From assembly GCF_038811545.1 (NCBI RefSeq), contig NZ_CP133319.1, positions 1 through 64,000 of the forward strand: a stretch of DNA of 64,000 bases, given 5' to 3'. The notes under the pieces were generated by a model. It was given only the letters and a program-made list of their open reading frames with translations, did no database searches and had not been told where the DNA came from. The position numbers were made by a program, and so were the translations under genes. This document shows positions 1-64,000 of this stretch, piece by piece. Origin of the DNA: Rhodoligotrophos sp. CJ14 (GTDB lineage: Bacteria > Pseudomonadota > Alphaproteobacteria > Rhizobiales > Im1). Numbering within the stretch: the stretch's first letter is position 1; each line of letters starts with the position of its first letter.

Positions 1-18
1 TTGGAAGAGAAACCAGCT

Positions 19-49
19 CGCGCTCTCAGCCTCCACGGTTGAGAGCGCG
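19..49 (+). other. Stem-loop upstream of rpsJ
   Basis: Bases 19-28 and 40-49 are perfect 10-base inverted arms (CGCGCTCTCA with its complement) around an 11-base loop, ending 21 bases before the rpsJ start. No T-run follows, so it is not a standard intrinsic terminator. It lies where the tuf-rpsJ spacer would normally be and could be a leader, processing or attenuation hairpin. Its role is unknown. Confidence 0.5.
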
Positions 50-70
50 CTGCATCGCGGGTCAAGAATT

Positions 71-379
71 ATGCAGAGACAGAACATCCGCATTCGGCTC
101 AAGGCGTTCGACCATCGCATCCTCGATGCGTCGACCCGGGAGATCGTGAACACCGCCAAGCGCACTGGCGCTCAGGTGCACGGTCCTGTGCCGCTGCCGA
201 CTCGGATCGAGCGGTTCACCGTCAACCGGTCGCCGCATATCGATAAGAAGAGCCGCGAGCAGTTTGAGATTCGCACTCATAAGCGGCTTTTGGACATCCT
301 CGATCCGACCCCGCAGACGGTCGATGCTCTCATGAAGCTCGACTTGGCGGCTGGCGTCGATGTCGAGATTAAGCTCTAA
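71..379 (+). CDS. rpsJ: Small ribosomal subunit protein S10
   Basis: This is a component of the 30S head, and S10 is also known to pair with NusB in transcription antitermination. The 102-residue product has the family length and the typical opening [16 protein letters not shown]. It is the first gene of the S10 operon, followed 27 bases later by rplC. No clear Shine-Dalgarno sequence is seen before the ATG, so the upstream hairpin or a coupled upstream gene may matter for translation. Confidence 0.98.
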
Positions 380-406
380 GGCCTTTTAAGCGAAAGGACC
401 AAAGCG

Positions 407-1141
407 ATGCGGTCAGGTGTCATCGCGCAGAAGCTTGGTATGACCCGGATCTACACCGAGGACGGCCGGAACATTCCCGTGACGGTCTTGAAACTCGACA
501 AGTGTCAGGTCGTGGCGCACCGCACCCAGGAGAAGGATGGCTACACAGCCGTTCAGCTGGGCGTTGGCACGGCTAAGGTCAATCGGGTTACCAAGGCGCA
601 GCGCGGCCAGTTTGCGGTCGTGCAGGTCGAGCCGAAGCGGAAGGTCGCGGAGTTCCGCGTGAGCCCGGACAACCTCATCGAGGTGGGCTCCGAGCTTACG
701 GCCGACCACTTCGTGGCGGGCCAATATGTGGATGCTTGCGGTATTTCGATCGGCAAGGGTTTCGCGGGCGTGATGAAGCGCCACAACTTTGGCGGCCTCC
801 GGGCCAGCCATGGTGTGTCGATCTCCCACCGCAGCCATGGATCGACCGGTAATCGGCAGGATCCGGGCAAGGTGTTCAAGAACAAGAAGATGGCCGGCCA
901 CATGGGTGCCGAGCGCGTCACGACGCAGAATCTGCAGGTCGTGAGCACTGACCCGGAGCGTGGTCTCATTCTTGTGAAGGGCTCGATCCCGGGCTCGAAG
1001 GGCGGCTGGGTCTATCTGTCCGACGCAGTCAAGCGCAAGCTGCCCGAGAACGTGCCGTTTCCTGGTGCTTTCCGCAAGACTGGCGAGAGCGTGCCCGTCA
1101 CCGCCGAGGCGGCTGAAGGCGGCGCTGAGACACAAGGGTGA
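407..1141 (+). CDS. rplC: Large ribosomal subunit protein L3
   Basis: L3 is an early-assembly 23S rRNA-binding protein with a loop reaching towards the peptidyl-transferase centre. The segment [10 protein letters not shown] holds the glutamine region that PrmB methylates in E. coli. At 244 residues it is longer than E. coli L3 (209), mainly through an acidic, Ala/Glu-rich tail after about residue 215, as is usual in alphaproteobacteria. A Shine-Dalgarno-like GAAAGGA precedes the ATG. The stop lies just upstream of the rplD start. Confidence 0.98.
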
Positions 1142-1152
1142 AGGTATCCGAG

Positions 1153-1773
1153 ATGAAGCTCGAAGTGAAAACTCTGGATGCCAAGGACGCCGGCTCGGTG
1201 GAGCTTGCCGATCATATTTTCGGGCTCGAGCCGCGCGCCGACATCCTGCATCGCATGGTGGTCTGGCAGCTGGCGAAGCGCCGGGCAGGCACCCACAAGG
1301 CGAAGGACCGTGGTGAGGTATCCTACTCCACCATGAAGCTCTACAAGCAGAAGGGCACCGGCCGTGCCCGTCACGGCAGCCGCAAGGTTGGCGTGTTTCG
1401 TGGGGGCGGCAAGGCCTTTGGTCCCGTCTCGCGTGACCACGCGATCGATCTGCCGAAGAAGGTGCGGGCGCTGGCTTTGAAGCACGCGCTCTCTGCCAAG
1501 GCGAAGGCGGAAGAGCTCATCGTCCTTGATCAGGCGGTGGCCTCTGAGGCCAAGACCAAGGCGCTTAAAGATGCCTTCGGAAAGCTCGGGCTTGAGAATG
1601 CCCTGATCATCGGCGGCACGGAGATTGATCCGAACTTCGGGCTGGCGGCGCGCAACCTGCCTGGCATCGATGTTCTGCCGGTGCAAGGCATCAATGTTTA
1701 TGACGTGCTGCGCTGCAAGCAGCTGGTGCTCACCAAGGCCGCCATCGAGGCGCTCGAGGAGCGGTTCAAATGA
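1153..1773 (+). CDS. rplD: Large ribosomal subunit protein L4
   Basis: L4 is a 23S rRNA-binding protein lining the exit tunnel; in E. coli it also represses its own operon. The glycine- and basic-rich internal loop (about residues 55-100, including [19 protein letters not shown]) is the tunnel extension. I chose the ATG at 1153 because AAGG at 1141-1144 lies 8 bases upstream and the resulting [14 protein letters not shown] start matches the family. An in-frame GTG at 1138 overlapping the rplC stop would add five residues. The stop overlaps rplW by four bases. Confidence 0.96.
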
Positions 1774-2060
1774 ATCCGAAGCTGTACGATGTCATCAAGA
1801 GCCCGGTGATCACCGAGAAATCCACCATGGTCTCGGAACACAACCAGGTTCTGTTCAATGTGGCGCGCGACGCCACCAAGCCCGAGATCAAGCAGGCCGT
1901 CGAGGCTCTGTTTGGGGTGAAGGTGAAGGCGGTCAACACGCTGCTGCGCAAGGGCAAGGTGAAGCGCTTCCGCGGCACGGTGGGACGCCAGAGCGATGTC
2001 AAGAAGGCGATTGTCACGCTCGAGGAAGGGCAGTCGATCGACGTGACGACCGGCATCTGA
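1770..2060 (+). CDS. rplW: Large ribosomal subunit protein L23
   Basis: L23 sits at the tunnel exit and is the known docking site for trigger factor and SRP. The 96-residue product starts [18 protein letters not shown], with the [10 protein letters not shown] element diagnostic of L23. Its ATG overlaps the rplD stop (ATGA), implying translational coupling. rplB follows after 19 bases. Confidence 0.98.
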
Positions 2061-2079
2061 GGACGAGAGGCTTTTCGTA

Positions 2080-2910
2080 ATGGCACTGAAAACCTACAAG
2101 CCGACGACGCCGGGACAGCGCAGTCTGGTGCTTGTTGATCGCACCGGCCTTTGGCGCGGCAAGCCGGTCAAGGCTCTCACTGAGGGTCTCTCCAAGAGCG
2201 GCGGCCGCAACAACACTGGCCGCGTCACCACTTGGCAGCGTGGCGGTGGCCACAAGCGGGCCTATCGCCTGGTTGATTTTAAGCGGCGGAAGTTCGATAT
2301 CGAGGCGACCGTCGAGCGAATCGAGTATGACCCGAACCGCTCGGCCTTCATCGCGCTGATCAAATATGCCGATGGCGAGCTGTCTTACATTCTCGCGCCC
2401 CAGCGCTTGAATGTCGGTGACACCGTCGTGTCTGGTGAGCGTGTTGACGTGAAGCCCGGCAATGCCATGCCGCTCGCCAACATGCCGGTCGGCACGATCG
2501 TGCACAATATCGAGATGAAGGAAGGCAAGGGCGGTCAGATCGCGCGCTCGGCAGGAGCCTATGCTCAGCTGGTCGGCCGCGACCAGGGTTATGCCCAGCT
2601 GCGCCTGCGCTCCGGCGAAACGCGGGTCGTTCGCGGCGAGTGCCTGGCAACGGTTGGTGCCGTATCGAATCCGGACCACGCCAACCGTTCGATCGGTAAG
2701 GCTGGGCGCAGCCGCTGGCTCGGGATCCGTCCGGTTGTCCGCGGCGTGGCGATGAACCCGATCGACCACCCCCATGGTGGTGGTGAGGGGCGCACCTCTG
2801 GCGGCCGTCATCCGGTCACCCCATGGGGCAAGCCGACCAAGGGCAAGCGCACCCGCAGAAACAAGGGCACGCAGAAATATATCCTGCGCAGCCGTCACTT
2901 GAAGAAATAG
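2080..2910 (+). CDS. rplB: Large ribosomal subunit protein L2
   Basis: L2 is a highly conserved 23S-binding protein needed for subunit association and peptidyl transfer. The 276 residues match the family length. The C-terminal [16 protein letters not shown] segment contains the conserved histidine region near the peptidyl-transferase centre. It is a standard member of the S10 operon, followed by rpsS after 12 bases. Confidence 0.98.
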
Positions 2911-2922
2911 AGGTAATACGCC

Positions 2923-3201
2923 GTGGCACGCTCGGTTTGGAAAGGTCCGTTCATCGACGGTTACGTCTTGAAGAAGGCGGAAGAGGCGCGCGCTTCGGGT
3001 CGCAATCACGCCATCAAGATCTGGAGCCGCCGGTCGACGATCGTGCCCCAGTTCGTCGGGCTGACATTTGCGGTCCATAACGGCCAGAAGCACATCCCGG
3101 TCAATGTCACGGAAGAGATGGTCGGTCACAAATTCGGCGAGTTCGCGCCGACCCGGACCTTCTACGGCCATGCCGCTGATCGCAAGGCGAAGAGGAAGTA
3201 A
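2923..3201 (+). CDS. rpsS: Small ribosomal subunit protein S19
   Basis: S19 forms a 30S head dimer with S13 near the A-site tRNA. The product is 92 residues, starts [20 protein letters not shown] and contains the family signature around [11 protein letters not shown]. Translation starts at GTG 2923, preceded by the GAGGTAA element. rplV follows two bases after its stop. Confidence 0.98.
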
Positions 3202-3203
3202 TC

Positions 3204-3584
3204 ATGGGCAAGCGTTCGAGAGAGCGGGTGCTTGGAGATAACGCGGCGAAGGCGGTCTTGCGCTCTCTCCGTGTCTCGCCCCAGAAGCTCAATGTCGTGG
3301 CTGCGATGATCCGCGGCAAGAAGGTGGACAAGGCCCTGGCCGAGCTGACCTTCTCGCGCAAGCGCATTTCGCACGACGTGAAGAAGACGTTGCAATCGGC
3401 CATTGCCAATGCCGAGAACAACCATTCGCTGGACGTGGACAGCCTGGTCGTGGCGGAAGCTTTCGTGGGCAAGGGGTTGGTGATGAAGCGCTTCAGCCCC
3501 CGCGCTCGTGGGCGTGCCGGCCGCATCAGCAAGCCCTTTAGCCAGCTGACGATTGTGGTGCGTCAGGTTGAGGAGGCCGCATAA
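3204..3584 (+). CDS. rplV: Large ribosomal subunit protein L22
   Basis: L22 contacts all 23S domains and lines the tunnel constriction with L4. The 126-residue protein has the [17 protein letters not shown] helix and the C-terminal beta-hairpin (about residues 85-110, [15 protein letters not shown]) that protrudes into the tunnel. Its stop codon shares one base with the rpsC start (TAATG). Confidence 0.98.
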
Positions 3585-4312
3585 TGGGACAGAAGATCAA
3601 TCCTACCGGCTTCCGGATCGGGGTCAATCGCACCTGGGATTCCCGCTGGTTTGCTGACCGCGGCGAATATTCGAAGCTGCTGCACGAGGATCTCAAGATC
3701 AAGGCCTATCTGAGGGATGCCCTCAAGCAGGCCGGCGTCTCGCGCATCGTCATCGAGCGCCCCCACAAGAAATGCCGGGTGACCATCCACACGGCCCGTC
3801 CGGGTGTGGTTATTGGCAAGAAGGGCGCCGATATCGAGAAGCTGCGCCGCAAGATCGGCGAGTACACCTCCTCCGATGTTCACCTGAACATCGTCGAGGT
3901 GCGCAAGCCCGAGATGGACAGCCAGCTGGTTGCCGAGAACATCGCCCAGCAGCTGGAGCGCCGGGTGGCCTTCCGGCGTGCCATGAAGCGTGCCGTTCAG
4001 TCGGCCATGCGTCTGGGCGCCCAGGGCATCAGGATCACCTGCGGCGGCCGTCTCGGTGGAGCGGAGATCGCGCGCACGGAATGGTACCGCGAAGGGCGCG
4101 TGCCGCTGCACACGCTGCGTGCTGATATCGATTTCGGCACGGCCACGGCACATACCGCTTATGGCACGATCGGCATCAAGGTCTGGATCTTCAAGGGCGA
4201 GATCCTTGAGCATGATCCATTTGCATCCGAGAAGCGCTTGCAGGAGCCGCAGGAGAGTGGCGGCCGCAGTGAGCGTGGCGATCGTGAGCGTCAGCGGCGG
4301 GAAGTGGCCTGA
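3584..4312 (+). CDS. rpsC: Small ribosomal subunit protein S3
   Basis: S3 sits at the mRNA entry channel and carries a type II KH domain, with [17 protein letters not shown] as its RNA-binding loop near residues 66-82. The product is 242 residues with a low-complexity charged tail ([19 protein letters not shown]) beyond the conserved domain. The start overlaps the rplV stop by one base. A 59-base spacer separates it from rplP. Confidence 0.98.
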
Positions 4313-4371
4313 ACCAGTTTGGGTGTGACCGCGGCCCGAGTGCCGATGCACGAGTTTGAGGACGAAAGACA

Positions 4372-4785
4372 ATGCTGCAGCCAAAACGCACGAAATTCCG
4401 CAAGCAGCACAAGGGGCGGATCCATGGCAAGGCCAAAGGCGGCACCGAGCTGAATTTCGGCGCCTATGGCCTAAAAGCACTCGAGCCGGAGCGCGTGACC
4501 GCGCGTCAGATCGAGGCGGCACGCCGTGCCATCACCCGCCACATGAAGCGCAGTGGACGCGTTTGGATCCGGATTTTTCCGGATGTTCCAGTGTCCAAGA
4601 AGCCGACTGAAGTGCGCATGGGTAAGGGCAAGGGTTCGCCGGAATTCTGGGCAGCCAAGGTGAAGCCGGGCCGGATCATGTTCGAGATCGATGGCGTCGA
4701 TCGCGAGATCGCGGAGGAGGCGCTGCGCCTCGGTGCGGCCAAGCTGCCGATCACCACGCGCTTTGTGGCGCGCTTCGGTGAATGA
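4372..4785 (+). CDS. rplP: Large ribosomal subunit protein L16
   Basis: L16 binds near the A-site tRNA elbow and the peptidyl-transferase centre. The 137 residues start [16 protein letters not shown], the family N-terminus, and contain the conserved [19 protein letters not shown] segment around the arginine that YcfD-type oxygenases hydroxylate in other bacteria. Confidence 0.98.
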
Positions 4786-4822
4786 CGCCTGAGCGACTGA
4801 CGATTTGATGGGAATGACCGCT

Positions 4823-5026
4823 ATGAAGGCCTCCGACGTAAAGCTCCTGAGCGACGACCAGCTCAAGGACGAACTGCTGAAGCTCAAGAAGGAGCAGTTC
4901 AATCTGCGCTTCCAGAAGGCGGTCGGCCAGGTTGAGAACACGGCGCGCATCCGCCAGGTTCGTCGCGATGTCGCGCGGATCATGACGGTTCAGCGTCAGC
5001 GCGCCAATGCCGCTGCGGCAAGCTGA
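4823..5026 (+). CDS. rpmC: Large ribosomal subunit protein L29
   Basis: L29 is a small helical-hairpin protein at the tunnel exit next to L23. The 67-residue product from ATG 4823 ([18 protein letters not shown]) has the usual family length. Three upstream in-frame starts (TTG 4805, ATG 4808, ATG 4814) would add up to six residues. I prefer 4823 because GGA at 4811-4813 gives a normal 9-base spacing and the homologous N-terminus begins here. Coiled-coil-like charged helices make up most of it. Confidence 0.94.
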
Positions 5027-5043
5027 AGGACGGGAGAGAAGAG

Positions 5044-5322
5044 ATGCCCAAGCGCATCCTGCAAGGTGTTGTCGTCAGCGACAAGAACGATCGCACCATC
5101 GTGGTGCAGGTGGAGCGCCGCTTCACCCACCCGCTGTTCAAGAAGACCGTCCGTCGGTCGAAGAAGTTTCATGCGCATGACGAGAACCGCTCGGCCAAGG
5201 TCGGCGACATCGTGCGCATTCAGGAATGCCGTCCGATCTCCAAGCTGAAGACCTGGACGCTGATTGAGAACGTGACCGAGGGCAGGGCCGTTGCAGCCGA
5301 AGCCGCCGGAGCTCAGAAGTGA
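5044..5322 (+). CDS. rpsQ: Small ribosomal subunit protein S17
   Basis: S17 is an OB-fold primary binder of 16S rRNA. The 92-residue product begins [21 protein letters not shown], with the typical beta-barrel core and the KKFHAHDE strand. It has a GGGAGA Shine-Dalgarno sequence. It lies between rpmC and rplN in standard order, with a 46-base spacer to rplN. Confidence 0.98.
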
Positions 5323-5368
5323 CGCTGCCGATCTGATCGGGCAGACGTGAAAGATTGAAGGTGGTGCC

Positions 5369-5737
5369 ATGATACAGATGCAAACCAATCTGGACGTAGC
5401 CGACAATTCCGGCGCGCGCCGGGTGCAGTGCATCAAGGTTCTGGGCGGTTCGCATCGCAAATACGCCCATGTCGGTGACGTGATCGTCGTGTCGGTCAAG
5501 GAGGCGATCCCGCGCGGCCGTGTGAAGAAGGGCAATGTGATGAAGGCGGTGGTCGTGCGCACCGCGAAGGACATTCATCGGGCCGATGGTTCGGTGATCC
5601 GCTTCGATGGAAATGCGGCCGTGCTGATCAACAATCAGGGCGAGCCCATTGGGACGCGCATTTTCGGCCCCGTCCCTCGCGAGCTCAGGGCGCGGAACCA
5701 CATGAAGATCATTTCGCTGGCGCCGGAGGTGCTCTGA
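5369..5737 (+). CDS. rplN: Large ribosomal subunit protein L14
   Basis: L14 lies at the subunit interface (bridge B8) and is the binding site of the silencing factor RsfS. Its 122 residues match the family exactly, with the start [20 protein letters not shown] and the C-terminal [14 protein letters not shown]. Its stop overlaps the rplX ATG by one base. Confidence 0.98.
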
Positions 5738-6054
5738 TGGCCGCGAAGATCAAGAAGGGCGACACGGTCGTGGTGCTCGCCGGCAAGGATAAGGGCAAGC
5801 GGGGCGAGGTGCTCAAGGTGCTGCCGTCTGAGAACCGGGCGGTGGTCCAGGGTGTCAATCGGGTGCAGCGCCACCAGAAGCAGACGGGCACGCAGGAAGG
5901 CGGCATTATCTCCAAGGAACTGCCGATCCACCTGTCGAATCTGGCAATTGCGGACCCGAAGGACGGCAAGCCGTCGCGGGTTGGCTTCAAGATCCTCAAT
6001 GACGGAAGCAAGGTGCGGGTCGCGCGCCGCTCCGGGGAGGTGGTCGATGGCTGA
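5737..6054 (+). CDS. rplX: Large ribosomal subunit protein L24
   Basis: L24 is an assembly-initiator protein with a KOW motif: [20 protein letters not shown] spans residues 4-23. The 105 residues match the bacterial family. The ATG overlaps the rplN stop, and its last 8 bases overlap the rplE start, so rplN-rplX-rplE look translationally coupled. Confidence 0.98.
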
Positions 6055-6625
6055 GACATATATTCCGCGCCTGCAGCGCCATTATGATGAAGTGGTGCGC
6101 GCGCAGCTGACCGAGAAGTTCAACTACACCAACGTTCACCAGGTGCCGGAGCTCGACAAGATCGTGCTCAACATGGGCATCGGCGAGGCCGTTGGTGACA
6201 CCAAGCTGGTCAAGGCTGCTGCGGAAGACCTGAGCCTGATCGCTGGTCAGAAGTCGGTCATCACCCGGGCGCGCAAGTCCATTGCGACCTTCAAGGTTCG
6301 TGATGGCATGCCGATCGGCGCCAAGGTGACCCTGCGCCGGGCCCGCATGTATGAGTTCTTTGACCGGCTGCTGACCATTGCCCTGCCGCGCGTTCGCGAC
6401 TTTCGCGGGCTGCCGACCACGAGCTTCGATGGCAAGGGCAATTATGCGCTCGGCATCAAGGAGCACATCATTTTCCCGGAAATCGACTATGACCGGGCGG
6501 AGCGCATCTGGGGTATGGACGTGATCATCTGCACGACCGCTCCCACCGATGAGGAAGCACGGGCCCTGCTCGAGGCTTTCGACTTCCCGTTCCGCCAGGC
6601 GCCGGCGAAGCGCCAGGCCGCGTGA
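6047..6625 (+). CDS. rplE: Large ribosomal subunit protein L5
   Basis: L5 binds 5S rRNA and contacts the P-site tRNA. The ATG at 6047 gives [17 protein letters not shown], matching family N-termini, and a 192-residue product. The open frame extends upstream to 5852, but that part is out-of-frame rplX sequence. The start lies inside rplX (8-base overlap). Conserved [15 protein letters not shown]-type and [19 protein letters not shown]-type segments are present. Confidence 0.97.
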
Positions 6626-6654
6626 ACGGCAGCGCAAGAGATTAGAGGACCGAA

Positions 6655-6960
6655 ATGGCCAAGAAGAGCGCGATCGAGACCAATAAGCGGCGTCGGAAGC
6701 TTGCCCAGCAGTTTTCCGGACGGCGTGCACGGCTCAAGGAGATCGTCAAGAATCGTGAGCTGCCGATCGAGGAGCGTTTCGAGGCGCAGCTGAAGCTTGC
6801 TGCCTTGCCGCGCAATTCGGCGCCGAGCCGCATTCGCAATCGCTGTGAGATGACGGGGCGTCCGCGCGCCTTCTATCGGAAGATGAAGATTTCGCGTATC
6901 GCGCTGAGGGAGCTCGCCCATAGCGGTGCGATCCCAGGCATGGTCAAGTCCAGCTGGTAA
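6655..6960 (+). CDS. rpsN: Small ribosomal subunit protein S14, zinc-less form
   Basis: S14 is a 30S head protein. The 101-residue product belongs to the long, zinc-independent form: no CxxC pairs are present, only one cysteine occurs, and the extra N-terminal helix is retained. The C-terminal [20 protein letters not shown] segment is the family signature. rpsH follows after 23 bases. Confidence 0.98.
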
Positions 6961-6983
6961 GCGGAATCTGGGAGACGGATGAG

Positions 6984-7382
6984 ATGAGTGTGAATGATCC
7001 GCTCGGCGATATGTTGACGAGAATCCGCAATGCTCAGCTGCGCGGCAAGTCGAAGGTGACGACGCCGGCTTCGAAGCTGCGCAAGCGCGTTCTCGACGTG
7101 CTGGAGCAAGAGGGCTTCATCCGCGGTTACGCCGAGGTTGAGTTCGATGGCGGCAAGAAAGAGATCGAGATCTCGCTCAAATATTTTGATGGCGAGCCGG
7201 TGATCCATGACATCAAGCGGGTGTCGACGCCAGGGCGGCGGGTCTATGCCTCGGTGACGACCATGCCGACCGTTTATAACGGGCTTGGCATTTCCATATT
7301 GTCGACCTCACAGGGCGTGATGTCCGACAACGACGCGCGCGAGCGCAATGTCGGCGGCGAGGTCCTCTGCACCGTCTTCTAA
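6984..7382 (+). CDS. rpsH: Small ribosomal subunit protein S8
   Basis: S8 is a primary 16S binder in the central domain; in E. coli it represses the spc operon. The 132-residue product starts [18 protein letters not shown] and ends with the signature stretch [21 protein letters not shown] 95-base spacer follows before rplF. Confidence 0.98.
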
Positions 7383-7477
7383 TGGCAGGCGGTGTGAGGA
7401 ACGCATTTATCTGGGATGATCTGCCGCTGGTTCCGCAAGGCGGATAACGGTGGCGACAGGAGAGCAGGAATATACCT

Positions 7478-8014
7478 ATGTCCAGGACCGGTAAGAAGCC
7501 CGTCCCCGTGCCGAAGGGAGTGTCGGTCTCGATCGATGGCCGCAACGTGGCGGCGAAGGGCCCTCAGGGCGAGCTTTCGATGGTGCTCGTGGATGAGGTC
7601 ATCGCGAGCCTGGGCGAGGATGGCTCGGTTGCAGTGACGCCGCGCGATGAGTCCAAGCGCGCTCGCGCCATGTGGGGCATGAGCCGCACGCTGATCGCCA
7701 ATATGGTCGAAGGCGTCTCCAGCGGGTTCAAGAAGACGCTTGAGATCAACGGTGTTGGCTATCGTGCCGCCATGCAGGGCTCCACCCTGCAGCTGCAGCT
7801 CGGCTATAGCCACGACGTGAAATACGATGTGCCCAAAGGCATCAAGATCGAGACGCCGCGGCCGGTCGAGATTGTCATCTCCGGCATCGACAAGCAGCGT
7901 GTCGGTCAGGTTGCGGCCGAGATCCGCGACTTCCGTCCGCCCGAGCCCTATAAAGGCAAGGGCATCAAATATGCTGGCGAGGTGATCTTCCGCAAGGAAG
8001 GCAAGAAGAAGTAA
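7478..8014 (+). CDS. rplF: Large ribosomal subunit protein L6
   Basis: L6 lies near the sarcin-ricin loop and is built from two similar domains. The 178-residue length is standard. The start [15 protein letters not shown] and the C-terminal [14 protein letters not shown] are characteristic of the family. An AGGAGAG-type Shine-Dalgarno sequence lies upstream. Confidence 0.98.
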
Positions 8015-8028
8015 CGGGAGTTTCGAGG

Positions 8029-8391
8029 ATGGTCCGCAAGCTTTCCCAAGAGGAGCGCCGTTCTGCGCGGGTGCGCAAGGCATTGAAGGCTCGCGCTTAT
8101 GGCCGCCCGCGGCTCAGCGTGTTCCGCTCCCATAAGAACATTTACGCCCAGATCATCGATGATGAGAAGGGTGTAACCCTTGCCGCAGCCTCGACCCTCG
8201 AGGCGGATGTGAAGGGCACGCTGAAGACGGGCGGCGACATTGGTGCCGCCAGCGTTGTCGGCAAGCTGATTGCCGAGCGTGCCAAGGGCGCGGGTGTCTC
8301 TGCTGTGGTCTTTGATCGCGGCGGATACCTCTATCATGGTCGGGTCAAGGCGCTGGCGGAAGCCGCGCGCGAAGGCGGCCTGGATTTCTAA
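8029..8391 (+). CDS. rplR: Large ribosomal subunit protein L18
   Basis: L18 brings 5S rRNA to the 50S subunit with L5. The 120 residues start with a basic tail, followed by the [20 protein letters not shown] core. The C-terminal [20 protein letters not shown] motif is diagnostic. Spacing to rplF is 14 bases. Confidence 0.98.
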
Positions 8392-8420
8392 GTCGGATTT
8401 GAGAGAACAGGGCGAACGCC

Positions 8421-8984
8421 ATGGCCACGAAAGAAAGAGAGCGGGAAGACCGCAGGGATCGTGACGAGCGCGATAGCGAGTTCGTCGATAAGCTGGTGCA
8501 CATCAATCGCGTGGCCAAGGTCGTGAAGGGCGGACGCCGCTTCGGCTTTGCCGCTCTGGTGGTTGTGGGCGACCAGAAGGGCCGGGTTGGCTTCGGCCAT
8601 GGCAAGGCACGCGAGGTGCCGGAGGCCATCCGCAAGGCCACCGAGACCGCAAAGCGCACCATGGTTCGCGTGCCGTTGCGCGAGGGCCGGACGCTCCATC
8701 ACGACGTTCTTGGCCATCATGGTGCTGGGCGCGTGGTGCTCCGTGCGGCTCCTCCTGGAACCGGCATCATTGCCGGCGGTCCGATGCGCGCCGTTTTCGA
8801 GACCCTTGGTGTGCAGGATGTTGTTGCGAAGTCGGTTGGCACGTCCAACCCCTACAACATGGTTCGCGCCACGTTCGATGCGCTCAAGAATGAGAAGAGC
8901 CCGCGCCAGGTTGCATCGCGTCGCGGCAAAAAGGTGAGCGACATCGTCTCCCGCCGCAGGGATGCTTCGGCGCTGGTGGAGTAA
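8421..8984 (+). CDS. rpsE: Small ribosomal subunit protein S5
   Basis: S5 contributes to the mRNA entry channel and to decoding fidelity. The 187 residues include the double-stranded RNA-binding-like N-terminal domain ([20 protein letters not shown], about residues 30-49) and the C-terminal [15 protein letters not shown] segment. The charged first 20 residues ([18 protein letters not shown]) are an alphaproteobacterial-style extension. Confidence 0.98.
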
Positions 8985-9024
8985 TCAGTCCTCTCGCGAG
9001 GGCTTGCTACGAGGATATGGCGTC

Positions 9025-9225
9025 ATGGCCAAGGCGAATTCACAGAATGGCGGGACGGTGACCGTCGAGCAGGTCTCCAGCGCGATCCGCCGTCCCAAGG
9101 ACCAGCAGGCAACCCTTCTGGGTCTCGGCCTTAAGCGCATGCATGCGCGGTCGGTCCTCAAGGATACGCCGGAAGTGCGGGGCATGATCCGCAAGGTCTC
9201 TCACCTCGTGCGGGTGGTGGAATAG
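9025..9225 (+). CDS. rpmD: Large ribosomal subunit protein L30
   Basis: L30 is a small 50S protein found in most but not all bacteria. The ATG at 9025, with GAGGA 12 bases upstream, gives a 66-residue product beginning [20 protein letters not shown]. The frame is open upstream to 8962, but that part overlaps the end of rpsE and is not family-like. The [10 protein letters not shown] motif supports the call. Confidence 0.95.
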
Positions 9226-9265
9226 CCGTCGCTCGGCTGTCATTGGATCCCAAGGATCGAGAAAC

Positions 9266-9757
9266 ATGAAACTGAACGAACTGAATGACAATCCGGGCTC
9301 CCGCCATCCTGCCAAGCGGCGCGGCCGCGGCATTGGCTCGGGTCTGGGCAAGACCTCCGGCCACGGCGTTAAGGGTCAGAAGGCGCGCTCGGGTGTTGCG
9401 ATCAACGGCTTCGAAGGCGGTCAGATGCCGATCTATCGGCGCCTGCCGAAGCGCGGCTTCAACAACATTCATGCCAAGAGCTTCAACGAGATCAATGTCG
9501 GACGGCTGCAGGCGGCGATCGACGCAAAGAAGCTCGCCAATGATGGGACGATCACCGTCGATACTCTGGTGGCGGCAGGCATTCTGTCGCGGCGCCTGGA
9601 CGGGCTTCGCCTGCTCGGCAGCGGTGAGCTGAAGGCCAAGATCGCCATCGAAGTCAATCACGCCACGGCCTCCGCACGCGCCGCTGTGGAAAAGGTGGGC
9701 GGCACGGTCGTGATCACTGCGCCGGAACAGGGCCAGAAGGCTGACGCGGCGTCCTGA
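9266..9757 (+). CDS. rplO: Large ribosomal subunit protein L15
   Basis: L15 is a late-assembly 50S protein. The glycine-rich N-terminus (GRGIGSGLGKTSGHGVKGQK, about residues 21-40) is diagnostic, and the 163-residue length is normal for alphaproteobacteria. It precedes secY across a 163-base spacer. Confidence 0.98.
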   Translation: MKLNELNDNPGSRHPAKRRGRGIGSGLGKTSGHGVKGQKARSGVAINGFEGGQMPIYRRLPKRGFNNIHAKSFNEINVGRLQAAIDAKKLANDGTITVDTLVAAGILSRRLDGLRLLGSGELKAKIAIEVNHATASARAAVEKVGGTVVITAPEQGQKADAAS

Positions 9758-9771
9758 CGCGTCGAGTGTTT

Positions 9772-9799
9772 GGCGGAACGCTTGCTAGACTGTTCCGCC
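9772..9799 (+). other. Hairpin in rplO-secY spacer
   Basis: GGCGGAAC (9772-9779) and GTTCCGCC (9792-9799) form a perfect 8-base stem with a 12-base loop. A short perfect palindrome CCGGCATGCCGG follows at 9816-9827. No T-run follows either, so read-through into secY is expected. They may act as partial attenuation or mRNA-processing elements that lower SecY output relative to ribosomal proteins. Confidence 0.4.
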
Positions 9800-9920
9800 T
9801 GACGAGGCTGCCTCTCCGGCATGCCGGGCGGGTAACGATGATCGGTTGGCCGGACGTGGCCTGGCGGCTTCGGGTATCCCGTCCACGTGGTCGGCAAGCG
9901 GTACCCGCTCGAGGAAGAAC

Positions 9921-11252
9921 ATGGCATCAGCAGCAGAGCAGCTTGCCGCGAATATCAATCTCGCGGCCTTCGGTAAGGCGACTGAACTCAAGAAGCGGAT
10001 CTGGTTCACGCTTGGCGCTCTGATTGTGTACAGGCTTGGAACCTATATTCCGGTTCCGGGCATCGACCCCGGCGAGCTCGCGCGCCTGGTGCAGCAGAAT
10101 TCCGCCGGCATCCTGGGCTGGATCAACGGCCTTGCCGGCGGCGCACTCGGCCGCATGGCGATCTTCGCCCTCAACATCATGCCCTATATCTCGGCCTCCA
10201 TCATCGTGCAGCTGATGACGTCGGTCTCGCCGCATCTCGAGGCGCTGAAGAAAGAGGGTGAGCAGGGCCGCAAGACGCTCAACCAATATACCCGTTATGG
10301 CACGGTGATCCTTGCCACCGTGCAGGCCTATGCCATTGCGGTGGGGCTAGAGGGATCAGGCAATGTGGTGCTTGATCCCGGCTGGTTCTTCCGAGCATCC
10401 ACCGTGATCACCCTCGTGGGCGGCACGGTTTTCCTGATGTGGCTGGGCGAGCAGATCACGGCCCGTGGCATCGGCAACGGCATTTCGCTCATTATCTTCG
10501 CGGGCATCGTGGCCGAACTGCCGCGCGCGATCGTCAGCACCTTGGAACTGGGCCGGCAGGGCATCCTCTCGACCTACCTCATCATCGGCGTCGTGATCAT
10601 GGCGATCGCGGTGGTGATGTTCATCGTCTTCATGGAGCGAGCGCAGCGGCGGATCCTGGTACAATATCCCAAGCGTCAGGTGGGCAATAAGATTTTCCAG
10701 GGCGACAGCTCTCATCTGCCGCTGAAGCTGAACACGGCCGGCGTCATTCCGCCGATCTTTGCCTCGTCCCTTTTGTTGCTGCCCGTCACCATCGCCAATT
10801 TCATGTCGGGCCATGGACCTGGCTGGCTCACGACCGTCACGGCGCTGCTCGGACCCGGCCAGCCGCTCTTCCTCTTGATTTATGTCGCGCTGATCCTGTT
10901 CTTCTCCTTCTTCTACACGGCGATCGTGTTCAATCCGAAGGATACGGCTGACAACCTGAAGAAGCATGGTGGCTTCATTCCGGGCATCCGGCCCGGTGAG
11001 CGGACCGCCGACTATATCGATTACGTCCTCACCCGGATCACATTGGTGGGTGCGATCTATATCGCCGCCGTTTGTTTGATGCCGGAGATCCTGAGGTCTT
11101 ATTGGGCGCTGCCCTTCTATTTCGGGGGAACGTCTCTGCTGATCGTCGTCAGCGTCACCATGGACACAGTTGCGCAGGTGCAGAGCCATCTTTTGGCCCA
11201 TCAATATGAGGGCCTGGTGAAGAAGGCAAAGCTGAGGGGTGCCCGTCGATGA
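9921..11252 (+). CDS. secY: Preprotein translocase channel subunit SecY
   Basis: SecY is the central channel of the inner-membrane Sec translocon. The product has 443 residues from ATG 9921, which is preceded by GAGGAAG. The open frame runs back to 9846, but MASAAEQLAANINLAAFGKA is the family-type start. Ten hydrophobic segments are expected; YRLGTYIPVPGID (about residue 36) and the loop NPKDTADNLKKHGGFIPGIR are SecY signatures. Its stop overlaps the adk start (ATGA). Confidence 0.97.
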   Translation: MASAAEQLAANINLAAFGKATELKKRIWFTLGALIVYRLGTYIPVPGIDPGELARLVQQNSAGILGWINGLAGGALGRMAIFALNIMPYISASIIVQLMTSVSPHLEALKKEGEQGRKTLNQYTRYGTVILATVQAYAIAVGLEGSGNVVLDPGWFFRASTVITLVGGTVFLMWLGEQITARGIGNGISLIIFAGIVAELPRAIVSTLELGRQGILSTYLIIGVVIMAIAVVMFIVFMERAQRRILVQYPKRQVGNKIFQGDSSHLPLKLNTAGVIPPIFASSLLLLPVTIANFMSGHGPGWLTTVTALLGPGQPLFLLIYVALILFFSFFYTAIVFNPKDTADNLKKHGGFIPGIRPGERTADYIDYVLTRITLVGAIYIAAVCLMPEILRSYWALPFYFGGTSLLIVVSVTMDTVAQVQSHLLAHQYEGLVKKAKLRGARR

Positions 11253-11827
11253 ACGTGATCCTGCTTGGCCCGCCCGGGGCGGGTAAGGGAACGCAGGCTA
11301 AGCTGTTGGAGGAGCAACGCGGGCTCCGGCAGCTGTCCACCGGCGATATGCTGCGCGCGGCCATTGCCCAGGGCACGGAGCTTGGCCGTAAGGTTGAGGC
11401 GATAATGGCCCGTGGCGAATTGGTGCCTGATCAGGACGTGGTCGACATCATTGCCGAGCGGATCCAGGCGGAGGACTGCGCCAACGGGTTCATTCTCGAT
11501 GGTTTCCCCCGCAATGTCGCGCAGGCCAAGGCTTTGGATGAGATGCTTGAGCGTCTTGGCCTCAGGCTCGACGCAGTGATCGAGCTCGGTGTGGATGAGG
11601 GCATCCTCGTAAGCCGCATCGAGAAGCGCGCAAGCGAGACCGCGGGTGGCCCGCGCGCCGATGACAATGCCGAGGCGCTGAAGAAGCGACTGGCGGTCTA
11701 TAATGAGCAGACGGCACCAGTTGCGGCCTATTATCGGGCACGCGGCGTGCTGAAGACCGTCGACGGCATGGCCGATGTTGAGAGTGTCAATCGCCAGATC
11801 GGGCAGGTGCTCGATCTGGCGGCTTGA
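11249..11827 (+). CDS. adk: Adenylate kinase, short LID type
   Basis: Adk catalyses 2 ADP to ATP plus AMP in the cytosol. The P-loop is GPPGAGKGTQ (residues 7-16), the AMP-binding segment follows (LSTGDMLRAAI), and FILDGFPRN is the family signature. The 192-residue length and the short ASETAGGPRADD stretch in place of the zinc-type LID domain identify the short form common in alphaproteobacteria. The start overlaps secY by four bases. Confidence 0.98.
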   Translation: MNVILLGPPGAGKGTQAKLLEEQRGLRQLSTGDMLRAAIAQGTELGRKVEAIMARGELVPDQDVVDIIAERIQAEDCANGFILDGFPRNVAQAKALDEMLERLGLRLDAVIELGVDEGILVSRIEKRASETAGGPRADDNAEALKKRLAVYNEQTAPVAAYYRARGVLKTVDGMADVESVNRQIGQVLDLAA

Positions 11828-11847
11828 GAGCAAAGCAAAGCCGCGTG

Positions 11848-11876
11848 TTGACGAAACGTCAGACTCGTCATACATA
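11848..11876 (+). promoter_or_regulatory. Candidate sigma-70-type promoter before rpsM
   Basis: TTGACG (11848-11853) is followed after exactly 17 bases by TACATA (11871-11876). This lies in the 194-base adk-rpsM gap, the largest in the ribosomal cluster. It would drive rpsM-rpsK-rpoA-rplQ with a leader of about 140 bases, long enough for ribosomal-protein feedback. The -35 element is strong; the -10 element is only a partial match. Confidence 0.55.
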
Positions 11877-12021
11877 ACGCGAACTTTGTTGCGCCCGACC
11901 AGGCTGGCCTCTGGCAGTTCTCCGGAATTTGCCGAAGGTGCAGCCTTGTGTCGTTAGCGCCTCCTTTCAGGAAGTTTAGGGGCTCGGCGAGATTTGCCGG
12001 GCGATTGCAGGAGAAGCCGAC

Positions 12022-12390
<369 letters not shown>

Positions 12391-12406
12391 GGACAAGGGC
12401 TGATTC

Positions 12407-12796
12407 ATGGTTAAAGACGCCACTCGCGTTCGCCGCAAGGAGCGCAAGAACATCACGTCGGGCGTGGCTCACGTGAATGCGACCTTCAACAATACGATGA
12501 TCACGATCACTGACGTTCAGGGCAACGCGATCTCCTGGGCCTCGGCGGGCAAGATGGGCTTCAAGGGCTCCCGCAAGTCGACGCCCTTCGCCGCTCAGAT
12601 GGCGGCCGAAGAAGCTGCGCGCCGCGCCATGGATCACGGCATGCGCACCTTGGAGGTTGAGGTGAAGGGGCCGGGTTCGGGCCGCGAATCGGCTTTGCGT
12701 GCCCTCCAGTCGGTCGGCCTGCAGATCACCACGATCCGCGATGTGACGCCGATTGCCCATAATGGTTGCCGGCCTCCCAAACGCCGTCGCGTCTGA
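12407..12796 (+). CDS. rpsK: Small ribosomal subunit protein S11
   Basis: S11 is a platform protein near the E site. The 129-residue product has the signature [18 protein letters not shown] and ends in CRPPKRRRV, as expected. It follows rpsM by 16 bases. A 115-base spacer separates it from rpoA. Confidence 0.98.
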
Positions 12797-12911
12797 TTGG
12801 CTTTGAATACGGCAAGGCGCCGGCATTCCGGGCCGGGCTGTCGAGCCGCGCAGCGCATTTGGGTCACTATCCCCGTGGCCCTGCGCAAACAATGACGAAC
12901 GAGGATTCGAA

Positions 12912-13931
12912 GTGATCCAGAAGAATTGGCAGGATCTGATCAAGCCGACCAAGCTCGAGGTTGCGCCTGGTCGTAATCCGAAATGCGTCGCCACTTTGGT
13001 CGCGGAGCCTCTCGAGCGCGGCTTCGGTCTGACCCTTGGCAACGCGCTGCGTCGCGTGCTGTTGTCATCGCTGCAGGGTGCGGCGATCACCTCTGTGCAT
13101 ATCGATGGCGTTTTGCACGAATTCTCCTCGATCGCCGGTGTGCGCGAGGATGTGACCGACATCGTGCTGAACATCAAGGAAATCGCGCTCAAAATGCACG
13201 TCGAAGGTCCCAAGCGCCTCCTGCTCAAGAAGCAGGGCCCTGGGGTCGTGAAGGCGGGTGACATCGAAGAGACTGCCGATATTCAGGTGCTGAACCCCGA
13301 GCATGTGATCTGCACCCTCGACGAGGGCGCCGAGATCCGCATGGAATTCACCGTCAATATCGGCAAGGGCTATGTGGCCGCTGATCGCAACCGGCCCGAG
13401 GATGCGCCGATAGGCCTGATCCCGGTCGACAGTCTCTATAGCCCGGTCAAGAAGGTCTCCTACAAGGTCGAGAACACCCGTGAAGGGCAGATTCTCGATT
13501 ACGACAAGCTGACCTTGTCGGTTGAGACCGATGGCTCGATCACCCCGGAAGATGCGGTGGCCTATGCCGCGCGCATTCTTCAGGATCAGCTCCAGGTGTT
13601 CATCAACTTCGAGGAGCCGAGCCGGGTCGTTGAGGAGGAACGTCAGCCGTCCGAGCTGCCCTTCAATGCGGCACTGCTCAAGAAGGTCGACGAGCTCGAG
13701 CTGTCGGTCCGCTCGGCCAACTGCCTCAAGAACGACAACATCGTCTATATCGGCGACCTCATTCAGAAGACCGAAGCGGAGATGCTGCGCACCCCCAATT
13801 TCGGTCGCAAGTCGCTGAACGAGATCAAGGAAGTTCTCGCCCAGATGGGGCTGCATCTCGGCATGGAGGCCCCCAACTGGCCGCCGGAGAACATCGAAGA
13901 GCTCGCAAAGAAATACGAGAACCAGTACTGA
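12912..13931 (+). CDS. rpoA: RNA polymerase alpha subunit
   Basis: Alpha dimerises to nucleate the polymerase core. The 339 residues include the N-terminal dimerisation domain ([18 protein letters not shown], about residues 36-53) and the C-terminal domain that binds UP elements and activators ([20 protein letters not shown], about residues 263-282). The start is GTG 12912 after GAGGA. It stands between rpsK and rplQ as in most bacteria. Confidence 0.98.
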
Positions 13932-13986
13932 GCCTGAGCCTCCGTTGAGAGCAACTGGCTGATGAGGATTTGAGGAGAGACGCGCG

Positions 13987-14406
13987 ATGCGCCACGGTAA
14001 GAGCGGGCGGAAGCTCAACAGGACAGCGAGCCATCGCAAGGCGATGTTCGCCAACATGGCGGCATCCCTGATCAAGCATGAGCAGATCGTGACGACACTG
14101 CCCAAGGCCAAGGAACTCCGGCCGATCGTCGAGCGGCTGATCACGCTGGCCAAGAAGGGCGGGCTTCACCGCCGTCGCCAGGCTATTGCGCAGATCCGCG
14201 ATGTCGAGCAGGTGGGCAAGCTGTTCGATACTCTCGGTGGGCGTTACCAGGACCGTCAGGGCGGCTATACCCGCGTTCTGAAGGCCGGCTTCCGTTACGG
14301 TGACAATGCGCCGCTTGCCGTGATCGAGCTGGTCGACCGTGATCCTGCCGAGAAGGGCAAGGATTCGGGCCCAGTGGTGACCGAGGACGAGGCCCAGGCG
14401 GCCTGA
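13987..14406 (+). CDS. rplQ: Large ribosomal subunit protein L17
   Basis: L17 lies near the tunnel exit. The 139 residues start [20 protein letters not shown], the family signature, and end in an acidic alphaproteobacterial-type tail ([11 protein letters not shown]). AGGAGAGA precedes the ATG. It is the last gene of the ribosomal supercluster, followed 35 bases later by an intrinsic terminator. Confidence 0.98.
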
Positions 14407-14441
14407 TTAGCCAGCCGGCGGCAACGATCGAGATGCAAAAG

Positions 14442-14471
14442 GCGCGGGACCATCCCCGCGCTTTTTCTTTT
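14442..14471 (+). terminator. Rho-independent terminator after rplQ
   Basis: GCGCGGG (14442-14448) pairs perfectly with CCCGCGC (14455-14461) across a six-base loop, followed at once by TTTTTCTTTT (14462-14471). This is the clearest intrinsic terminator in the window and ends the S10-spc-alpha transcription unit. The 200 bases after it hold nothing I recognise. Confidence 0.9.
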
Positions 14472-14673
14472 GCGTGCTGGCAGCGAACGGGAGTCTTTGT
14501 CTGCATTGTGGATAGCGGGTTGCGCGGTGACGGCTTGGCCAAGCCCAACCCGGACCGGGCGGACCGGCACCGCTTCGCGCGAGAGTTTTGCTTCATGGGA
14601 GTGGCTAGCGCCATCGGCGGTTCGCAGAGAAGTGGCTCTATGCCCAGCCGTTTGAATCATTTAACGCGCGTCG

Positions 14674-15867
14674 TTAGACCACTGATTCAACGGTGACGGT
14701 GGCAAGCTTTCCATAGCCGTTGAAACGGGTGACTGTCGCCTCGCCATAGGCACCGACATTGCCAAGCTCGATATAATCACCTTCCGTAAGATCATCAGGC
14801 CCGGTGATGGCGTTGGGCAGACAGTCGAGCGGATCGCAGGTCGGGCCATAGGCCATGTAGGCGCAGGTGAGTGGCTGGCGTGGATCGATGATGCGGTAGG
14901 GGGGCGACAGACGTTTTGTCTGGCTATATTCCATGAGCGCCCCGTAGATCCCGTCATTCAGATAGATCTCGGCTGTGTCCCGTTTGACGAGCTTGACCTG
15001 CGCCAGGAGCGAAAAGGCTTCGCAAACCAGCGCACGGCCGGGTTCCGCCTCGAGCGCCGGCTTATGGCTGGGGAAGGCCTCATCGCGCGCCTCGAGGATC
15101 GCGGCGAAGATCTCTTCGAGCGCCGGTGTGGGAAGGCTTGGATATCGCGCTGGAAAACCGCCGCCCACATTCAGGATGTCGAGCTTCACCTCTGCGGTCT
15201 CGGCGATCTCGGCGGCAAGCTTGATATGGCGGCGATAGGCGTCGGGCTCTATGCATTGCGAGCCGGGATGGAAGGTGAGCAGCGGTCGCATGCCCCGTTC
15301 TGCGGCGGCGCGCAGCAGCTGTGCGGCATGCTCGGGCATGGCGCCGAATTTCGTGCTGAAATCATGAACCGCGCCCTTATGAGCGGTCATCCGGAAACGG
15401 ATGGCGATCTCGGCCGGTCCTCGTGATCCCACCACGTCACAGATCTTGTTGAGCTCCGCCGGATGATCGACTGAGAACCGGCGCACCCCGAACTGCTCGA
15501 AGGCGCGGGCGATCTCGGCGCGCGACTTGACGGGATTGTGGTAGTGACACGTGGCATCGGGCGCGAGCGACTTCACCAGCGCGATTTCATCCACCGATGC
15601 CGTGTCGAACTGGTTGATGCCGGCGGCCGCCAAGGCCCGCAGCACTGGCTTGGCCGGATTGGCCTTCACCGCATAGGCAACCGTGCCGGGAAAGCTGGCG
15701 AAACGCCGAACGGCCTGCGTCAGGCGGTCGGGCGCGAAGCAGAGCACGGGATCTTCCGGCCGAAGCAGCCTTGCCACATCGCCCGCATCGCGCAGCACAG
15801 GGTTGGCCTCGCTGATCAGGTGAATGACGTGGTTGGCTTCCGGGCCGCCGATGGTCTGCTGCGTCAT
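14674..15867 (-). CDS. PLP-dependent basic amino acid decarboxylase (ornithine/lysine type, fold III)
   Basis: It probably decarboxylates ornithine and/or lysine to putrescine and/or cadaverine in polyamine synthesis. It has an alanine-racemase-like PLP barrel followed by a beta domain. The PLP lysine is K68 in AYAVKANP, the phosphate-binding glycines are in NVGGGFPARYP, and the active-site cysteine motif is GPTCDPLD. ATG 15867 was chosen because GGAG lies 6 bases upstream; an in-frame start at 15909 adds 14 residues. The product has 397 residues. The divergent Lrp/AsnC gene 119 bases away may regulate it. Substrate preference cannot be read from sequence alone. Confidence 0.85.
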   Translation of the reverse strand: MTQQTIGGPEANHVIHLISEANPVLRDAGDVARLLRPEDPVLCFAPDRLTQAVRRFASFPGTVAYAVKANPAKPVLRALAAAGINQFDTASVDEIALVKSLAPDATCHYHNPVKSRAEIARAFEQFGVRRFSVDHPAELNKICDVVGSRGPAEIAIRFRMTAHKGAVHDFSTKFGAMPEHAAQLLRAAAERGMRPLLTFHPGSQCIEPDAYRRHIKLAAEIAETAEVKLDILNVGGGFPARYPSLPTPALEEIFAAILEARDEAFPSHKPALEAEPGRALVCEAFSLLAQVKLVKRDTAEIYLNDGIYGALMEYSQTKRLSPPYRIIDPRQPLTCAYMAYGPTCDPLDCLPNAITGPDDLTEGDYIELGNVGAYGEATVTRFNGYGKLATVTVESVV

Positions 15868-15945
15868 ACCGGTCTCCTGTCCGCTGTCCTCTGCGCAACC
15901 GAACCGCATTTCGCCGCCGGCAAACAGACGTTAATCTGCTTGGAA

Positions 15946-15975
15946 TTGACGTGATGCGCTGCGATCTGACATAAC
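15946..15975 (+). promoter_or_regulatory. Candidate promoter for the Lrp/AsnC gene with very short leader
   Basis: TTGACG (15946-15951), an 18-base spacer and CATAAC (15970-15975) resemble a sigma-70 promoter. A transcript would start only about 4-6 bases before the ATG at 15987. No Shine-Dalgarno sequence precedes that ATG, which fits near-leaderless translation. The region also separates the divergent decarboxylase gene and may hold the regulator's own binding site. Confidence 0.45.
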
Positions 15976-15986
15976 TCGCCGTCGAA

Positions 15987-16427
15987 ATGACGGATCAACT
16001 CTCCCCCAAGGACCTTCAGCTCATCGATCTTCTTCGCGTGAATGCGCGTGAGCCCGTCTCCGCACTTGCGCGCAAGCTCGGCCTGTCCCGCACGACGGTT
16101 CAGGACCGGCTGCGCAAGCTCGAGGACCGGCGCATCATCACCGGCTATGCGGTTAAGCTCGGAGAGGTCGCTCATCGGCGCAGCCTGAAGGCAGTGGTGA
16201 CGATCGAAATCGAGCCTCGACGCAGTGTCGATGTGACACGGGCTCTCCACCGTTTCGCCGAGGTGGAACAACTCTATACGGTCAGTGGTAAATTCGACCT
16301 TGTCGCCATGCTCCGTGCGGCATCGGCAGAGGACCTCGACCGGGTGCTTGATGATATTGGGTTAATACCCGGTGTGACCGGCACCGAATCGGCCGTCGTG
16401 CTTTCAACCAAGCTTGACCGGCGCTGA
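15987..16427 (+). CDS. Lrp/AsnC family transcriptional regulator
   Basis: This is a DNA-binding regulator of the feast/famine family, usually sensing amino acids. The 146 residues comprise an N-terminal winged helix-turn-helix (about residues 5-60, LARKLGLSRTTVQDRLRKLE as the recognition region) and a C-terminal RAM effector domain with VSGKFDLVAMLRA. It is divergent from the decarboxylase, so control of that gene and itself is likely. The effector is unknown. Confidence 0.92.
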   Translation: MTDQLSPKDLQLIDLLRVNAREPVSALARKLGLSRTTVQDRLRKLEDRRIITGYAVKLGEVAHRRSLKAVVTIEIEPRRSVDVTRALHRFAEVEQLYTVSGKFDLVAMLRAASAEDLDRVLDDIGLIPGVTGTESAVVLSTKLDRR

Positions 16428-16547
16428 GGGTGGGAGAAGGCTTTGCAGGCACCGGCAGCCGCCCTTACCTATGGTGAGGGCGAAAGGTAGGGGCAGGCCT
16501 TGATCTTGAACGAGCTTATTGATTTCCCGCGGAGGATGATGGACCGC

Positions 16548-17948
16548 ATGACCTGGCTTCGCAGCATGTTTATCGTTGTGATGGTTGCGCTTGGCGCTAT
16601 GCCTGCATCGGCTCAGATGCGGCAGGTTCCGGCGAGCAATGAGCAACTGCGCCTGTCTTTCTCACCGATTGTGAAGCAAACCGCGCCGGCCGTGGTCAAT
16701 ATCTACACCAAGCGGCTTGTGCGCACCGAGGTTATGCCCTTCTTCCAGGATCCCTTCTTCAGGCGGTTTTTCGGTGATGGCGGTTTCGGCATTCCGCGCG
16801 AACGGGTTGAGCGCTCTTTGGGCTCCGGCGTGATTGTGGATGAGAGCGGGATTATCGTCACCAACAATCACGTGGTGGGCAAGGGTGCTGAGATCCTGGT
16901 GGTTCTCTCCGACAAGCGCGAATTCGAGGCAAAGGTGCTTCTGGCCGATGAGCGTACCGACCTTGCAGTGCTCAAGATCGACACGAACGGCGCCAAGCTC
17001 CCCGCCATCACCTTCGATGACAGCGACAGCCTCGAGGTGGGCGATCTTGTTCTGGCGATCGGCAATCCCTTCGGTGTCGGACAGACCGTGACGAGCGGCA
17101 TTGTCTCAGCCCTCGCCCGCACCGGTGTCGGCATCAGCGATTATCAGTTCTTCATCCAGACCGATGCGGCCATCAATCCCGGCAATTCCGGCGGTGCGCT
17201 CGTCGATATGAATGGCCGCCTGGTCGGCATCAACACGGCGATCTATTCCCGCTCCGGCGGATCGATCGGCATTGGCTTTGCCATTCCCGCCAATACGGTG
17301 CGCACCGTGGTGGCCGCCGCCCATTCGGGCGGAAAGCTGGTGCGGCCCTGGCTTGGCGTGAACATGCAGGACATGACGGCCGACATTGCGGAATCCCTTG
17401 GACTCCCGGCCCCCACCGGCGCCGTAATCCTGGATGGTCACCCCGAATCGCCCCTCATCAAAGCGGGCCTTCGCACCGGTGACGTGCTGCTCGCCATTGC
17501 TGGACGGCCGGTCGACAGTCCGGCGGCCGCCAATTACCGCTTTTCAACTCTGGACGTTGGCAGCCGCGCCGAGGTGACATTCCTGCGGGATGGCAAGAAA
17601 ATGACGGCGGAGGTATCGGTGATCGCACCGCCCGAGCAGCCCGCCCGCAACCGGACCACGCTGCAAGGCCGCTCGCCGCTCTCGGGCCTCGTGGTGGTCA
17701 ATCTCTCGCCGGCAGTTGCTGAGGAGCTGGGCTTGAGCCGGGTGGGCGAGGGCGTGGTCGTCACCGATCTTGAGCGCGGGCCGGCGGGCCAGCTGGGCTT
17801 TCGTCCGGGCGATGTCCTGCTGGAAATTAATGGCCGGAAGATTGCCTCGGTGGCCGACGCGGTTGCCGCCACCCGGCGCTCGGCGCGGGTCTGGCAAGTG
17901 GTGATAGATCGCGGCGGCCAGGTGATCTCGTCCACCTTCGGCGGCTGA
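16548..17948 (+). CDS. Do-type periplasmic serine protease (DegP/DegQ family)
   Basis: This is an envelope quality-control protease and chaperone. Counting from ATG 16548, the catalytic triad is H108 (NNHVV), D138 (TDLAVLK) and S214 (PGNSGGAL). Two PDZ domains follow, about residues 255-345 and 370-460. A signal peptide (MTWLRSMFIVVMVALGAM..ASA) directs export. Start choice is uncertain: GGAGG at 16531-16535 could serve ATG 16536, 16539 or 16548, and an in-frame TTG lies at 16500. It ends 19 bases before rarA. Confidence 0.93.
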   Translation: MTWLRSMFIVVMVALGAMPASAQMRQVPASNEQLRLSFSPIVKQTAPAVVNIYTKRLVRTEVMPFFQDPFFRRFFGDGGFGIPRERVERSLGSGVIVDESGIIVTNNHVVGKGAEILVVLSDKREFEAKVLLADERTDLAVLKIDTNGAKLPAITFDDSDSLEVGDLVLAIGNPFGVGQTVTSGIVSALARTGVGISDYQFFIQTDAAINPGNSGGALVDMNGRLVGINTAIYSRSGGSIGIGFAIPANTVRTVVAAAHSGGKLVRPWLGVNMQDMTADIAESLGLPAPTGAVILDGHPESPLIKAGLRTGDVLLAIAGRPVDSPAAANYRFSTLDVGSRAEVTFLRDGKKMTAEVSVIAPPEQPARNRTTLQGRSPLSGLVVVNLSPAVAEELGLSRVGEGVVVTDLERGPAGQLGFRPGDVLLEINGRKIASVADAVAATRRSARVWQVVIDRGGQVISSTFGG

Positions 17949-17967
17949 GCAAGGAGGCTAGGCGCTG

Positions 17968-19293
17968 GTGAGCAATCTCTTCGAGGCGGCAGGGCTTGAG
18001 CGTGAGGCGCCCCGTCCACTGGCCGATCGGCTGAGGCCTGAGAGCCTCGCCGAGGTGGTCGGGCAGGATCATCTGGTCGGGCCTGAAGGTGTGCTCACCC
18101 GCATGCTGCGCGCCCAGCGCTTCTCATCCATCATTCTCTGGGGCCCTCCCGGGACCGGCAAGACCACGATCGCGCGCCTCGTTGCGAACGAGGCCAAGCT
18201 CGTCTTCGTGCAGATGTCGGCAATTTTCTCGGGCGTACAGGACCTTAAGAAGGCTTTCGAGGCAGCGCGGGGCAACCGCGAGCAGGGGCGCGGCACCCTT
18301 CTGTTCGTGGACGAGATCCATCGCTTCAACCGTACCCAGCAGGACAGCTTCCTGCCCGTGATGGAGGACGGCACCATCACGCTGGTGGGCGCAACCACCG
18401 AAAATCCCTCCTTCGAGCTGAATGCGGCGCTTTTATCGCGCGCCCAGGTGCTCACCTTGCGGCGCCTCGACAGCGAAGCGCTCGAGCTGCTTCTCCAGCG
18501 TGCCGAGGCTTTTGAGGGCCGGCAACTCCCGCTTGATCCCTCCGCTCGCGAGGCGGTGAAGCAGCTTGCTGATGGCGATGGCCGCTATCTCCTCAACATG
18601 GCCGAGGAGATATTCGCAAGCATAACCGATCCGGAGGCGCGGCTCGATGCGGCGGGTCTTGCTGACATCGTCCAGCGTCGCATGCCGCTTTACGATAAAT
18701 CCCGTGATGGCCACTATAACCTGATCTCGGCGCTCCATAAGTCCGTGCGTGGATCAGACCCCGATGCGGCCCTCTATTATCTCGCCCGTATGCTCACTGC
18801 CGGCGAGGATCCTCTCTATATTGCCCGCCGCGTGGTGCGCATGGCCATCGAGGATATCGGGCTTGCCGATCCCAATGCCTTGACCCAGGCCATTGCCGCC
18901 AAGGATGCCTTTGATTTTCTGGGCTCGCCTGAAGGCGAACTCGCCATCGCCCAGGCGGTGATTTATGTGGCGACCGCGCCGAAATCGAATGCGGGCTATG
19001 TCGCTTACAAGGCCGCGACCCGAAGAGCCAAGGAGACGGGTTCGCTGTCGCCGCCCGCCCATATTCTGAATGCGCCCACCAAGCTCATGAAGGCTCAAGG
19101 ATATGGCAAGGGCTATGACTATGATCATGATGCGCCGGATGCCTTTTCCGGCCAGAACTATTTCCCCGATGGGATAACCCGCGAGCGCTATTACGATCCG
19201 CCCGACCGGGGCTTCGAGCGCGAGATCCGCAAACGGTTGGACTATTGGGCAAAACTCAGGCGGGAACGCCAGGCCGAGGACGAGCAAGAGTGA
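17968..19293 (+). CDS. rarA: Replication-associated recombination protein A (RarA/MgsA AAA+ ATPase)
   Basis: RarA is a clamp-loader-like ATPase acting at stalled replication forks. The 441 residues carry Walker A GPPGTGKTT (about residues 56-64), Walker B LLFVDEIHRF, sensor GATTENPSFE and the C-terminal tetramerisation part (PDAFSGQNYFPDG). Translation starts at GTG 17968 after AAGGAGG. Its stop overlaps the next gene by four bases (GTGA). The protease-rarA-rluC order is typical of Hyphomicrobiales downstream of rplQ. Confidence 0.95.
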   Translation: MSNLFEAAGLEREAPRPLADRLRPESLAEVVGQDHLVGPEGVLTRMLRAQRFSSIILWGPPGTGKTTIARLVANEAKLVFVQMSAIFSGVQDLKKAFEAARGNREQGRGTLLFVDEIHRFNRTQQDSFLPVMEDGTITLVGATTENPSFELNAALLSRAQVLTLRRLDSEALELLLQRAEAFEGRQLPLDPSAREAVKQLADGDGRYLLNMAEEIFASITDPEARLDAAGLADIVQRRMPLYDKSRDGHYNLISALHKSVRGSDPDAALYYLARMLTAGEDPLYIARRVVRMAIEDIGLADPNALTQAIAAKDAFDFLGSPEGELAIAQAVIYVATAPKSNAGYVAYKAATRRAKETGSLSPPAHILNAPTKLMKAQGYGKGYDYDHDAPDAFSGQNYFPDGITRERYYDPPDRGFEREIRKRLDYWAKLRRERQAEDEQE

Positions 19294-20273
19294 GCGGCGT
19301 CGAGATCAAAACGATAAACCCGGCCGAAGATGGGATGCGTCTCGATCGCTGGTTCAAGGAGCACTATCCCGCCCTGGGTCATGGTGCCCTGCAAAAACTG
19401 TTGCGCACCGGTCAGGTGCGCATCGACGGGTCACGGGCGAAGGCGGGCGATCGCGTGAGCGCAGGGCAATCGGTCAGGGTACCTCCTTTGCCCGATCATG
19501 CCCCGTCACGGCCGAAACCTCGGGTCAGCGACAATGATGCCAAATGGCTGCAGTCCCTGATCATCCACCGGGATGAGGACGTACTGGCCCTGAACAAGCC
19601 GACCGGCCTTGCGGTTCAGGGGGGTACCAAGACCGAACGGCATCTCGATGGCATGCTGGATGCCCTGATCCTTGATGCCGCCGAGCGGCCGCGTCTGGTT
19701 CACCGCCTGGATCGTGATACGAGCGGTGTGCTTCTCCTGGCCCGCAACCGCCAGGCAGCCATGACCCTTGCTCAGAGCTTCAAGTCCCGGGAGGCTTTGA
19801 AGGTCTATTGGGCGATCGTGCGCGGCGTACCGAAGCCCTGGGCCGGCACCATCAACCTCCCCCTCAAGAAGGTCGGGCATGCCGGTGACCAGCGGGTCGC
19901 GCCCGCAGAGCGGGGCGATGAGGCGGGCCAGCACGCGGTCACCGATTATATGGTGCTTGCCCATGCCGGAAAGCGCGCGGCTTTCGTTGCACTAAGCCCC
20001 CGCACCGGGCGGACCCATCAACTGCGCGCCCATATGGCGGCCCTGGGTCACCCCATCATCGGGGATCGCAAATATGGTGGTGAGGAAGCCCTCCTGGGCG
20101 ATGAGATCGACCCGATGCTGCACCTTCACGCGCGCGGCCTTGCGATGGAACATCCCCGTAAAGGCCGCCTGCGGATCATTGCGCAACCCTCCGATCATTT
20201 CCGGCGGAGCATGTCATATCTCGGCTTCACCGAGCCGAAAGACGACCCGTTTGCGCCCTTCGCCGAAATTTGA
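19290..20273 (+). CDS. RluC/RluD family 23S rRNA pseudouridine synthase
   Basis: It converts specific uridines in 23S rRNA to pseudouridine. It has an S4 RNA-binding domain near residues 15-75 and a catalytic domain with HRLDRDTSGVLLLARN containing the essential aspartate. GRTHQLRAHMAALGHPI is the second family signature. GTG 19290 overlaps the rarA stop; the in-frame ATG at 19245 lies inside rarA and is unlikely. The product has 327 residues. Target sites (RluC-like or other) are not resolved. Confidence 0.92.
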   Translation: MSGVEIKTINPAEDGMRLDRWFKEHYPALGHGALQKLLRTGQVRIDGSRAKAGDRVSAGQSVRVPPLPDHAPSRPKPRVSDNDAKWLQSLIIHRDEDVLALNKPTGLAVQGGTKTERHLDGMLDALILDAAERPRLVHRLDRDTSGVLLLARNRQAAMTLAQSFKSREALKVYWAIVRGVPKPWAGTINLPLKKVGHAGDQRVAPAERGDEAGQHAVTDYMVLAHAGKRAAFVALSPRTGRTHQLRAHMAALGHPIIGDRKYGGEEALLGDEIDPMLHLHARGLAMEHPRKGRLRIIAQPSDHFRRSMSYLGFTEPKDDPFAPFAEI

Positions 20274-20296
20274 ACATCGCGAGATCGTTGTTCTTC

Positions 20297-20320
20297 CCTG
20301 GATTGCGACGGCAACCCAGG
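20297..20320 (+). other. Hairpin between rluC-type gene and GT6 gene
   Basis: Ten-base arms CCTGGATTGC (20297-20306) and GCAACCCAGG (20311-20320), with one mismatch, flank a GACG loop. No T-run follows on either strand. It may shield the 3' end of the housekeeping transcript or mark the junction where the next gene was inserted. Confidence 0.4.
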
Positions 20321-20369
20321 ATAGCATTCGCGCCCGACACTCCGCCCGCCATACATTTCGAGCGATCCA

Positions 20370-21245
20370 ATGAGTCGTCCATTGCCTAGCATTTGCATCC
20401 TCTACATCGCACTTGGCAGCTATGATATGTTCTGGGAAGGCTTCCACCGTTCGATGGAAGCGAGTTTCCTGCCCGGCTATCGCAAGCATTACATCGTATT
20501 TACTGACCACCCCCCGGAGTGTTTCGCCGGGCCCGAGATCACGATCATCAACAAGCAGCGTCGGGGCTGGCCTTACGACTCGCTTATGCGATTCCATTTC
20601 TTTAACGACGCGGCCCACCTCATTCGGCAATTTGACTTCGTCTTTTTCTTGAACGCCAATGTCGAGGTTCGGGCGACCATAGGCCCGGAAATACTTCCTC
20701 ACCCTCCCGCTGGGCTCGTGGCAGCCTTGCACTGGGCCTTTGTCGACAAGGACCCTGTCGTCTATCCCTACGAGCGACGGCTGAGCTCAACGGCCTCCAT
20801 TCCGTTCTGGAAAGGTCGGCGCTACTTCACGGGGGGCATGAACGGCGGGACGACTGAGGCATTTCTCCGGATGAGCGAGGACTTGGCCGCGAACATCGAT
20901 GCGGATCTTCGCGGTGGCGTGATCGCCAAATGGCACGATGAAAGCCACCTAAACGCTTATCTCCTGGACAAGCCGGTTCTGGAACTGCCCCCCAGCTACT
21001 TCCGCCCCGACAAACGCAAGCTCACCATCGAGACCAAAATCTTCGCCCTGAACAAAGAAAAATTCGGTGGCCTGCGCAACATCCGCGGGATGACACCGCG
21101 TCAGCCCCTATTTGAGCAGAGCCTCTCGTTGCAGGACCCGGTGCTTTGGGCATTGCGTGCAGTGCCTTCACGCTGGCGCCGCGCTTTCTTCATGCGTGCG
21201 GCATCTGGAACGAAGCGCGATCTCGAAAAGCCAAAGACCGCCTGA
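20370..21245 (+). CDS. Family GT6 glycosyltransferase (ABO/alpha-1,3-galactosyl type)
   Basis: It probably transfers Gal or GalNAc in alpha-1,3 linkage from a UDP-sugar. The 291 residues show the GT6 landmarks in order: an N-terminal YIALGSYDMFWEGF block, KHYIVFTDHP, a WPYDSLMRF motif, NAN at residues 95-97 in the place of the mammalian DXD metal site, YERRLSSTASIP, FTGGMNGGT, and WHDESHLNAYLL at 188-199. No signal or membrane segment is seen. Bacterial GT6 enzymes with NXN are known to be metal-independent. It is isolated from the polysaccharide locus, sitting between rluC-type and ATP12 genes, so acquisition by transfer is plausible. The acceptor is unknown. Confidence 0.85.
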   Translation: MSRPLPSICILYIALGSYDMFWEGFHRSMEASFLPGYRKHYIVFTDHPPECFAGPEITIINKQRRGWPYDSLMRFHFFNDAAHLIRQFDFVFFLNANVEVRATIGPEILPHPPAGLVAALHWAFVDKDPVVYPYERRLSSTASIPFWKGRRYFTGGMNGGTTEAFLRMSEDLAANIDADLRGGVIAKWHDESHLNAYLLDKPVLELPPSYFRPDKRKLTIETKIFALNKEKFGGLRNIRGMTPRQPLFEQSLSLQDPVLWALRAVPSRWRRAFFMRAASGTKRDLEKPKTA

Positions 21246-21343
21246 CGCGATGCAGCTCTTGGCTCGCCATTGATGGATCGCCTTCGCGCCCTAGATGTTC
21301 TAATCAGAGGGCGCGTTGGCGTTATCGATCCAGGATCAGCTAA

Positions 21344-22123
21344 ATGGCGGAACAAGGAACAAACGGTGCTGGAAGCCCCTCCTTCGCGGAGATCATTCGC
21401 GGCCATGCCAAGGACCGGCCACTGCCCAAGCGCTTCTACAAGCAGGCTGAGGTGGCAGAGACAGATGGCGGTTTCACCGTCACCCTGGACGGGCGCGGAA
21501 TCAAGACGCCCCTGAAGCAGCCACTGACCCTGCCGGCTCGGACCCTCGCCGAGGCGGTCGCCGCCGAGTGGAACGCGCAAGGCGAGCATGTTGACCCCGC
21601 CTCCATGGGGCTCACCCGTCTCTCCAATACGGCGATCGATCGTGTCGCGCCCGACAAGCAGCGCATCGTGTCAGAAATCCTGGCCTTTGCCGGCAGCGAT
21701 CTCCTCTGCTATCGCGCCGAGAGCCCTGATCCGCTGGTCGCCCGTCAATGCGCCATATGGGACCCGATCCTGAAATGGGCGGCAGAAAGCCTGGGGGTTG
21801 GGCTCGTGACCGCCACGGGCATCATTCATCGTGCACAGCCGGAAGCCTCCCTGGCCAAACTGAACACGCTGCTCAATGACTATGACCCCTTTGCTCTGAC
21901 CGCCATTCACAACATGACGACCCTCTCAGGCTCGGCGATCGTGGCAGTTGCGGTCGCCAGAGGGCATCTTGAGCCTGAGGCCGGATGGGCCGCGGCCCAT
22001 TTGGATGAAGACTGGCAGATCGAGCAATGGGGCGAGGATGCCGCCACCCTTCGCCGCCGGGCGCTGCGCAAGGCCGAATTCGATTCAGCCGTGTCGTTCT
22101 TGAAGCTGACAAACCATCCATAG
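21344..22123 (+). CDS. ATP12 family F1-ATPase assembly chaperone
   Basis: In mitochondria Atp12 binds the F1 alpha subunit during assembly, and alphaproteobacterial homologues are presumed to do likewise. The 259 residues include the typical KRFYKQAEVAETDGGFTVTL block, DGRGIKTPLKQPLTLP, and the LAFAGSDLLCYRAESPDPLV segment. It stands alone between the GT6 gene and the carboxylase gene, about 70 bases from the latter. This family is largely confined to alphaproteobacteria and mitochondria, supporting the taxonomic call. Confidence 0.93.
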   Translation: MAEQGTNGAGSPSFAEIIRGHAKDRPLPKRFYKQAEVAETDGGFTVTLDGRGIKTPLKQPLTLPARTLAEAVAAEWNAQGEHVDPASMGLTRLSNTAIDRVAPDKQRIVSEILAFAGSDLLCYRAESPDPLVARQCAIWDPILKWAAESLGVGLVTATGIIHRAQPEASLAKLNTLLNDYDPFALTAIHNMTTLSGSAIVAVAVARGHLEPEAGWAAAHLDEDWQIEQWGEDAATLRRRALRKAEFDSAVSFLKLTNHP

Positions 22124-22126
22124 CCA

Positions 22127-22154
22127 TTGCGTTTGCTGAAACTGGTGGTATTTA
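22127..22154 (+). promoter_or_regulatory. Candidate promoter for the carboxylase beta gene
   Basis: TTGCGT (22127-22132), a 16-base spacer and TATTTA (22149-22154) lie 39 bases before the ATG of the next gene, with a GGGA Shine-Dalgarno-like element between. The match is moderate and the call rests on position and spacing only. Confidence 0.35.
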
Positions 22155-22193
22155 CCCCCAGGACAATTCGACAGTAGACGGGAGTGGCACGGG

Positions 22194-23726
<1,533 letters not shown>

Positions 23727-23755
23727 CCGGCCAATCCCGGTCATAGGCGTATGTC

Positions 23756-24022
23756 CTACGAACAGCCTGCCCGCCGCGGATCGCATCTGTGCCGCTGCGG
23801 GAGCGGCCGTGGGCTGTTGGTCCAATTGCCGACGGCCGAGCGGGGCTCACGCGTGCGGGGGACCACTGTTGGCGCCTGCGCGTAAGGGGATGGCTGAAAC
23901 GCCCAGGGATAGGTCTGGTAATAGGAATTGCGGGTCTCGTCCTGCGGGTCCCAATTATACATTTCGCTGGCCGGGGTCACCAAACTCACCGCAGCCGCGA
24001 ACATCACTGCACTGAAGCCCAT
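23756..24022 (-). CDS. Possible small secreted hypothetical protein
   Basis: An 88-residue frame begins MGFSAVMFAAAVSLVTPASE, a plausible signal peptide, and continues with a Tyr/Pro/Gln-rich segment (NSYYQTYPWAFQPSPYAQAP) and a basic Arg/Pro-rich tail. GGAG lies very close to the ATG. The frame stays open upstream to 24244. It fills most of the 381-base gap between the carboxylase and EamA genes. I recognise no family, and it may be non-coding. Confidence 0.35.
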   Translation of the reverse strand: MGFSAVMFAAAVSLVTPASEMYNWDPQDETRNSYYQTYPWAFQPSPYAQAPTVVPRTREPRSAVGNWTNSPRPLPQRHRCDPRRAGCS

Positions 24023-24107
24023 CGCATCGCTCCATTCGGGTCCAAGTCTTGGACATATGGGGGGCAGAGCGGGTGCAGGAAAGGTGATGTTGCGAGACTG
24101 ATCTGAT

Positions 24108-25049
24108 CTATGACGAGCTGGGCCGCATCTTCTTGCGCGGAAACCGTAAGGGCCCGCCGCTGGCAAGATAGACACCGGCAGAGACCGCGATGATGCCCGT
24201 CCAGTCGCTGAGCGAGGGGATCTCACCGAGAACGGGAATGGCAATCAGGGCAGCCAGCGCTGGCACCAGCGCACCGAAGGCCGCGCCCGCCGAGGCGCCG
24301 AGATAGGTGATGGCCTTGCCGAAGAAGAAAAGCGACACCACCGTTGCGAGAACACCCTGAAACAGGGCCTGAAACAGGATGTCATGCCAGGGGGCAGGGG
24401 GCAGACTAAGGCCACGGCTCACCAGATAGAACGGTAGGAAGATCACGGCCGAGCCGACCGATACCAGCGCGCTCGCATGCAACGCCCCAAGCCGCGTTTG
24501 CCGGAGCGTCACCGCATAGCATGCCCAGATGAATGCCCCGGTCAGGAACAGCAGGTGCCCGATCGTGTGATCGGGGCCGGGCAAAAGGGCCGAGAGGCCG
24601 ATGATCATCATCCCGCCCAGAAGGATGAGTCCGTAGCCAACCTTGCGGCTGCGGGTAAAGTGCTCCTTGAGGAAGATCGCCGAGAGAATGGCAACCAGAA
24701 GCGGCATCACTCCGGGAATGAGCACGCCCCCATGGGCGGCCGGCGCAAATCTCAGCCCCATGGCGGCAATGACCGCATAAGGGGCGCCCGCCCCGCAGAT
24801 CAGCACCATGAGGCGCCACCAGCCGATCCGGTCAGTGGCAAGCCCCTGGCGAAGCACCACGGGAAGAAGGAGCAAACCCGCGGTCCCGAAGCGGAGCATG
24901 GTCAGATCTGTTACGGTGAGTGAGGTGGTCACCCCCAGTCGCGTGACCGACATCCAGCCCGCCCAGATGGTTACGGCTGCGATCCCATAGAGCGCGCCAG
25001 CAAGATAGTTCGGCCTCGCGCCATGCATTGATACTGTCGCAGAACTCAT
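24108..25049 (-). CDS. EamA/DMT superfamily permease
   Basis: This is an inner-membrane drug/metabolite transporter-type protein with about ten hydrophobic helices. The 313 residues form two tandem EamA repeats of about 140 residues: the first starts GALYGIAAVTIWAGWMSVTRLG and the second begins near FIWACYAVTLRQTRLG. The second repeat contains the typical ATVVSLFFFGKAITYLGAS loop and PVLGEIPSLSDWTG end. Substrate and direction cannot be predicted. It stands alone. Confidence 0.9.
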   Translation of the reverse strand: MSSATVSMHGARPNYLAGALYGIAAVTIWAGWMSVTRLGVTTSLTVTDLTMLRFGTAGLLLLPVVLRQGLATDRIGWWRLMVLICGAGAPYAVIAAMGLRFAPAAHGGVLIPGVMPLLVAILSAIFLKEHFTRSRKVGYGLILLGGMMIIGLSALLPGPDHTIGHLLFLTGAFIWACYAVTLRQTRLGALHASALVSVGSAVIFLPFYLVSRGLSLPPAPWHDILFQALFQGVLATVVSLFFFGKAITYLGASAGAAFGALVPALAALIAIPVLGEIPSLSDWTGIIAVSAGVYLASGGPLRFPRKKMRPSSS

Positions 25050-25177
25050 CGGGGCGCCTTTACGAATGCCAGGCGTATTGCTTGGACCAGGAGAAGAGCA
25101 GGGGCCGGTCTTACCAGGCCACCGCGCGTCTCCCTACCTAATGGCTGAGGGTGCTTCTATGGCCGATGTAAGGCAAT

Positions 25178-25573
25178 TCAACCGCGGTTCGAGGAGTCCT
25201 GCGGCAACAGAGTGAGCACCTCGATCCGGTTACCGTCCGGATCGCGAATGAAACCGGCATAGACGCTTGCTTTGCTATAATGCCGCACTCCAGGCGCGCC
25301 GTCGTCATGTCCGCCATGGATTAGCGCCAAGCGGTGAAATTCATCGACGCTCTCGGCCCCCTTTGCTCTCAGGCAGATATGGCAGCCGGTATTCTCATAG
25401 ACCGCCGGCATTTCCGGGCGCGAATTGATCCAGAACACCGCATAGCGGTCGCCGAAGCCGATACTGTTCGGCCGTGAGACCAGCCGCGAATAGCCGATTG
25501 GCTTGAGCACAGCTTCGTAAAAGCGCGCCGCTTCGTCCAGCAGCCTAACGCCAACGGAGACATGGTCGATCAT
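25178..25573 (-). CDS. VOC family (glyoxalase/bleomycin-resistance fold) protein
   Basis: The roughly 131-residue protein starts MIDHVSVGVRLLDEAARFYE and contains the C-terminal VYAGFIRDPDGNRIEVL strand with a metal-type glutamate. This is the vicinal-oxygen-chelate fold of dioxygenases, lyases and resistance proteins. ATG 25573 is favoured because GGGGGT lies upstream; GTG 25579 would add two residues. The reaction is unknown and no neighbour suggests a pathway. Confidence 0.85.
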   Translation of the reverse strand: MIDHVSVGVRLLDEAARFYEAVLKPIGYSRLVSRPNSIGFGDRYAVFWINSRPEMPAVYENTGCHICLRAKGAESVDEFHRLALIHGGHDDGAPGVRHYSKASVYAGFIRDPDGNRIEVLTLLPQDSSNRG

Positions 25574-25694
25574 CAGCACCCCCGATGCTCATGCGGCGGT
25601 GCTTGCCGATCAGACATCCAGCACCTTGCCGCCCGCCCAGCATGAGAATAGCCAAACGAGCGGACACGCAAAGCCCCGATAATGGCACGTGGGG

Positions 25695-26069
25695 TCAGAT
25701 CCGTGCCGCGCCCCCGGTCAATGTCTCCGGTTCGCGCTGAGTGGTCAGGCTCGCCACGATCTCGATCAGGCCCACGATGAGATGCGGCCAGAACACCCGA
25801 TCGGCAAAGCCGAAGAGCCAAGGCGAGGCCGCGAGCAACAACCCGCTTAGTCCATCGAGCCACAGATGCACTGGCATGGGGATGAGGTGAACCGCGCCAA
25901 GTTCATACCGGGTCAACAGGCTATAGACGATGAGCAGAGCGCCCAAAACCATCGGCAGCCATTGCTCGATCTGGCCATTGGCGAATCCAAAGAGATAAGG
26001 AGCCGCCAGGAGCAAAAGGCCGACCACGTAATCGGCCACTCCATGCATGCGCGTGGACAGGAAATGCAT
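25695..26069 (-). CDS. SPW-repeat membrane protein
   Basis: This is a small integral membrane protein of about 124 residues with four hydrophobic segments. Two related repeats each contain an SPW-like motif: APYLFGFAN in the first and SPWLFGFAD in the second, matching the SPW repeat family of unknown function. ATG 26069 (MHFLSTRMHGVADYV) is preceded by AGGGAGA. The open frame continues upstream to 26114 without a better start. Confidence 0.8.
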   Translation of the reverse strand: MHFLSTRMHGVADYVVGLLLLAAPYLFGFANGQIEQWLPMVLGALLIVYSLLTRYELGAVHLIPMPVHLWLDGLSGLLLAASPWLFGFADRVFWPHLIVGLIEIVASLTTQREPETLTGGAARI

Positions 26070-26146
26070 CGTCTCCCTCTTGGACTTCCAGCTTGCGCGG
26101 CAGAACGTCGTCACGCTCCAGAACTATCCGACTGGATAGCAACGGC

Positions 26147-27394
26147 TCAGCGTTCAAAGCGATGCAGAACCGGTGGAGCAGGCTCGCGCCCGACGCTTGC
26201 GCGGCTGCCGGCGGGTGCGCCCGATTGCCCGTTCAACACGCTGTTGGGCTGTCCAGCCATCACGCCGAAAATCGGCGTGGTCTCGAGCCGGGCCGGGCCA
26301 ATGGTCTCATCGATCCGGCGGAAGGTTGCCAGCGCCTGCCCGACCACCTGATCCATATTGTAATAGCGATAGGTGGCAAGCCTGCCCACGAACCAGACAT
26401 TCGTGCTATTTCGGGCGAGCTCTTCGTAGCGCTTATAGAGCTCCTGATTGGCCGCATGCGGCACGGGGTAATAGGGATCGCCTGTCGCGCTCGGATATTC
26501 ATAGGTGAGGGCGGTATGCGGATGCTCTTGACCCGTGAGGTGCTTGTATTCGGTTACGCGCGTGAAATCATTGCACTGCGGATAGTTCACGACCGCGACC
26601 GGCTGGTGCCACGGCTTGTTCAGCGTGACATGATCGAATTGCAGTGAGCGATAGGGCAGCTTGCCGAAGCAGAAGCTGAAATATTCATCGATCTGTCCGG
26701 TATAGATCACCCGTTTATGGGGCACCATCTCGCAGACATCGCGATAGTCAGTCTGGAGCATGATCTTGATATTGGGATGTTTCACCATGCGCTCGAACAT
26801 GCGCGTGAAGCCATGCTTGGGCATGGCCTGGAACCGGTCGGAGAAATAGCGGTCATCACAATTCGTTCGAGTAGGAACCCGCGCCGTTACTGATTTGTCG
26901 AGTTCGCTAGGGTCCAGCCCCCATTGCTTGCGCGTATATCCCCGAAAGAACTTTTCATAGAGCTCGCGCCCGACCTTGCTGACCACCACGTCCTCCGACG
27001 TCTTGATGGCATCGACCGGCTCAGCCCGGCTTGCGAGAAAGGCCTCCACCTCCTCGTCACGCTCGAGAGACAATCCGTAGAGCCGGTTGATGGTCGTGCG
27101 GTTGATCGGAATAGGTACGAGCTGTCCGTCAATCTCCGCAAGCACGCGATGACTGTAATCGCGCCATTCGGTGAACTCAGAGAGATAGTCGAAGATTTGC
27201 TGGCTGTTGGTGTGGAAGATATGCGGCCCATATTCATGGATGAGCAGGCCGGCTTCATTATAGCGGTCATATGCGTTTCCGCCGATATGCGGCCGCCGGT
27301 CGATCAGAAGCACGCGTTCGTTGCGCTGGGTGGCGAGGCGTTCTGCCAATACGCTGCCGGCGAAGCCTGCGCCGACGATCAGCCAATCAAACAT
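26147..27394 (-). CDS. glf: UDP-galactopyranose mutase
   Basis: Glf is a flavoenzyme that interconverts UDP-galactopyranose and UDP-galactofuranose, the donor for galactofuranose-containing glycans. The 415 residues start with the FAD-binding VGAGFAGSVLAERLA, followed by IGGNAYDRYNEAGLLIHEYG, HIFHTNSQQIFDYL, the FFRGYTRKQWGLDP segment and the C-terminal VGRLATYRYYNMDQ. It is translationally coupled to the upstream glycosyltransferase gene (8-base overlap at 27387-27394). The C-terminal 50 residues after ALATFRRID are extra and low in conservation. Confidence 0.96.
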   Translation of the reverse strand: MFDWLIVGAGFAGSVLAERLATQRNERVLLIDRRPHIGGNAYDRYNEAGLLIHEYGPHIFHTNSQQIFDYLSEFTEWRDYSHRVLAEIDGQLVPIPINRTTINRLYGLSLERDEEVEAFLASRAEPVDAIKTSEDVVVSKVGRELYEKFFRGYTRKQWGLDPSELDKSVTARVPTRTNCDDRYFSDRFQAMPKHGFTRMFERMVKHPNIKIMLQTDYRDVCEMVPHKRVIYTGQIDEYFSFCFGKLPYRSLQFDHVTLNKPWHQPVAVVNYPQCNDFTRVTEYKHLTGQEHPHTALTYEYPSATGDPYYPVPHAANQELYKRYEELARNSTNVWFVGRLATYRYYNMDQVVGQALATFRRIDETIGPARLETTPIFGVMAGQPNSVLNGQSGAPAGSRASVGREPAPPVLHRFER

Positions 27395-28598
27395 ATGAGT
27401 TCCCTTTCATGGCCGCCGCTCGTCCGGCGGAGAGGTTGGTCGGTGGCGAGACAGAAAGCGGCCGAGAGGAGCGGCGCTTCACCTGATCGATGAGACCGTG
27501 CATGGCGGCCCAGGTCTTGTCCCAGGACATGGTTTGGAGATGCTGGTCGACCTCTCCGAGCCAGGGCTCACGCGGCCGTATCAGGAGATGTTCGAGAGCC
27601 GAAACGAGCTCGGCGGGCGTGCGGGCAATCTCGACGAGCCCTTTTTCGCCATAGGGCTTCACCACATCGGTGATTGGTGTTGACACCACCGGGACCCCGG
27701 CGGCGAGGAATTCAGGGGTCTTCGTGGGGCTTATGAAGCGCGTGGCATCATTGATGGCAAACGGCATGAAGCCCGCATCCCAGCCAGTGAGGTATCGCGG
27801 CAGCTCCGCATAGGATTTCGGCCCGAGCCAATGGATATTGGGCGCGCTCGGCAGGGTCGCCTGGTTGATCTTGACCACCGGTCCGATGATGACGAACTGC
27901 CAGTCCGGCCGAAGCTCGGCAGCCTCGCGCACCAGCTCCACGTCCATGCGCTCGTCAATGACACCGAAGAAACCGATCCGCGGCCGGGCGATCACCGCCT
28001 GATCCTGTGGCGCATCCGCGTCCTTCAGTGCGCGCGCCTTGCGGAAATGCGCAGCATCGATGCTGGAGGGAAAGGCATGCACATGCGGATGGCGGCTGCG
28101 CTTCGCTGCATAGAGGCTCATGCCGCCCGTGAAGACGAGATCGGCCCTGGCAAAGAGCTCTTCCTCCAGCGCGAGCAGACGCGGCGGCGCGCCGAGAAAA
28201 CCCGATAGCTCGTCCATATTGTCGTAGATGACGGCTGAGGCCTTGATGTCGCGGCTAAAGGCCACAGCCATCGGTGTGTAGTACCAGAGAACGGGACTGC
28301 CAGAGAGATTGGCCTGAAGATGCGCACCGATGAGATTGCGCGTTTGCGCTTCGGCGAGTTCGGCATCCGTGCCCTCCAGGAGCACCGGCACGATCACAGT
28401 AACGCCCTCCGGACGGCTGCTAATATCGAGGTGAGGCGTGCCTTCGCGCTTGAATATCGGCTCCTCTATGAAGAATACGCGATGGGACCGGGCTGCGCGC
28501 GACAGAAGATGCTGCGGCCGCTGATAAACAAAATCCCACCGCAAGTGGGAAAAGCATACGAGTTCGGGGCGGTCGTCTATGGCTTGCGCTTGAGACAT
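27387..28598 (-). CDS. GT-B fold glycosyltransferase, group 1 type, paired with glf
   Basis: It may use UDP-galactofuranose made by the adjacent Glf; this is inference from operon pairing. The 403-residue product begins MSQAQAIDDRPELVCFSHLRW. The WDFVYQRPQHLLSR motif is typical of a glycosyltransferase subfamily seen beside glf. The C-terminal domain has FFGVIDERMDVELV and PTKTPEFLAAGVPVVSTPI, with the nucleotide-sugar-contacting glutamate. ATG 28598 has CGGAGAG upstream; the frame opens further to 28760 without support. It is divergent from the GH1-like gene. Confidence 0.85.
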   Translation of the reverse strand: MSQAQAIDDRPELVCFSHLRWDFVYQRPQHLLSRAARSHRVFFIEEPIFKREGTPHLDISSRPEGVTVIVPVLLEGTDAELAEAQTRNLIGAHLQANLSGSPVLWYYTPMAVAFSRDIKASAVIYDNMDELSGFLGAPPRLLALEEELFARADLVFTGGMSLYAAKRSRHPHVHAFPSSIDAAHFRKARALKDADAPQDQAVIARPRIGFFGVIDERMDVELVREAAELRPDWQFVIIGPVVKINQATLPSAPNIHWLGPKSYAELPRYLTGWDAGFMPFAINDATRFISPTKTPEFLAAGVPVVSTPITDVVKPYGEKGLVEIARTPAELVSALEHLLIRPREPWLGEVDQHLQTMSWDKTWAAMHGLIDQVKRRSSRPLSVSPPTNLSAGRAAAMKGNSYV

Positions 28599-28849
28599 CG
28601 CTACTCTCCGCACCTTGCGCTGCCTGTTGTCAGCGCTCGGCTTATATGTGAGAAGACAGTCCGGATAATGAGCAATCGCGGATCGACAGGGGTGCAACCC
28701 GCTGCAAGCAGTAAAAGTTCCTACAACGTGCCTTCCTGATGCCTCAGGCGGGGGCCACAAAGCTTAGTCGCGATTGAACCGAGCGAGCGTTCAGGCATTC
28801 CCCATGGGCTGAAACCGAGCAGTGCCGACGCCAACCGCGGGATCACCTA

Positions 28850-30028
28850 ATGAGCATTGAACGTCCGTTTCGCAGCTTCTTCATGGGAGGCTTTGAGTGT
28901 TCCACGCACCGGCGTGGCGACGGAAATCGCCTGGATCTCCTGGCCGCGACCGCCCATGACCGGTTGGCTGAGGCTGACTACCGCCAGCTTCGCACCCTTG
29001 GTCTGCGCACGATCCGTGACGGCTTGCGCTGGCATCTGATCGAGGCGACGCCCGGGCATTATGACTGGTCGAGCTTTCTGCCCATGCTCCGCGCCTCCCG
29101 GAACGAGGGCATGCAGGTCATTTGGGATCTCTGCCATTATGGCTGGCCGGATGACATCGATATCTTCTCGCCAGCTTTCGTGACCCGCTTCGCCCGGTTC
29201 GCGCGTGAGGTGGCGCGCGTCATTGGTTCAGAAAGCGACGATGTCCCTTATTTCTGCCCGGTGAACGAGATGTCGTTCTGGGCCTGGGCCGGCGGTGAAG
29301 TGGCGCGGATGAATCCGGGCACCAAGGGCCGCGGCGGTGAGCTGAAGCGGCAGCTCGTGCGTGCCAGCATTGCCGCGATTGAAGCGATCCGCGATGTTGA
29401 GCCACGTGCCCGCTTTCTCTATGCCGAACCGGCGATCCACGTGACCACATATTCCAGCCAGCGGAAGAGCCGTGAGGCTGCTGAATCTTATCGGCTTTCC
29501 CAATATGAGGCCTTCGATCTCCTGGCAGGACGCCTCGAGCCCGAGCTTGGCGGCAGGCCCGATTATCTCGACATCATCGGTGTGAATTTCTATCCCGAGA
29601 ACCAATGGCTCGATGGCGGCCCGACAATTCCATTTGGGCATCATTCCTTTCGGCCCTTCCGCGAAATGCTGACCGAGGTTCATGAGCGCTATGGCCGTCC
29701 CGTCCTCGTGTCCGAGACCGGGGCTGAGGGTAGCGCCAGGGCCTCTTGGCTTCATTATATCGGCGCCGAGGTCCGCGCGGCACTGGCGAGCAATGTGCCG
29801 GTGCTCGGCATTTGCCTCTACCCCGTGCTCGACTATCCCGGCTGGGACAATGACCGCTGTTGCGAGGTCGGCCTTTTCAGCATGCCTGATCCGACCGGGC
29901 GGCGGCTGCTCTGCGAAGCCTTTGCCGAGGAACTCGAGCGCCAGCAACTCCTGATCGAGGCGGTGCGGCAGCCTCTCACCATGCCCCGTTCGCGCGGACC
30001 GCTCAAATTGGTGGCGGACAATGACTGA
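28850..30028 (+). CDS. GH1-like (clan GH-A) glycoside hydrolase
   Basis: This is probably a retaining beta-glycosidase or a related TIM-barrel protein. Acid/base candidate E140 lies in PVNEMSFW, and nucleophile candidate E289 in VSETGAEG. The C-terminal YPVLDYPGWDNDRCCEVGLF segment resembles GH1 proteins. At 392 residues it is shorter than classical GH1 (about 450), and the distance between catalytic glutamates is also shorter. No signal peptide is seen, so it is cytosolic. It overlaps the ABC exporter gene by 8 bases, implying joint function in making or trimming an exported glycan. Confidence 0.75.
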   Translation: MSIERPFRSFFMGGFECSTHRRGDGNRLDLLAATAHDRLAEADYRQLRTLGLRTIRDGLRWHLIEATPGHYDWSSFLPMLRASRNEGMQVIWDLCHYGWPDDIDIFSPAFVTRFARFAREVARVIGSESDDVPYFCPVNEMSFWAWAGGEVARMNPGTKGRGGELKRQLVRASIAAIEAIRDVEPRARFLYAEPAIHVTTYSSQRKSREAAESYRLSQYEAFDLLAGRLEPELGGRPDYLDIIGVNFYPENQWLDGGPTIPFGHHSFRPFREMLTEVHERYGRPVLVSETGAEGSARASWLHYIGAEVRAALASNVPVLGICLYPVLDYPGWDNDRCCEVGLFSMPDPTGRRLLCEAFAEELERQQLLIEAVRQPLTMPRSRGPLKLVADND

Positions 30029-31916
30029 TACTGCAACCGCACTTCGGACCACGGGGATCAGCGCGCGCGCGCCCGAAAGCGGCGCGCCGAAGTCTGAGCA
30101 GCCCCGGTTTCTCGCAAGCCCCTATGCCTTCGTGCGGCACTATCTTGCCAAGTGGCGCTGGTCCTTCCTTGCGCTCGGCCTTCTCGTTGTCGCGGCGGCA
30201 TCCTGCGCGGTTGCCGTGCAATACGAGATGAAACTGCTCATCGATGCCATGGCCGTTGGGCCGCAAGGTGATCACCGCGCAGTCTGGACGGCGCTTGCCG
30301 GCTTCATCGGACTGATTGCGGCTGAAAGCCTGTTGTGGCGATCAAGCGGGTGGCTCGGCGCGCGCACCACCATAGGTGTGGGCGTCGATATGCGCCTCGA
30401 CCTGTTCGACCATCTCAGCGCACAGCCGATGCGCTATTTCACCGAGAACCTCGCGGGCTCTCTCGGCCAGCGCATTACCGCGACCGCCGGCAATTTCGGC
30501 GCTCTCTCCAACACCATCATCTGGCGGATCGCGCCGCCCACCATCGATTTTCTCGGGGCCATCGTGGTTTTCTCCACGATCGATTGGCGCATGGCCGTGG
30601 CGCTGGGCGTCTTTGTCATTGTGGTCACGACCGGATTGATCCTGTTTGGCGAGCGGGGAAGGCCCTTGCACCGCGCTTACGCCGCCCAATCCGGCGAAGC
30701 CGCCGGAGAGCTCACCGACGTCATTTCGAACATGTGGGCGGTGAAGGCCTTTTCCGCCCGCCTGCGCGAGCGCTATCGACTGACAGATCGGTTCACGACC
30801 GAGGCAGGCGTTCAGCGCTCGAGCTGGATGTATATGGAAAAGACCCGGCTCATTTATGACGTTGTCCTATGGGCTATGGCTGGGGGCATGCTGAGCTGGG
30901 CGCTCTATCGCTGGGCCGATGGGGCGATCACCACGGGCGACGTGGTGGTCGTCAGCGCGCTGACCTTCCGCATTCTCCACGGGGCGCGCGACCTTTCCCT
31001 GTCCCTCGTCGATATGGTCCAGCAATTCGGTTATATCGAGGATACGCTGAGGGTGATAGGCCAGCGCCCCACGGTGATCGATGATCCCAAGCATCGGGCG
31101 CTTCGCCCGGCAGTCGGCGCGATCGAGCTGCGCAAGGTGAGCTTCACCTACGGCAATGAGGGTCATGACGCGGTTCATGATCTCAACCTCTTCATCCCCG
31201 GCGGACAGAAAGTCGGCATCGTCGGCCCCTCCGGCGCAGGCAAGTCGACGCTTCTCGCGCTGATCCAGCGTCTCTATGACGTGCAGCACGGCGACATCCT
31301 CATTGACGGCCAGTCGATCCGCGCCGTCACCCAGGACAGCCTGCGCCATACGCTCGCTGTGGTCCCGCAGGAGATTAGCCTCTTCCACCGCAGCATTATG
31401 GAGAATATCCGCTTTGGGCGGCCCGATGCGACGGATGAGGAAGTCTATGCCGCGGCCCGTGCCGCCAATTGCGAGCGCTTCATTCGCAAGCTTCCTGACG
31501 GCTACGACACCATTGTCGGCGAGCGCGGCACCAAGCTCTCTGGCGGCCAGCGCCAGCGGGTCGGCATTGCGCGCGCCTTCCTCAAGAACGCGCCGATCAT
31601 CATCCTGGATGAGGCTACCTCCGCCCTCGATACCGAGTCCGAGATCGAGATCCAGAAGGCGCTCATCGAGCTGATGGAGGACCGCACCGTCATTGCGGTG
31701 GCACATCGCCTGTCCACCATCGCCGCCTTCGACCGGGTGCTTGTCATGTGGGATGGTCGCATCGTCGAGGATGGCGAGGCCTCCGCGCTTCGGCGCCAAG
31801 GCGGCCTATTCGAGCGCATGTGGCGCCTGCAGGCCGAAGGTTTACCCGGCGATAGCCTCGCGGCGGGGCAGGGGCTTTGGCCGGCAGTCTCTATTGCGGG
31901 AGCGCCAGTCTCCTGA
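30021..31916 (+). CDS. ABC exporter, fused membrane and ATPase domains
   Basis: This is an inner-membrane half-transporter expected to work as a dimer. The 631 residues have a six-helix type I exporter domain (about residues 45-330), then an ATPase domain with Walker A GPSGAGKST (about 402-410), Q-loop VVPQEISLF, signature LSGGQRQR, Walker B IIILDEATSALD and H-loop AHRLS. Its position next to GH1-like, GT and glf genes suggests export of a glycan or glycolipid, in the manner of NdvA/MsbA relatives. A peptide or drug substrate is not excluded. The start overlaps the upstream gene by 8 bases. Confidence 0.92.
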   Translation: MTDTATALRTTGISARAPESGAPKSEQPRFLASPYAFVRHYLAKWRWSFLALGLLVVAAASCAVAVQYEMKLLIDAMAVGPQGDHRAVWTALAGFIGLIAAESLLWRSSGWLGARTTIGVGVDMRLDLFDHLSAQPMRYFTENLAGSLGQRITATAGNFGALSNTIIWRIAPPTIDFLGAIVVFSTIDWRMAVALGVFVIVVTTGLILFGERGRPLHRAYAAQSGEAAGELTDVISNMWAVKAFSARLRERYRLTDRFTTEAGVQRSSWMYMEKTRLIYDVVLWAMAGGMLSWALYRWADGAITTGDVVVVSALTFRILHGARDLSLSLVDMVQQFGYIEDTLRVIGQRPTVIDDPKHRALRPAVGAIELRKVSFTYGNEGHDAVHDLNLFIPGGQKVGIVGPSGAGKSTLLALIQRLYDVQHGDILIDGQSIRAVTQDSLRHTLAVVPQEISLFHRSIMENIRFGRPDATDEEVYAAARAANCERFIRKLPDGYDTIVGERGTKLSGGQRQRVGIARAFLKNAPIIILDEATSALDTESEIEIQKALIELMEDRTVIAVAHRLSTIAAFDRVLVMWDGRIVEDGEASALRRQGGLFERMWRLQAEGLPGDSLAAGQGLWPAVSIAGAPVS

Positions 31917-31943
31917 CGATTGGCTGGGGGCAGGTTGCCCTGG

Positions 31944-32924
31944 TCATCCGCCATCACTGTGGCTTCGGCTGTGGCTTCGCTGGGCCCCCTTATAGTGGCC
32001 GACCAGCTCGATGGGCTCGAGCCGCCGCGAGGACTTGCGTCCGATGAAGAACACGCCGCTTGCTCCATCCACCGAGAAGTCAGGCGGAATGATCGCATCC
32101 AAATATTGCGTCCAGAAGAACATGAGCTTGGCGACTTTTCCGGCTTTGACCGAGCGGAACAGGCTGCGCGCGAGATAGTCAGCCGACCACATGAATTGCA
32201 GGCCCGGCCCGCCGCTGGCCCCTGACGCGACCGCATCGAAATCCCGAAACAGATAACGATGCCCGCTTTCGGTGAAGCGGGTGAAATCATAGGCGCCCTC
32301 GTGCACCTGCTGCATGAAGGGCGTTTCGGCATAGACGAGCCCGCCCGGCTTGAGCACGCGCCAGATCTCCTCCACCACCCGTTGCGGTTCGACGACATGC
32401 TCGAGCACCGCCTGGATCACCACCGCATCGAAATGATTGGATGGCAGCGGCATCTGGTGCGCATCGGCGACGAACTGGATCAGCGGCGACCGATAGATGT
32501 CGAAGCTGAACAGCTTCAATCTCGGATGATCATAGAGCGGGGCCATGCCCTGGCCGATACTGCCGCCGCCTACGATGAGGACGGTGATGGGGTCGCTGAG
32601 CTGCTCCAACTCCTGGACCAGCATCTCGACATTCCGCCGGGTTGTTGGCTTCTGCGGCGAGAGAAGACGCTTGACCATAGCCGAGGCGCCGCGATAGCGC
32701 GGTCGCTCGATCACGCTTTCTGCGGCACTCGCCAGCACGTCGCGCTCGCTCAGGATCGAATGGCGAAAATCGATGAGGATAGGCAGCCCATCGATGATCG
32801 GATATTCGAGCGGCTCATCGCTATCGATCGAGCTCGCCACCAGCTTGTCGCCGATGCGCTCGAGAGGCGCACCGGTTTTAGGGCATCGCAGGATATCCAG
32901 GCATTCGGATGCACTTGCCAGCAT
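31944..32924 (-). CDS. SAM-dependent methyltransferase with Trm112-like N-terminus
   Basis: The 326 residues begin with a Trm112-like mini-domain (LRCPKTGAPLERIGDKL...YPIIDGLPIL, about residues 12-52), then a class I methyltransferase core. That core has motif I VLIVGGGSIGQG, post-I acid FSFDIYRS, AVLEHVVEPQRVVEEIWRVL and LKPGGLVYAETPF. Such proteins occur in surface-glycan loci and often methylate sugars or lipids; the substrate here is unknown. It converges on the ABC exporter (27-base gap) and lies 28 bases downstream of the response regulator gene. Confidence 0.85.
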   Translation of the reverse strand: MLASASECLDILRCPKTGAPLERIGDKLVASSIDSDEPLEYPIIDGLPILIDFRHSILSERDVLASAAESVIERPRYRGASAMVKRLLSPQKPTTRRNVEMLVQELEQLSDPITVLIVGGGSIGQGMAPLYDHPRLKLFSFDIYRSPLIQFVADAHQMPLPSNHFDAVVIQAVLEHVVEPQRVVEEIWRVLKPGGLVYAETPFMQQVHEGAYDFTRFTESGHRYLFRDFDAVASGASGGPGLQFMWSADYLARSLFRSVKAGKVAKLMFFWTQYLDAIIPPDFSVDGASGVFFIGRKSSRRLEPIELVGHYKGAQRSHSRSHSDGG

Positions 32925-32952
32925 GATCCCTTCCCCAGCGATCTGCTTAGCC

Positions 32953-33627
32953 TCAGCATTCGCAATCGTTCAGCCATCCCTGCGCAATTGCATAGCGCAC
33001 GATCTGTGCGCGCGAATGCAGCTGCAATTTTTCGGTCGCGCGCGCCTTATAGGTTTCGATGGACTTGATGCTGATATTCGCCCGCGCGGCGATTTCCTTG
33101 TTCGAATAGCCCAGCGCCACCATGCGAAGCACGTCCTGTTCACGCGGGGTAAGCTCGACCACGCCCGACGCCTTGCCATTCGTGGGGGTGCTTTCGACAG
33201 CGCTCGAGGTCATCTCCAGCGCCGTGGGCGGATCGAAGAACAGCCCGCCCAGCATGACCGAGCGCACCGCCTGCAGAAGATTTTCACCGGCCGAGCACTT
33301 CTGAACATAGCCCTTGGCGCCCGCCTGAAGTGCCCGCTGCACATAGGAGCGGGTGTGGTAAAGCGTCATGATGACGATGCGCGTACTGCTATGTTCACCG
33401 AGGATGCGCTCCGTGAGCTGCAACCCATTGATATCGGGAAGCGAGATATCGAGGATTGCGACATCGGGATTGGTTTGGTCGATCAGCGCCAGCGCGTCGG
33501 CGCCGGTGCCAGCATCGCCGACGCAGATGATCTCGTCCGATGTTGCCAGCAGCGCGCGGGCGCCGGCCACGACGACAGGGTGATCATCAACAATCACGGT
33601 GCGGATAGGTGTGGTCATCATGGTCAT
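32953..33627 (-). CDS. NarL/FixJ-type response regulator
   Basis: The 224 residues have an N-terminal receiver domain with acidic pocket D14-D15 and phosphoacceptor D60 (ILDISLPD), then a LuxR-type HTH (about residues 155-215, LTPREQDVLRMVALGYSNKE). The histidine kinase gene lies only 4 bases upstream, so the pair is co-transcribed and almost certainly cognate. Its position in the polysaccharide region suggests control of those genes, which is not proven by sequence. Confidence 0.93.
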   Translation of the reverse strand: MTMMTTPIRTVIVDDHPVVVAGARALLATSDEIICVGDAGTGADALALIDQTNPDVAILDISLPDINGLQLTERILGEHSSTRIVIMTLYHTRSYVQRALQAGAKGYVQKCSAGENLLQAVRSVMLGGLFFDPPTALEMTSSAVESTPTNGKASGVVELTPREQDVLRMVALGYSNKEIAARANISIKSIETYKARATEKLQLHSRAQIVRYAIAQGWLNDCEC

Positions 33628-33631
33628 CTCA

Positions 33632-34444
33632 CTACTGTTTGACTGCCGCCTCGGGCTTGATCAGAGGGATGACGGCGGTAAGCCGGGTTCCCTTCTCTTG
33701 GCGTGGCTTGATGGCGAAATGGCCGCCCAGCTTGGCCACACGGGCCAGCATCCCGGCAATGCCGGTATGCTGGTTTTCGGGACTGCGGGCCTTGTACTGG
33801 ATACTGTTGAAACCCGGCCCGTCGTCCTCGATTTCAACTTCAATCTCGTCAGCGGTCAGCCTGACGCGGACAGCCGCCTGGCTTGCTGTCGCTGCGTGCG
33901 CGGCGACATTGGTGAGTCCTTCCTGGACGATCCGGAAAATGGCCTCGGCGACTTCATCACTGGGAATGATCCCGGGCGTCAGCTGCCGATCGAAACGCGC
34001 TGGGATGCCAACCCACTTCTCCCACTGCGCCACCAGGCCGGAAAGCGTCTCCACCAGCTCTGACCCACTGGGGACACCGGCCTTCGCACCCTGGGAAATG
34101 TCGTGCAGCTCATTGCTGAGCTGTGTGAGAATTGCTCTGATCTCGGCGAAGCGCGCTGCAAGCGCGGGGTCATCACACTTTGCCTCCAGCGCCGACAGCT
34201 GGAGCATGACGGCTACGATATGCTGGCCAGAAAGATCATGGATATCGCGGGCAAGCTTTTCTCGCTCTGTCTCAGCTTGGGCCCGCACCTGCATGCGCTC
34301 CGCACTATGCGCAGTATGCATTGTGGCCTGTGTCGGGGATTTCGTCTCGTGATCGTCCTCATCCGGCCCTCGACATCGGCCAATTCCATCGGAATGAGGC
34401 AAACTCTTCCCGCCCCCGCCGGAGCGAGCGCCTTTTCTCGTCAT
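33632..34444 (-). CDS. Cytosolic sensor histidine kinase, HisKA_3 (NarX/DegS) type
   Basis: The 270 residues begin with about 45 polar residues, then a short coiled coil, the HisKA_3 phosphoacceptor helix (LARDIHDLSGQH, His about 69) and an HATPase domain (FRIVQEGLTNVAAHA N-box, EDDGPGF G1 box, GIAGMLARVAKLGG). No transmembrane segment, PAS or GAF domain is present, so the signal must be cytosolic or come through a partner protein. ATG 34444 has GGGAGGG upstream; a start at 34471 adds nine residues. It is followed by the response regulator. Confidence 0.88.
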   Translation of the reverse strand: MTRKGARSGGGGKSLPHSDGIGRCRGPDEDDHETKSPTQATMHTAHSAERMQVRAQAETEREKLARDIHDLSGQHIVAVMLQLSALEAKCDDPALAARFAEIRAILTQLSNELHDISQGAKAGVPSGSELVETLSGLVAQWEKWVGIPARFDRQLTPGIIPSDEVAEAIFRIVQEGLTNVAAHAATASQAAVRVRLTADEIEVEIEDDGPGFNSIQYKARSPENQHTGIAGMLARVAKLGGHFAIKPRQEKGTRLTAVIPLIKPEAAVKQ

Positions 34445-35102
34445 GCAAAACCCTCCCCAGAGTATTGGCACGCGGCGAGATGGACGTTTCTACACAGCCC
34501 TCCCTACCCCGATCATAACCCTCCAGACCGAGTGAGTAGGCGCCAACATGCGCTAAACATGCCAGTATTTCTACCATCAGTCAACAGAGTTTCTCATTTC
34601 TTACTTTTTGTTGCCACAATTGGATCTTGTAAAATCTTTGTTATATCCGGGAACTTCTGTGCCTGGTTGGATATTGATGGCGATTGTGGGGAACTCAATT
34701 CACCGCTGACTTACCGTTGAAGATGATCCGCGGTCGCGCGTTCATAATTGCGCGTCTATCGCCTTGTTTCGTCGTGAAGTTGGTCGCGGCTGCTTCTCGC
34801 CCGTCTGTGTTTCTCCGAGCCATACGGCTGAATCAGAACAGGGTGGCAAAGGCCCGTCCTCGGGCGCTCGCGATCTCGATACCCTAGAGCGGGCTTGTCC
34901 GACTGCCTGTCAGGCAGTGTTGTCAGCACTGTCAGGTTTTTAATCCCTACACCGTCGATAGGGGGTGCGCTACCGTTAGGCTGATGCTGAGAGCGGTCTG
35001 TCGATATACTTCGCACAATTCTCAATCGAGCAAACGGTTCTTGCGAATACTTTTGTGTGAAGCAGTAATTTCCGGTCCTGCTCGATCCGGGCTTGTGGCG
35101 AC
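34445..35102 (+). other. AT-richer intergenic region between divergent units
   Basis: This gap of about 660 bases separates the leftward kinase/regulator operon from the rightward glycosyltransferase operon. Composition is visibly richer in A+T than the neighbouring genes, especially 34560-34690. It contains only short frames without ribosome sites or recognisable families, so I see no gene. It should hold both promoters and a cluster of TGTCAG repeats near 34902-34935. An untranslated RNA is possible but unsupported. Confidence 0.6.
34902..34935 (+). promoter_or_regulatory. Perfect palindrome plus TGTCAG repeats, operator-like
   Basis: ACTGCCTG-T-CAGGCAGT (34902-34918) is a perfect 17-base palindrome. 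TGTCAG occurs three times, at 34908, 34921 and 34930, and CAGTG/CACTG (34915-34919 and 34927-34931) can form a competing hairpin ending next to GGTTTTT. The site lies about 165 bases upstream of the next rightward gene. It looks like a binding site for a dimeric regulator, with the NarL-type regulator nearby an obvious candidate, although a weak terminator or attenuator is an alternative. Confidence 0.45.
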
Positions 35103-36224
35103 ATGATCATGCACATCATCACGAACTATACAGCCAATGCCGGCGCCGAAGCTATGCTCTCCCGGCTGTTGAGCGTCTCGCAGACACCCGCGATCGTCAT
35201 TTCCCTCATGAACATTTCCGACCATCGGCGCCAGCGGACGGATCTGATCCGCTATGAGGCCCTTGGGATGCGCTCGCCCGCCGCTGCTGGTGTCACGCTG
35301 TGGCGTCTCTCCCGGATCATCGCGCGCACCGAGCCCGATCTGATCATCTGCTGGATGTACCACGCTTTGATTGCCGGGGTGCTCGCCGAGCGTTTGCGTC
35401 GGATTTTGCCTTTTCGTGGTGTGTTGACGGGCGAGCGATCAAAGGCCCGACCCATTCCGGTCTTCTGGAACGTACGGCAATCGCTCGATGATCCCGGCGC
35501 ACTGTCGCGGAGCACGCGGCTTGCGGTGGCGATCTCCAAACGGCTGTCCCATAAGGCGGCGGGCATCATCTTCAACTCGTCTCGCGCCTATGCCCTTCAT
35601 CGCAGCATAGGTTTCCGCAATCACAACATGGTGGTCATCCCGAACGGCTTCGAGCTGGCGAGTCCGCCCGCGTCAATCCAAGTCCGGCCGCAGCTCTTCG
35701 GCATTGCGGCGCGCTTTCACCGCCAGAAGGATCATGCGACCTTCTTTAGAGCCGCAGCGATCGTTCATCGCCAAAAGCCGGCGGCCCGCTTTGTGGCGGT
35801 CGGCGAAGGTCTCTCATCCGACAATCCCGAAATCCAGGCGCTCTTGGCCGAGGCTGGCCTGCCCGCGGAGGTGATCGACCTCCGCGGTGAGGTTGCCGAT
35901 ATGGATCCCTTTTATCGCGAGATCGACGTCCTGGTCCTGTCGTCACGCACCGAGGGCTTTCCCAACGTCGTGGCCGAGGCCATGGCCCATGGCAAACCCG
36001 TCATCACCACGGATGTGGGCGATGCCGCAGCAGTGGTCGGGGAAACGGGCATTGTCGTGCCGCCGGGCGATCCCTCGGCGCTCGCGCAAGCCATGTGCGG
36101 GATGGCCGACATCAGTCCATCCGACTATCGCCTCCTATCTCTCAGCGCACGTCGTCGCATAGAGGATCACTACTCCCTTCCTCAGATTGCGCGGCGATAT
36201 GAACTCTTCCTAGGCCATCCATGA
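35103..36224 (+). CDS. GT4-type glycosyltransferase
   Basis: This is a retaining GT-B transferase of 373 residues for polysaccharide assembly. The N-terminal acceptor domain starts MIMHIITNYTANAGAEAML. The C-terminal donor domain has FGIAARFHRQKDHATFFRAA and the E-x7-E motif in SRTEGFPNVVAEAMAHGKPVI. An alternative start is the ATG six bases downstream. It is the first gene of a three-gene overlapping unit with 36221 and 37120. Donor and acceptor are unknown. Confidence 0.88.
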   Translation: MIMHIITNYTANAGAEAMLSRLLSVSQTPAIVISLMNISDHRRQRTDLIRYEALGMRSPAAAGVTLWRLSRIIARTEPDLIICWMYHALIAGVLAERLRRILPFRGVLTGERSKARPIPVFWNVRQSLDDPGALSRSTRLAVAISKRLSHKAAGIIFNSSRAYALHRSIGFRNHNMVVIPNGFELASPPASIQVRPQLFGIAARFHRQKDHATFFRAAAIVHRQKPAARFVAVGEGLSSDNPEIQALLAEAGLPAEVIDLRGEVADMDPFYREIDVLVLSSRTEGFPNVVAEAMAHGKPVITTDVGDAAAVVGETGIVVPPGDPSALAQAMCGMADISPSDYRLLSLSARRRIEDHYSLPQIARRYELFLGHP

Positions 36225-37123
36225 GCACCGCCATGTTCCCATTCGGGCGTCCCACGGCGATGAGCCTGACCGCGACCCGTGTCTTCTCGAGCAATCCACC
36301 GCTCGATCTCACCCTCGAAAGCGCCTTCTTCTCTCGGCTGAAGATGCGCAATGGCACCTTCAAATTCACGAAGCCCTCGCGTTTTGCTGAGGTCGACCGG
36401 TGGCTTCTGCCATTTGCGAAAGATCGGATCGGGGCCGACAGCGCTGTTCTCGACATCGCGGCCTCAACCGCCCTCACCACGATCGAGCTGATGGACGCAC
36501 TTGCCGTGCAGGGCATGAGCCCGCGGCGCGTGATTGCGACGGATCTCTTTATCGATGCGCATTTGGTGGATGTGGCGCCCGGCATACGGGTCTTGTGTGA
36601 TCCCGATGGCTGGCCATTGCATTATGAGCTGGCGGGGTTCGGCATCAGGGCCTGGCGCCGCAGGCTGGACCTCATAACCCTTGCAGCCGTGCCCCTGATG
36701 CTCGCGCGCGCTGGCCTCGGACCGCGTCTGCGTCGCCTGATCGCCGAAGGGCGATCCCATCCCGTGCGCATGCAAAGCCGCGCGCTGTCGGGACGGAATA
36801 TCGAGCTTGTCGCCAACGACATCTTCGTAAGGGAGCCGCGCTTCGTTGGCGCCTTCGACTTCATCCGTGCCGCGAACATTCTCAATCTCGGCTATTTCGA
36901 TGAGCGCAGGCTGCGCACCGCCATCGCCAATATCCGTGCCTATTGCCGCGAACCCGGCGCGCTCGTCCTGATCGTGAGGACGGGCGATGCCCATCACGAT
37001 GGAACGCTGTTCGAGCTCGACAGAAGCGGAGGGTTCTCGGTTGTCGCCCGGCTTGGGCGCGGCGCGGAGATCGAGCCCCTTGTTCTCCAGGGAAACGTCA
37101 AGAGAGCAGGATGTTGTGAATGA
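36221..37123 (+). CDS. Methyltransferase-like protein with degenerate SAM motif
   Basis: The 300-residue cytosolic protein resembles class I or CheR-like methyltransferases: VLDIAASTALTTIELMDAL occupies the motif I position, VIATDLFID the acidic strand, and DFIRAANILNLGYFDERR the CheR-like motif IV/V. Motif I lacks the usual glycines (DxGxGxG), so SAM binding is doubtful. It overlaps the upstream glycosyltransferase and the downstream lyase gene by four bases each. It could be a modified O-methyltransferase or a non-catalytic partner of the polysaccharide enzymes. Confidence 0.55.
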   Translation: MSTAMFPFGRPTAMSLTATRVFSSNPPLDLTLESAFFSRLKMRNGTFKFTKPSRFAEVDRWLLPFAKDRIGADSAVLDIAASTALTTIELMDALAVQGMSPRRVIATDLFIDAHLVDVAPGIRVLCDPDGWPLHYELAGFGIRAWRRRLDLITLAAVPLMLARAGLGPRLRRLIAEGRSHPVRMQSRALSGRNIELVANDIFVREPRFVGAFDFIRAANILNLGYFDERRLRTAIANIRAYCREPGALVLIVRTGDAHHDGTLFELDRSGGFSVVARLGRGAEIEPLVLQGNVKRAGCCE

Positions 37124-38619
37124 CCCGGATGGGAAATCGCCGGGACCTGGGATGGGTGAGGCACGGTGCAGCGGTGGCGCTGCTGCTCGCCCTCAGCCTT
37201 GCGGCAGCCCATGGCCGCCTTGATCTCGGGCTTGGCGATTTGCCCACCATGCTCGCGGGCACCAGACAGCCTTTGTCCTATATTTCTCCGAAACTGGCCG
37301 ATGGTCGCCAGCGCGCCTTTCCGACGGCCGAGGGCTTTGGCGCCGGCGCGCAAGGCGGTCGCGGCGGAGCCGTCCTCTTCGTGACCACCACCGCGGAGGC
37401 AGGCCCGGGCTCCCTCAGAGCCTGCATTGAAGCCACGGGTCCGCGCACCTGTGTGTTTCGGGTGAGCGGCACGATCACCTTGGAGAAGCGCTCGTTGGTG
37501 GTGACCAACCCCTATCTCACCATCGCCGGCGAGACAGCCCCTGGCGGTGGTATTGCCATTCGCAATGGCCCGCGCCAATTGCGACCATCTCTCGAGATCC
37601 TCACCCATGACGTGATCATGCGGCATTTGCGGCTGCGTCCCGGCCCGCATGCGCTCAAAGCCTGTTGCTCCGGCGCTCTCGGCTTCTACGGGGCCGATGC
37701 CACCAACATCATCATCGATCATATTTCTGCGAGCTGGGGATCGGATGAGACCGTCGATTCCGAAAGTGCGACCTATCTCACCATCCAGTGGAGCCTGTTC
37801 TCCGAGCCCTTGCTGGATGGCGGACCGGGCAAGCGTAACCGTGCCCGCAACATGCTGCTCACCAAAGGCGGTAATTTTTCCATCCACCATAACCTCTTCG
37901 CATTCGGCAAATTCCGCAACCCGCAGATCCAGATGGCCCACCGCCGCGCCAAGGTGGATGTGGTCAACAACGTGCTCTATTCGCCCATCTGGGATTACGT
38001 GATCAGCTTCAGCGATCGTTGGGCCAAGGTCAGGGCCAATGTCGTCGGCAACTATAAGATTGCCGGCGCAAAGGAGAAGGATGATCGCCTCGTCCATCTC
38101 TTCGAGGATGGCAAGAACGGCCACGAGATCTACCTCGCCGACAATTACGATGAAACCTACCGGCCCGATGAGGACCTCCCTGATGAGCTGGTGATCGCCG
38201 AGGCCAACCGCTCGACTGTTGTGGCTGAACCCTTCGAGGTCGCCGATGTCCGGGCCACATCTCCACAACAGGCTTATGACGAGGTGCTGGCGAGGGCAGG
38301 GGCCATCCGTCCCGCCCGCGACGCGGTCGACCTCAGGATCATCGCCAGTGTCCGCAACCGCTCCGGAAGCCTGCTGAAATCATCGCCTGAGGCGGTGGGT
38401 GGCTGGCCCATGCTCGTCAGCACCAAACCTCCGGCGGACGCCGACCAGGACGGAATGGCGGATGACTGGGAGCGCACGGTCGGCCTTTCCCCTGGCGATC
38501 CCAAGGATGGCAATGCCGATCACGATGGCGATGGCTGGACGAATTTCGAGGAATATCTCCATGAGCTGGCAGGAGACGGGCGTGGCATGGACCCCGCCCG
38601 CATGTCCCATGCGCACTGA
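37120..38619 (+). CDS. Secreted pectate-lyase-like (PL1-type) protein with Ca-binding tail
   Basis: This is a right-handed beta-helix protein, probably cleaving a uronate-containing polysaccharide. The 499 residues begin with a signal-type segment (AAVALLLALSLAAAHG, about residues 17-32). The helix domain contains IIIDHISASWGSDETVD and SIHHNLFAFGKFRNPQ, the usual PL1-type motifs around the catalytic side. The tail has calcium-type repeats DADQDGMADDWE and DHDGDGWTNFEEY, as in thrombospondin type 3 or dockerin-like proteins. It is translationally coupled to 36221. Self-polysaccharide trimming is as likely as plant-wall attack. Confidence 0.8.
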   Translation: MTRMGNRRDLGWVRHGAAVALLLALSLAAAHGRLDLGLGDLPTMLAGTRQPLSYISPKLADGRQRAFPTAEGFGAGAQGGRGGAVLFVTTTAEAGPGSLRACIEATGPRTCVFRVSGTITLEKRSLVVTNPYLTIAGETAPGGGIAIRNGPRQLRPSLEILTHDVIMRHLRLRPGPHALKACCSGALGFYGADATNIIIDHISASWGSDETVDSESATYLTIQWSLFSEPLLDGGPGKRNRARNMLLTKGGNFSIHHNLFAFGKFRNPQIQMAHRRAKVDVVNNVLYSPIWDYVISFSDRWAKVRANVVGNYKIAGAKEKDDRLVHLFEDGKNGHEIYLADNYDETYRPDEDLPDELVIAEANRSTVVAEPFEVADVRATSPQQAYDEVLARAGAIRPARDAVDLRIIASVRNRSGSLLKSSPEAVGGWPMLVSTKPPADADQDGMADDWERTVGLSPGDPKDGNADHDGDGWTNFEEYLHELAGDGRGMDPARMSHAH

Positions 38620-38644
38620 ATTCGCAAAAACCGGCCTCATCCGG

Positions 38645-40015
38645 TCAGTGGCCGGTCTCGCTTGCGGCGCCGCCGGCTGGGATAGGAGGATTGTCGCCCG
38701 CTTGGCTCGATGCGTGACGCCGCTTGGCCTTAGCGCTTTTCCGCTCACGCCAGGTGCGGCCCTCCTTGAGGAAGGTGACCGCTGGTGCAAGCGAAAGCAG
38801 CACTGGCACCGCCCAGAAGCGCCCATAGACATGCGGAACCGCATTGATCAGCATGGCAAACAGGCTGAGCGTGGCGAAGCCGCACAGGAACACCGGTCGC
38901 GCGCCGCGATAGCGCAGGCACGCGGCCAATGTGACGACGCCCCCGGTCAGCATGAGCACGAAGCCGCCGAGCGCGATCAGCCCGCCCTCGCTCCACATCA
39001 GCAGATAGAGATTGTGGACGGGCGCATGCCAGGCGCTGATCTCGCGATACTGATCGGCGCCATATCCCATCAGCAGGGCATCGCCCGCCAATCGAAAGGC
39101 TTCCTCATTCAGCGCCATCCGATCGGCGAAGGTGCCCGCATTGGCGAGATCGCCGGTCGAGAGCCCGGTCAGAACCCGCTTCTGGAAGGTGGCCGGCAAA
39201 TAGGGCTGCACGGACGGCGACAGGACGGCGAGCCAGAGGAGCGGGAGGATGGCCGCCCCCAGGATCAGCCGTCGCAGGGTCAGCGTCGCCACGAACACGA
39301 TGCCGACCCCGGCCAGCATGGCATAGAGCGCCGTATTCGATCCCGTGAGCATGATCCCATAGGCCATCAGCGGCACGAGGGCCAAGGCGATCACCGGGCG
39401 CATTGCACCCATGGCGGTCATGCAGAGGATCATGGGAACGGTGAGCGCGATCAGGCTGCCGCATTCGTTCTCCCGCTCGACGAACCCCTGCAGCCGTCCG
39501 CTTCCGCTGACAAAGACCGTGTTCGTCTTGGCCACGATCTCCACCACATAGATGCCGTGCAGGATCATGATCACCATGGATCCGACGAAGGTCTTCATCA
39601 GCAGGATCGTCTGCCGCCACGGGCGCCCCATCAGGATGAGCGGCAACAGGAAATAGGCGAACAGATACTGCATGAGCAGGATCAGCCCGCGATCCTCCGC
39701 GCCCGCCATAAGGCTGCTGGCCATGAGCGCGGCGATGGCTGTTGTAAGCCCGAACATCCAGAAGGCGGTTCCCGGGCCGAACGGCTTCAGCTGCACCGTG
39801 CGGTTCACCAGCATGATGACGAGGCACAGGCAGGCGAAGGCGTCGCTGGCGGTGAAGTAGAACGCCGGCACCCGCAGCACATTCATCGGCGCCAGGAACA
39901 CGACGGCGCAGGCAAGCGCAAGTTCGAATCTTCGGGCGGCAGCTTCCGAGGGGCGCCTCGCTTGCGCCTCACCACCGCGCGCCGGCAGGTCGGGAACCGT
40001 TGCTGTGGAGTCCAT
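38645..40015 (-). CDS. O-antigen ligase/polymerase-like membrane protein (Wzy type)
   Basis: This polytopic inner-membrane protein of 456 residues has about ten to twelve hydrophobic segments. A large periplasmic loop near residues 255-330 contains GYGADQYREISAWHAPVHNLYLLMW, including the HN pair typical of the Wzy_C/O-antigen ligase family. Given the Wzc-like gene beside it, it is the best candidate for the polymerase. ATG 40015 (MDSTATVPDLPARG) was chosen; the frame continues to 40309 through AT-rich promoter sequence. It is divergent from the co-polymerase gene. Confidence 0.85.
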   Translation of the reverse strand: MDSTATVPDLPARGGEAQARRPSEAAARRFELALACAVVFLAPMNVLRVPAFYFTASDAFACLCLVIMLVNRTVQLKPFGPGTAFWMFGLTTAIAALMASSLMAGAEDRGLILLMQYLFAYFLLPLILMGRPWRQTILLMKTFVGSMVIMILHGIYVVEIVAKTNTVFVSGSGRLQGFVERENECGSLIALTVPMILCMTAMGAMRPVIALALVPLMAYGIMLTGSNTALYAMLAGVGIVFVATLTLRRLILGAAILPLLWLAVLSPSVQPYLPATFQKRVLTGLSTGDLANAGTFADRMALNEEAFRLAGDALLMGYGADQYREISAWHAPVHNLYLLMWSEGGLIALGGFVLMLTGGVVTLAACLRYRGARPVFLCGFATLSLFAMLINAVPHVYGRFWAVPVLLSLAPAVTFLKEGRTWRERKSAKAKRRHASSQAGDNPPIPAGGAASETGH

Positions 40016-40112
40016 AGGCGGCTCGCTTCTGGAGTTTATGAAGATCATGCACAAATATTTCTGCAAGTAAATAGTAGATAAATACGTAATTCTCTTGGAG
40101 AGGATGCGCTGA

Positions 40113-42377
40113 ATGTTGGATGTGAGAGCCAAATCAGAGCAAATTGCGCGATCTGGTATGGAAGATTTACCTCTGAACCAGGCGCATCCAATGCATGTTG
40201 TCGGGCTTCGTGAGACGATCTCGCTGGTTCGTCGTCGGAAATACTTCATCGCAATCTTTGTTGCCGCGTCACTCGCAATCCTGGCGATCGCATTGGCCTC
40301 GACGAGCAACCGTTACACCGCAACCGCAGGGCTGGTGCTGGAGCGCAAGGAAGCGCCCATGCTGGAGGCGGTCACCGAGCTTCAGAGCGAGGAGCGGGAT
40401 CGTTCTGCCGTCGAGACCCAGATGGATATCATCAGCTCGCGCGTGCTGGCCGGCCGGGTGGTGGATGCCCTGAACCTGGTGGATCACCCCTGGTTCAACA
40501 CTTATCTGCCCGTGGATCCGGAGAGCCTTGGCCTCCTGCAGGTCATCCGCCAGAAGCTGTCGCAAGCGGCCGCTGCCATCGGGCTTGATCTCTGGAATGA
40601 GCCGAAGAAGCTGCCTCCGGTTTCCGTGCAGCGCGATCAGGCCATCACGAATTTTCTCGCGAAGCTGAGCGTAACGAGAAGCGGCGAGAGCTTTGCGGTT
40701 TTCGTGCATGTCAGCACACCTGACCCCGAGCTTTCCGCTGCCCTCGCCAATACGGTCGCCAAGGTCTATGTCACCTGGCTCCAGGACATTAAGCGCCAGG
40801 CGATGAGCGATGCGGTCACGTTTCTGCGCGATCGCGCCGGCCAGATTGCCGCGCGCATCGCCGACAACGAGCGCAAGATCGCCGATTTCAGCAGGCTCAA
40901 CGATCTCGCCTCCGAGGCTCGCGACGATGTGCTGCGTCAGCAGATCGATGGAACGAACCAGCAGCTGACCACCGCCCGCGGAGAGCTTGCGGCCATTCAG
41001 GCCCGTCGTGAGCAGGCCAGGCTCTTGCTTGACCGCGCCGATGAGGTCGAAGGCGCAACCCTGACCTCACCCCTGCTGACCACATTGCGGGGAGATCTCG
41101 CGCGGATCATTCGCGAGCGCGCCCAATACGCATCGAATCTCGGCGCGAACCATCCCCAGGTCCTCAAAGCGGATGCGGAGCTCACGAGCCTCTCGAAGAT
41201 GATCGACGGCGAGATCCATCGCATTCTCGAGGACCTCGCTGGCGAGGAGAGGATCGCAGCCGATCGCGTGCGCCAGCTTGAGACCCAGATCGGCGATCTG
41301 AAGGGCCAGTTGCGAGACCGCGGTCTTGCCGAAATCCGCCTGCGTGAGCTTGAGCGCGATCTTCTCGCGGATCAGAAGCTGCATGATCTGATCGTGGCGC
41401 GCCTCGGCGGCCTTGATCCTTACGCGGAGATCACCCGGCCCAGCGCCCAGGTGGTGTCAGTTGCAGCCGTTCCAACTCAGCCCGCTTTCCCCCAGAAGAG
41501 CAGGATCATGCTCGGCGGTCTGATCGGTGCCGCGCTGCTTGCCGTGATCCTGGCCGTCGGGCTTGAAGCCGTCGACACGCGGATCCGCTCGGCCCAGCGC
41601 ATTGCCCAGGTCGTGCAGCTGCCGAACCTTGCGAGCATTCCAAGGCTGAAGCAGCCCTGGTTCAGACGCGAGCATCGCGACCCGCTCACCCATTTGGCGG
41701 AAGCGAAGCGTTCCTCCTACACGGAAGCGTTGCGTTCGCTCTATCTCGCCAGCGCGATCCGCCTCCCCATGGCAAGGCCCGCCCTGTTGTTCACCTCTCC
41801 CCTGGACAGTGAGGGCACGGCCGAGGTCGCGGCTGGCTTTGCATGGGCCGCAGCCAATGACCGGGTGCGCACCGTGCTGGTTGATCTCGACCCGCGTTCA
41901 GGCCTCAGCGATGGCTCGGCGGATGCCAATTGGCCAGGGCTCGCCTCGGTGCTGACCGGCCAGTGCACTCTTGCTGACAGCTTGCGTCCCCTGTCTGGAA
42001 TCCCCGGGCTCGATGTGCTGCATGGCGGCTTTGACCACGACCGGACGCCAATCGATTTCCTGTCTTCGCAGAACATGCGCTGGCTCGTCGAAGAGCTCCG
42101 CGCATCCCACGAGATGATCGTGATCTGCTGTGCGCCTGTGCTCATCTTGGAAGATGCCGATGGGCTTGCGCCATTCGTCGATGGCGTTCTGCTTGTGGCC
42201 CGCTTTGGCCGGACCAGCGAGCAGGAACTTGCGAGCGCCGCAAACCGGCTGCGCATCAATCATGCCCCGCTCATCGGCGCGGCGCTGAGCGATGTCGACC
42301 CTCACGGTCAGCCTGATCAACAGGCCTTGAGCGCGGCGAATTATCCACGCCGGGCCAAGGCCTATCTGGGGCGGTGA
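40113..42377 (+). CDS. Wzc/ExoP-type polysaccharide co-polymerase with degenerate tyrosine-kinase domain
   Basis: This inner-membrane chain-length and export regulator has 754 residues. A Wzz domain with the first membrane helix lies near residues 44-63 (KYFIAIFVAASLAILAIALA). A long periplasmic coiled coil spans about 230-410, the second helix about 466-486 (IMLGGLIGAALLAVILAVGL), then the BY-kinase-like domain. The Walker A position (LFTSPLDSEGTAEVAAGF, about 556-573) lacks the GK(S/T) residues, the Walker B position reads IVICCAP, and there is no C-terminal tyrosine cluster. It is probably structural, not a kinase. GGAGAGG precedes the ATG. Confidence 0.9.
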   Translation: MLDVRAKSEQIARSGMEDLPLNQAHPMHVVGLRETISLVRRRKYFIAIFVAASLAILAIALASTSNRYTATAGLVLERKEAPMLEAVTELQSEERDRSAVETQMDIISSRVLAGRVVDALNLVDHPWFNTYLPVDPESLGLLQVIRQKLSQAAAAIGLDLWNEPKKLPPVSVQRDQAITNFLAKLSVTRSGESFAVFVHVSTPDPELSAALANTVAKVYVTWLQDIKRQAMSDAVTFLRDRAGQIAARIADNERKIADFSRLNDLASEARDDVLRQQIDGTNQQLTTARGELAAIQARREQARLLLDRADEVEGATLTSPLLTTLRGDLARIIRERAQYASNLGANHPQVLKADAELTSLSKMIDGEIHRILEDLAGEERIAADRVRQLETQIGDLKGQLRDRGLAEIRLRELERDLLADQKLHDLIVARLGGLDPYAEITRPSAQVVSVAAVPTQPAFPQKSRIMLGGLIGAALLAVILAVGLEAVDTRIRSAQRIAQVVQLPNLASIPRLKQPWFRREHRDPLTHLAEAKRSSYTEALRSLYLASAIRLPMARPALLFTSPLDSEGTAEVAAGFAWAAANDRVRTVLVDLDPRSGLSDGSADANWPGLASVLTGQCTLADSLRPLSGIPGLDVLHGGFDHDRTPIDFLSSQNMRWLVEELRASHEMIVICCAPVLILEDADGLAPFVDGVLLVARFGRTSEQELASAANRLRINHAPLIGAALSDVDPHGQPDQQALSAANYPRRAKAYLGR

Positions 42378-42403
42378 TCATGAGAATGGAAACAGGATCG
42401 CGC

Positions 42404-43594
42404 CTATCTCTTCATCGCGTTGATGAGATTCATCTCGGTCAGGAGATGGGCGTTGATCCGCTCCACATCGAACCGATCGCGCGCGATCTCGATGGATCTT
42501 TGTCCCATCCGCGCAGCAAGCGCCGGATTGGCGAGGAACCGGTCCATGGCAGCGGCGAGCTCCTCGGGCGATCGTGGCGCCACGATGAAGCCATTCTCTC
42601 CCTCGATGACCGTGTCGCGACAGCCCGGCGTATTGGCCGTGATCACTGGCCGGCCCATTGCCATGGCTTCGAGAATGCTCCGGGGGACACCCTCGCGGTA
42701 GTAGGACGGCAGCACGAAGACCGTGGCCTTGGCAAGATAGGGGCGGACATCACTGGTCTCGCCCAGATACTCGATGACGCCCGATGCGCTCCAGCCCTCG
42801 ATCTCGTCCTGCGAGATTGCAAGCGGGCTCGGATCGAGAGGACCCAGGATCTGGAAGCGGGCCTTGGGATAGCGCTCCCGCAACAACGCGGCTGCCTGAA
42901 CGAACTCGCGCGCGCCTTTCTCGTTGAGGAGCCGCGCGATCATGAGGAAGGTCACGGGGCTGGCCGGCAGTGGCACCGGCTTGAAGCGGACGAGGTCGAC
43001 CCCGGAACCCGCGACGGCGACGAGCCGGGTGGGTCCACTGATCATCTGCCCCTCGCGAATATCCTGCGCATCGGCATCGTTATAGACGAAGACGCAGCGG
43101 CAGCCGCGCAGGGCGATCCGATAGAGCACCGTGGCGATCCTGCGGATGAGATGCAGCCGCGGGTTCTGTTCGGCGGGGCTGAACACATAACCGAGGCCCG
43201 TGACAAGAGCATATCGACGGCTGATCCGGGCAAGCCGGGCGGCGATGAGCCCGTAGATGATCGGCTTCATCGTGTAGCACAGGATCACATCCGGCGAGAG
43301 CCCGCGCAATTGCCGCCACAAATGGGCAAGGCTGCGCAGATCCTCCAGCGGATTGAGCCCGGCACGCTCCATGGGAATGCGCCTGAACTCGACCCCGATC
43401 GCCTGGAGCGCGGCGATGGTTCGTTCGTCGTTCTCGGGCCCGAATGCCACCACCCGATGCCCGTTCTCCACCATGGCGGCCAAAAGCCGGTAGCGGAAAT
43501 TGGCGAGCGAGACGGTGTAGCTGCACACGACCGCGATGGTGCAGTGCTGAGCTGCGGCGTTTTCCCAACTCTCCATGCCGAAATGGCGGACCAT
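42404..43594 (-). CDS. GT4-type glycosyltransferase (PglA/WbpH-like)
   Basis: The 396-residue GT-B transferase has an N-terminal CTIAVVCSYTVSLANFRYRL segment and the LCYTMKPIIYGLIAARLA block seen in HexNAc-type alpha-1,3 transferases. Its C-terminal domain has FLMIARLLNEKGAREFVQAA and YYREGVPRSILEAMAMGRPVI with the E-x7-E motif. It lies alone, facing the co-polymerase gene tail-to-tail and divergent from the ExoF-like gene. PglA/WbpH similarity is by motif memory only, so donor specificity is tentative. Confidence 0.86.
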   Translation of the reverse strand: MVRHFGMESWENAAAQHCTIAVVCSYTVSLANFRYRLLAAMVENGHRVVAFGPENDERTIAALQAIGVEFRRIPMERAGLNPLEDLRSLAHLWRQLRGLSPDVILCYTMKPIIYGLIAARLARISRRYALVTGLGYVFSPAEQNPRLHLIRRIATVLYRIALRGCRCVFVYNDADAQDIREGQMISGPTRLVAVAGSGVDLVRFKPVPLPASPVTFLMIARLLNEKGAREFVQAAALLRERYPKARFQILGPLDPSPLAISQDEIEGWSASGVIEYLGETSDVRPYLAKATVFVLPSYYREGVPRSILEAMAMGRPVITANTPGCRDTVIEGENGFIVAPRSPEELAAAMDRFLANPALAARMGQRSIEIARDRFDVERINAHLLTEMNLINAMKR

Positions 43595-43649
43595 GGCGAT
43601 CTCTCGTCAATGTCAAAGAACAAGGAAAAGTAATATTCAATTAACACGA

Positions 43650-43678
43650 TTGTATTTGTAGCGTAAATGGTATTGAAT
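43650..43678 (+). promoter_or_regulatory. Candidate promoter for the export/modification operon
   Basis: TTGTAT (43650-43655), a 17-base spacer and TTGAAT (43673-43678) lie in a strongly AT-rich island (about 43615-43700) between divergent genes, 58 bases before the ATG at 43737. It would drive the run of eight closely spaced genes to 51707. The match to consensus is moderate. Confidence 0.4.
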
Positions 43679-43736
43679 AAATAAAGATAAGAAGAATGTG
43701 GGCGGATTTCTATGTGAAATCTAGGGGTGTGCAACT

Positions 43737-45029
43737 ATGGCTGGTCGCTGGTGTTTGAGTATTTCATGCAAGGGAGGGGCGGGATTGGGCCTTGCGGTCC
43801 TGCTCGTTGCCTTTGCCCCTGCGGGTGCCGAAAGCGCTGCGGCGGACCGCGAAGGCTTCCTGCTCGCCGCCGGCGATACGTTGCGCCTGGACATTCTCGA
43901 CGATGATAAGGAGCCGGTGGATGTGACGGTGGCCGAGGATGGCACCATTCAGGCGCCTTATCTCGGTTCGGTCGAAGTTGCGGGCCTCGGTATCACCGAT
44001 GCCCTGAGCAGGGTAACCGAGAGATATGTCGAGAAGGGAATTTTCGTTGTTCCTAAGATCGGATTGTCGGTGCTCACTTACCGCCCGGTCTTTGTCACCG
44101 GTGACGTTCGTCAGCCTGGATCCTATCCATTCCAGCCGCGATTGACGGTCGAAAAGGCCTTGGGCCTTGCCGGCGGCCAGATCACCGCAGCAGCCACCGA
44201 AGACCCGATCCTGGCCCGCGCCCGGATCCGTGGCGAGCTCGATGCGGTTGACTCGACCATTATCCGCGAAGCCCTGGGCATCGCCCGTCTGAGGGCACAG
44301 CTGAACGGCCGCAAAGAGATCAAGGAGGAAGACCTTCCCGCCGAGGCGCGCGCCTATGTGACCGGGCCTGTCGCCGAGACTATGCGCGCGGTCGAGCTCC
44401 AGATTTTGAAGAACGATCTCGATGGCTTTGCCGCGCGCACGAAGATCCTCGAGCAGGGCATCGTCGAGGCGGAAAGGGGGCTTGTTCTGTTGCAGCAGCT
44501 CTCGGAGAAAATCTCTGAAAGCGTGGCCTTCAGCCAGGCGGAGCTCGACCGTGCTCGCAAGCTGCAGAAGCAGGGCATCAAGACCCTGAATGAAGTGAAC
44601 ACCCTTGAGCGGCAGCGAGCAGCCGATGAGGTCCGTCAGCTTCAGGTCCTGGCCAATATGTCGGATGATCGTCGCGCGCTCGGCCTTCTGAAAAGCCAGC
44701 TCGCCGAGCTCGAGCACACCCGCCAGCAGGAGGCGCTGGTCGATCTGCAGACCCGCAATGCGGCCCTTGCCAAGGCGATCGCGACCCGCCGGGCCGGCGA
44801 GGAGCAGATCATGCTCATGTCGTCCCTGGCGGCGCAGGATGCGGCGCAGAACCGCGAGATCGTGATCAATTACACGATCAGGCGCGAGATCGACGGGACG
44901 GTCACGAATATTGCGGCGACGCCTGAGACCGCGGTCTCTCCGGGCGACGTGGTGGTGGTCAAGATCGCACCTCCTGAAAATCCAGCATCCGTTGCGGTCT
45001 TGGACAAGGCCGCCAAACCGGTGCAGTAG
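43737..45029 (+). CDS. ExoF-like polysaccharide export protein
   Basis: This secreted or periplasmic protein of 430 residues is related to outer-membrane polysaccharide export factors. It has a signal peptide (LGLAVLLVAFAPAGAESAAA), a Poly_export domain (about residues 42-125, GDTLRLDILDDDKEPVDVTV), a SLBB-like segment (FVTGDVRQPGSYPFQP), then a coiled coil of about 150 residues (215-370) and a second small domain. The arrangement matches rhizobial ExoF more than lipoprotein Wza, and no clear lipobox is seen. It starts the long rightward operon. Confidence 0.88.
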   Translation: MAGRWCLSISCKGGAGLGLAVLLVAFAPAGAESAAADREGFLLAAGDTLRLDILDDDKEPVDVTVAEDGTIQAPYLGSVEVAGLGITDALSRVTERYVEKGIFVVPKIGLSVLTYRPVFVTGDVRQPGSYPFQPRLTVEKALGLAGGQITAAATEDPILARARIRGELDAVDSTIIREALGIARLRAQLNGRKEIKEEDLPAEARAYVTGPVAETMRAVELQILKNDLDGFAARTKILEQGIVEAERGLVLLQQLSEKISESVAFSQAELDRARKLQKQGIKTLNEVNTLERQRAADEVRQLQVLANMSDDRRALGLLKSQLAELEHTRQQEALVDLQTRNAALAKAIATRRAGEEQIMLMSSLAAQDAAQNREIVINYTIRREIDGTVTNIAATPETAVSPGDVVVVKIAPPENPASVAVLDKAAKPVQ

Positions 45030-45065
45030 GCCTGGTTGGGCTGAGATGGCGGTGAGGGTGCGCCC

Positions 45066-45734
45066 GTGTTGACCGAAATCCGAGACGAGCCCCAGATCGC
45101 GCGATCTGCATCGCCCTGGCTGGTTATCCAGAGGCTTATTGCGGTCATCGCCCTCTTGCCGGCGCTCATTCCCATGGGATTTGTCGCAGCCGTGATCTGG
45201 CTAACGCTCGGTCGGCCGCTCCTCTTCCGCCAGGTCCGCAGCGGGCAAGGCAACAGGACCTTCACTATCCCCAAGTTCCGCACCATGCATGACTGGCGCG
45301 ATGCGCGGGGAAACCTTCTGCCGGATCATCAGCGCGAAACGCGCATCACCCGTTGGATCAGGCGGGCAAGGCTTGATGAGATCCCGCAGCTTTTCACGAT
45401 CGCGGCGGGCCAGATGAGCTTTGTGGGGCCGCGACCGCTCCGGCCCGAGACGATCGCGAGCTTCGGCGAGCTCGGGCTTGTGCGCGCACTTGTGCCGCCC
45501 GGCCTCACCGGCTGGGCGCAGGTAAACGGCAATATCCTGCTCTCGGATGCGGAAAAGCTGGCCCTCGACATCTGGTATGTTGACCATCGCTCGGTCTGGC
45601 TGGATCTGCGCATCCTGGCGCGGACCATCACCACCATCACGCGCGGCGAGAGGATCGGCGCGCAGGCGCTTGCCCAAGCGAGAGATCATCTTGCCAGGCG
45701 GTCCTGGATGGCAGCCCGAAGGGTGATGTCATGA
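45066..45734 (+). CDS. Initiating sugar-phosphate transferase (ExoY/PglC type)
   Basis: It transfers a sugar-1-phosphate to undecaprenyl phosphate, the first step of repeat-unit assembly. The small 222-residue form has one N-terminal membrane-embedded helix (LIAVIALLPALIPMGFVAAVI) and the catalytic core with FRQVRSGQGNRTFTIPKFRTM, RARLDEIPQL, MSFVGPRPLRPE and PGLTGWAQVNG. The FRTM to DE to PRP to TGWAQV series is diagnostic. The start is GTG 45066. It overlaps the formyltransferase gene by four bases. Galactose, glucose or HexNAc-phosphate are possible donors. Confidence 0.93.
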   Translation: MLTEIRDEPQIARSASPWLVIQRLIAVIALLPALIPMGFVAAVIWLTLGRPLLFRQVRSGQGNRTFTIPKFRTMHDWRDARGNLLPDHQRETRITRWIRRARLDEIPQLFTIAAGQMSFVGPRPLRPETIASFGELGLVRALVPPGLTGWAQVNGNILLSDAEKLALDIWYVDHRSVWLDLRILARTITTITRGERIGAQALAQARDHLARRSWMAARRVMS

Positions 45735-46648
45735 GGATCGCATTTGTCGGTGCCGTCGAAGGCTCGGCCATAGGCCTCAAAGCTCTGATCGATGCGGAGT
45801 TCCCGCCCAGCATCGTGGTGACCCTGCCGCCCGAAGCGCGGTTCCGCCACTCCGATTACGTGGATCTGACGCCACTGGCCAATGCCGCCGGCAGCGCGTT
45901 GCTCCACGCAACCCATGTGAACCGTCCCGAGGTGGTGAACGCGCTGCGTGCCATGGGCGTAGATATCACCCTGGTGATCGGCTGGTCTCAGATCTGCGGG
46001 GAAGCATTCCGCTCGGCCGCGCGCATCGGCAGTATCGGCTTTCATCCAGCCCCATTGCCCCGCCTGCGCGGCCGGGCGGTCATCCCCTGGACGATCCTGC
46101 TTGGCGAAAGCGAAACCGCGGCAAGCCTGTTCTGGCTGGATAATGGGGTGGATAGCGGCCCGATCCTGATGCAGGAGCCCATCGAGGTCTCACCCGAGGA
46201 GACCGCCCGTGGCCTTTATGCCAAGCAGACCGGTGCCTTGGCGCGCATGTTGCCGAAGGCCATCCGGCTGATCCGTGATGGTGAGGCCCCGAAGATCCCC
46301 CAGGACCATGGGGCCGCCACCTACTGCGCCAAGCGTACTCCAGAAGATGGCCGCATCGACTGGCGCGAGCCGGCGGAGGCAATCCTGCGTCTGATCAGAG
46401 CGGTGGGAGACCCCTATCCCGGTGCCTTCACCACCCACAACCGCGGCCGGCTATTCATCGATGAGGCGCGGCTCTTGCCGGACTCGCACCGCTATATCGG
46501 CCTCGCCGGTCAGGTGCAGTGCTATACGCCCGATGGCTTCGCGGTGCGCTGTGGCGATGGCCTTTCAATCAACATCACCCGCTGGCGCCAGGAGCAGGGC
46601 TCCGCGCGGCCAAACCTCCACGCCAAACTCGGGACCCCCGACCAATGA
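45731..46648 (+). CDS. Formyltransferase-family protein (sugar N-formyltransferase candidate)
   Basis: The 305 residues have the Fmt-like N-terminal domain with IGFHPAPLPRLRGRAVIPW and DNGVDSGPIL, and a C-terminal OB-like domain. Against the N-x-H...D catalytic set of Fmt/ArnA enzymes, H105 and D141 are present at the canonical 36-residue distance, but the asparagine position is G103. It is coupled to the ExoY-like gene upstream and the PIG-L deacetylase downstream. Context suggests N-formylation of an amino sugar, as in Brucella O-antigen. A non-canonical acyl donor is also possible. Confidence 0.75.
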   Translation: MRIAFVGAVEGSAIGLKALIDAEFPPSIVVTLPPEARFRHSDYVDLTPLANAAGSALLHATHVNRPEVVNALRAMGVDITLVIGWSQICGEAFRSAARIGSIGFHPAPLPRLRGRAVIPWTILLGESETAASLFWLDNGVDSGPILMQEPIEVSPEETARGLYAKQTGALARMLPKAIRLIRDGEAPKIPQDHGAATYCAKRTPEDGRIDWREPAEAILRLIRAVGDPYPGAFTTHNRGRLFIDEARLLPDSHRYIGLAGQVQCYTPDGFAVRCGDGLSINITRWRQEQGSARPNLHAKLGTPDQ

Positions 46649-47352
46649 TCGACCAGATTGAAGCTCTGGGCCGCGCGCTCGTGATTGCCCCGCATCCCGA
46701 TGACGAGATCTTAGGCGCCGGGGGGACCATTGCCCGGCTCGCCCGAAGCGGTCACGAGGTGCATGTGGCCGTGGTGACCACCGGCCGCCCGCCCGCCTAT
46801 TCCGAGACGCAGATCGCAACCGTGCGAGGAGAGGCCGAACGGGCCCATCGGGCGCTCGGCGTGCGGGAGACGATCTGGCTCGGCATGCCCGCCGCGCAAT
46901 TGTCTGAAACGCCCCATGGCGAGCTCAATGCCGCGCTTCATCATCTTATTCGCGATCTCGACCCGCACACCCTCCTTGTCCCCTTCGTGGGTGACATTCA
47001 CCGTGATCATCAGCTGACCTTTCTGTCGGCCCTCGTGGCGGCAAGGCCTCATCAGGCCCGCTTTCCAGCGATGATCCTCGCCTATGAGACCCTGTCCGAG
47101 ACCAATTGGAATGCGCCTTATCTGAGCCCGGGCTTTCTGCCGAATGTCTTCATCGACATCAGCGACACCCTGCAGGTGAAGCTGGAGGCGATGCGAATGT
47201 TCCGCTCGCAATTGCGCGACTTCCCCCATGAGCGCTCGTCCGAGGCGCTGAATGCATTGGCCATGCTGCGCGGAGCGGCCGTCCATTGCCGCGCGGGAGA
47301 GGCTTTCGTGCTGATCCGGCATGTGCTGCGCGGCCAATCCCTGTCCGCGTAA
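46645..47352 (+). CDS. PIG-L family N-deacetylase
   Basis: It is a zinc-dependent N-deacetylase, probably acting on an acetamido sugar. The 235 residues start MIDQIEALGRALVIAPHPDDE, with the metal-binding PHPDDE at 16-21 and the third metal ligand region DIHRDHQ near 113-119. ATG 46645 overlaps the formyltransferase stop (ATGA); the longer frame from 46519 is inside that gene. A deacetylase directly following a formyltransferase fits a swap of N-acetyl for N-formyl. Small-molecule substrates are an alternative. Confidence 0.9.
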   Translation: MIDQIEALGRALVIAPHPDDEILGAGGTIARLARSGHEVHVAVVTTGRPPAYSETQIATVRGEAERAHRALGVRETIWLGMPAAQLSETPHGELNAALHHLIRDLDPHTLLVPFVGDIHRDHQLTFLSALVAARPHQARFPAMILAYETLSETNWNAPYLSPGFLPNVFIDISDTLQVKLEAMRMFRSQLRDFPHERSSEALNALAMLRGAAVHCRAGEAFVLIRHVLRGQSLSA

Positions 47353-47372
47353 CGTGGCAAAGGAGGTGTCAG

Positions 47373-48584
47373 GTGAACCGCTGGCCCCATTATGACGAGG
47401 AACAGATTGCCGATGTCGCGATGGTTCTGCGCTCGGGCAAGGTCAATGCCTGGACCGGCACCGAAGTCGCAGCCTTCGAGGAGGCCTATGCCGCCTTGCT
47501 CGGCCGAAAGCATGCCATCGCGCTCGCCAACGGCACTCTGGCGCTCGATCTTGCCTTATATGCGATCGGCATCGGCCCGGGTGACGAGGTGATCGTCACA
47601 CCGCGCAGCTTCGTGGCCTCGGCCTCCTGCGTGCCGATGGCCGGTGCCATCCCGGTCTTTGCCGATGTCGATCCGGACAGTCAGGCAATGACCGCTGAGA
47701 CCATTGCCGCGGCGATCACCGAGCGCACCCGGGCGGTGATCATCGTCCATCTGGCAGGCTGGCCCGCGGAGATGGACGAGATCATGGCGCTTGCCCGCCA
47801 CCACGGGCTCATCGTTATCGAGGATTGCGCCCAGGCCCATGGCGCGACCTATCGCGGCCGGCCGGTCGGCAGCTTCGGTGATCTGGCGGCGTTCTCCTTC
47901 TGCCAGGACAAGATCATCACCACGGGCGGAGAGGGCGGTCTGCTCGCCATGGATGATGACATGATCTGGCAGCGCGCGTGGAGCCGGAAGGATCATGGCA
48001 AGAGCCATGATGCAGTGTTCAACCGGGCTCACCCGCGGGGCTTTCGCTGGCTGCATGAGAGCTTCGGCACCAATTACCGCATGACCGGCATTCAGGCGGC
48101 ACTGGGTCTGCGCCAGCTTGAGCGCTTGCCCGATTGGATCGCCATTAGGGCAGCGAACGCGGCAATCCTGATGCGCGCCTGCCGGCAGAGTCCGGGCCTG
48201 CGCACGCCGGCGCCGCCCGACCATATCGGCCATGCCTGGTATAGGTTCTACACCTTCATCGAGCCCGAGCATTTGCGGCCCGGCTGGGACCGCGACCGCA
48301 TTCTGGAGGCGATCACCGCGCGCGGCGTTTCCTGCTTTGCGGGCAGCTGCTCGGAAATCTACCGCGAACGGGCTTTCGCGCAGGCTGGCCTCGGACCGCG
48401 CAAGCCCTTACCCGTCGCCAAGCAACTGGGTGAGACGAGCCTCGCCTTCCTGGTCGACCCCTGTCAGGACCAGGGCACCTTGGAAGCTGCGGCCCGGACC
48501 ATTGCCGATGTGATGAGCGAGGCGACTGGGGCGAGGCAAGCAACTGGACTTGCGCGCGATCCCTTGGCGCATGCGGAGGGCTGA
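47373..48584 (+). CDS. DegT/DnrJ/EryC1-type sugar aminotransferase
   Basis: It is a PLP-dependent enzyme that adds an amino group to a keto-sugar nucleotide. The 403 residues start at GTG 47373, preceded by AGGAGG. The PLP lysine is K180 in SFCQDKIITTGGEGG, with ALANGTLALDLAL and IEDCAQAHGATYRG as cofactor contacts. The keto-sugar could come from the CapD/WbpM-like dehydratase at 55331. It ends in an overlap of one base with the ATP-grasp gene. C3 or C4 specificity is not evident. Confidence 0.93.
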   Translation: MNRWPHYDEEQIADVAMVLRSGKVNAWTGTEVAAFEEAYAALLGRKHAIALANGTLALDLALYAIGIGPGDEVIVTPRSFVASASCVPMAGAIPVFADVDPDSQAMTAETIAAAITERTRAVIIVHLAGWPAEMDEIMALARHHGLIVIEDCAQAHGATYRGRPVGSFGDLAAFSFCQDKIITTGGEGGLLAMDDDMIWQRAWSRKDHGKSHDAVFNRAHPRGFRWLHESFGTNYRMTGIQAALGLRQLERLPDWIAIRAANAAILMRACRQSPGLRTPAPPDHIGHAWYRFYTFIEPEHLRPGWDRDRILEAITARGVSCFAGSCSEIYRERAFAQAGLGPRKPLPVAKQLGETSLAFLVDPCQDQGTLEAAARTIADVMSEATGARQATGLARDPLAHAEG

Positions 48585-49549
48585 TGATGGACCTGACCCT
48601 CTTGGTGTCATCGGCCGGCCGGCGCGTGGCATTGATCGAGTGTTTCCGCAGGTCCGCCAAGGCCAATGACATCAACCTCAAAGTGCTCGCCTGCGATCGT
48701 GAGCCGGCTCTGAGTGCTGCATGCAAGGCCGCCGATCGCGCCTTCGTTGTGCCCGGCTGTACGCATCCCGCCTTCATCGAGACCATGCTCGAGATCGTCA
48801 GCGATTTCGGAGTGAAGCTTGTCGTTCCGACGATAGACCCGGAACTTGCCCCACTGGCCGAAGCCGTGCCGCGCTTCGCCGAGCTCGGCGCCCGTGTCCA
48901 TGTGAGCCCGCCATCCGTGATCGAGATCGTCCGCGATAAGCTTCGCACCGTCGAGGTTCTGGGAAGGGCGGGAGTGCCGGTTCCGATCACGGTCTCTCTC
49001 AATGCGGCCCGCAACTGCTCGGGTCCAAAGCTTTGGCCGATGCTGCTGAAGCCTGTGGCAGGCAGTGCCAGTCGCGGCATTCGCATCATCCGCAGCCAGA
49101 GTGAGCTTCCGGACGAGCCGGAAGAGCCCATGGTCCTCCAGCAATTGCTCAAGGGCCCGGAATTCACGGTCAACATGTTCGTGGACCAGGAGGGCACCTT
49201 GCGCAGCGCCATCGCCCATCGCCGTCTCAGGGTTCGGGCAGGGGAGGTGGAGAAAGGCAGGACCGAGCGCGAGCCGCTCTTCAGGATGCTGGCAGAGCAG
49301 GTCTGTGTCGCTTTGCCTGAGGCGCGTGGCGTGATGTGTTTCCAGCTGATCCTCGATGAAACCGCCGGTCCCTGCGTGTTCGAGGTCAATGCCCGCTTCG
49401 GCGGTGGATATCCGCTTGCTCAATATGCGGGCGCTGACTATGCCGGCTGGCTCTTGCGCGAGGTGGCAGGCCTGCCATCCATTGCCCATGACAACTGGCG
49501 CGACGGCGCCTTGATGCTGCGCTACGACGCGGCCTTTTTCGAGGGGTGA
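48584..49549 (+). CDS. ATP-grasp ligase, CarB-like
   Basis: It probably activates a carboxylate with ATP and joins it to an amine or other nucleophile. The 321 residues have an N-terminal pre-ATP-grasp Rossmann part (LLVSSAGRRVALIECFRR), the ATP-grasp core with LLKPVAGSASRGIRII and VLQQLLKGPEFTVNMFVD, and metal-binding CVFEVNARFGGGYPLA. In this operon the amine made by the DegT enzyme or the deacetylase is a logical acceptor, for example for an amino acid. That link is inference. The start overlaps the DegT stop. Confidence 0.8.
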   Translation: MMDLTLLVSSAGRRVALIECFRRSAKANDINLKVLACDREPALSAACKAADRAFVVPGCTHPAFIETMLEIVSDFGVKLVVPTIDPELAPLAEAVPRFAELGARVHVSPPSVIEIVRDKLRTVEVLGRAGVPVPITVSLNAARNCSGPKLWPMLLKPVAGSASRGIRIIRSQSELPDEPEEPMVLQQLLKGPEFTVNMFVDQEGTLRSAIAHRRLRVRAGEVEKGRTEREPLFRMLAEQVCVALPEARGVMCFQLILDETAGPCVFEVNARFGGGYPLAQYAGADYAGWLLREVAGLPSIAHDNWRDGALMLRYDAAFFEG

Positions 49550-49559
49550 GGATCGCGCG

Positions 49560-50309
49560 ATGCCGGCACCGTTCACCCTCGTCTTCGACCTCGATGACAC
49601 GCTCTATCTTGAGCGCGACTTCGTGCGCAGCGGCTTTACGGCGGTCGGACGCTGGCTCCGAGCGGAGAAGGGCATCCGTGGTTTTGAAGCGATCTGCACG
49701 GAACTTTTCGCGGCAGGCGAGCGGATGCAAGTATTCAACCAGGCGCTGGACCATCTCGGCCTCGGGGCCGAGCCGGACCTGCTTGCAAAGCTCATACATG
49801 TCTACCGCACGCACGAGCCCCAAATTACGCTGGCCGATGATGCTCGCCGCTATCTCGAGAGCGCCACGGGTCCGCATGCGCTGATCACGGATGGCTTTCT
49901 CGCAACCCAAGAGGCGAAGGTGAGGGTACTCAAGCTCGACCAAAGCTTCGGTCAGGTTCTGTGCACGGCTTGCCTCGGTGCCGGTTTTGGTAAGCCTCAT
50001 CCGCGATGTTTCGAGATCACCGAAGCCTGGGCGCGTCCCTTCGGCCGGCCTTTGGTCTATGTCGCGGACAATCCGCTCAAGGATTTCGTTACCCCTAAGG
50101 CGCGCGGCTGGCTGACCGTGCAGGTCGCGCGGCCGGAGCGGGTTCATCTCTGTGCAGCACCCGATGCCCGCTATGAACCCCATGCCAGCGTTGCGAGCCT
50201 CGACGAGCTGGATGAGTGCCTCCATGCACTGACGCGAAACAAACCCGCTGGGATTTTCCTGACCGGCTCGGAGGCGTTCGCGTCTTTGGCGACGGAGGGT
50301 TCTCGCTGA
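49560..50309 (+). CDS. HAD-superfamily hydrolase
   Basis: This cytosolic phosphatase-type protein of 249 residues has nucleophile motif I DLDDTLY (about residues 10-16), motif II ITDG, motif III GKPHPRCFEI and motif IV ADNPLKDF. It has a helical cap between motifs I and II. It lies 10 bases after the ATP-grasp gene, so it probably removes phosphate from a pathway intermediate or a sugar phosphate. No specific substrate is evident. The last 20 residues are non-conserved in appearance. Confidence 0.85.
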   Translation: MPAPFTLVFDLDDTLYLERDFVRSGFTAVGRWLRAEKGIRGFEAICTELFAAGERMQVFNQALDHLGLGAEPDLLAKLIHVYRTHEPQITLADDARRYLESATGPHALITDGFLATQEAKVRVLKLDQSFGQVLCTACLGAGFGKPHPRCFEITEAWARPFGRPLVYVADNPLKDFVTPKARGWLTVQVARPERVHLCAAPDARYEPHASVASLDELDECLHALTRNKPAGIFLTGSEAFASLATEGSR

Positions 50310-50345
50310 AGATGCTTGGCCGTTCCACAACGTAAGGAGCAGGAT

Positions 50346-51707
50346 GTGACCCCTTCGGTCGCTGTTCGAATGCTCGGCCGCCGGGCCCGCCGCTTCTGGC
50401 GGGAAGAAGCCGCCCTTCGGAGGCGTCTCATCGACACCGGTCACCTTTTGACCGGCAATGCCGCCGGCTCGGTCATCGGGCTTCTGGCCTTCATCGTGAC
50501 GGCGCGCGCGTTGGGACCGACCGACTATGGCATGCTCGCGCTGACCTATAGCTATGTCCGGGCGATCGAAAGACTGATCGGTTTCCAGTCCTGGCAGCCG
50601 CTCATCAAATATGGCGCCGAGCTCAAGGGGCGCGAACGTCACGATGATTATCGCGCCCTGCTCAAATTTGGCCTGCTCGTCGATGTAGGCGCGGCCATCG
50701 CCGCCTATCTCGTCGCGGTGGGCTTTGCGCTCATCCTGGGACCGCTCGTCGGCATCGGTGAGCCCGAGCTGCACCAGGTTCTGATCTTCGCGACCGTCCT
50801 GCTGTTTCAGATCAATGGGTTCCCCACGGCAATCATCAGGCTCGCCGGCCAGTTTAAGCTGGTGGCCTATGGCACGCTGGTGAGCGGGCTTGTCCGCCTC
50901 ATCCTGTGCGCGATGGGGCTGTTCACAGGGCAGGGGCTCTTCTATTTCATTATCATCTGGATGATCACCCAGATCCTCGGTGCGATCACCCTTCTGGGTT
51001 TTGCCCTGTGGGAAGTGCGCCGGCAGGGAGCGGGGGATTTCCTTCGCGCCCCCCTTGCGGGAGTGACGCGCAGGTTCAAGGGCCTCTTGAGCTTCACCAT
51101 CGGCAGCAATGTGGAGCTCACCATTCGCTCAAGTGCCAATGAATTGGACACCTTGTTGGTAGGCATGCTGGCGGGGCCGACGGCGGCGGGCCTTTACCAC
51201 ATTGCCAAGCGTATGGCGCGTCTCGTCCTGCAATTCGGCGTGCAGGTCCAGGCGGTCCTTTACCCCGATGTCGCCCGGCTTTGGGCGCAACGCGCCTATG
51301 GTGAGTTCCGCCGCGCCGTCATGCAGATCGAGGTGATGCTGGCCGCTGTCGGACTGGGGCTGATCTTGGCAACCGCCATCGCCGTAAAGCCGCTTCTGGC
51401 CTGGACCGCGGGCCCGAGCTTCGTTGATGCAGCTCCCCTGGCGATCGTGCAGATGGTGGCCGTGGCGATGACCCTCAGCGGCAGCGCGGTGCGCACGGCG
51501 CTTCTGGCCATGGGACGCCAGCCCGCAGTGCTCAGGGTGGTGACGGCCGCAACAGTCATGTTCCATGTGACCGCCTTTGCAACGATCCCATTTATTGGTG
51601 CCATAGGCGGCAATATCGCCCATGTGGTGATGGCGTTGATCTGGATTTCGGGCCTGACGATCCTCTACCGCTCTGCGCTGAAGGCCGATGAGCCCTTGCC
51701 GATTTAG
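50346..51707 (+). CDS. Polysaccharide flippase, Wzx/MurJ-like superfamily
   Basis: This polytopic membrane protein of 453 residues has about twelve to fourteen hydrophobic helices. It starts after an amphipathic, Arg-rich N-terminus (MLGRRARRFWREEAALRRR), with GSVIGLLAFIVTARALGPTDYGMLAL as the typical first-helix block. It is expected to flip undecaprenyl-linked repeat units. GTG 50346 is chosen for AAGGAG six bases upstream; TTG 50316 is in frame. It is the last gene of the operon from 43737 and converges on the next glycosyltransferase with a 4-base overlap. Confidence 0.9.
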   Translation: MTPSVAVRMLGRRARRFWREEAALRRRLIDTGHLLTGNAAGSVIGLLAFIVTARALGPTDYGMLALTYSYVRAIERLIGFQSWQPLIKYGAELKGRERHDDYRALLKFGLLVDVGAAIAAYLVAVGFALILGPLVGIGEPELHQVLIFATVLLFQINGFPTAIIRLAGQFKLVAYGTLVSGLVRLILCAMGLFTGQGLFYFIIIWMITQILGAITLLGFALWEVRRQGAGDFLRAPLAGVTRRFKGLLSFTIGSNVELTIRSSANELDTLLVGMLAGPTAAGLYHIAKRMARLVLQFGVQVQAVLYPDVARLWAQRAYGEFRRAVMQIEVMLAAVGLGLILATAIAVKPLLAWTAGPSFVDAAPLAIVQMVAVAMTLSGSAVRTALLAMGRQPAVLRVVTAATVMFHVTAFATIPFIGAIGGNIAHVVMALIWISGLTILYRSALKADEPLPI

Positions 51708-52879
51708 TGAGCCTGGCGGGAGCGCAGGGCCGTCTCGATCACCTCGTCCCAAGAGGCCATGACCGTCTCGCTGGAAAACCTCTTGGCCGAGATGGCGGCA
51801 CTGGTGCCGAGCTTGCGGCGGAGCGTCTCATCGCGCAGCAGATGGGAGAGCGTGGCGGCAAGGGCCGTCACATTGCCATTGGGCACGAGCAAACCGTCTT
51901 CACCGTGGGTGATCATATCCCGTGGCCCGAAGCGGCAGTCAAAGGAAACGACCGGCAGGCCTGCGGCCATCGCTTCCATCAGCACGATGCCCCAGCCCTC
52001 ATAGCGCGACGACAAGACGAACACATCCGCCGTCTCGATCCAGGCGCCCGGCCGCTCGCTGACGCCGGGAAAGTGGACGCGGTCCGCAAGCCCGAGCGCC
52101 TGCCGCTGGGCCAACAAGTGCTCCCGCTCCGGACCTTCGCCCCAGATCACCAAGGACCAGTCCGGATGATGGAGCGTGATCTGCGCGAAGGCCTCCAGCA
52201 GGAGGTCGAACCCCTTCTGAGGCACGAGCCGGCCGACCGCTGCGATCACCTTGCCACCGCGATGGAGCTTCAGGTTCGCGGGCAGATTGACCTGGTTGGG
52301 AATGACCCAGCTGCGTTGCCGCTGCTCCGGCGGAAAATAGTCCATGGCGCCTTTGGTCATGGTGATCAGCCCGAAGGCACGGGGATAGACATGCCGGCGC
52401 AGCCTCGTCCAGATCGGGCCGAAATCCTGGATCTCGGGATTGTTGCGCTCCGAGACGATGACCGGAATGCCCGTACCGCTTGCGGCGAGGACCGAGAGAA
52501 TATTGGTGCGCGTGAGAAAGCTTATGACGACATCCGCCTCAAGTTGGAGGAACACGCGGCGCAAGAGGCGGATACGTCGGGCGCTCATCCAGGCGGCCTG
52601 CAGCTTTCCATAACGAGCAACCGGCGCGCCGAGTTGGTAAAGCTCGACCTTTGGCGAGAGTGGATAATAGGCAGGCGTTCCCGGGGCCTCCATGGTGATC
52701 ACGGCCACTTGCCAGCCGCGTTCCGCCCACTGATTGGCGATGAAGCTGACCACGCCCTCGCTGCCTCCGGCCCCGAGCGCCGGCAGGACCATCGCGATCC
52801 GCGGCGACCGTGTAACCGCGGCAGCCTCCGCGGTCTCCGTTCGCCCGAGCGAACCTGTGAGCATAAGACTATCGCGCAT
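51704..52879 (-). CDS. GT4-type glycosyltransferase (PglJ/PglH-like)
   Basis: The GT-B transferase starts with a non-conserved N-terminal 20 residues, then IAMVLPALGAGGSEGVVSFIANQWAE. The C-terminal domain has AAVGRLVPQKGFDLLLEAF and SRYEGWGIVLMEAMAAGLPVVS with the E-x7-E motif. The product has 391 residues from ATG 52879; starts at 52864 and 52942 are possible. It overlaps the flippase gene tail-to-tail by four bases. GT family by motif only; donor unknown. Confidence 0.87.
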   Translation of the reverse strand: MRDSLMLTGSLGRTETAEAAAVTRSPRIAMVLPALGAGGSEGVVSFIANQWAERGWQVAVITMEAPGTPAYYPLSPKVELYQLGAPVARYGKLQAAWMSARRIRLLRRVFLQLEADVVISFLTRTNILSVLAASGTGIPVIVSERNNPEIQDFGPIWTRLRRHVYPRAFGLITMTKGAMDYFPPEQRQRSWVIPNQVNLPANLKLHRGGKVIAAVGRLVPQKGFDLLLEAFAQITLHHPDWSLVIWGEGPEREHLLAQRQALGLADRVHFPGVSERPGAWIETADVFVLSSRYEGWGIVLMEAMAAGLPVVSFDCRFGPRDMITHGEDGLLVPNGNVTALAATLSHLLRDETLRRKLGTSAAISAKRFSSETVMASWDEVIETALRSRQAH

Positions 52880-53037
52880 CCCTTGAAGTTCGGCTCTCTG
52901 GAGGTGGCAAGCTCCGGCTTGCTCTGCTCTGAACCAGCACACAACAAACGCGCTGAGCCCAGAAGCTCGGATTTTCCTGACTAGCCATGAAAGCCGCTCA
53001 TTAAGCCAATGAGGGACAACGAGGCTTTGGAAACCAA

Positions 53038-54228
53038 ATGTGCCGCGCCCCCATCACGGTCTGTTTTCCGTTCATCGGTGACGAGATCGGAGGTAGCCAC
53101 ATCTCGGCGATCAAGCTGATCGAGGCGCTGAACCCCTCGCTCGTGCGGCCGCTGATTGCGCTGCAGGCAGAGGCGGGTCCCGTGGCCGACTATCTCCGGG
53201 AGCGGCGCTTGCCCTACCTCCTGGCACCGGGCCGCCCTCTTGCCAAGCGCGGAGATGTGGCCAAGCTCGCCCGCTCGATCATGCATGTTCTGTGCGATAC
53301 CGGACGCCTGACCCGGTTCTTGACCGACAATGCGGTTGATGTCGTGCACACCAATGACGGCCGCACCCATGCGCAGTGGATGATCCCCGCCCGCCTGGCG
53401 GGTGCGCGCCACATCTGGCACCACCGCGGTGATCCCGATGCGCTGGGCGTCAACTATTTCGCCCCGATCGTCTCCGATCACGTGATCACCGTTTCGAGCT
53501 TCGCGCGGCCCAGACATCCGATCATCGCCATAGGCTCAAAGCTCTCGGTCGTGCACAGTCCTTTCGATGTTCCATCCAGAATGGGTGACCGTGAGGCAGC
53601 CCGCGCCCAATTGCTGAAAGCCCTGAATGTCGCGCCCGAGACGCGCTTTCTCGGCTATTTCGGCCTGCTGATCGAGCGTAAGCGGCCGATTGCCTTCGTC
53701 GAGGCCGTGGCCGCCTTCGTCGAGAAATGCCCGGACATTCCCGTCATGGGCCTCGTCTTCGGCGTGCCGGGAACGGAATCCCCTCACTATGACCGGCTGA
53801 TCACCGAGCGCGCCCGCGCGCTCGGGATTGAAGATCAGATCCGATTGATGGGGTTTCGCCAGCCGGTCGAGCCCTGGATGCAGGCGATGGACGCGCTGCT
53901 CGTCCCCGCCGTGCGCGAGCCCTTTGGCCGGACGCTCATCGAGGCGATGTTCCTCGGCACCCCGGTGGTCGCGACGAGCGACGGTGGCAATCTCGAAGCG
54001 ATCGAGCATGGCGTGACGGGATATCTGGTGCCACCCGATGAACCCGCTGCCTTCGTTGAGCCGGTGCGCGCGCTATTGGTCAACGAGAGGCAGCGTCACG
54101 CGATCGTCGATGCGGCGCGCGCCCGGGCCCTGGCGAGCTACAGCGTCGAGCGCCATGTGGCTGAGCTGACCGCCATCTATCGCGCATGCGTTTTCCCGGG
54201 AGAAAGCCGTGATGTCAGTCATGCCTAA
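53038..54228 (+). CDS. GT4-type glycosyltransferase
   Basis: The 396-residue GT-B transferase starts MCRAPITVCFPFIGDEIGGS, a donor/acceptor Rossmann opening with GGSHISAIKLIEAL. The C-terminal domain contains FLGYFGLLIERKRPIAFVEAV and PAVREPFGRTLIEAMFLGTPVVAT with the E-x7-E pair. Its last 17 bases overlap the sulfotransferase gene, so the two are coupled and may act on the same residue, one adding the sugar and the other its sulfate. Donor unknown. Confidence 0.87.
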   Translation: MCRAPITVCFPFIGDEIGGSHISAIKLIEALNPSLVRPLIALQAEAGPVADYLRERRLPYLLAPGRPLAKRGDVAKLARSIMHVLCDTGRLTRFLTDNAVDVVHTNDGRTHAQWMIPARLAGARHIWHHRGDPDALGVNYFAPIVSDHVITVSSFARPRHPIIAIGSKLSVVHSPFDVPSRMGDREAARAQLLKALNVAPETRFLGYFGLLIERKRPIAFVEAVAAFVEKCPDIPVMGLVFGVPGTESPHYDRLITERARALGIEDQIRLMGFRQPVEPWMQAMDALLVPAVREPFGRTLIEAMFLGTPVVATSDGGNLEAIEHGVTGYLVPPDEPAAFVEPVRALLVNERQRHAIVDAARARALASYSVERHVAELTAIYRACVFPGESRDVSHA

Positions 54229-55111
54229 CAAGGCGAGCTTAAGCCTTGAAGACATCGACTTCCTGATCATCGGCGCAACCAAAAGCGCAACCACCTGGCT
54301 CCAGAAATCCCTGCAGCTCGATCCGGCCGTGGCCATGCCCGACCCGGAGCTGCATTACTTCAGTCGGGAGTTCGGCCGCGGCGATGCCTGGTATCTCGAG
54401 CAGTTTCCGAAAGAGGGCGCGGCGCGTTTGCTGGGCGAGAAGTCGAACTCGTACCTCGAGAGCGCGACGGCCGCCCAGCGGATCGCGCGCCTGCTGCCGC
54501 ACGTCAAGCTGATCGCTCAGCTCCGCAACCCCATCGACCGCGCCTATTCCGACTACTGCATGATGTTTCGCCGTGGTGAGGTCACCGGCAATATCGAGGC
54601 CTATCTCGATCCACGCGGTCCTCATGAGACGCGCTTGCTCCGGGCGGGACTGTATTTCGAGCAGCTGAAGGCCTTTTACGACAGCTATCCCGCCGGTCAG
54701 ATCCATGTGACCCTCTATGAGACGGTGAACACCGATCCGGTCGGCCATCTTGCTGCTGTGCGTCGATTTCTGGGCCTCGGCGCAACAGACACGCCGCCTC
54801 TGCTCACCCAGAAGGTGAAGGACAAGACCGAACCGGTGCTGCCGCCTCATCTTCGGCGCTGGCTCGCGCCCGTGAAGCCCGTATTAGCGCCCGTGCGCAA
54901 CTCGCCTTTGGTCCGGACCTTGCGCAATGCGATGGCGTCCGAGATGCGGTATCCCGAGCTCACCTGCCGGCTGCGGGACCGGCTTGCCGAGCATTACCAC
55001 AGAGACGTCGAAGCCTTGAGCCACCTGGTCGGCCGCGATCTGTCGGGCTGGCTCACCGGGCCGTCAGTCCCAGCGCGCGCGGCCGGCGCCATGTCAGGCA
55101 AGTGCGTGTGA
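54212..55111 (+). CDS. PAPS-dependent sulfotransferase
   Basis: It transfers sulfate from PAPS to a carbohydrate. The 299 residues show the 5'-phosphosulfate loop IIGATKSATTW (about 19-29, K24) and the 3'-phosphate-binding AQLRNPIDRAYSDYCM block. It resembles NodH and heparan-type sulfotransferases. ATG 54212 with GGAGA upstream is chosen; GTG 54209 adds one residue. No membrane segment is seen. The substrate is probably a repeat-unit sugar of the local polysaccharide. PAPS synthesis genes are not in this window. Confidence 0.9.
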   Translation: MSVMPNKASLSLEDIDFLIIGATKSATTWLQKSLQLDPAVAMPDPELHYFSREFGRGDAWYLEQFPKEGAARLLGEKSNSYLESATAAQRIARLLPHVKLIAQLRNPIDRAYSDYCMMFRRGEVTGNIEAYLDPRGPHETRLLRAGLYFEQLKAFYDSYPAGQIHVTLYETVNTDPVGHLAAVRRFLGLGATDTPPLLTQKVKDKTEPVLPPHLRRWLAPVKPVLAPVRNSPLVRTLRNAMASEMRYPELTCRLRDRLAEHYHRDVEALSHLVGRDLSGWLTGPSVPARAAGAMSGKCV

Positions 55112-55221
55112 ACCGCATCCATCCCGGGGTTTTACTGACACCGGCTTCGGTTCTGCTCCCTTTCCGCCAATAGAATTTTTAGCAAACTGTTCAGTCTTGT
55201 TCCTGAGCTGAAAGTAGATCT

Positions 55222-55265
55222 TTGCAGCTGCCGAGAACATCTAGGTTAATTCTGAATTAAACTAG
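55222..55265 (+). promoter_or_regulatory. Candidate promoter overlapped by a 25-base palindrome
   Basis: TTGCAG (55222-55227), a 17-base spacer and GTTAAT (55245-55250) resemble a sigma-70 promoter. Overlapping the -10 is an imperfect palindrome at 55241-55265 with 12-base arms (CTAGGTTAATTC and GAATTAAACTAG, one mismatch) around a single central T. The region 55112-55330 is AT-rich and otherwise empty. A repressor bound here would block transcription of the dehydratase operon starting at 55331. Confidence 0.5.
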
Positions 55266-55330
55266 GGTCTTCCGGCTGCGCTGGTGTGCCTTCCGCTCGA
55301 ATTCAGCAAAAATGATCTCGGTGGTTTGGC

Positions 55331-57493
55331 ATGGTGGACGATAATTTTGCCGCGCGTCAGACGCCGCAAGCGAACCTTCCCACTCCCTCCCGATTGGATA
55401 AGCTGGTCTCGACCATTGCCGATCTCGACGGCCTCCGTCGGCGGACCGCCGTCTGGATCGGACAGGGCAGGGCGAGTTTCGCCTATCGCAGCGCCAGGAC
55501 GAGGCTGCGCTCGATCACCCGGGCAACTCTGCGCAATCGGGATCTCTACGTGCTTGATCTCGGGCTCGCGGCCTTCGCCCTGATTTTGGCGACGGCGCTG
55601 CGCATCGGGCCGCAGGAGCTTGCAGCAGCCCCCGACCGCATTCGGTCTCTAGCGGAGATGTCCTTTGTCTTCACCGGCATTTGCGCCATCACCTTTCCAG
55701 TGATCGGCCTCTACAATCGCAATTGGAAATATGCTTCGATCCTCGATTATTTGAGCCTGGTCCGCGCAGTCGTCATCGCCTCGCTGATCCTGATCACCGG
55801 CATGTTCTTCTATTCCCGTTTGGCCTTCGTGCCGCGCTCGACGATCGCCATCGAGATCGTGATGCTGGTCTCGCTCTTGGCCGCAACCAGGCTTGGCTTC
55901 AGACGCGAAGACCTGAAGCTCTTCAAGCCTCTCGCCCCCGCCGCACGGCGCGAGCCGCTGGTGCCGGTTCTCATGGTCGGGGTAGGCCAGGAAGCGGATA
56001 TCTATCTTCGCGCGCTGCAACGCGACCGCACGGCCTCATACTGGCCCGTCGGTTTTCTGAGCCACTCCGAAGCAGAGATTGGCTCCACCCTGCGCGGCGT
56101 GCCGGTGCTCGGCACCATGAAGGATTTCGACGCGGTCTTTGCCGAGCTCGAAGGGCGTGGGAAGCGTCCACGCCATCTGATTTTCACCATGCCCCTCTCA
56201 TCCGTTGAGGCGGAAGAGGCCGAGCGCCTGATTGCGGCGGCCGACCGTCGGGGCATGGTGGCCTCGCGCCTGAGTTCCGCCACCGAGCTTCGCAATCCCC
56301 TGCTCAAGAAGGAGTTCGAGCTGCGCCCGATCGAGCTCACCGATCTCCTGGAGCGTCCGCAAACCGCCTTCGACATCGCGGCCTTGCATCGCTTCGTGTC
56401 CGGACGGCGCGTTCTGGTCACCGGGGCCGGTGGCTCGATCGGCAGCGAGCTCACACGGCAGCTTGCAGCCCTTGGGCCGGCCCACATGGCTCTGCTCGAC
56501 AATTGCGAGTTCAATCTCTACACGATCGACCTGGACCTGCGCGACAACTACCCCGCTATATCGCGCTCGGCCCATCTTTGTGACGTGCGTGATCCCCGGC
56601 GTGTCAACGAGATGTTTGCACGGCACAGGCCCGAGCTGGTCTTCCATGCCGCAGCGCTGAAGCACGTGCCCATGGTCGAGCTTAACCCTTGCGAGGGAGC
56701 GCTCACCAATGTCTGCGGCACGGTGAATGTGGCGGATGCCGCCAAGCGCTGGGGCGCCGCGGCCATGGTGCAGATCTCGACCGACAAGGTCGTGAACTCG
56801 ACCAGCGTGATGGGTGCAACCAAGCGGCTGGCCGAGCTCTATTGCCAGGCCCTCGACATCGAGGGGATTGCCGATATGAGCGCTCCCCGCTTCATGACGG
56901 TTCGCTTCGGCAATGTCTTGGGATCGAGCGGCTCATTGATCCCCTTGTTCAAGAGCCAGCTTGCCCGCGGCGGTCCGCTGACCGTCACCCATCCTGACAT
57001 GGAGCGGTTTTTCCTGACAATCAGGGAAGCCGTGCAGCTCACGCTCCAGGCCTCGGCCTACGGCCTTGAGAAAAATCTCGGGCAAGGCGAGATCTTTGTC
57101 CTCGACATGGGTGAGCCCATCAAGATCGTGGACATCGCCCGGCGCATGATCCGGCTCGCCGGCTACACCCCCGACCGCGACATCAAGATCGAGATCATCG
57201 GATGTCGTCCCGGCGAGAAGCTGTTCGAGGAACTGTTCGATAGCGCCGAGCGGCGGGTGACGCCACCGGTCCCCGGTGTGCTTGGTGCGGTGCCATCGCC
57301 AGTGCCGCTCCCCGTGCTGCGCCATGCCTTCGAGCAGCTGCAATCCTGTGCCGAGGCAGGTGATAGCGAGGGGCTGTTCCGGGCCATTCGCACCGTGTTG
57401 CCCAACTACCGCAAGGAAGATCAAACCGAACGCGAGGCACCCTTCGCAATGGCCGGTCATCAGGCTCGGCCTGCGATACACGTGGTTCACTGA
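55331..57493 (+). CDS. CapD/WbpM-type UDP-HexNAc 4,6-dehydratase, membrane-anchored
   Basis: It probably dehydrates UDP-GlcNAc to a 4-keto-6-deoxy intermediate. The 720 residues have four N-terminal membrane segments (about residues 75-190), a CoA-binding-like domain, then the extended SDR domain with LVTGAGGSIGSELTRQL (about 362-378), CDVRDP and the SMK-type active site in STDKVVNSTSVMGATK. Methionine in place of the usual tyrosine is normal for WbpM/FlaA1 relatives. It heads an operon with the PL10-like, Ugd and FkbM-fusion genes. It could feed keto-sugar to the DegT enzyme at 47373. Confidence 0.92.
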   Translation: MVDDNFAARQTPQANLPTPSRLDKLVSTIADLDGLRRRTAVWIGQGRASFAYRSARTRLRSITRATLRNRDLYVLDLGLAAFALILATALRIGPQELAAAPDRIRSLAEMSFVFTGICAITFPVIGLYNRNWKYASILDYLSLVRAVVIASLILITGMFFYSRLAFVPRSTIAIEIVMLVSLLAATRLGFRREDLKLFKPLAPAARREPLVPVLMVGVGQEADIYLRALQRDRTASYWPVGFLSHSEAEIGSTLRGVPVLGTMKDFDAVFAELEGRGKRPRHLIFTMPLSSVEAEEAERLIAAADRRGMVASRLSSATELRNPLLKKEFELRPIELTDLLERPQTAFDIAALHRFVSGRRVLVTGAGGSIGSELTRQLAALGPAHMALLDNCEFNLYTIDLDLRDNYPAISRSAHLCDVRDPRRVNEMFARHRPELVFHAAALKHVPMVELNPCEGALTNVCGTVNVADAAKRWGAAAMVQISTDKVVNSTSVMGATKRLAELYCQALDIEGIADMSAPRFMTVRFGNVLGSSGSLIPLFKSQLARGGPLTVTHPDMERFFLTIREAVQLTLQASAYGLEKNLGQGEIFVLDMGEPIKIVDIARRMIRLAGYTPDRDIKIEIIGCRPGEKLFEELFDSAERRVTPPVPGVLGAVPSPVPLPVLRHAFEQLQSCAEAGDSEGLFRAIRTVLPNYRKEDQTEREAPFAMAGHQARPAIHVVH

Positions 57494-58980
57494 TGACCTT
57501 GGGCGTGCGAGCATGCTTTAGCAGTGATGGAGGCCTTAGCCTTCCCGTGCTCGCGCTGGCCGCCTGCCTCATGGCCGACCCCGCCACGGCCGGGAACAAG
57601 GGCGAAGACAGCCGCATCCTAAACACCCTGGAGCAAGCCGCCGAATTTTATTCAGGCCTCTCGCTGAAAGGCGCCTATGTCTGGGAATATTCGGCCGATC
57701 TGAGGGTTCGGAAAGGTGAGGGCAAGGTTGGGCCCACCACGGCCTGGGTGCAGCCGCCGGGAACACCGGCCGTCGGGGCCGCATTTCTGCGCCTGTATGA
57801 GATCACCGATAAGCCTGCCTGGCTCGGGGCGGCGCGCTATGCTGCGGAAGCCTTGATCGAGACGCAGCTCATTTCGGGCGGGTGGTATAATGCGATCGAG
57901 CTTGACCCCGAAGCCCAGGACCGCTGGTGCTATCGCGCGCGGGGTATAACGGCCGAGACTTGCGACAGGATCGAGGACAACCGGGCGCGCAACCGCACCC
58001 TGCTCGATGATGACAACACCCAGAGCGCTTTGCGCCTTCTCATCTGGCTTGACCGCATCTTCGAGGGCAAGGACGGAGCCGTGCGCGATGCAGCCCTGTA
58101 TGCGCTCAAGCGGCTGTCCGAAGCGCAATATCCCGTGGGCGCCTGGCCGGTCATGTTCGACAAAGCGCCAAAGATGGACGAGATCAAGCCGGCGCCCGCC
58201 GCAAGCCTTCCCGCGGATTGGTCGCGCACATGGGTCAAGCCGGCCGGCGGCCCCTATTACATCCTCAATGACAATCTGATGCGCGACATGGTGCACCTGT
58301 TTCTCGTCGCCGAGCAGCACTTCGCCGAGCCCAAATATCTTGAGCGCGCCAAGCGCGCCGGCGAGTTTCTGCTGAAGGCGCAATTGCCTGAACCGCAGCA
58401 GGGCTGGGCCCAGACCTATAACGAGACCATGCAGCCCGTTTGGGGTCGCAAGTTTGAACCACCGAGCGTTGCCTCGCGCGAGACCGCAGGTGCGATCACC
58501 TGCCTGATCGAGCTCTATGGCCGCACCGGTGACAAACGCTTTCTCGACGCAGCAAAGAAAGCCGGTGCCTGGCTCGAGAAGGTGCGCCTTCCCGACGGCG
58601 ATTGGGCGCGCTTCTATGAGCTTGCGACCAACCGGCCGATCTATGTCGGCAATGACGAGAAGCTGACCTATGAGCCGGTCGACCTTTTGAGCCATTACGG
58701 CATGAAGATCCGCAAAGGGATCCCCGAAGCCCTTGCGCTCCTCGCCCAGGCTGAGAAGGGGGAGAATCCCCCCAAGCCTCTCTGGCCCTCCATTGCCGAC
58801 ACGATGCCGGAGGCGGAGGTCAAGCAGCGCACCGCCACATTGCTCGCGACCATCGATAGTGAGGGGCGCTGGCTGGAGGACGGCGAGGGTCAGGAGGATG
58901 CTTGGATCCGCAGTGCCACATTCATCGATGCCGTCTTCGTCATGGCGAAAGAACTCGAAAACAAGCGCCAGAGGAGATGA
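57493..58980 (+). CDS. Secreted PL10-like polysaccharide lyase
   Basis: The 495 residues begin with an export signal holding a lipobox-like LAAC (C25), so it may be a lipoprotein or be cleaved further on (PATAG). The remainder is an alpha/alpha-toroid-type domain with repeats such as WLGAARYAAEALIETQ, DDDNTQSALRLLIWLD and FLDAAKKAGAWLEKV, plus YPVGAWPVMF, resembling PL10 pectate lyases. Uronates are probably the target, consistent with the adjacent Ugd gene. A glycan-binding or epimerase-like role is possible. The start shares one base with the dehydratase stop. Confidence 0.68.
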   Translation: MTLGVRACFSSDGGLSLPVLALAACLMADPATAGNKGEDSRILNTLEQAAEFYSGLSLKGAYVWEYSADLRVRKGEGKVGPTTAWVQPPGTPAVGAAFLRLYEITDKPAWLGAARYAAEALIETQLISGGWYNAIELDPEAQDRWCYRARGITAETCDRIEDNRARNRTLLDDDNTQSALRLLIWLDRIFEGKDGAVRDAALYALKRLSEAQYPVGAWPVMFDKAPKMDEIKPAPAASLPADWSRTWVKPAGGPYYILNDNLMRDMVHLFLVAEQHFAEPKYLERAKRAGEFLLKAQLPEPQQGWAQTYNETMQPVWGRKFEPPSVASRETAGAITCLIELYGRTGDKRFLDAAKKAGAWLEKVRLPDGDWARFYELATNRPIYVGNDEKLTYEPVDLLSHYGMKIRKGIPEALALLAQAEKGENPPKPLWPSIADTMPEAEVKQRTATLLATIDSEGRWLEDGEGQEDAWIRSATFIDAVFVMAKELENKRQRR

Positions 58981-59013
58981 AGCGGCATTGCGTGCCTGAC
59001 AGGGAGAGTGAGC

Positions 59014-60375
59014 ATGAAACTGGTGATGGTCGGGTCGGGCTATGTGGGCCTCGTATCGGGCATATGCTTTGCGGATTTTGGCTTCGACGTCTCCTGTGTC
59101 GATGTGGATGAGGTCAAGATCGCGCGCCTGGCCAGAGGTGAATTGCCAATTTACGAGCCAGGCCTTGATCAGCTGCTCTCCGAGAACATGGCCGCCGGCC
59201 GCCTGCGCTTCACCACGGATCTCGCCCAAGCCGCCCGCAACGCCGATGCGGTTTTCATCGCTGTCGGAACGCCGTCCCGGCGGGGAGATGGCGAGGCGGA
59301 TCTGACTTATGTCTTTGCGGCCGCCCGTCAGCTTGCTCGCGTGCTCAAGCCGGGTGCGGTGGTGGTGATCAAGTCAACCGTGGTGGTCGGGACCTGCCGC
59401 AAGGTGAAGGCGATCATCGCCCGCGAGAACCCCGGCCTCGACTTTTCGATTGCCTCCAACCCCGAATTCCTGCGGGAGGGCTCGGCCATCGAGGACTTTA
59501 TGCGGCCCGACCGGGTGGTGATCGGGGTTGAGGATGCCCGCGCCGAGAAGCTGCTGCGCCGCGCCTATCGCCCGCTTTATCTCAGGGACTCGCCGATCGT
59601 GGTGACCAGTCTCGAGAATGCCGAGCTCATCAAATATGCCGCCAACGCCTTTCTTGCCCTGAAGGTGACCTTCATCAACGAGGTCGCCGATCTCTGCGAG
59701 GAGGTTGACGGTGATGTCCAAGAAGTGGCGCGGGCCATCGGGCTGGACGGCCGCATCGGGCCGAAATTTCTGCACGCCGGCCCCGGCTTTGGCGGCTCCT
59801 GCTTTCCAAAGGACACCCGGGCATTCGCGGCGATCGGCCAAACCAACCGGGCGCCCCAGCGGCTGATCGAGACGGTGATCGCCATCAATGAAGCGCGCAA
59901 GCAGCGCATGGCTGATCGCATTCTTGCGGAACTCTCCGATCCGCGTGATGCCAAGATCGCGGTCTTGGGCGTCGCCTTCAAGCCGAATACTGACGATGTG
60001 CGCGAGGCGCCGAGCCTCGACATCATCCCGCGGCTCGTGGCGGCGGGCGCTCGGGTCACCGCTCATGACCCTGAGGCATGGACGCATGCGCAGCCCCTGC
60101 TCGACAATGTTAGCTGGGCGGCTGATCCTTACGAAGCTGCGGCAGGGGCCGACATCGTTGTCGTCCTGACTGAATGGAACGCCTATCGCGGCCTCGACCT
60201 CAAGCGGCTCGCCCGGCATATGCGGGGCAGGGTGCTGATCGATCTCCGCAACATCTATCGCGCGGAAGATCTATCGGACAGCGGACTATCTTATGTTAGT
60301 ATAGGACGTCCACGGATTATCTCCGCGCCCCCGTCGAGCAGCGGACTTGCTCGGAAAGATGCTCTCGTGAGTTGA
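59014..60375 (+). CDS. UDP-glucose 6-dehydrogenase
   Basis: It oxidises UDP-glucose to UDP-glucuronate using two NAD. The 453 residues start MKLVMVGSGYVGLVSGICFA, an NAD-binding Rossmann motif. The catalytic cysteine is in GPGFGGSCFPKDT near 255-267, and the middle domain has SNPEFLREGSAIEDF. ATG 59014 is selected for GGGAG seven bases upstream; GTG 59008 is in frame. The product would supply glucuronic acid to the polysaccharide and is consistent with the lyase-type neighbours. GDP-mannose specificity is less likely. Confidence 0.93.
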   Translation: MKLVMVGSGYVGLVSGICFADFGFDVSCVDVDEVKIARLARGELPIYEPGLDQLLSENMAAGRLRFTTDLAQAARNADAVFIAVGTPSRRGDGEADLTYVFAAARQLARVLKPGAVVVIKSTVVVGTCRKVKAIIARENPGLDFSIASNPEFLREGSAIEDFMRPDRVVIGVEDARAEKLLRRAYRPLYLRDSPIVVTSLENAELIKYAANAFLALKVTFINEVADLCEEVDGDVQEVARAIGLDGRIGPKFLHAGPGFGGSCFPKDTRAFAAIGQTNRAPQRLIETVIAINEARKQRMADRILAELSDPRDAKIAVLGVAFKPNTDDVREAPSLDIIPRLVAAGARVTAHDPEAWTHAQPLLDNVSWAADPYEAAAGADIVVVLTEWNAYRGLDLKRLARHMRGRVLIDLRNIYRAEDLSDSGLSYVSIGRPRIISAPPSSSGLARKDALVS

Positions 60376-60379
60376 GACC

Positions 60380-62479
60380 ATGGCCGGGATGCTGTCGCGT
60401 CTTCCGATCATCTCATCCCTCGCCGCCCGGGGCTTGAGCCTTTTCGCAGCCTACGCTCCCAACTGGGCACGCCGCGGCAAGATCTATCGCCTGATTGCCC
60501 GCTTCTGCGATGGCCATGTGGTCACCTCCCGCTATGGCGTGCGCATGCATGTCAACCGGAAGGACAGGACCAACCAGCTCTGCGTTCTCGGAGCCTACGA
60601 AACGGTGCCCGACGAGATCGCGAAGCTCAAGCCCGGCATGTGTTTCATTGATATCGGCGCCAATGCCGGGCTGTTCTCGCTGATGGCCGCTGAGCGGGTC
60701 GGGCCGGATGGCGTGGTGATCGCCTTTGAGCCATCTCCCCAGCAATATGGTTATCTCATCCGCAACATCCGGGCCAATGGCTTCCGCAACATTCTGCCTT
60801 TGCCTATGGCCGTCTCGGATATGACCCAGCGCATCGCCTTCTCGGCGGGCAATGCGGCCCATAGCGGCAAGGATCATGTGCTCGCTGACGGCGAAGAGGC
60901 GGATGCGGTCTCGGTATTCGGTGTCAAGATCGCGGAGGATCTGAAGGCGGTTGCAAGCTTCTGCCGCGGCCGCAAGACCATGATCAAGATCGACGTGGAG
61001 GGCTTCGAGCAGCAGGTCCTGCGCGGGATCCGTAATGTCATAGCCGAGCTCCCCGTCGTCTCCATGATCATGGAGCTCGATCAAGCCTCCCTCAGCCGTT
61101 ATGGCGCATCCTCCGAAGAGCTTTATCGCGAGCTCGATGCTCTTGGCTTTGCCGCCGCTCATCATCCGGTGAGCAAGCGGCATTATGACGAGGTCTTTGT
61201 CAGGCGTGATCTCGTCGGAACCTGGGAGGGGGAGGGCACGGACGGCTCGGCCCATCCGGTCTGGGTGCGGCCGGCCTCGCCGCAATGGACCTGGTCCCGC
61301 ATCGGTCGGCGCGCAGGCTGGCTCACGGCCGGCATCGCCTCGGCTTACGCGCTCGCCGTGGCCGCTGTCGCGCTGGTCGATCCCTATGGCATCACCGACA
61401 TCATCTCCATCCCGCGCATCAATGCCGAGAAGACGCAAAGACTGGTGGGAGGCGGCCGCGTCGAGAAATCGCTTGCCCTCTGGCGCGAGGATCATGACGT
61501 GGTGATCCTTGGCGGCACGCCCGCGCTGATGGGCATCAATCCCGACGGGCCGGCCTTTGCCGGCTTCGATGCCTACAATGCCGCCATCCCGGCTGCAACC
61601 ATGGCGGAGATCTATGCCGTCGGCCGCTTCATCATGAGCCATGGCCGGCCGAAGAAGATGATCATCGCACTCGATTTTTCCATGTTCGAGGCGGATCGCA
61701 CCGTCAATCGGGACTTCGAGCGCTCGGGCTTCGACGGTGACTGGATGCCCGCCGTCTATATCCGCGCCTTGGCCTCGCCCGAAGCCATCTTCGATGCGGC
61801 GGTGACCGTCTACAAGAACCTCCGTGGCATGACCGAGCTGGCGCGCGATGACGGCTTCCAGCGCGCCAATGTCAGCGGTGACTACGATTATCGCAAGGCC
61901 TTCACCGACGTGCTCACGAAGGAGTTTCTGGTGCGCGACTGGCATTATGCCGATTTCGACTATGATCCAAGCCGCGTGCGACTGCTCGAGGATCTCCTGC
62001 GCCGCCTCAGCGAAAGCGACACGCGGGTCTATGTCTTCGTGTCGCCCATCCATGCCCGCCAGCTCGAAGCGACCATCGCCAAGGGCCTCTATCCCGTTTA
62101 TGAGACCTGGCTCAGGGCGCTTGCGCGCGTTGCTGATCGCGTGCCTCGGGCTGAGTTTTGGGATTTCAGCGGCTATAATGCGGTCACCACCGAAGAGGTG
62201 CCGGATTGGGGCGATCCCCGCCAGGAGATGGTGTGGTACTGGAATTCGGCGCGCTACACCCCCTCGACCGGCGATGTGATGATCGCGCGCATGTGTGGAC
62301 TGGGTGACCCGCTCAACAAGCCCGATGGCGAGTTTGGCCGCAGAATAACAGGGGCAACGATCGAGACCATTCTCGCCGGCAATCACGACGCGCGAGCACT
62401 GTATGCGCTCGCCCATCACGACGAAGTGGCGGATGTCCAGAAGCTCGTGCAGAAGATGGCACAGCTCTCGGCCCGATAA
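60380..62479 (+). CDS. FkbM methyltransferase fused to a membrane-anchored SGNH-like domain
   Basis: This unusual two-domain protein has 699 residues. Residues about 45-275 form a FkbM methyltransferase (CFIDIGANAGLFSLMAAERVG, AFEPSPQQYGYLIRNI, KIDVEGFEQQVLRGI). One membrane helix follows (GWLTAGIASAYALAVAAVAL, about 312-331), then a C-terminal domain with VILGGTPALMGINPDG, the site expected for block I of an SGNH-hydrolase-like fold. DFSMFEADRTVNRDF and VFVSPIHARQLE come further on. The block I serine is not obvious. It is the last gene of the dehydratase operon, four bases after Ugd. It may O-methylate on one side of the membrane and modify on the other. Confidence 0.82.
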   Translation: MAGMLSRLPIISSLAARGLSLFAAYAPNWARRGKIYRLIARFCDGHVVTSRYGVRMHVNRKDRTNQLCVLGAYETVPDEIAKLKPGMCFIDIGANAGLFSLMAAERVGPDGVVIAFEPSPQQYGYLIRNIRANGFRNILPLPMAVSDMTQRIAFSAGNAAHSGKDHVLADGEEADAVSVFGVKIAEDLKAVASFCRGRKTMIKIDVEGFEQQVLRGIRNVIAELPVVSMIMELDQASLSRYGASSEELYRELDALGFAAAHHPVSKRHYDEVFVRRDLVGTWEGEGTDGSAHPVWVRPASPQWTWSRIGRRAGWLTAGIASAYALAVAAVALVDPYGITDIISIPRINAEKTQRLVGGGRVEKSLALWREDHDVVILGGTPALMGINPDGPAFAGFDAYNAAIPAATMAEIYAVGRFIMSHGRPKKMIIALDFSMFEADRTVNRDFERSGFDGDWMPAVYIRALASPEAIFDAAVTVYKNLRGMTELARDDGFQRANVSGDYDYRKAFTDVLTKEFLVRDWHYADFDYDPSRVRLLEDLLRRLSESDTRVYVFVSPIHARQLEATIAKGLYPVYETWLRALARVADRVPRAEFWDFSGYNAVTTEEVPDWGDPRQEMVWYWNSARYTPSTGDVMIARMCGLGDPLNKPDGEFGRRITGATIETILAGNHDARALYALAHHDEVADVQKLVQKMAQLSAR

Positions 62480-62566
62480 GCATTTTTCGAGCGAAGTGAT
62501 ACCGGTTCGCGTGAAGAACATGCGACCAGCAAGGACTTGAGGCGGGTTTTCGCGATTCGAAGGCGG

Positions 62567-63043
62567 TCAAACCGAGCCTTCGCTCCCGACGAGCGCGGTC
62601 AACCGGTCGAGAAAGGGCCTTTGGCTTGGAAGAATTTTCTCCTGTGCCACGCCTAAAGGAAACCACTCGGCAGCATCGATCTCCGGGAAGCTCTGCATCC
62701 GGCCGGTACGTGGCGGCCATTCGATCTCGACCATGCTTTTGCAGTGAAAGCCCCTCACATCGAAATGCTCCTCGCAGGCGAAAGCTTCAACCTGCTTTCC
62801 GCCCCGCTGCCGGAGTGATCCGAGCGGCCGCAGAATCGCCGTTGGCGCGAAGCCGAGCTCTTCCGCGAATTCACGTCGTGCCGCTGCTTCGGGATCCTCT
62901 CCCGGGTCGATCTCCCCCTTGGGAATGGACCAGGTGCCGAGATCACGCTTGCGCCAGAACGGGCCGCCGGGATGCACGAGGAGCACCGCTAAGTCCTCGC
63001 GCAAGCCTTGATACATCAGAATACCGGCGCTGACCTTGGCCAT
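62567..63043 (-). CDS. Nudix hydrolase
   Basis: It is a hydrolase of nucleoside-diphosphate-linked compounds, 158 residues. The Nudix box fits Gx5Ex7REUxEExGU: GEIDPGEDPEAAARREFAEE followed by LG, about residues 43-64. The fragment GILMYQGLREDLAVLLVHPG precedes it. The substrate is unknown. It is the only leftward gene directly next to the polysaccharide cluster, 88 bases from its end, and I see no sign of a functional link to it. Confidence 0.9.
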   Translation of the reverse strand: MAKVSAGILMYQGLREDLAVLLVHPGGPFWRKRDLGTWSIPKGEIDPGEDPEAAARREFAEELGFAPTAILRPLGSLRQRGGKQVEAFACEEHFDVRGFHCKSMVEIEWPPRTGRMQSFPEIDAAEWFPLGVAQEKILPSQRPFLDRLTALVGSEGSV

Positions 63044-63068
63044 GCATCACACGGGAAACCTTGACGCC

Positions 63069-63482
63069 TCATGCCGGCACGCGCCCATCGAGATGGGGCA
63101 GGAGAACGACGCTTTCCTGTTCATTGGGATCGGTCCGGGCGATCACTGCACTCGCCGGCTGGTCGCTCAGATTGGCCGGCAGATGCGGCACGCCCGCGGG
63201 AATGTAGAAGAGGTCGCCCGCTCTTACGATCACATGTTCCTCGAGCGTCTCGCCGAACCAGGTATGGACTTCGCCGCTCAGCACATAGATGGCCGTCTCG
63301 TGATGTTCGTGAAGATGCGCCTTGGCGCGGGCGCCGGGCGGCATGGTCAGCAGATGCATGCAGATGCCCGAGGAGCCCACCGTCTCGGCGGAGATACCCT
63401 GGACATAGCTGAGCCCCTGCTTGCCGTCATAGGCCTGGTCCGGGCGGACGATGCGGCAGGTCTGTTTCGATGCGAGGGCCAT
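63069..63482 (-). CDS. Cupin-domain protein
   Basis: The 137-residue single-domain cupin has metal-binding HLHEHHETAIYVLSGEVHTWFGE (first motif, about 55-77) and a second motif in AGDLFYIPAGVPHLPAN. Such proteins include dioxygenases, isomerases and sensors; the reaction is not predictable. No Shine-Dalgarno choice is ambiguous, since the start ATG (MALASKQTCRIVRP) is well supported. It is separated from the Nudix gene by 25 bases, so the two may be co-transcribed. Confidence 0.85.
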   Translation of the reverse strand: MALASKQTCRIVRPDQAYDGKQGLSYVQGISAETVGSSGICMHLLTMPPGARAKAHLHEHHETAIYVLSGEVHTWFGETLEEHVIVRAGDLFYIPAGVPHLPANLSDQPASAVIARTDPNEQESVVLLPHLDGRVPA

Positions 63483-63604
63483 GGTCTGATCATCCCTGTC
63501 CTTTTCCAGAGCTTAGACCATTCTCGCGCAAATTGGATACCGCTCCGCAAAAGCTCGCATCTGCCGCGCGTGAGAAACGGCAGGCACGCAAGGACGGGGA
63601 CCAA

Positions 63605-64000
63605 TCAGTCCCTGTGGAGCTGCCCGCCATCGACATCGATCACCGTGCCGCTGAGATAGGAGGCGCGGGGCGAGGCAAGCATGACCGCCAGATCGGCGAC
63701 CTCCGACGGCTCGGCCAATCGACCAAATGGCAGCGCGCTGAGATCCTCTTGCCAGCGTTCCGGGTCCCCGTAGCGATCTTCTGCCTTCTTGCGAAGCAGG
63801 GTCTCGATCCGGTCGGTGCGGGTGGGCGAGGGGTTGATGCCGAAGACGCGCACATTCCAGTCAACGCTCTCAGCGCCAACCGCATTGGTGAGCGCGATCA
63901 GCGCGGCATTGCCGGCGGCCCCGCAGACATAATCCCAGCGTGGCGCACGCCCGGCCATGCCGATGATATTGACGATCACCCCGTCGCAATTCTCACGCAT
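63605..64000 (-). CDS. Short-chain dehydrogenase/reductase-like, C-terminal part (cut by window edge)
   Basis: The visible 131 residues are the C-terminal half of an SDR Rossmann protein: VRVFGINPSPTRTDRIE, LAEPSEVADLAVMLASPRASYLSGTVIDVDGG. The gene starts beyond the right end of the window. The usual YxxxK pair is not seen; the region reads WDYVCGAAGNAALIALT, where the K position is Gly or Asn depending on alignment, and the catalytic serine position in NIIGMAG is also replaced. This atypical pattern occurs in a subset of SDRs. Substrate unknown. Confidence 0.8.
   Translation of the reverse strand: MRENCDGVIVNIIGMAGRAPRWDYVCGAAGNAALIALTNAVGAESVDWNVRVFGINPSPTRTDRIETLLRKKAEDRYGDPERWQEDLSALPFGRLAEPSEVADLAVMLASPRASYLSGTVIDVDGGQLHRD

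Follow-up and report, generated by a model that had tools for sequence, protein, structure and literature searches.

The window analysed here is a 64,000-nucleotide stretch of Rhodoligotrophos sp. CJ14 (contig NZ_CP133319.1, positions 1 to 64,000), and within it seven genes form a packed run at 45066-51707 in which neighbours overlap by no more than 4 bp or lie at most 20 bp apart. On the + strand these encode a PglC-like initiating phosphoglycosyl transferase (PGT; 45066-45734, 222 aa; PF02397, 160 bits), a formyltransferase (FMT; 45731-46648, 305 aa; Formyl_trans_N and Formyl_trans_C), a PIG-L family de-N-acetylase (46645-47352, 235 aa; PF02585, 92.7 bits, zinc motif PHPDDE ... DIHRDH), a DegT/DnrJ aminotransferase (47373-48584, 403 aa; a predicted UDP-4-keto-6-deoxy-GlcNAc 4-aminotransferase), an ATP-grasp ligase of the PRK12767 type (48584-49549, 321 aa; PylC-like_N and ATP-grasp_3), a HAD phosphatase (49560-50309, 249 aa; PF00702, DxD motif D10 and D12) and a Wzx flippase (50316-51707; PF01943/PF13440). 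The PGT/FMT and FMT/PIG-L junctions are 4-bp overlaps and DegT and ATP-grasp overlap by 1 bp; gaps of 20 bp (PIG-L to DegT), 10 bp (ATP-grasp to HAD) and 6 bp (HAD to Wzx) separate the others. Two starts listed with the open reading frames are too early: we take 46645 rather than 46519 for PIG-L, and for DegT a GTG at 47373, preceded by the Shine-Dalgarno-like AAAGGAGG, rather than 47286. The original prediction had proposed a five-gene cassette, FMT through HAD, at 45731-50309, with its members overlapping or within 20 bases of one another and bracketed by an initiating transferase and a flippase. All five genes are indeed present on one strand, domain matches bear out their families, spacing within the cassette runs from 1-4 bp overlaps to 10-20 bp gaps, and PGT and Wzx flank it as described. 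Catalytic motifs across the cassette are largely intact. Further along the + strand lies a sulfotransferase gene (54209-55111; PF13469), and a sulfotransferase is found in most related clusters.

A sixth pathway enzyme, absent from the original list, is encoded 5 kb downstream at 55331-57493 (+ strand): a PglF/CapD-type membrane dehydratase (PF02719, 348 bits), predicted to act on UDP-GlcNAc as a 4,6-dehydratase, whose best PDB match is C. jejuni WlaL (PglF; 5bju, 260 bits) and which would supply the DegT substrate. DegT itself matches 7L7X (Pcryo_0638) at 437 bits, against 196 for the runner-up. Pcryo_0638 is a characterised UDP-4-keto-6-deoxy-GlcNAc aminotransferase (PMC8040287), and its ligand residues W-P, D156, Q159, Q183, K185, K215, F335 and G337 are kept in 14/14 DegT orthologues, with Y229 changed to Phe. 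DegT is thus predicted to be of the type that makes UDP-2-acetamido-4-amino-2,4,6-trideoxy-glucose (UDP-QuiNAc4N). The best PDB match of the PGT is PglC (8e37/8g1n, 124 bits). Given such strong homology, a core pathway of dehydration, amination by DegT and transfer by the PGT is very probable. An amino-sugar pathway had been predicted in which transamination proceeds separately. Transamination, the deacetylase/formyltransferase pair, the ligase and the phosphatase do occur together elsewhere, but the DegT type places transamination at the core of a bacillosamine-type pathway rather than on a route of its own.

In ordinary bacillosamine operons an N4-acetyltransferase occupies the slot between the initiating transferase and the aminotransferase. 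Deinococcus and N. gonorrhoeae have the order PGT-acetyltransferase-DegT-dehydratase, and Agrobacterium and Sulfitobacter have PGT-acetyltransferase-DegT. Three acetyltransferase queries found no match in the window or in 13 related loci, and the same queries do find one in N. gonorrhoeae. The diNAcBac pathway of Psychrobacter cryohalolentis (Pcryo_0612/0638/0637) uses an aminotransferase of the family to which the window DegT belongs, with ligand residues kept, but in that pathway Pcryo_0637 acetylates the amine (PMC8040287), and no such acetyltransferase was found in the window. The acetyltransferase is replaced by two separable modules, FMT with PIG-L and ATP-grasp with HAD, arranged round the one DegT. 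The five genes are not a single unit: other loci carry one module and not the other.

Relatives were gathered by genome searches and by tblastn against 72,556 plasmids. As the original prediction had suggested could be checked, the five families do cluster elsewhere: all five orthologues lie together in nine further loci from two alphaproteobacterial orders, which excludes a chance neighbourhood, and the PglF-type dehydratase is always alongside, save in one partial locus where it was not located. Of 297 genomes in the order, 4 have PIG-L orthologues and 5 have ATP-grasp orthologues, with 3 genomes in common (hypergeometric p ~9e-6, uncorrected for kinship). S. meliloti and one further genome (G294) have PIG-L and FMT without orthologues of the ATP-grasp and HAD genes and carry a different ATP-grasp and a PHP phosphatase instead. 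The claim that no described system has this exact gene set agrees with our literature search, which found none, although close relatives are known (PglB2/GATDH and nodP2-SMb21248, below).

Within the first module, PIG-L was found in 103 and FMT orthologues in 100 of the 72,556 plasmids, in the same genera. We infer a functional partnership from this near-perfect co-occurrence. In most loci PGT and PIG-L, or PGT, FMT and PIG-L, adjoin or overlap. The zinc residues of PIG-L (H17, D20, H119 and H122, in HPDDE and HxxH motifs) are present in 12/12 orthologues, the sole motif variant being PHADDE in R. gallicum, and its nearest PDB relatives are diacetylchitobiose deacetylase and BshB. A bacillithiol enzyme was considered and rejected (77.7 bits against a cut-off of 182.5). 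To our knowledge, PIG-L enzymes act on GlcNAc-type substrates, and we know of none that acts on a 2,4-diamino-6-deoxy sugar. FMT, whose nearest PDB relatives are 10-formyl-THF dehydrogenase and ArnA, retains H105 and D141, but the Asn of the N-x-H motif is Gly (GFHP) in 15/15 FMT sequences, so that formyl transfer by this protein is only predicted. It is not the housekeeping Met-tRNA formyltransferase, as it scores 124 bits against a cut-off of 201.5 and travels with PIG-L. In two loci (L009 and L010) PIG-L is absent and FMT is fused to the PGT. Between this pair of genomes the dN of FMT is 0.46, compared with 0.12-0.17 for PGT, DegT, ATP-grasp and Wzx and 0.25 for HAD; that is, the fused FMT without PIG-L evolves about three times faster. 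Its pN/pS of 0.48 indicates purifying selection, and FMT is therefore not simply dead in these loci. The faster evolution could also reflect replacement by a different FMT.

The second module can stand alone. A Phocaeicola operon (PGT-GRASP-HAD-DegT-PglF) has ATP-grasp and HAD as the only occupants of the slot, and in Priestia (DegT-PGT-GRASP-HAD) they lie beside it; in both operons N4 is expected to be the sole free amine. Four loci (L009, L010, L041 and L039) have ATP-grasp without PIG-L, and the enzyme can thus do without a C2 amine exposed by deacetylation. Structures were modelled from alignment rows drawn solely from the window and the genomes. The AlphaFold model of ATP-grasp (pLDDT 87) has 2pn1, PurK, PylC and L-amino acid ligases as its nearest folds, and E267, N269 and R271 of a C-terminal E-x-N-x-R are invariant in 18 sequences, distant ones included. 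A contig scan with the single ATP-grasp protein returned one distant archaeal match only. For HAD, D10-L-D12, K145 and D170/D175 are kept in all 13 orthologue rows; its model (pLDDT 86) is nearest to N-acetylneuraminate-9-phosphate phosphatase, but at a TM of ~0.6 and with generic HAD phosphatases as the only matches, which is too weak for naming a substrate. HAD belongs with the ATP-grasp enzyme rather than with the deacetylation step. Judging from co-occurrence, the ATP-grasp protein is likely to be an amide ligase acting on the DegT-made sugar, and the recurrence beside it of HAD, or of a PHP phosphatase in Sinorhizobium, suggests that the acyl donor is phosphorylated.

Our working model, to which we give a probability of roughly 0.5, is that the cassette assembles the first, lipid-linked sugar and caps its amines, with the ligase acting on N4 and PIG-L and FMT on N2. 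The PglF-type dehydratase would generate UDP-4-keto-6-deoxy-GlcNAc, which DegT would aminate at C4 to give UDP-QuiNAc4N. ATP-grasp would then form an amide between the C4 amine and a carboxylic acid, for which glycerate and an amino acid are candidates. Its HAD partner would strip a phosphate either from that acid or from the ligation product, and the PGT would transfer the sugar phosphate to undecaprenyl phosphate. PIG-L would remove the C2 N-acetyl group and FMT would formylate the freed amine, after which glycosyltransferases would extend the chain and Wzx would flip it. The product is probably an unusual sugar with two amines that stands first in a surface polysaccharide, itself probably sulfated and of the Wzx/Wzy type. 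We infer the amine used by each enzyme, the nature of the acid and the order in which PIG-L and the PGT act. Taken by itself, N2 as the site of PIG-L and FMT is a tentative assignment, falling a little short of an even chance. It is rather doubtful that the full scheme holds, in which PIG-L and FMT form an obligate pair swapping the C2 N-acetyl for N-formyl on lipid-linked 2,4-diamino-2,4,6-trideoxyglucose and the acyl group that ATP-grasp and HAD place on C4 comes from a phosphorylated acid. Several points run against our model: L009 and L010 keep both FMT and ATP-grasp, yet only one free amine is expected there; S. meliloti and G294 have the first module without the second; and the missing N-x-H Asn of FMT and the GlcNAc-type substrates of PIG-L enzymes, both noted above, also count against it.

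The alternative that survives best, though we regard it as improbable, is a cycle in which N4 of UDP-QuiNAc4N carries a transient formyl group, added by FMT, while the PGT transfers the sugar, and PIG-L then deformylates it to leave a free C4 amine. DegT, FMT, PGT and PIG-L would correspond to ArnB, ArnA, ArnC and ArnD, respectively; the polysaccharide would bear a free, positively charged amine, and ATP-grasp/HAD would have a different residue as target or would act once the formyl group is gone. With PIG-L as a deformylase, the logical order (aminotransferase, formyltransferase, lipid-carrier transfer, deacylase) is that of ArnBACD in Ara4N synthesis. This accounts for FMT and PIG-L being nearly always paired and overlapping the PGT gene, fits with ArnA among the nearest relatives of FMT and gives a simple product for S. 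meliloti. However, the cassette has neither the NodB-fold enzyme ArnD nor the GT2 ArnC: its deacylase has the PIG-L fold (PF02585), its transferase is a PF02397 PGT, its predicted sugar is a hexose rather than a pentose and its FMT, unlike ArnA-type enzymes, is missing the N-x-H Asn. The PIG-L enzymes known to us also cleave off acetyl groups or longer acyl chains and not formyl groups; a formylation cycle followed by ATP-grasp acylation would be wasteful; and faster FMT evolution upon PIG-L loss is not predicted.

It is slightly less probable still that ATP-grasp places an amino acid on N4 and FMT formylates its alpha-amine, with PIG-L acting independently. FMT matches the Met-tRNA formyltransferase family across both domains, and that enzyme formylates an amino acid alpha-amine; FMT adjoins ATP-grasp in Ensifer, Rhizobium and Palleronia, and ATP-grasp relatives are partnered by PLP enzymes of amino-acid type and by a GNAT in Sphingobium (L040) and in G816 (L021). 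The distribution of FMT nevertheless tracks PIG-L rather than ATP-grasp, as S. meliloti and G294 illustrate. Equally improbable is the reverse regiochemistry, a permanent N4 formyl with ATP-grasp acylating the C2 amine exposed by PIG-L, for while the PGT-FMT fusions mirror neisserial PglB, whose fused acyltransferase acts on N4, the four loci with ATP-grasp and no PIG-L argue against it, as does the fact that FMT orthologues are hardly ever found without PIG-L.

The two closest known systems are neisserial PglB2/GATDH and the S. meliloti nodP2-SMb21248 cluster. According to two neisserial studies (PMC11130364, PMC6959607), PglB2 is a PGT plus ATP-grasp protein leading to the 4-glyceramido sugar GATDH (4-glyceramido-2-acetamido-2,4,6-trideoxyhexose), and N. 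oralis is noted to have a HAD hydrolase as well as a formyl transferase. The core is shared: identities to the gonococcal pgl locus, which is without PglB2, are 35% for the dehydratase, 41% for the PGT domain and 55% for the aminotransferase. As judged by domain type and place, ATP-grasp takes the place of the N4-acetyltransferase in both. In PglB2 it is fused to the PGT, whereas the genes are separate in the window and in every related locus, with HAD following ATP-grasp in the window; a phylum-level search of 398 genomes found no PGT-fused ATP-grasp of the PglB2 type. The window further differs in having PIG-L and its linked FMT, and its product would enter a polysaccharide and not pilin. 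The S. meliloti cluster, the predicted maker of a Clr/cAMP-dependent sulfated polysaccharide (PMC5498481), resembles the window in its PIG-L (SMb21247, 67% identity), DegT (SMb21248, 67%) and FMT (55%) and in gathering a PGT, PglF, sulfotransferase, glycosyltransferases and Wzx/Wzy/Wza. It differs in that its ATP-grasp is distant (27%) and lies, with the PHP phosphatase, beside sulfate-activation genes.

A phosphorylated acyl donor would be a step not described for neisserial GATDH in the literature examined. If the acyl swap is true, the first sugar of the polysaccharide would have both nitrogens non-acetylated, as a result of enzymes editing its acyl groups while it is bound to the carrier lipid. 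More generally, a modular slot beside the PGT and aminotransferase genes, in which an acetyltransferase, ATP-grasp with HAD or FMT with PIG-L can be exchanged, would aid prediction of N-acyl groups from sequence. Our model would also provide a chemical prediction for polysaccharide clusters that include the cAMP-regulated sulfated-polysaccharide cluster of Sinorhizobium, which has been discussed as a possible symbiotic signal.

The five genes that the original prediction described as close-set are indeed tightly packed. The gene for the initiating phosphoglycosyl transferase (PGT, 45066-45734) overlaps the formyltransferase gene (FMT, 45731-46648) by 4 bp, and FMT overlaps the gene for a PIG-L family de-N-acetylase (46645-47352) by another 4 bp. 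A gap of 20 bp separates PIG-L from the predicted sugar 4-aminotransferase DegT (47373-48584), whose GTG start codon is preceded by AAAGGAGG and whose end overlaps the ATP-grasp ligase gene (48584-49549) by 1 bp. The HAD phosphatase gene (49560-50309) follows after 10 bp and leads, across 6 bp, into the flippase gene Wzx (from 50316). The surrounding cluster includes Wzy, Wzc, Wza, several GT4-type glycosyltransferases, a sulfotransferase and UDP-glucose dehydrogenase, some of these names being given from sequence only, as well as two pectate-lyase-like genes (37120-38619 and 57493-58980); relatives of the first of these were found again in most related clusters.

Most likely, the window encodes the synthesis of UDP-QuiNAc4N and the loading of a derivative of it onto undecaprenyl phosphate, an assignment that is homology-based and that we consider strong. 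Our reasoning for this is that: (i) the best structure match of DegT was 7L7X (Pcryo_0638; 437 bits vs 196 for the runner-up), an enzyme that aminates UDP-4-keto-6-deoxy-GlcNAc (PMC8040287) and whose reported ligand-holding residues are kept in the window DegT and in all 13 orthologues compared, with the exception of Tyr229, which is replaced by Phe; (ii) the dehydratase (55331-57493) is closest to C. jejuni WlaL/PglF and the PGT to PglC; and (iii) a single N. gonorrhoeae locus matches the window PGT (41%), DegT (55%) and dehydratase (35%). In the gonococcal locus an acetyltransferase sits between PGT and DegT. PGT-acetyltransferase-DegT operons, with or without an adjoining dehydratase, occur in Deinococcus, Sulfitobacter, Agrobacterium and Neisseria, and their acetyltransferases had a match in 0 of the 14 window-type loci.

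The five families do co-occur elsewhere. Orthologues of all five were found in the window and nine further loci, sometimes as one operon and sometimes split into two blocks separated by as much as about 34 kb within one cluster: two of the genomes (G055 and G229) belong to the same taxonomic order as the window, and the others are Ensifer adhaerens, E. canadensis, Rhizobium gallicum, Roseibium, Ruegeria, Palleronia and Leisingera. PIG-L and FMT occur without ATP-grasp/HAD orthologues in Sinorhizobium meliloti and G294, and ATP-grasp/HAD without PIG-L in G041 and G081. Among 72,556 plasmid records, 103 carried a PIG-L orthologue and 100 an FMT orthologue, from identical genera and matched at genus level rather than per record (Sinorhizobium 76/73, Ensifer 8/8, Rhizobium 7/7, Roseibium 5/5, Labrenzia 4/4, and Leisingera, Ruegeria and Palleronia 1/1 each); as most Sinorhizobium records are near-identical strains, few independent events are represented. 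A Ruegeria sp. B32 plasmid (L034, 270-24226) carries a large inverted duplication around one single FMT, with Wzx, Wzy, sulfotransferase, Wza, two glycosyltransferases, HAD, ATP-grasp and a nitroreductase present twice; its second FMT is located in PGT-FMT-PIG-L.

The S. meliloti counterpart is the nodP2-SMb21248 cluster (PIG-L, SMb21247; DegT, SMb21248), for which a Clr/cAMP-controlled role in making an unknown sulfated polysaccharide was proposed (PMC5498481). On S. meliloti pSymB (L037, 321-2047) and at a second locus (L052, 16764-18493), both in clusters without the ATP-grasp/HAD orthologues, the gene for a PHP-domain phosphatase overlaps that for a distantly related ATP-grasp enzyme (27-28% identity) and adjoins sulfate-activation genes and an NAD epimerase. 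This is once more a ligase beside a phosphatase, here of a different fold.

ATP-grasp and HAD are most simply read as an N4-acylating module because in Phocaeicola (PGT, ATP-grasp, HAD, DegT, PglF; no FMT or PIG-L) and Priestia (DegT, PGT, ATP-grasp, HAD) the C4 amine is the sole amine supplied by DegT. Other ATP-grasp relatives are partnered with PLP enzymes, an epimerase or GNAT, as expected if the partner provides the acid. The predicted ATP-grasp model has a fold like PurK, PylC and L-amino acid ligases, and the closest known precedent would be Neisseria PglB2, the PGT/ATP-grasp protein behind the 4-glyceramido sugar GATDH (PMC11130364, PMC6959607). Of 297 genomes from the order, 5 have a close orthologue of the window ATP-grasp enzyme; in a class sample of 385 genomes, the window's genome alone had one. 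On a Segatella copri plasmid (L038, 1768-5666), genes for an adenylation-domain protein, an acyl carrier protein, an AAC(3)-type acetyltransferase and alanine racemase lie upstream of PGT, ATP-grasp, glycosyltransferases, HAD and DegT, and are possibly another acyl supply for this module. In Leisingera sp. S132 (L036, 32380-35534), an asnB-type amidotransferase and a GDSL esterase immediately precede ATP-grasp-HAD.

PIG-L was probably lost on the G041/G081 branch, given that both genomes group beside the window and G055 in the DegT and ATP-grasp trees (support 100/100 and 92/98). Exactly these two have PGT and FMT in a single open frame (L009 12173-13786, 537 aa; L010 6785-8422, 545 aa), a natural fusion that ties FMT to the PGT step. 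Between them FMT dN is 0.46 vs 0.12-0.17 for PGT, DegT, ATP-grasp and Wzx, about three times their rate (HAD, 0.25), and FMT is still constrained (pN/pS 0.48). Between the window and G055, which both have PIG-L, FMT and DegT are equally slow (0.188 and 0.189). Thus FMT depends on PIG-L or gained a new substrate upon PIG-L loss, although the fast FMT could instead be a replacement by another formyltransferase.

The PIG-L zinc ligands, the DxD of HAD and E267, N269 and R271 of ATP-grasp are all retained. FMT keeps His105 and Asp141 and has Gly at the position of the ArnA/Fmt Asn, which is likewise missing from its top match, 10-formyl-THF dehydrogenase, in the alignment. The entire subfamily of predicted formyltransferases (the window protein and 14 relatives) reads G-F-H-P instead of N-x-H, as in that dehydrogenase. 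An Arn-like cycle of formylation and deformylation is unlikely, and slightly more doubtful still are the reverse regiochemistry, with FMT at N4 and ATP-grasp at the N2 freed by PIG-L, and, to a similar degree, attachment of an amino acid by ATP-grasp followed by its formylation by FMT. A surface sugar with N-formyl at C2 is already known, namely GalNFmA of P. aeruginosa O6. With two modules and two possible amines, our data suggest a division of labor in which ATP-grasp and HAD would act at N4, and PIG-L and then FMT at N2.
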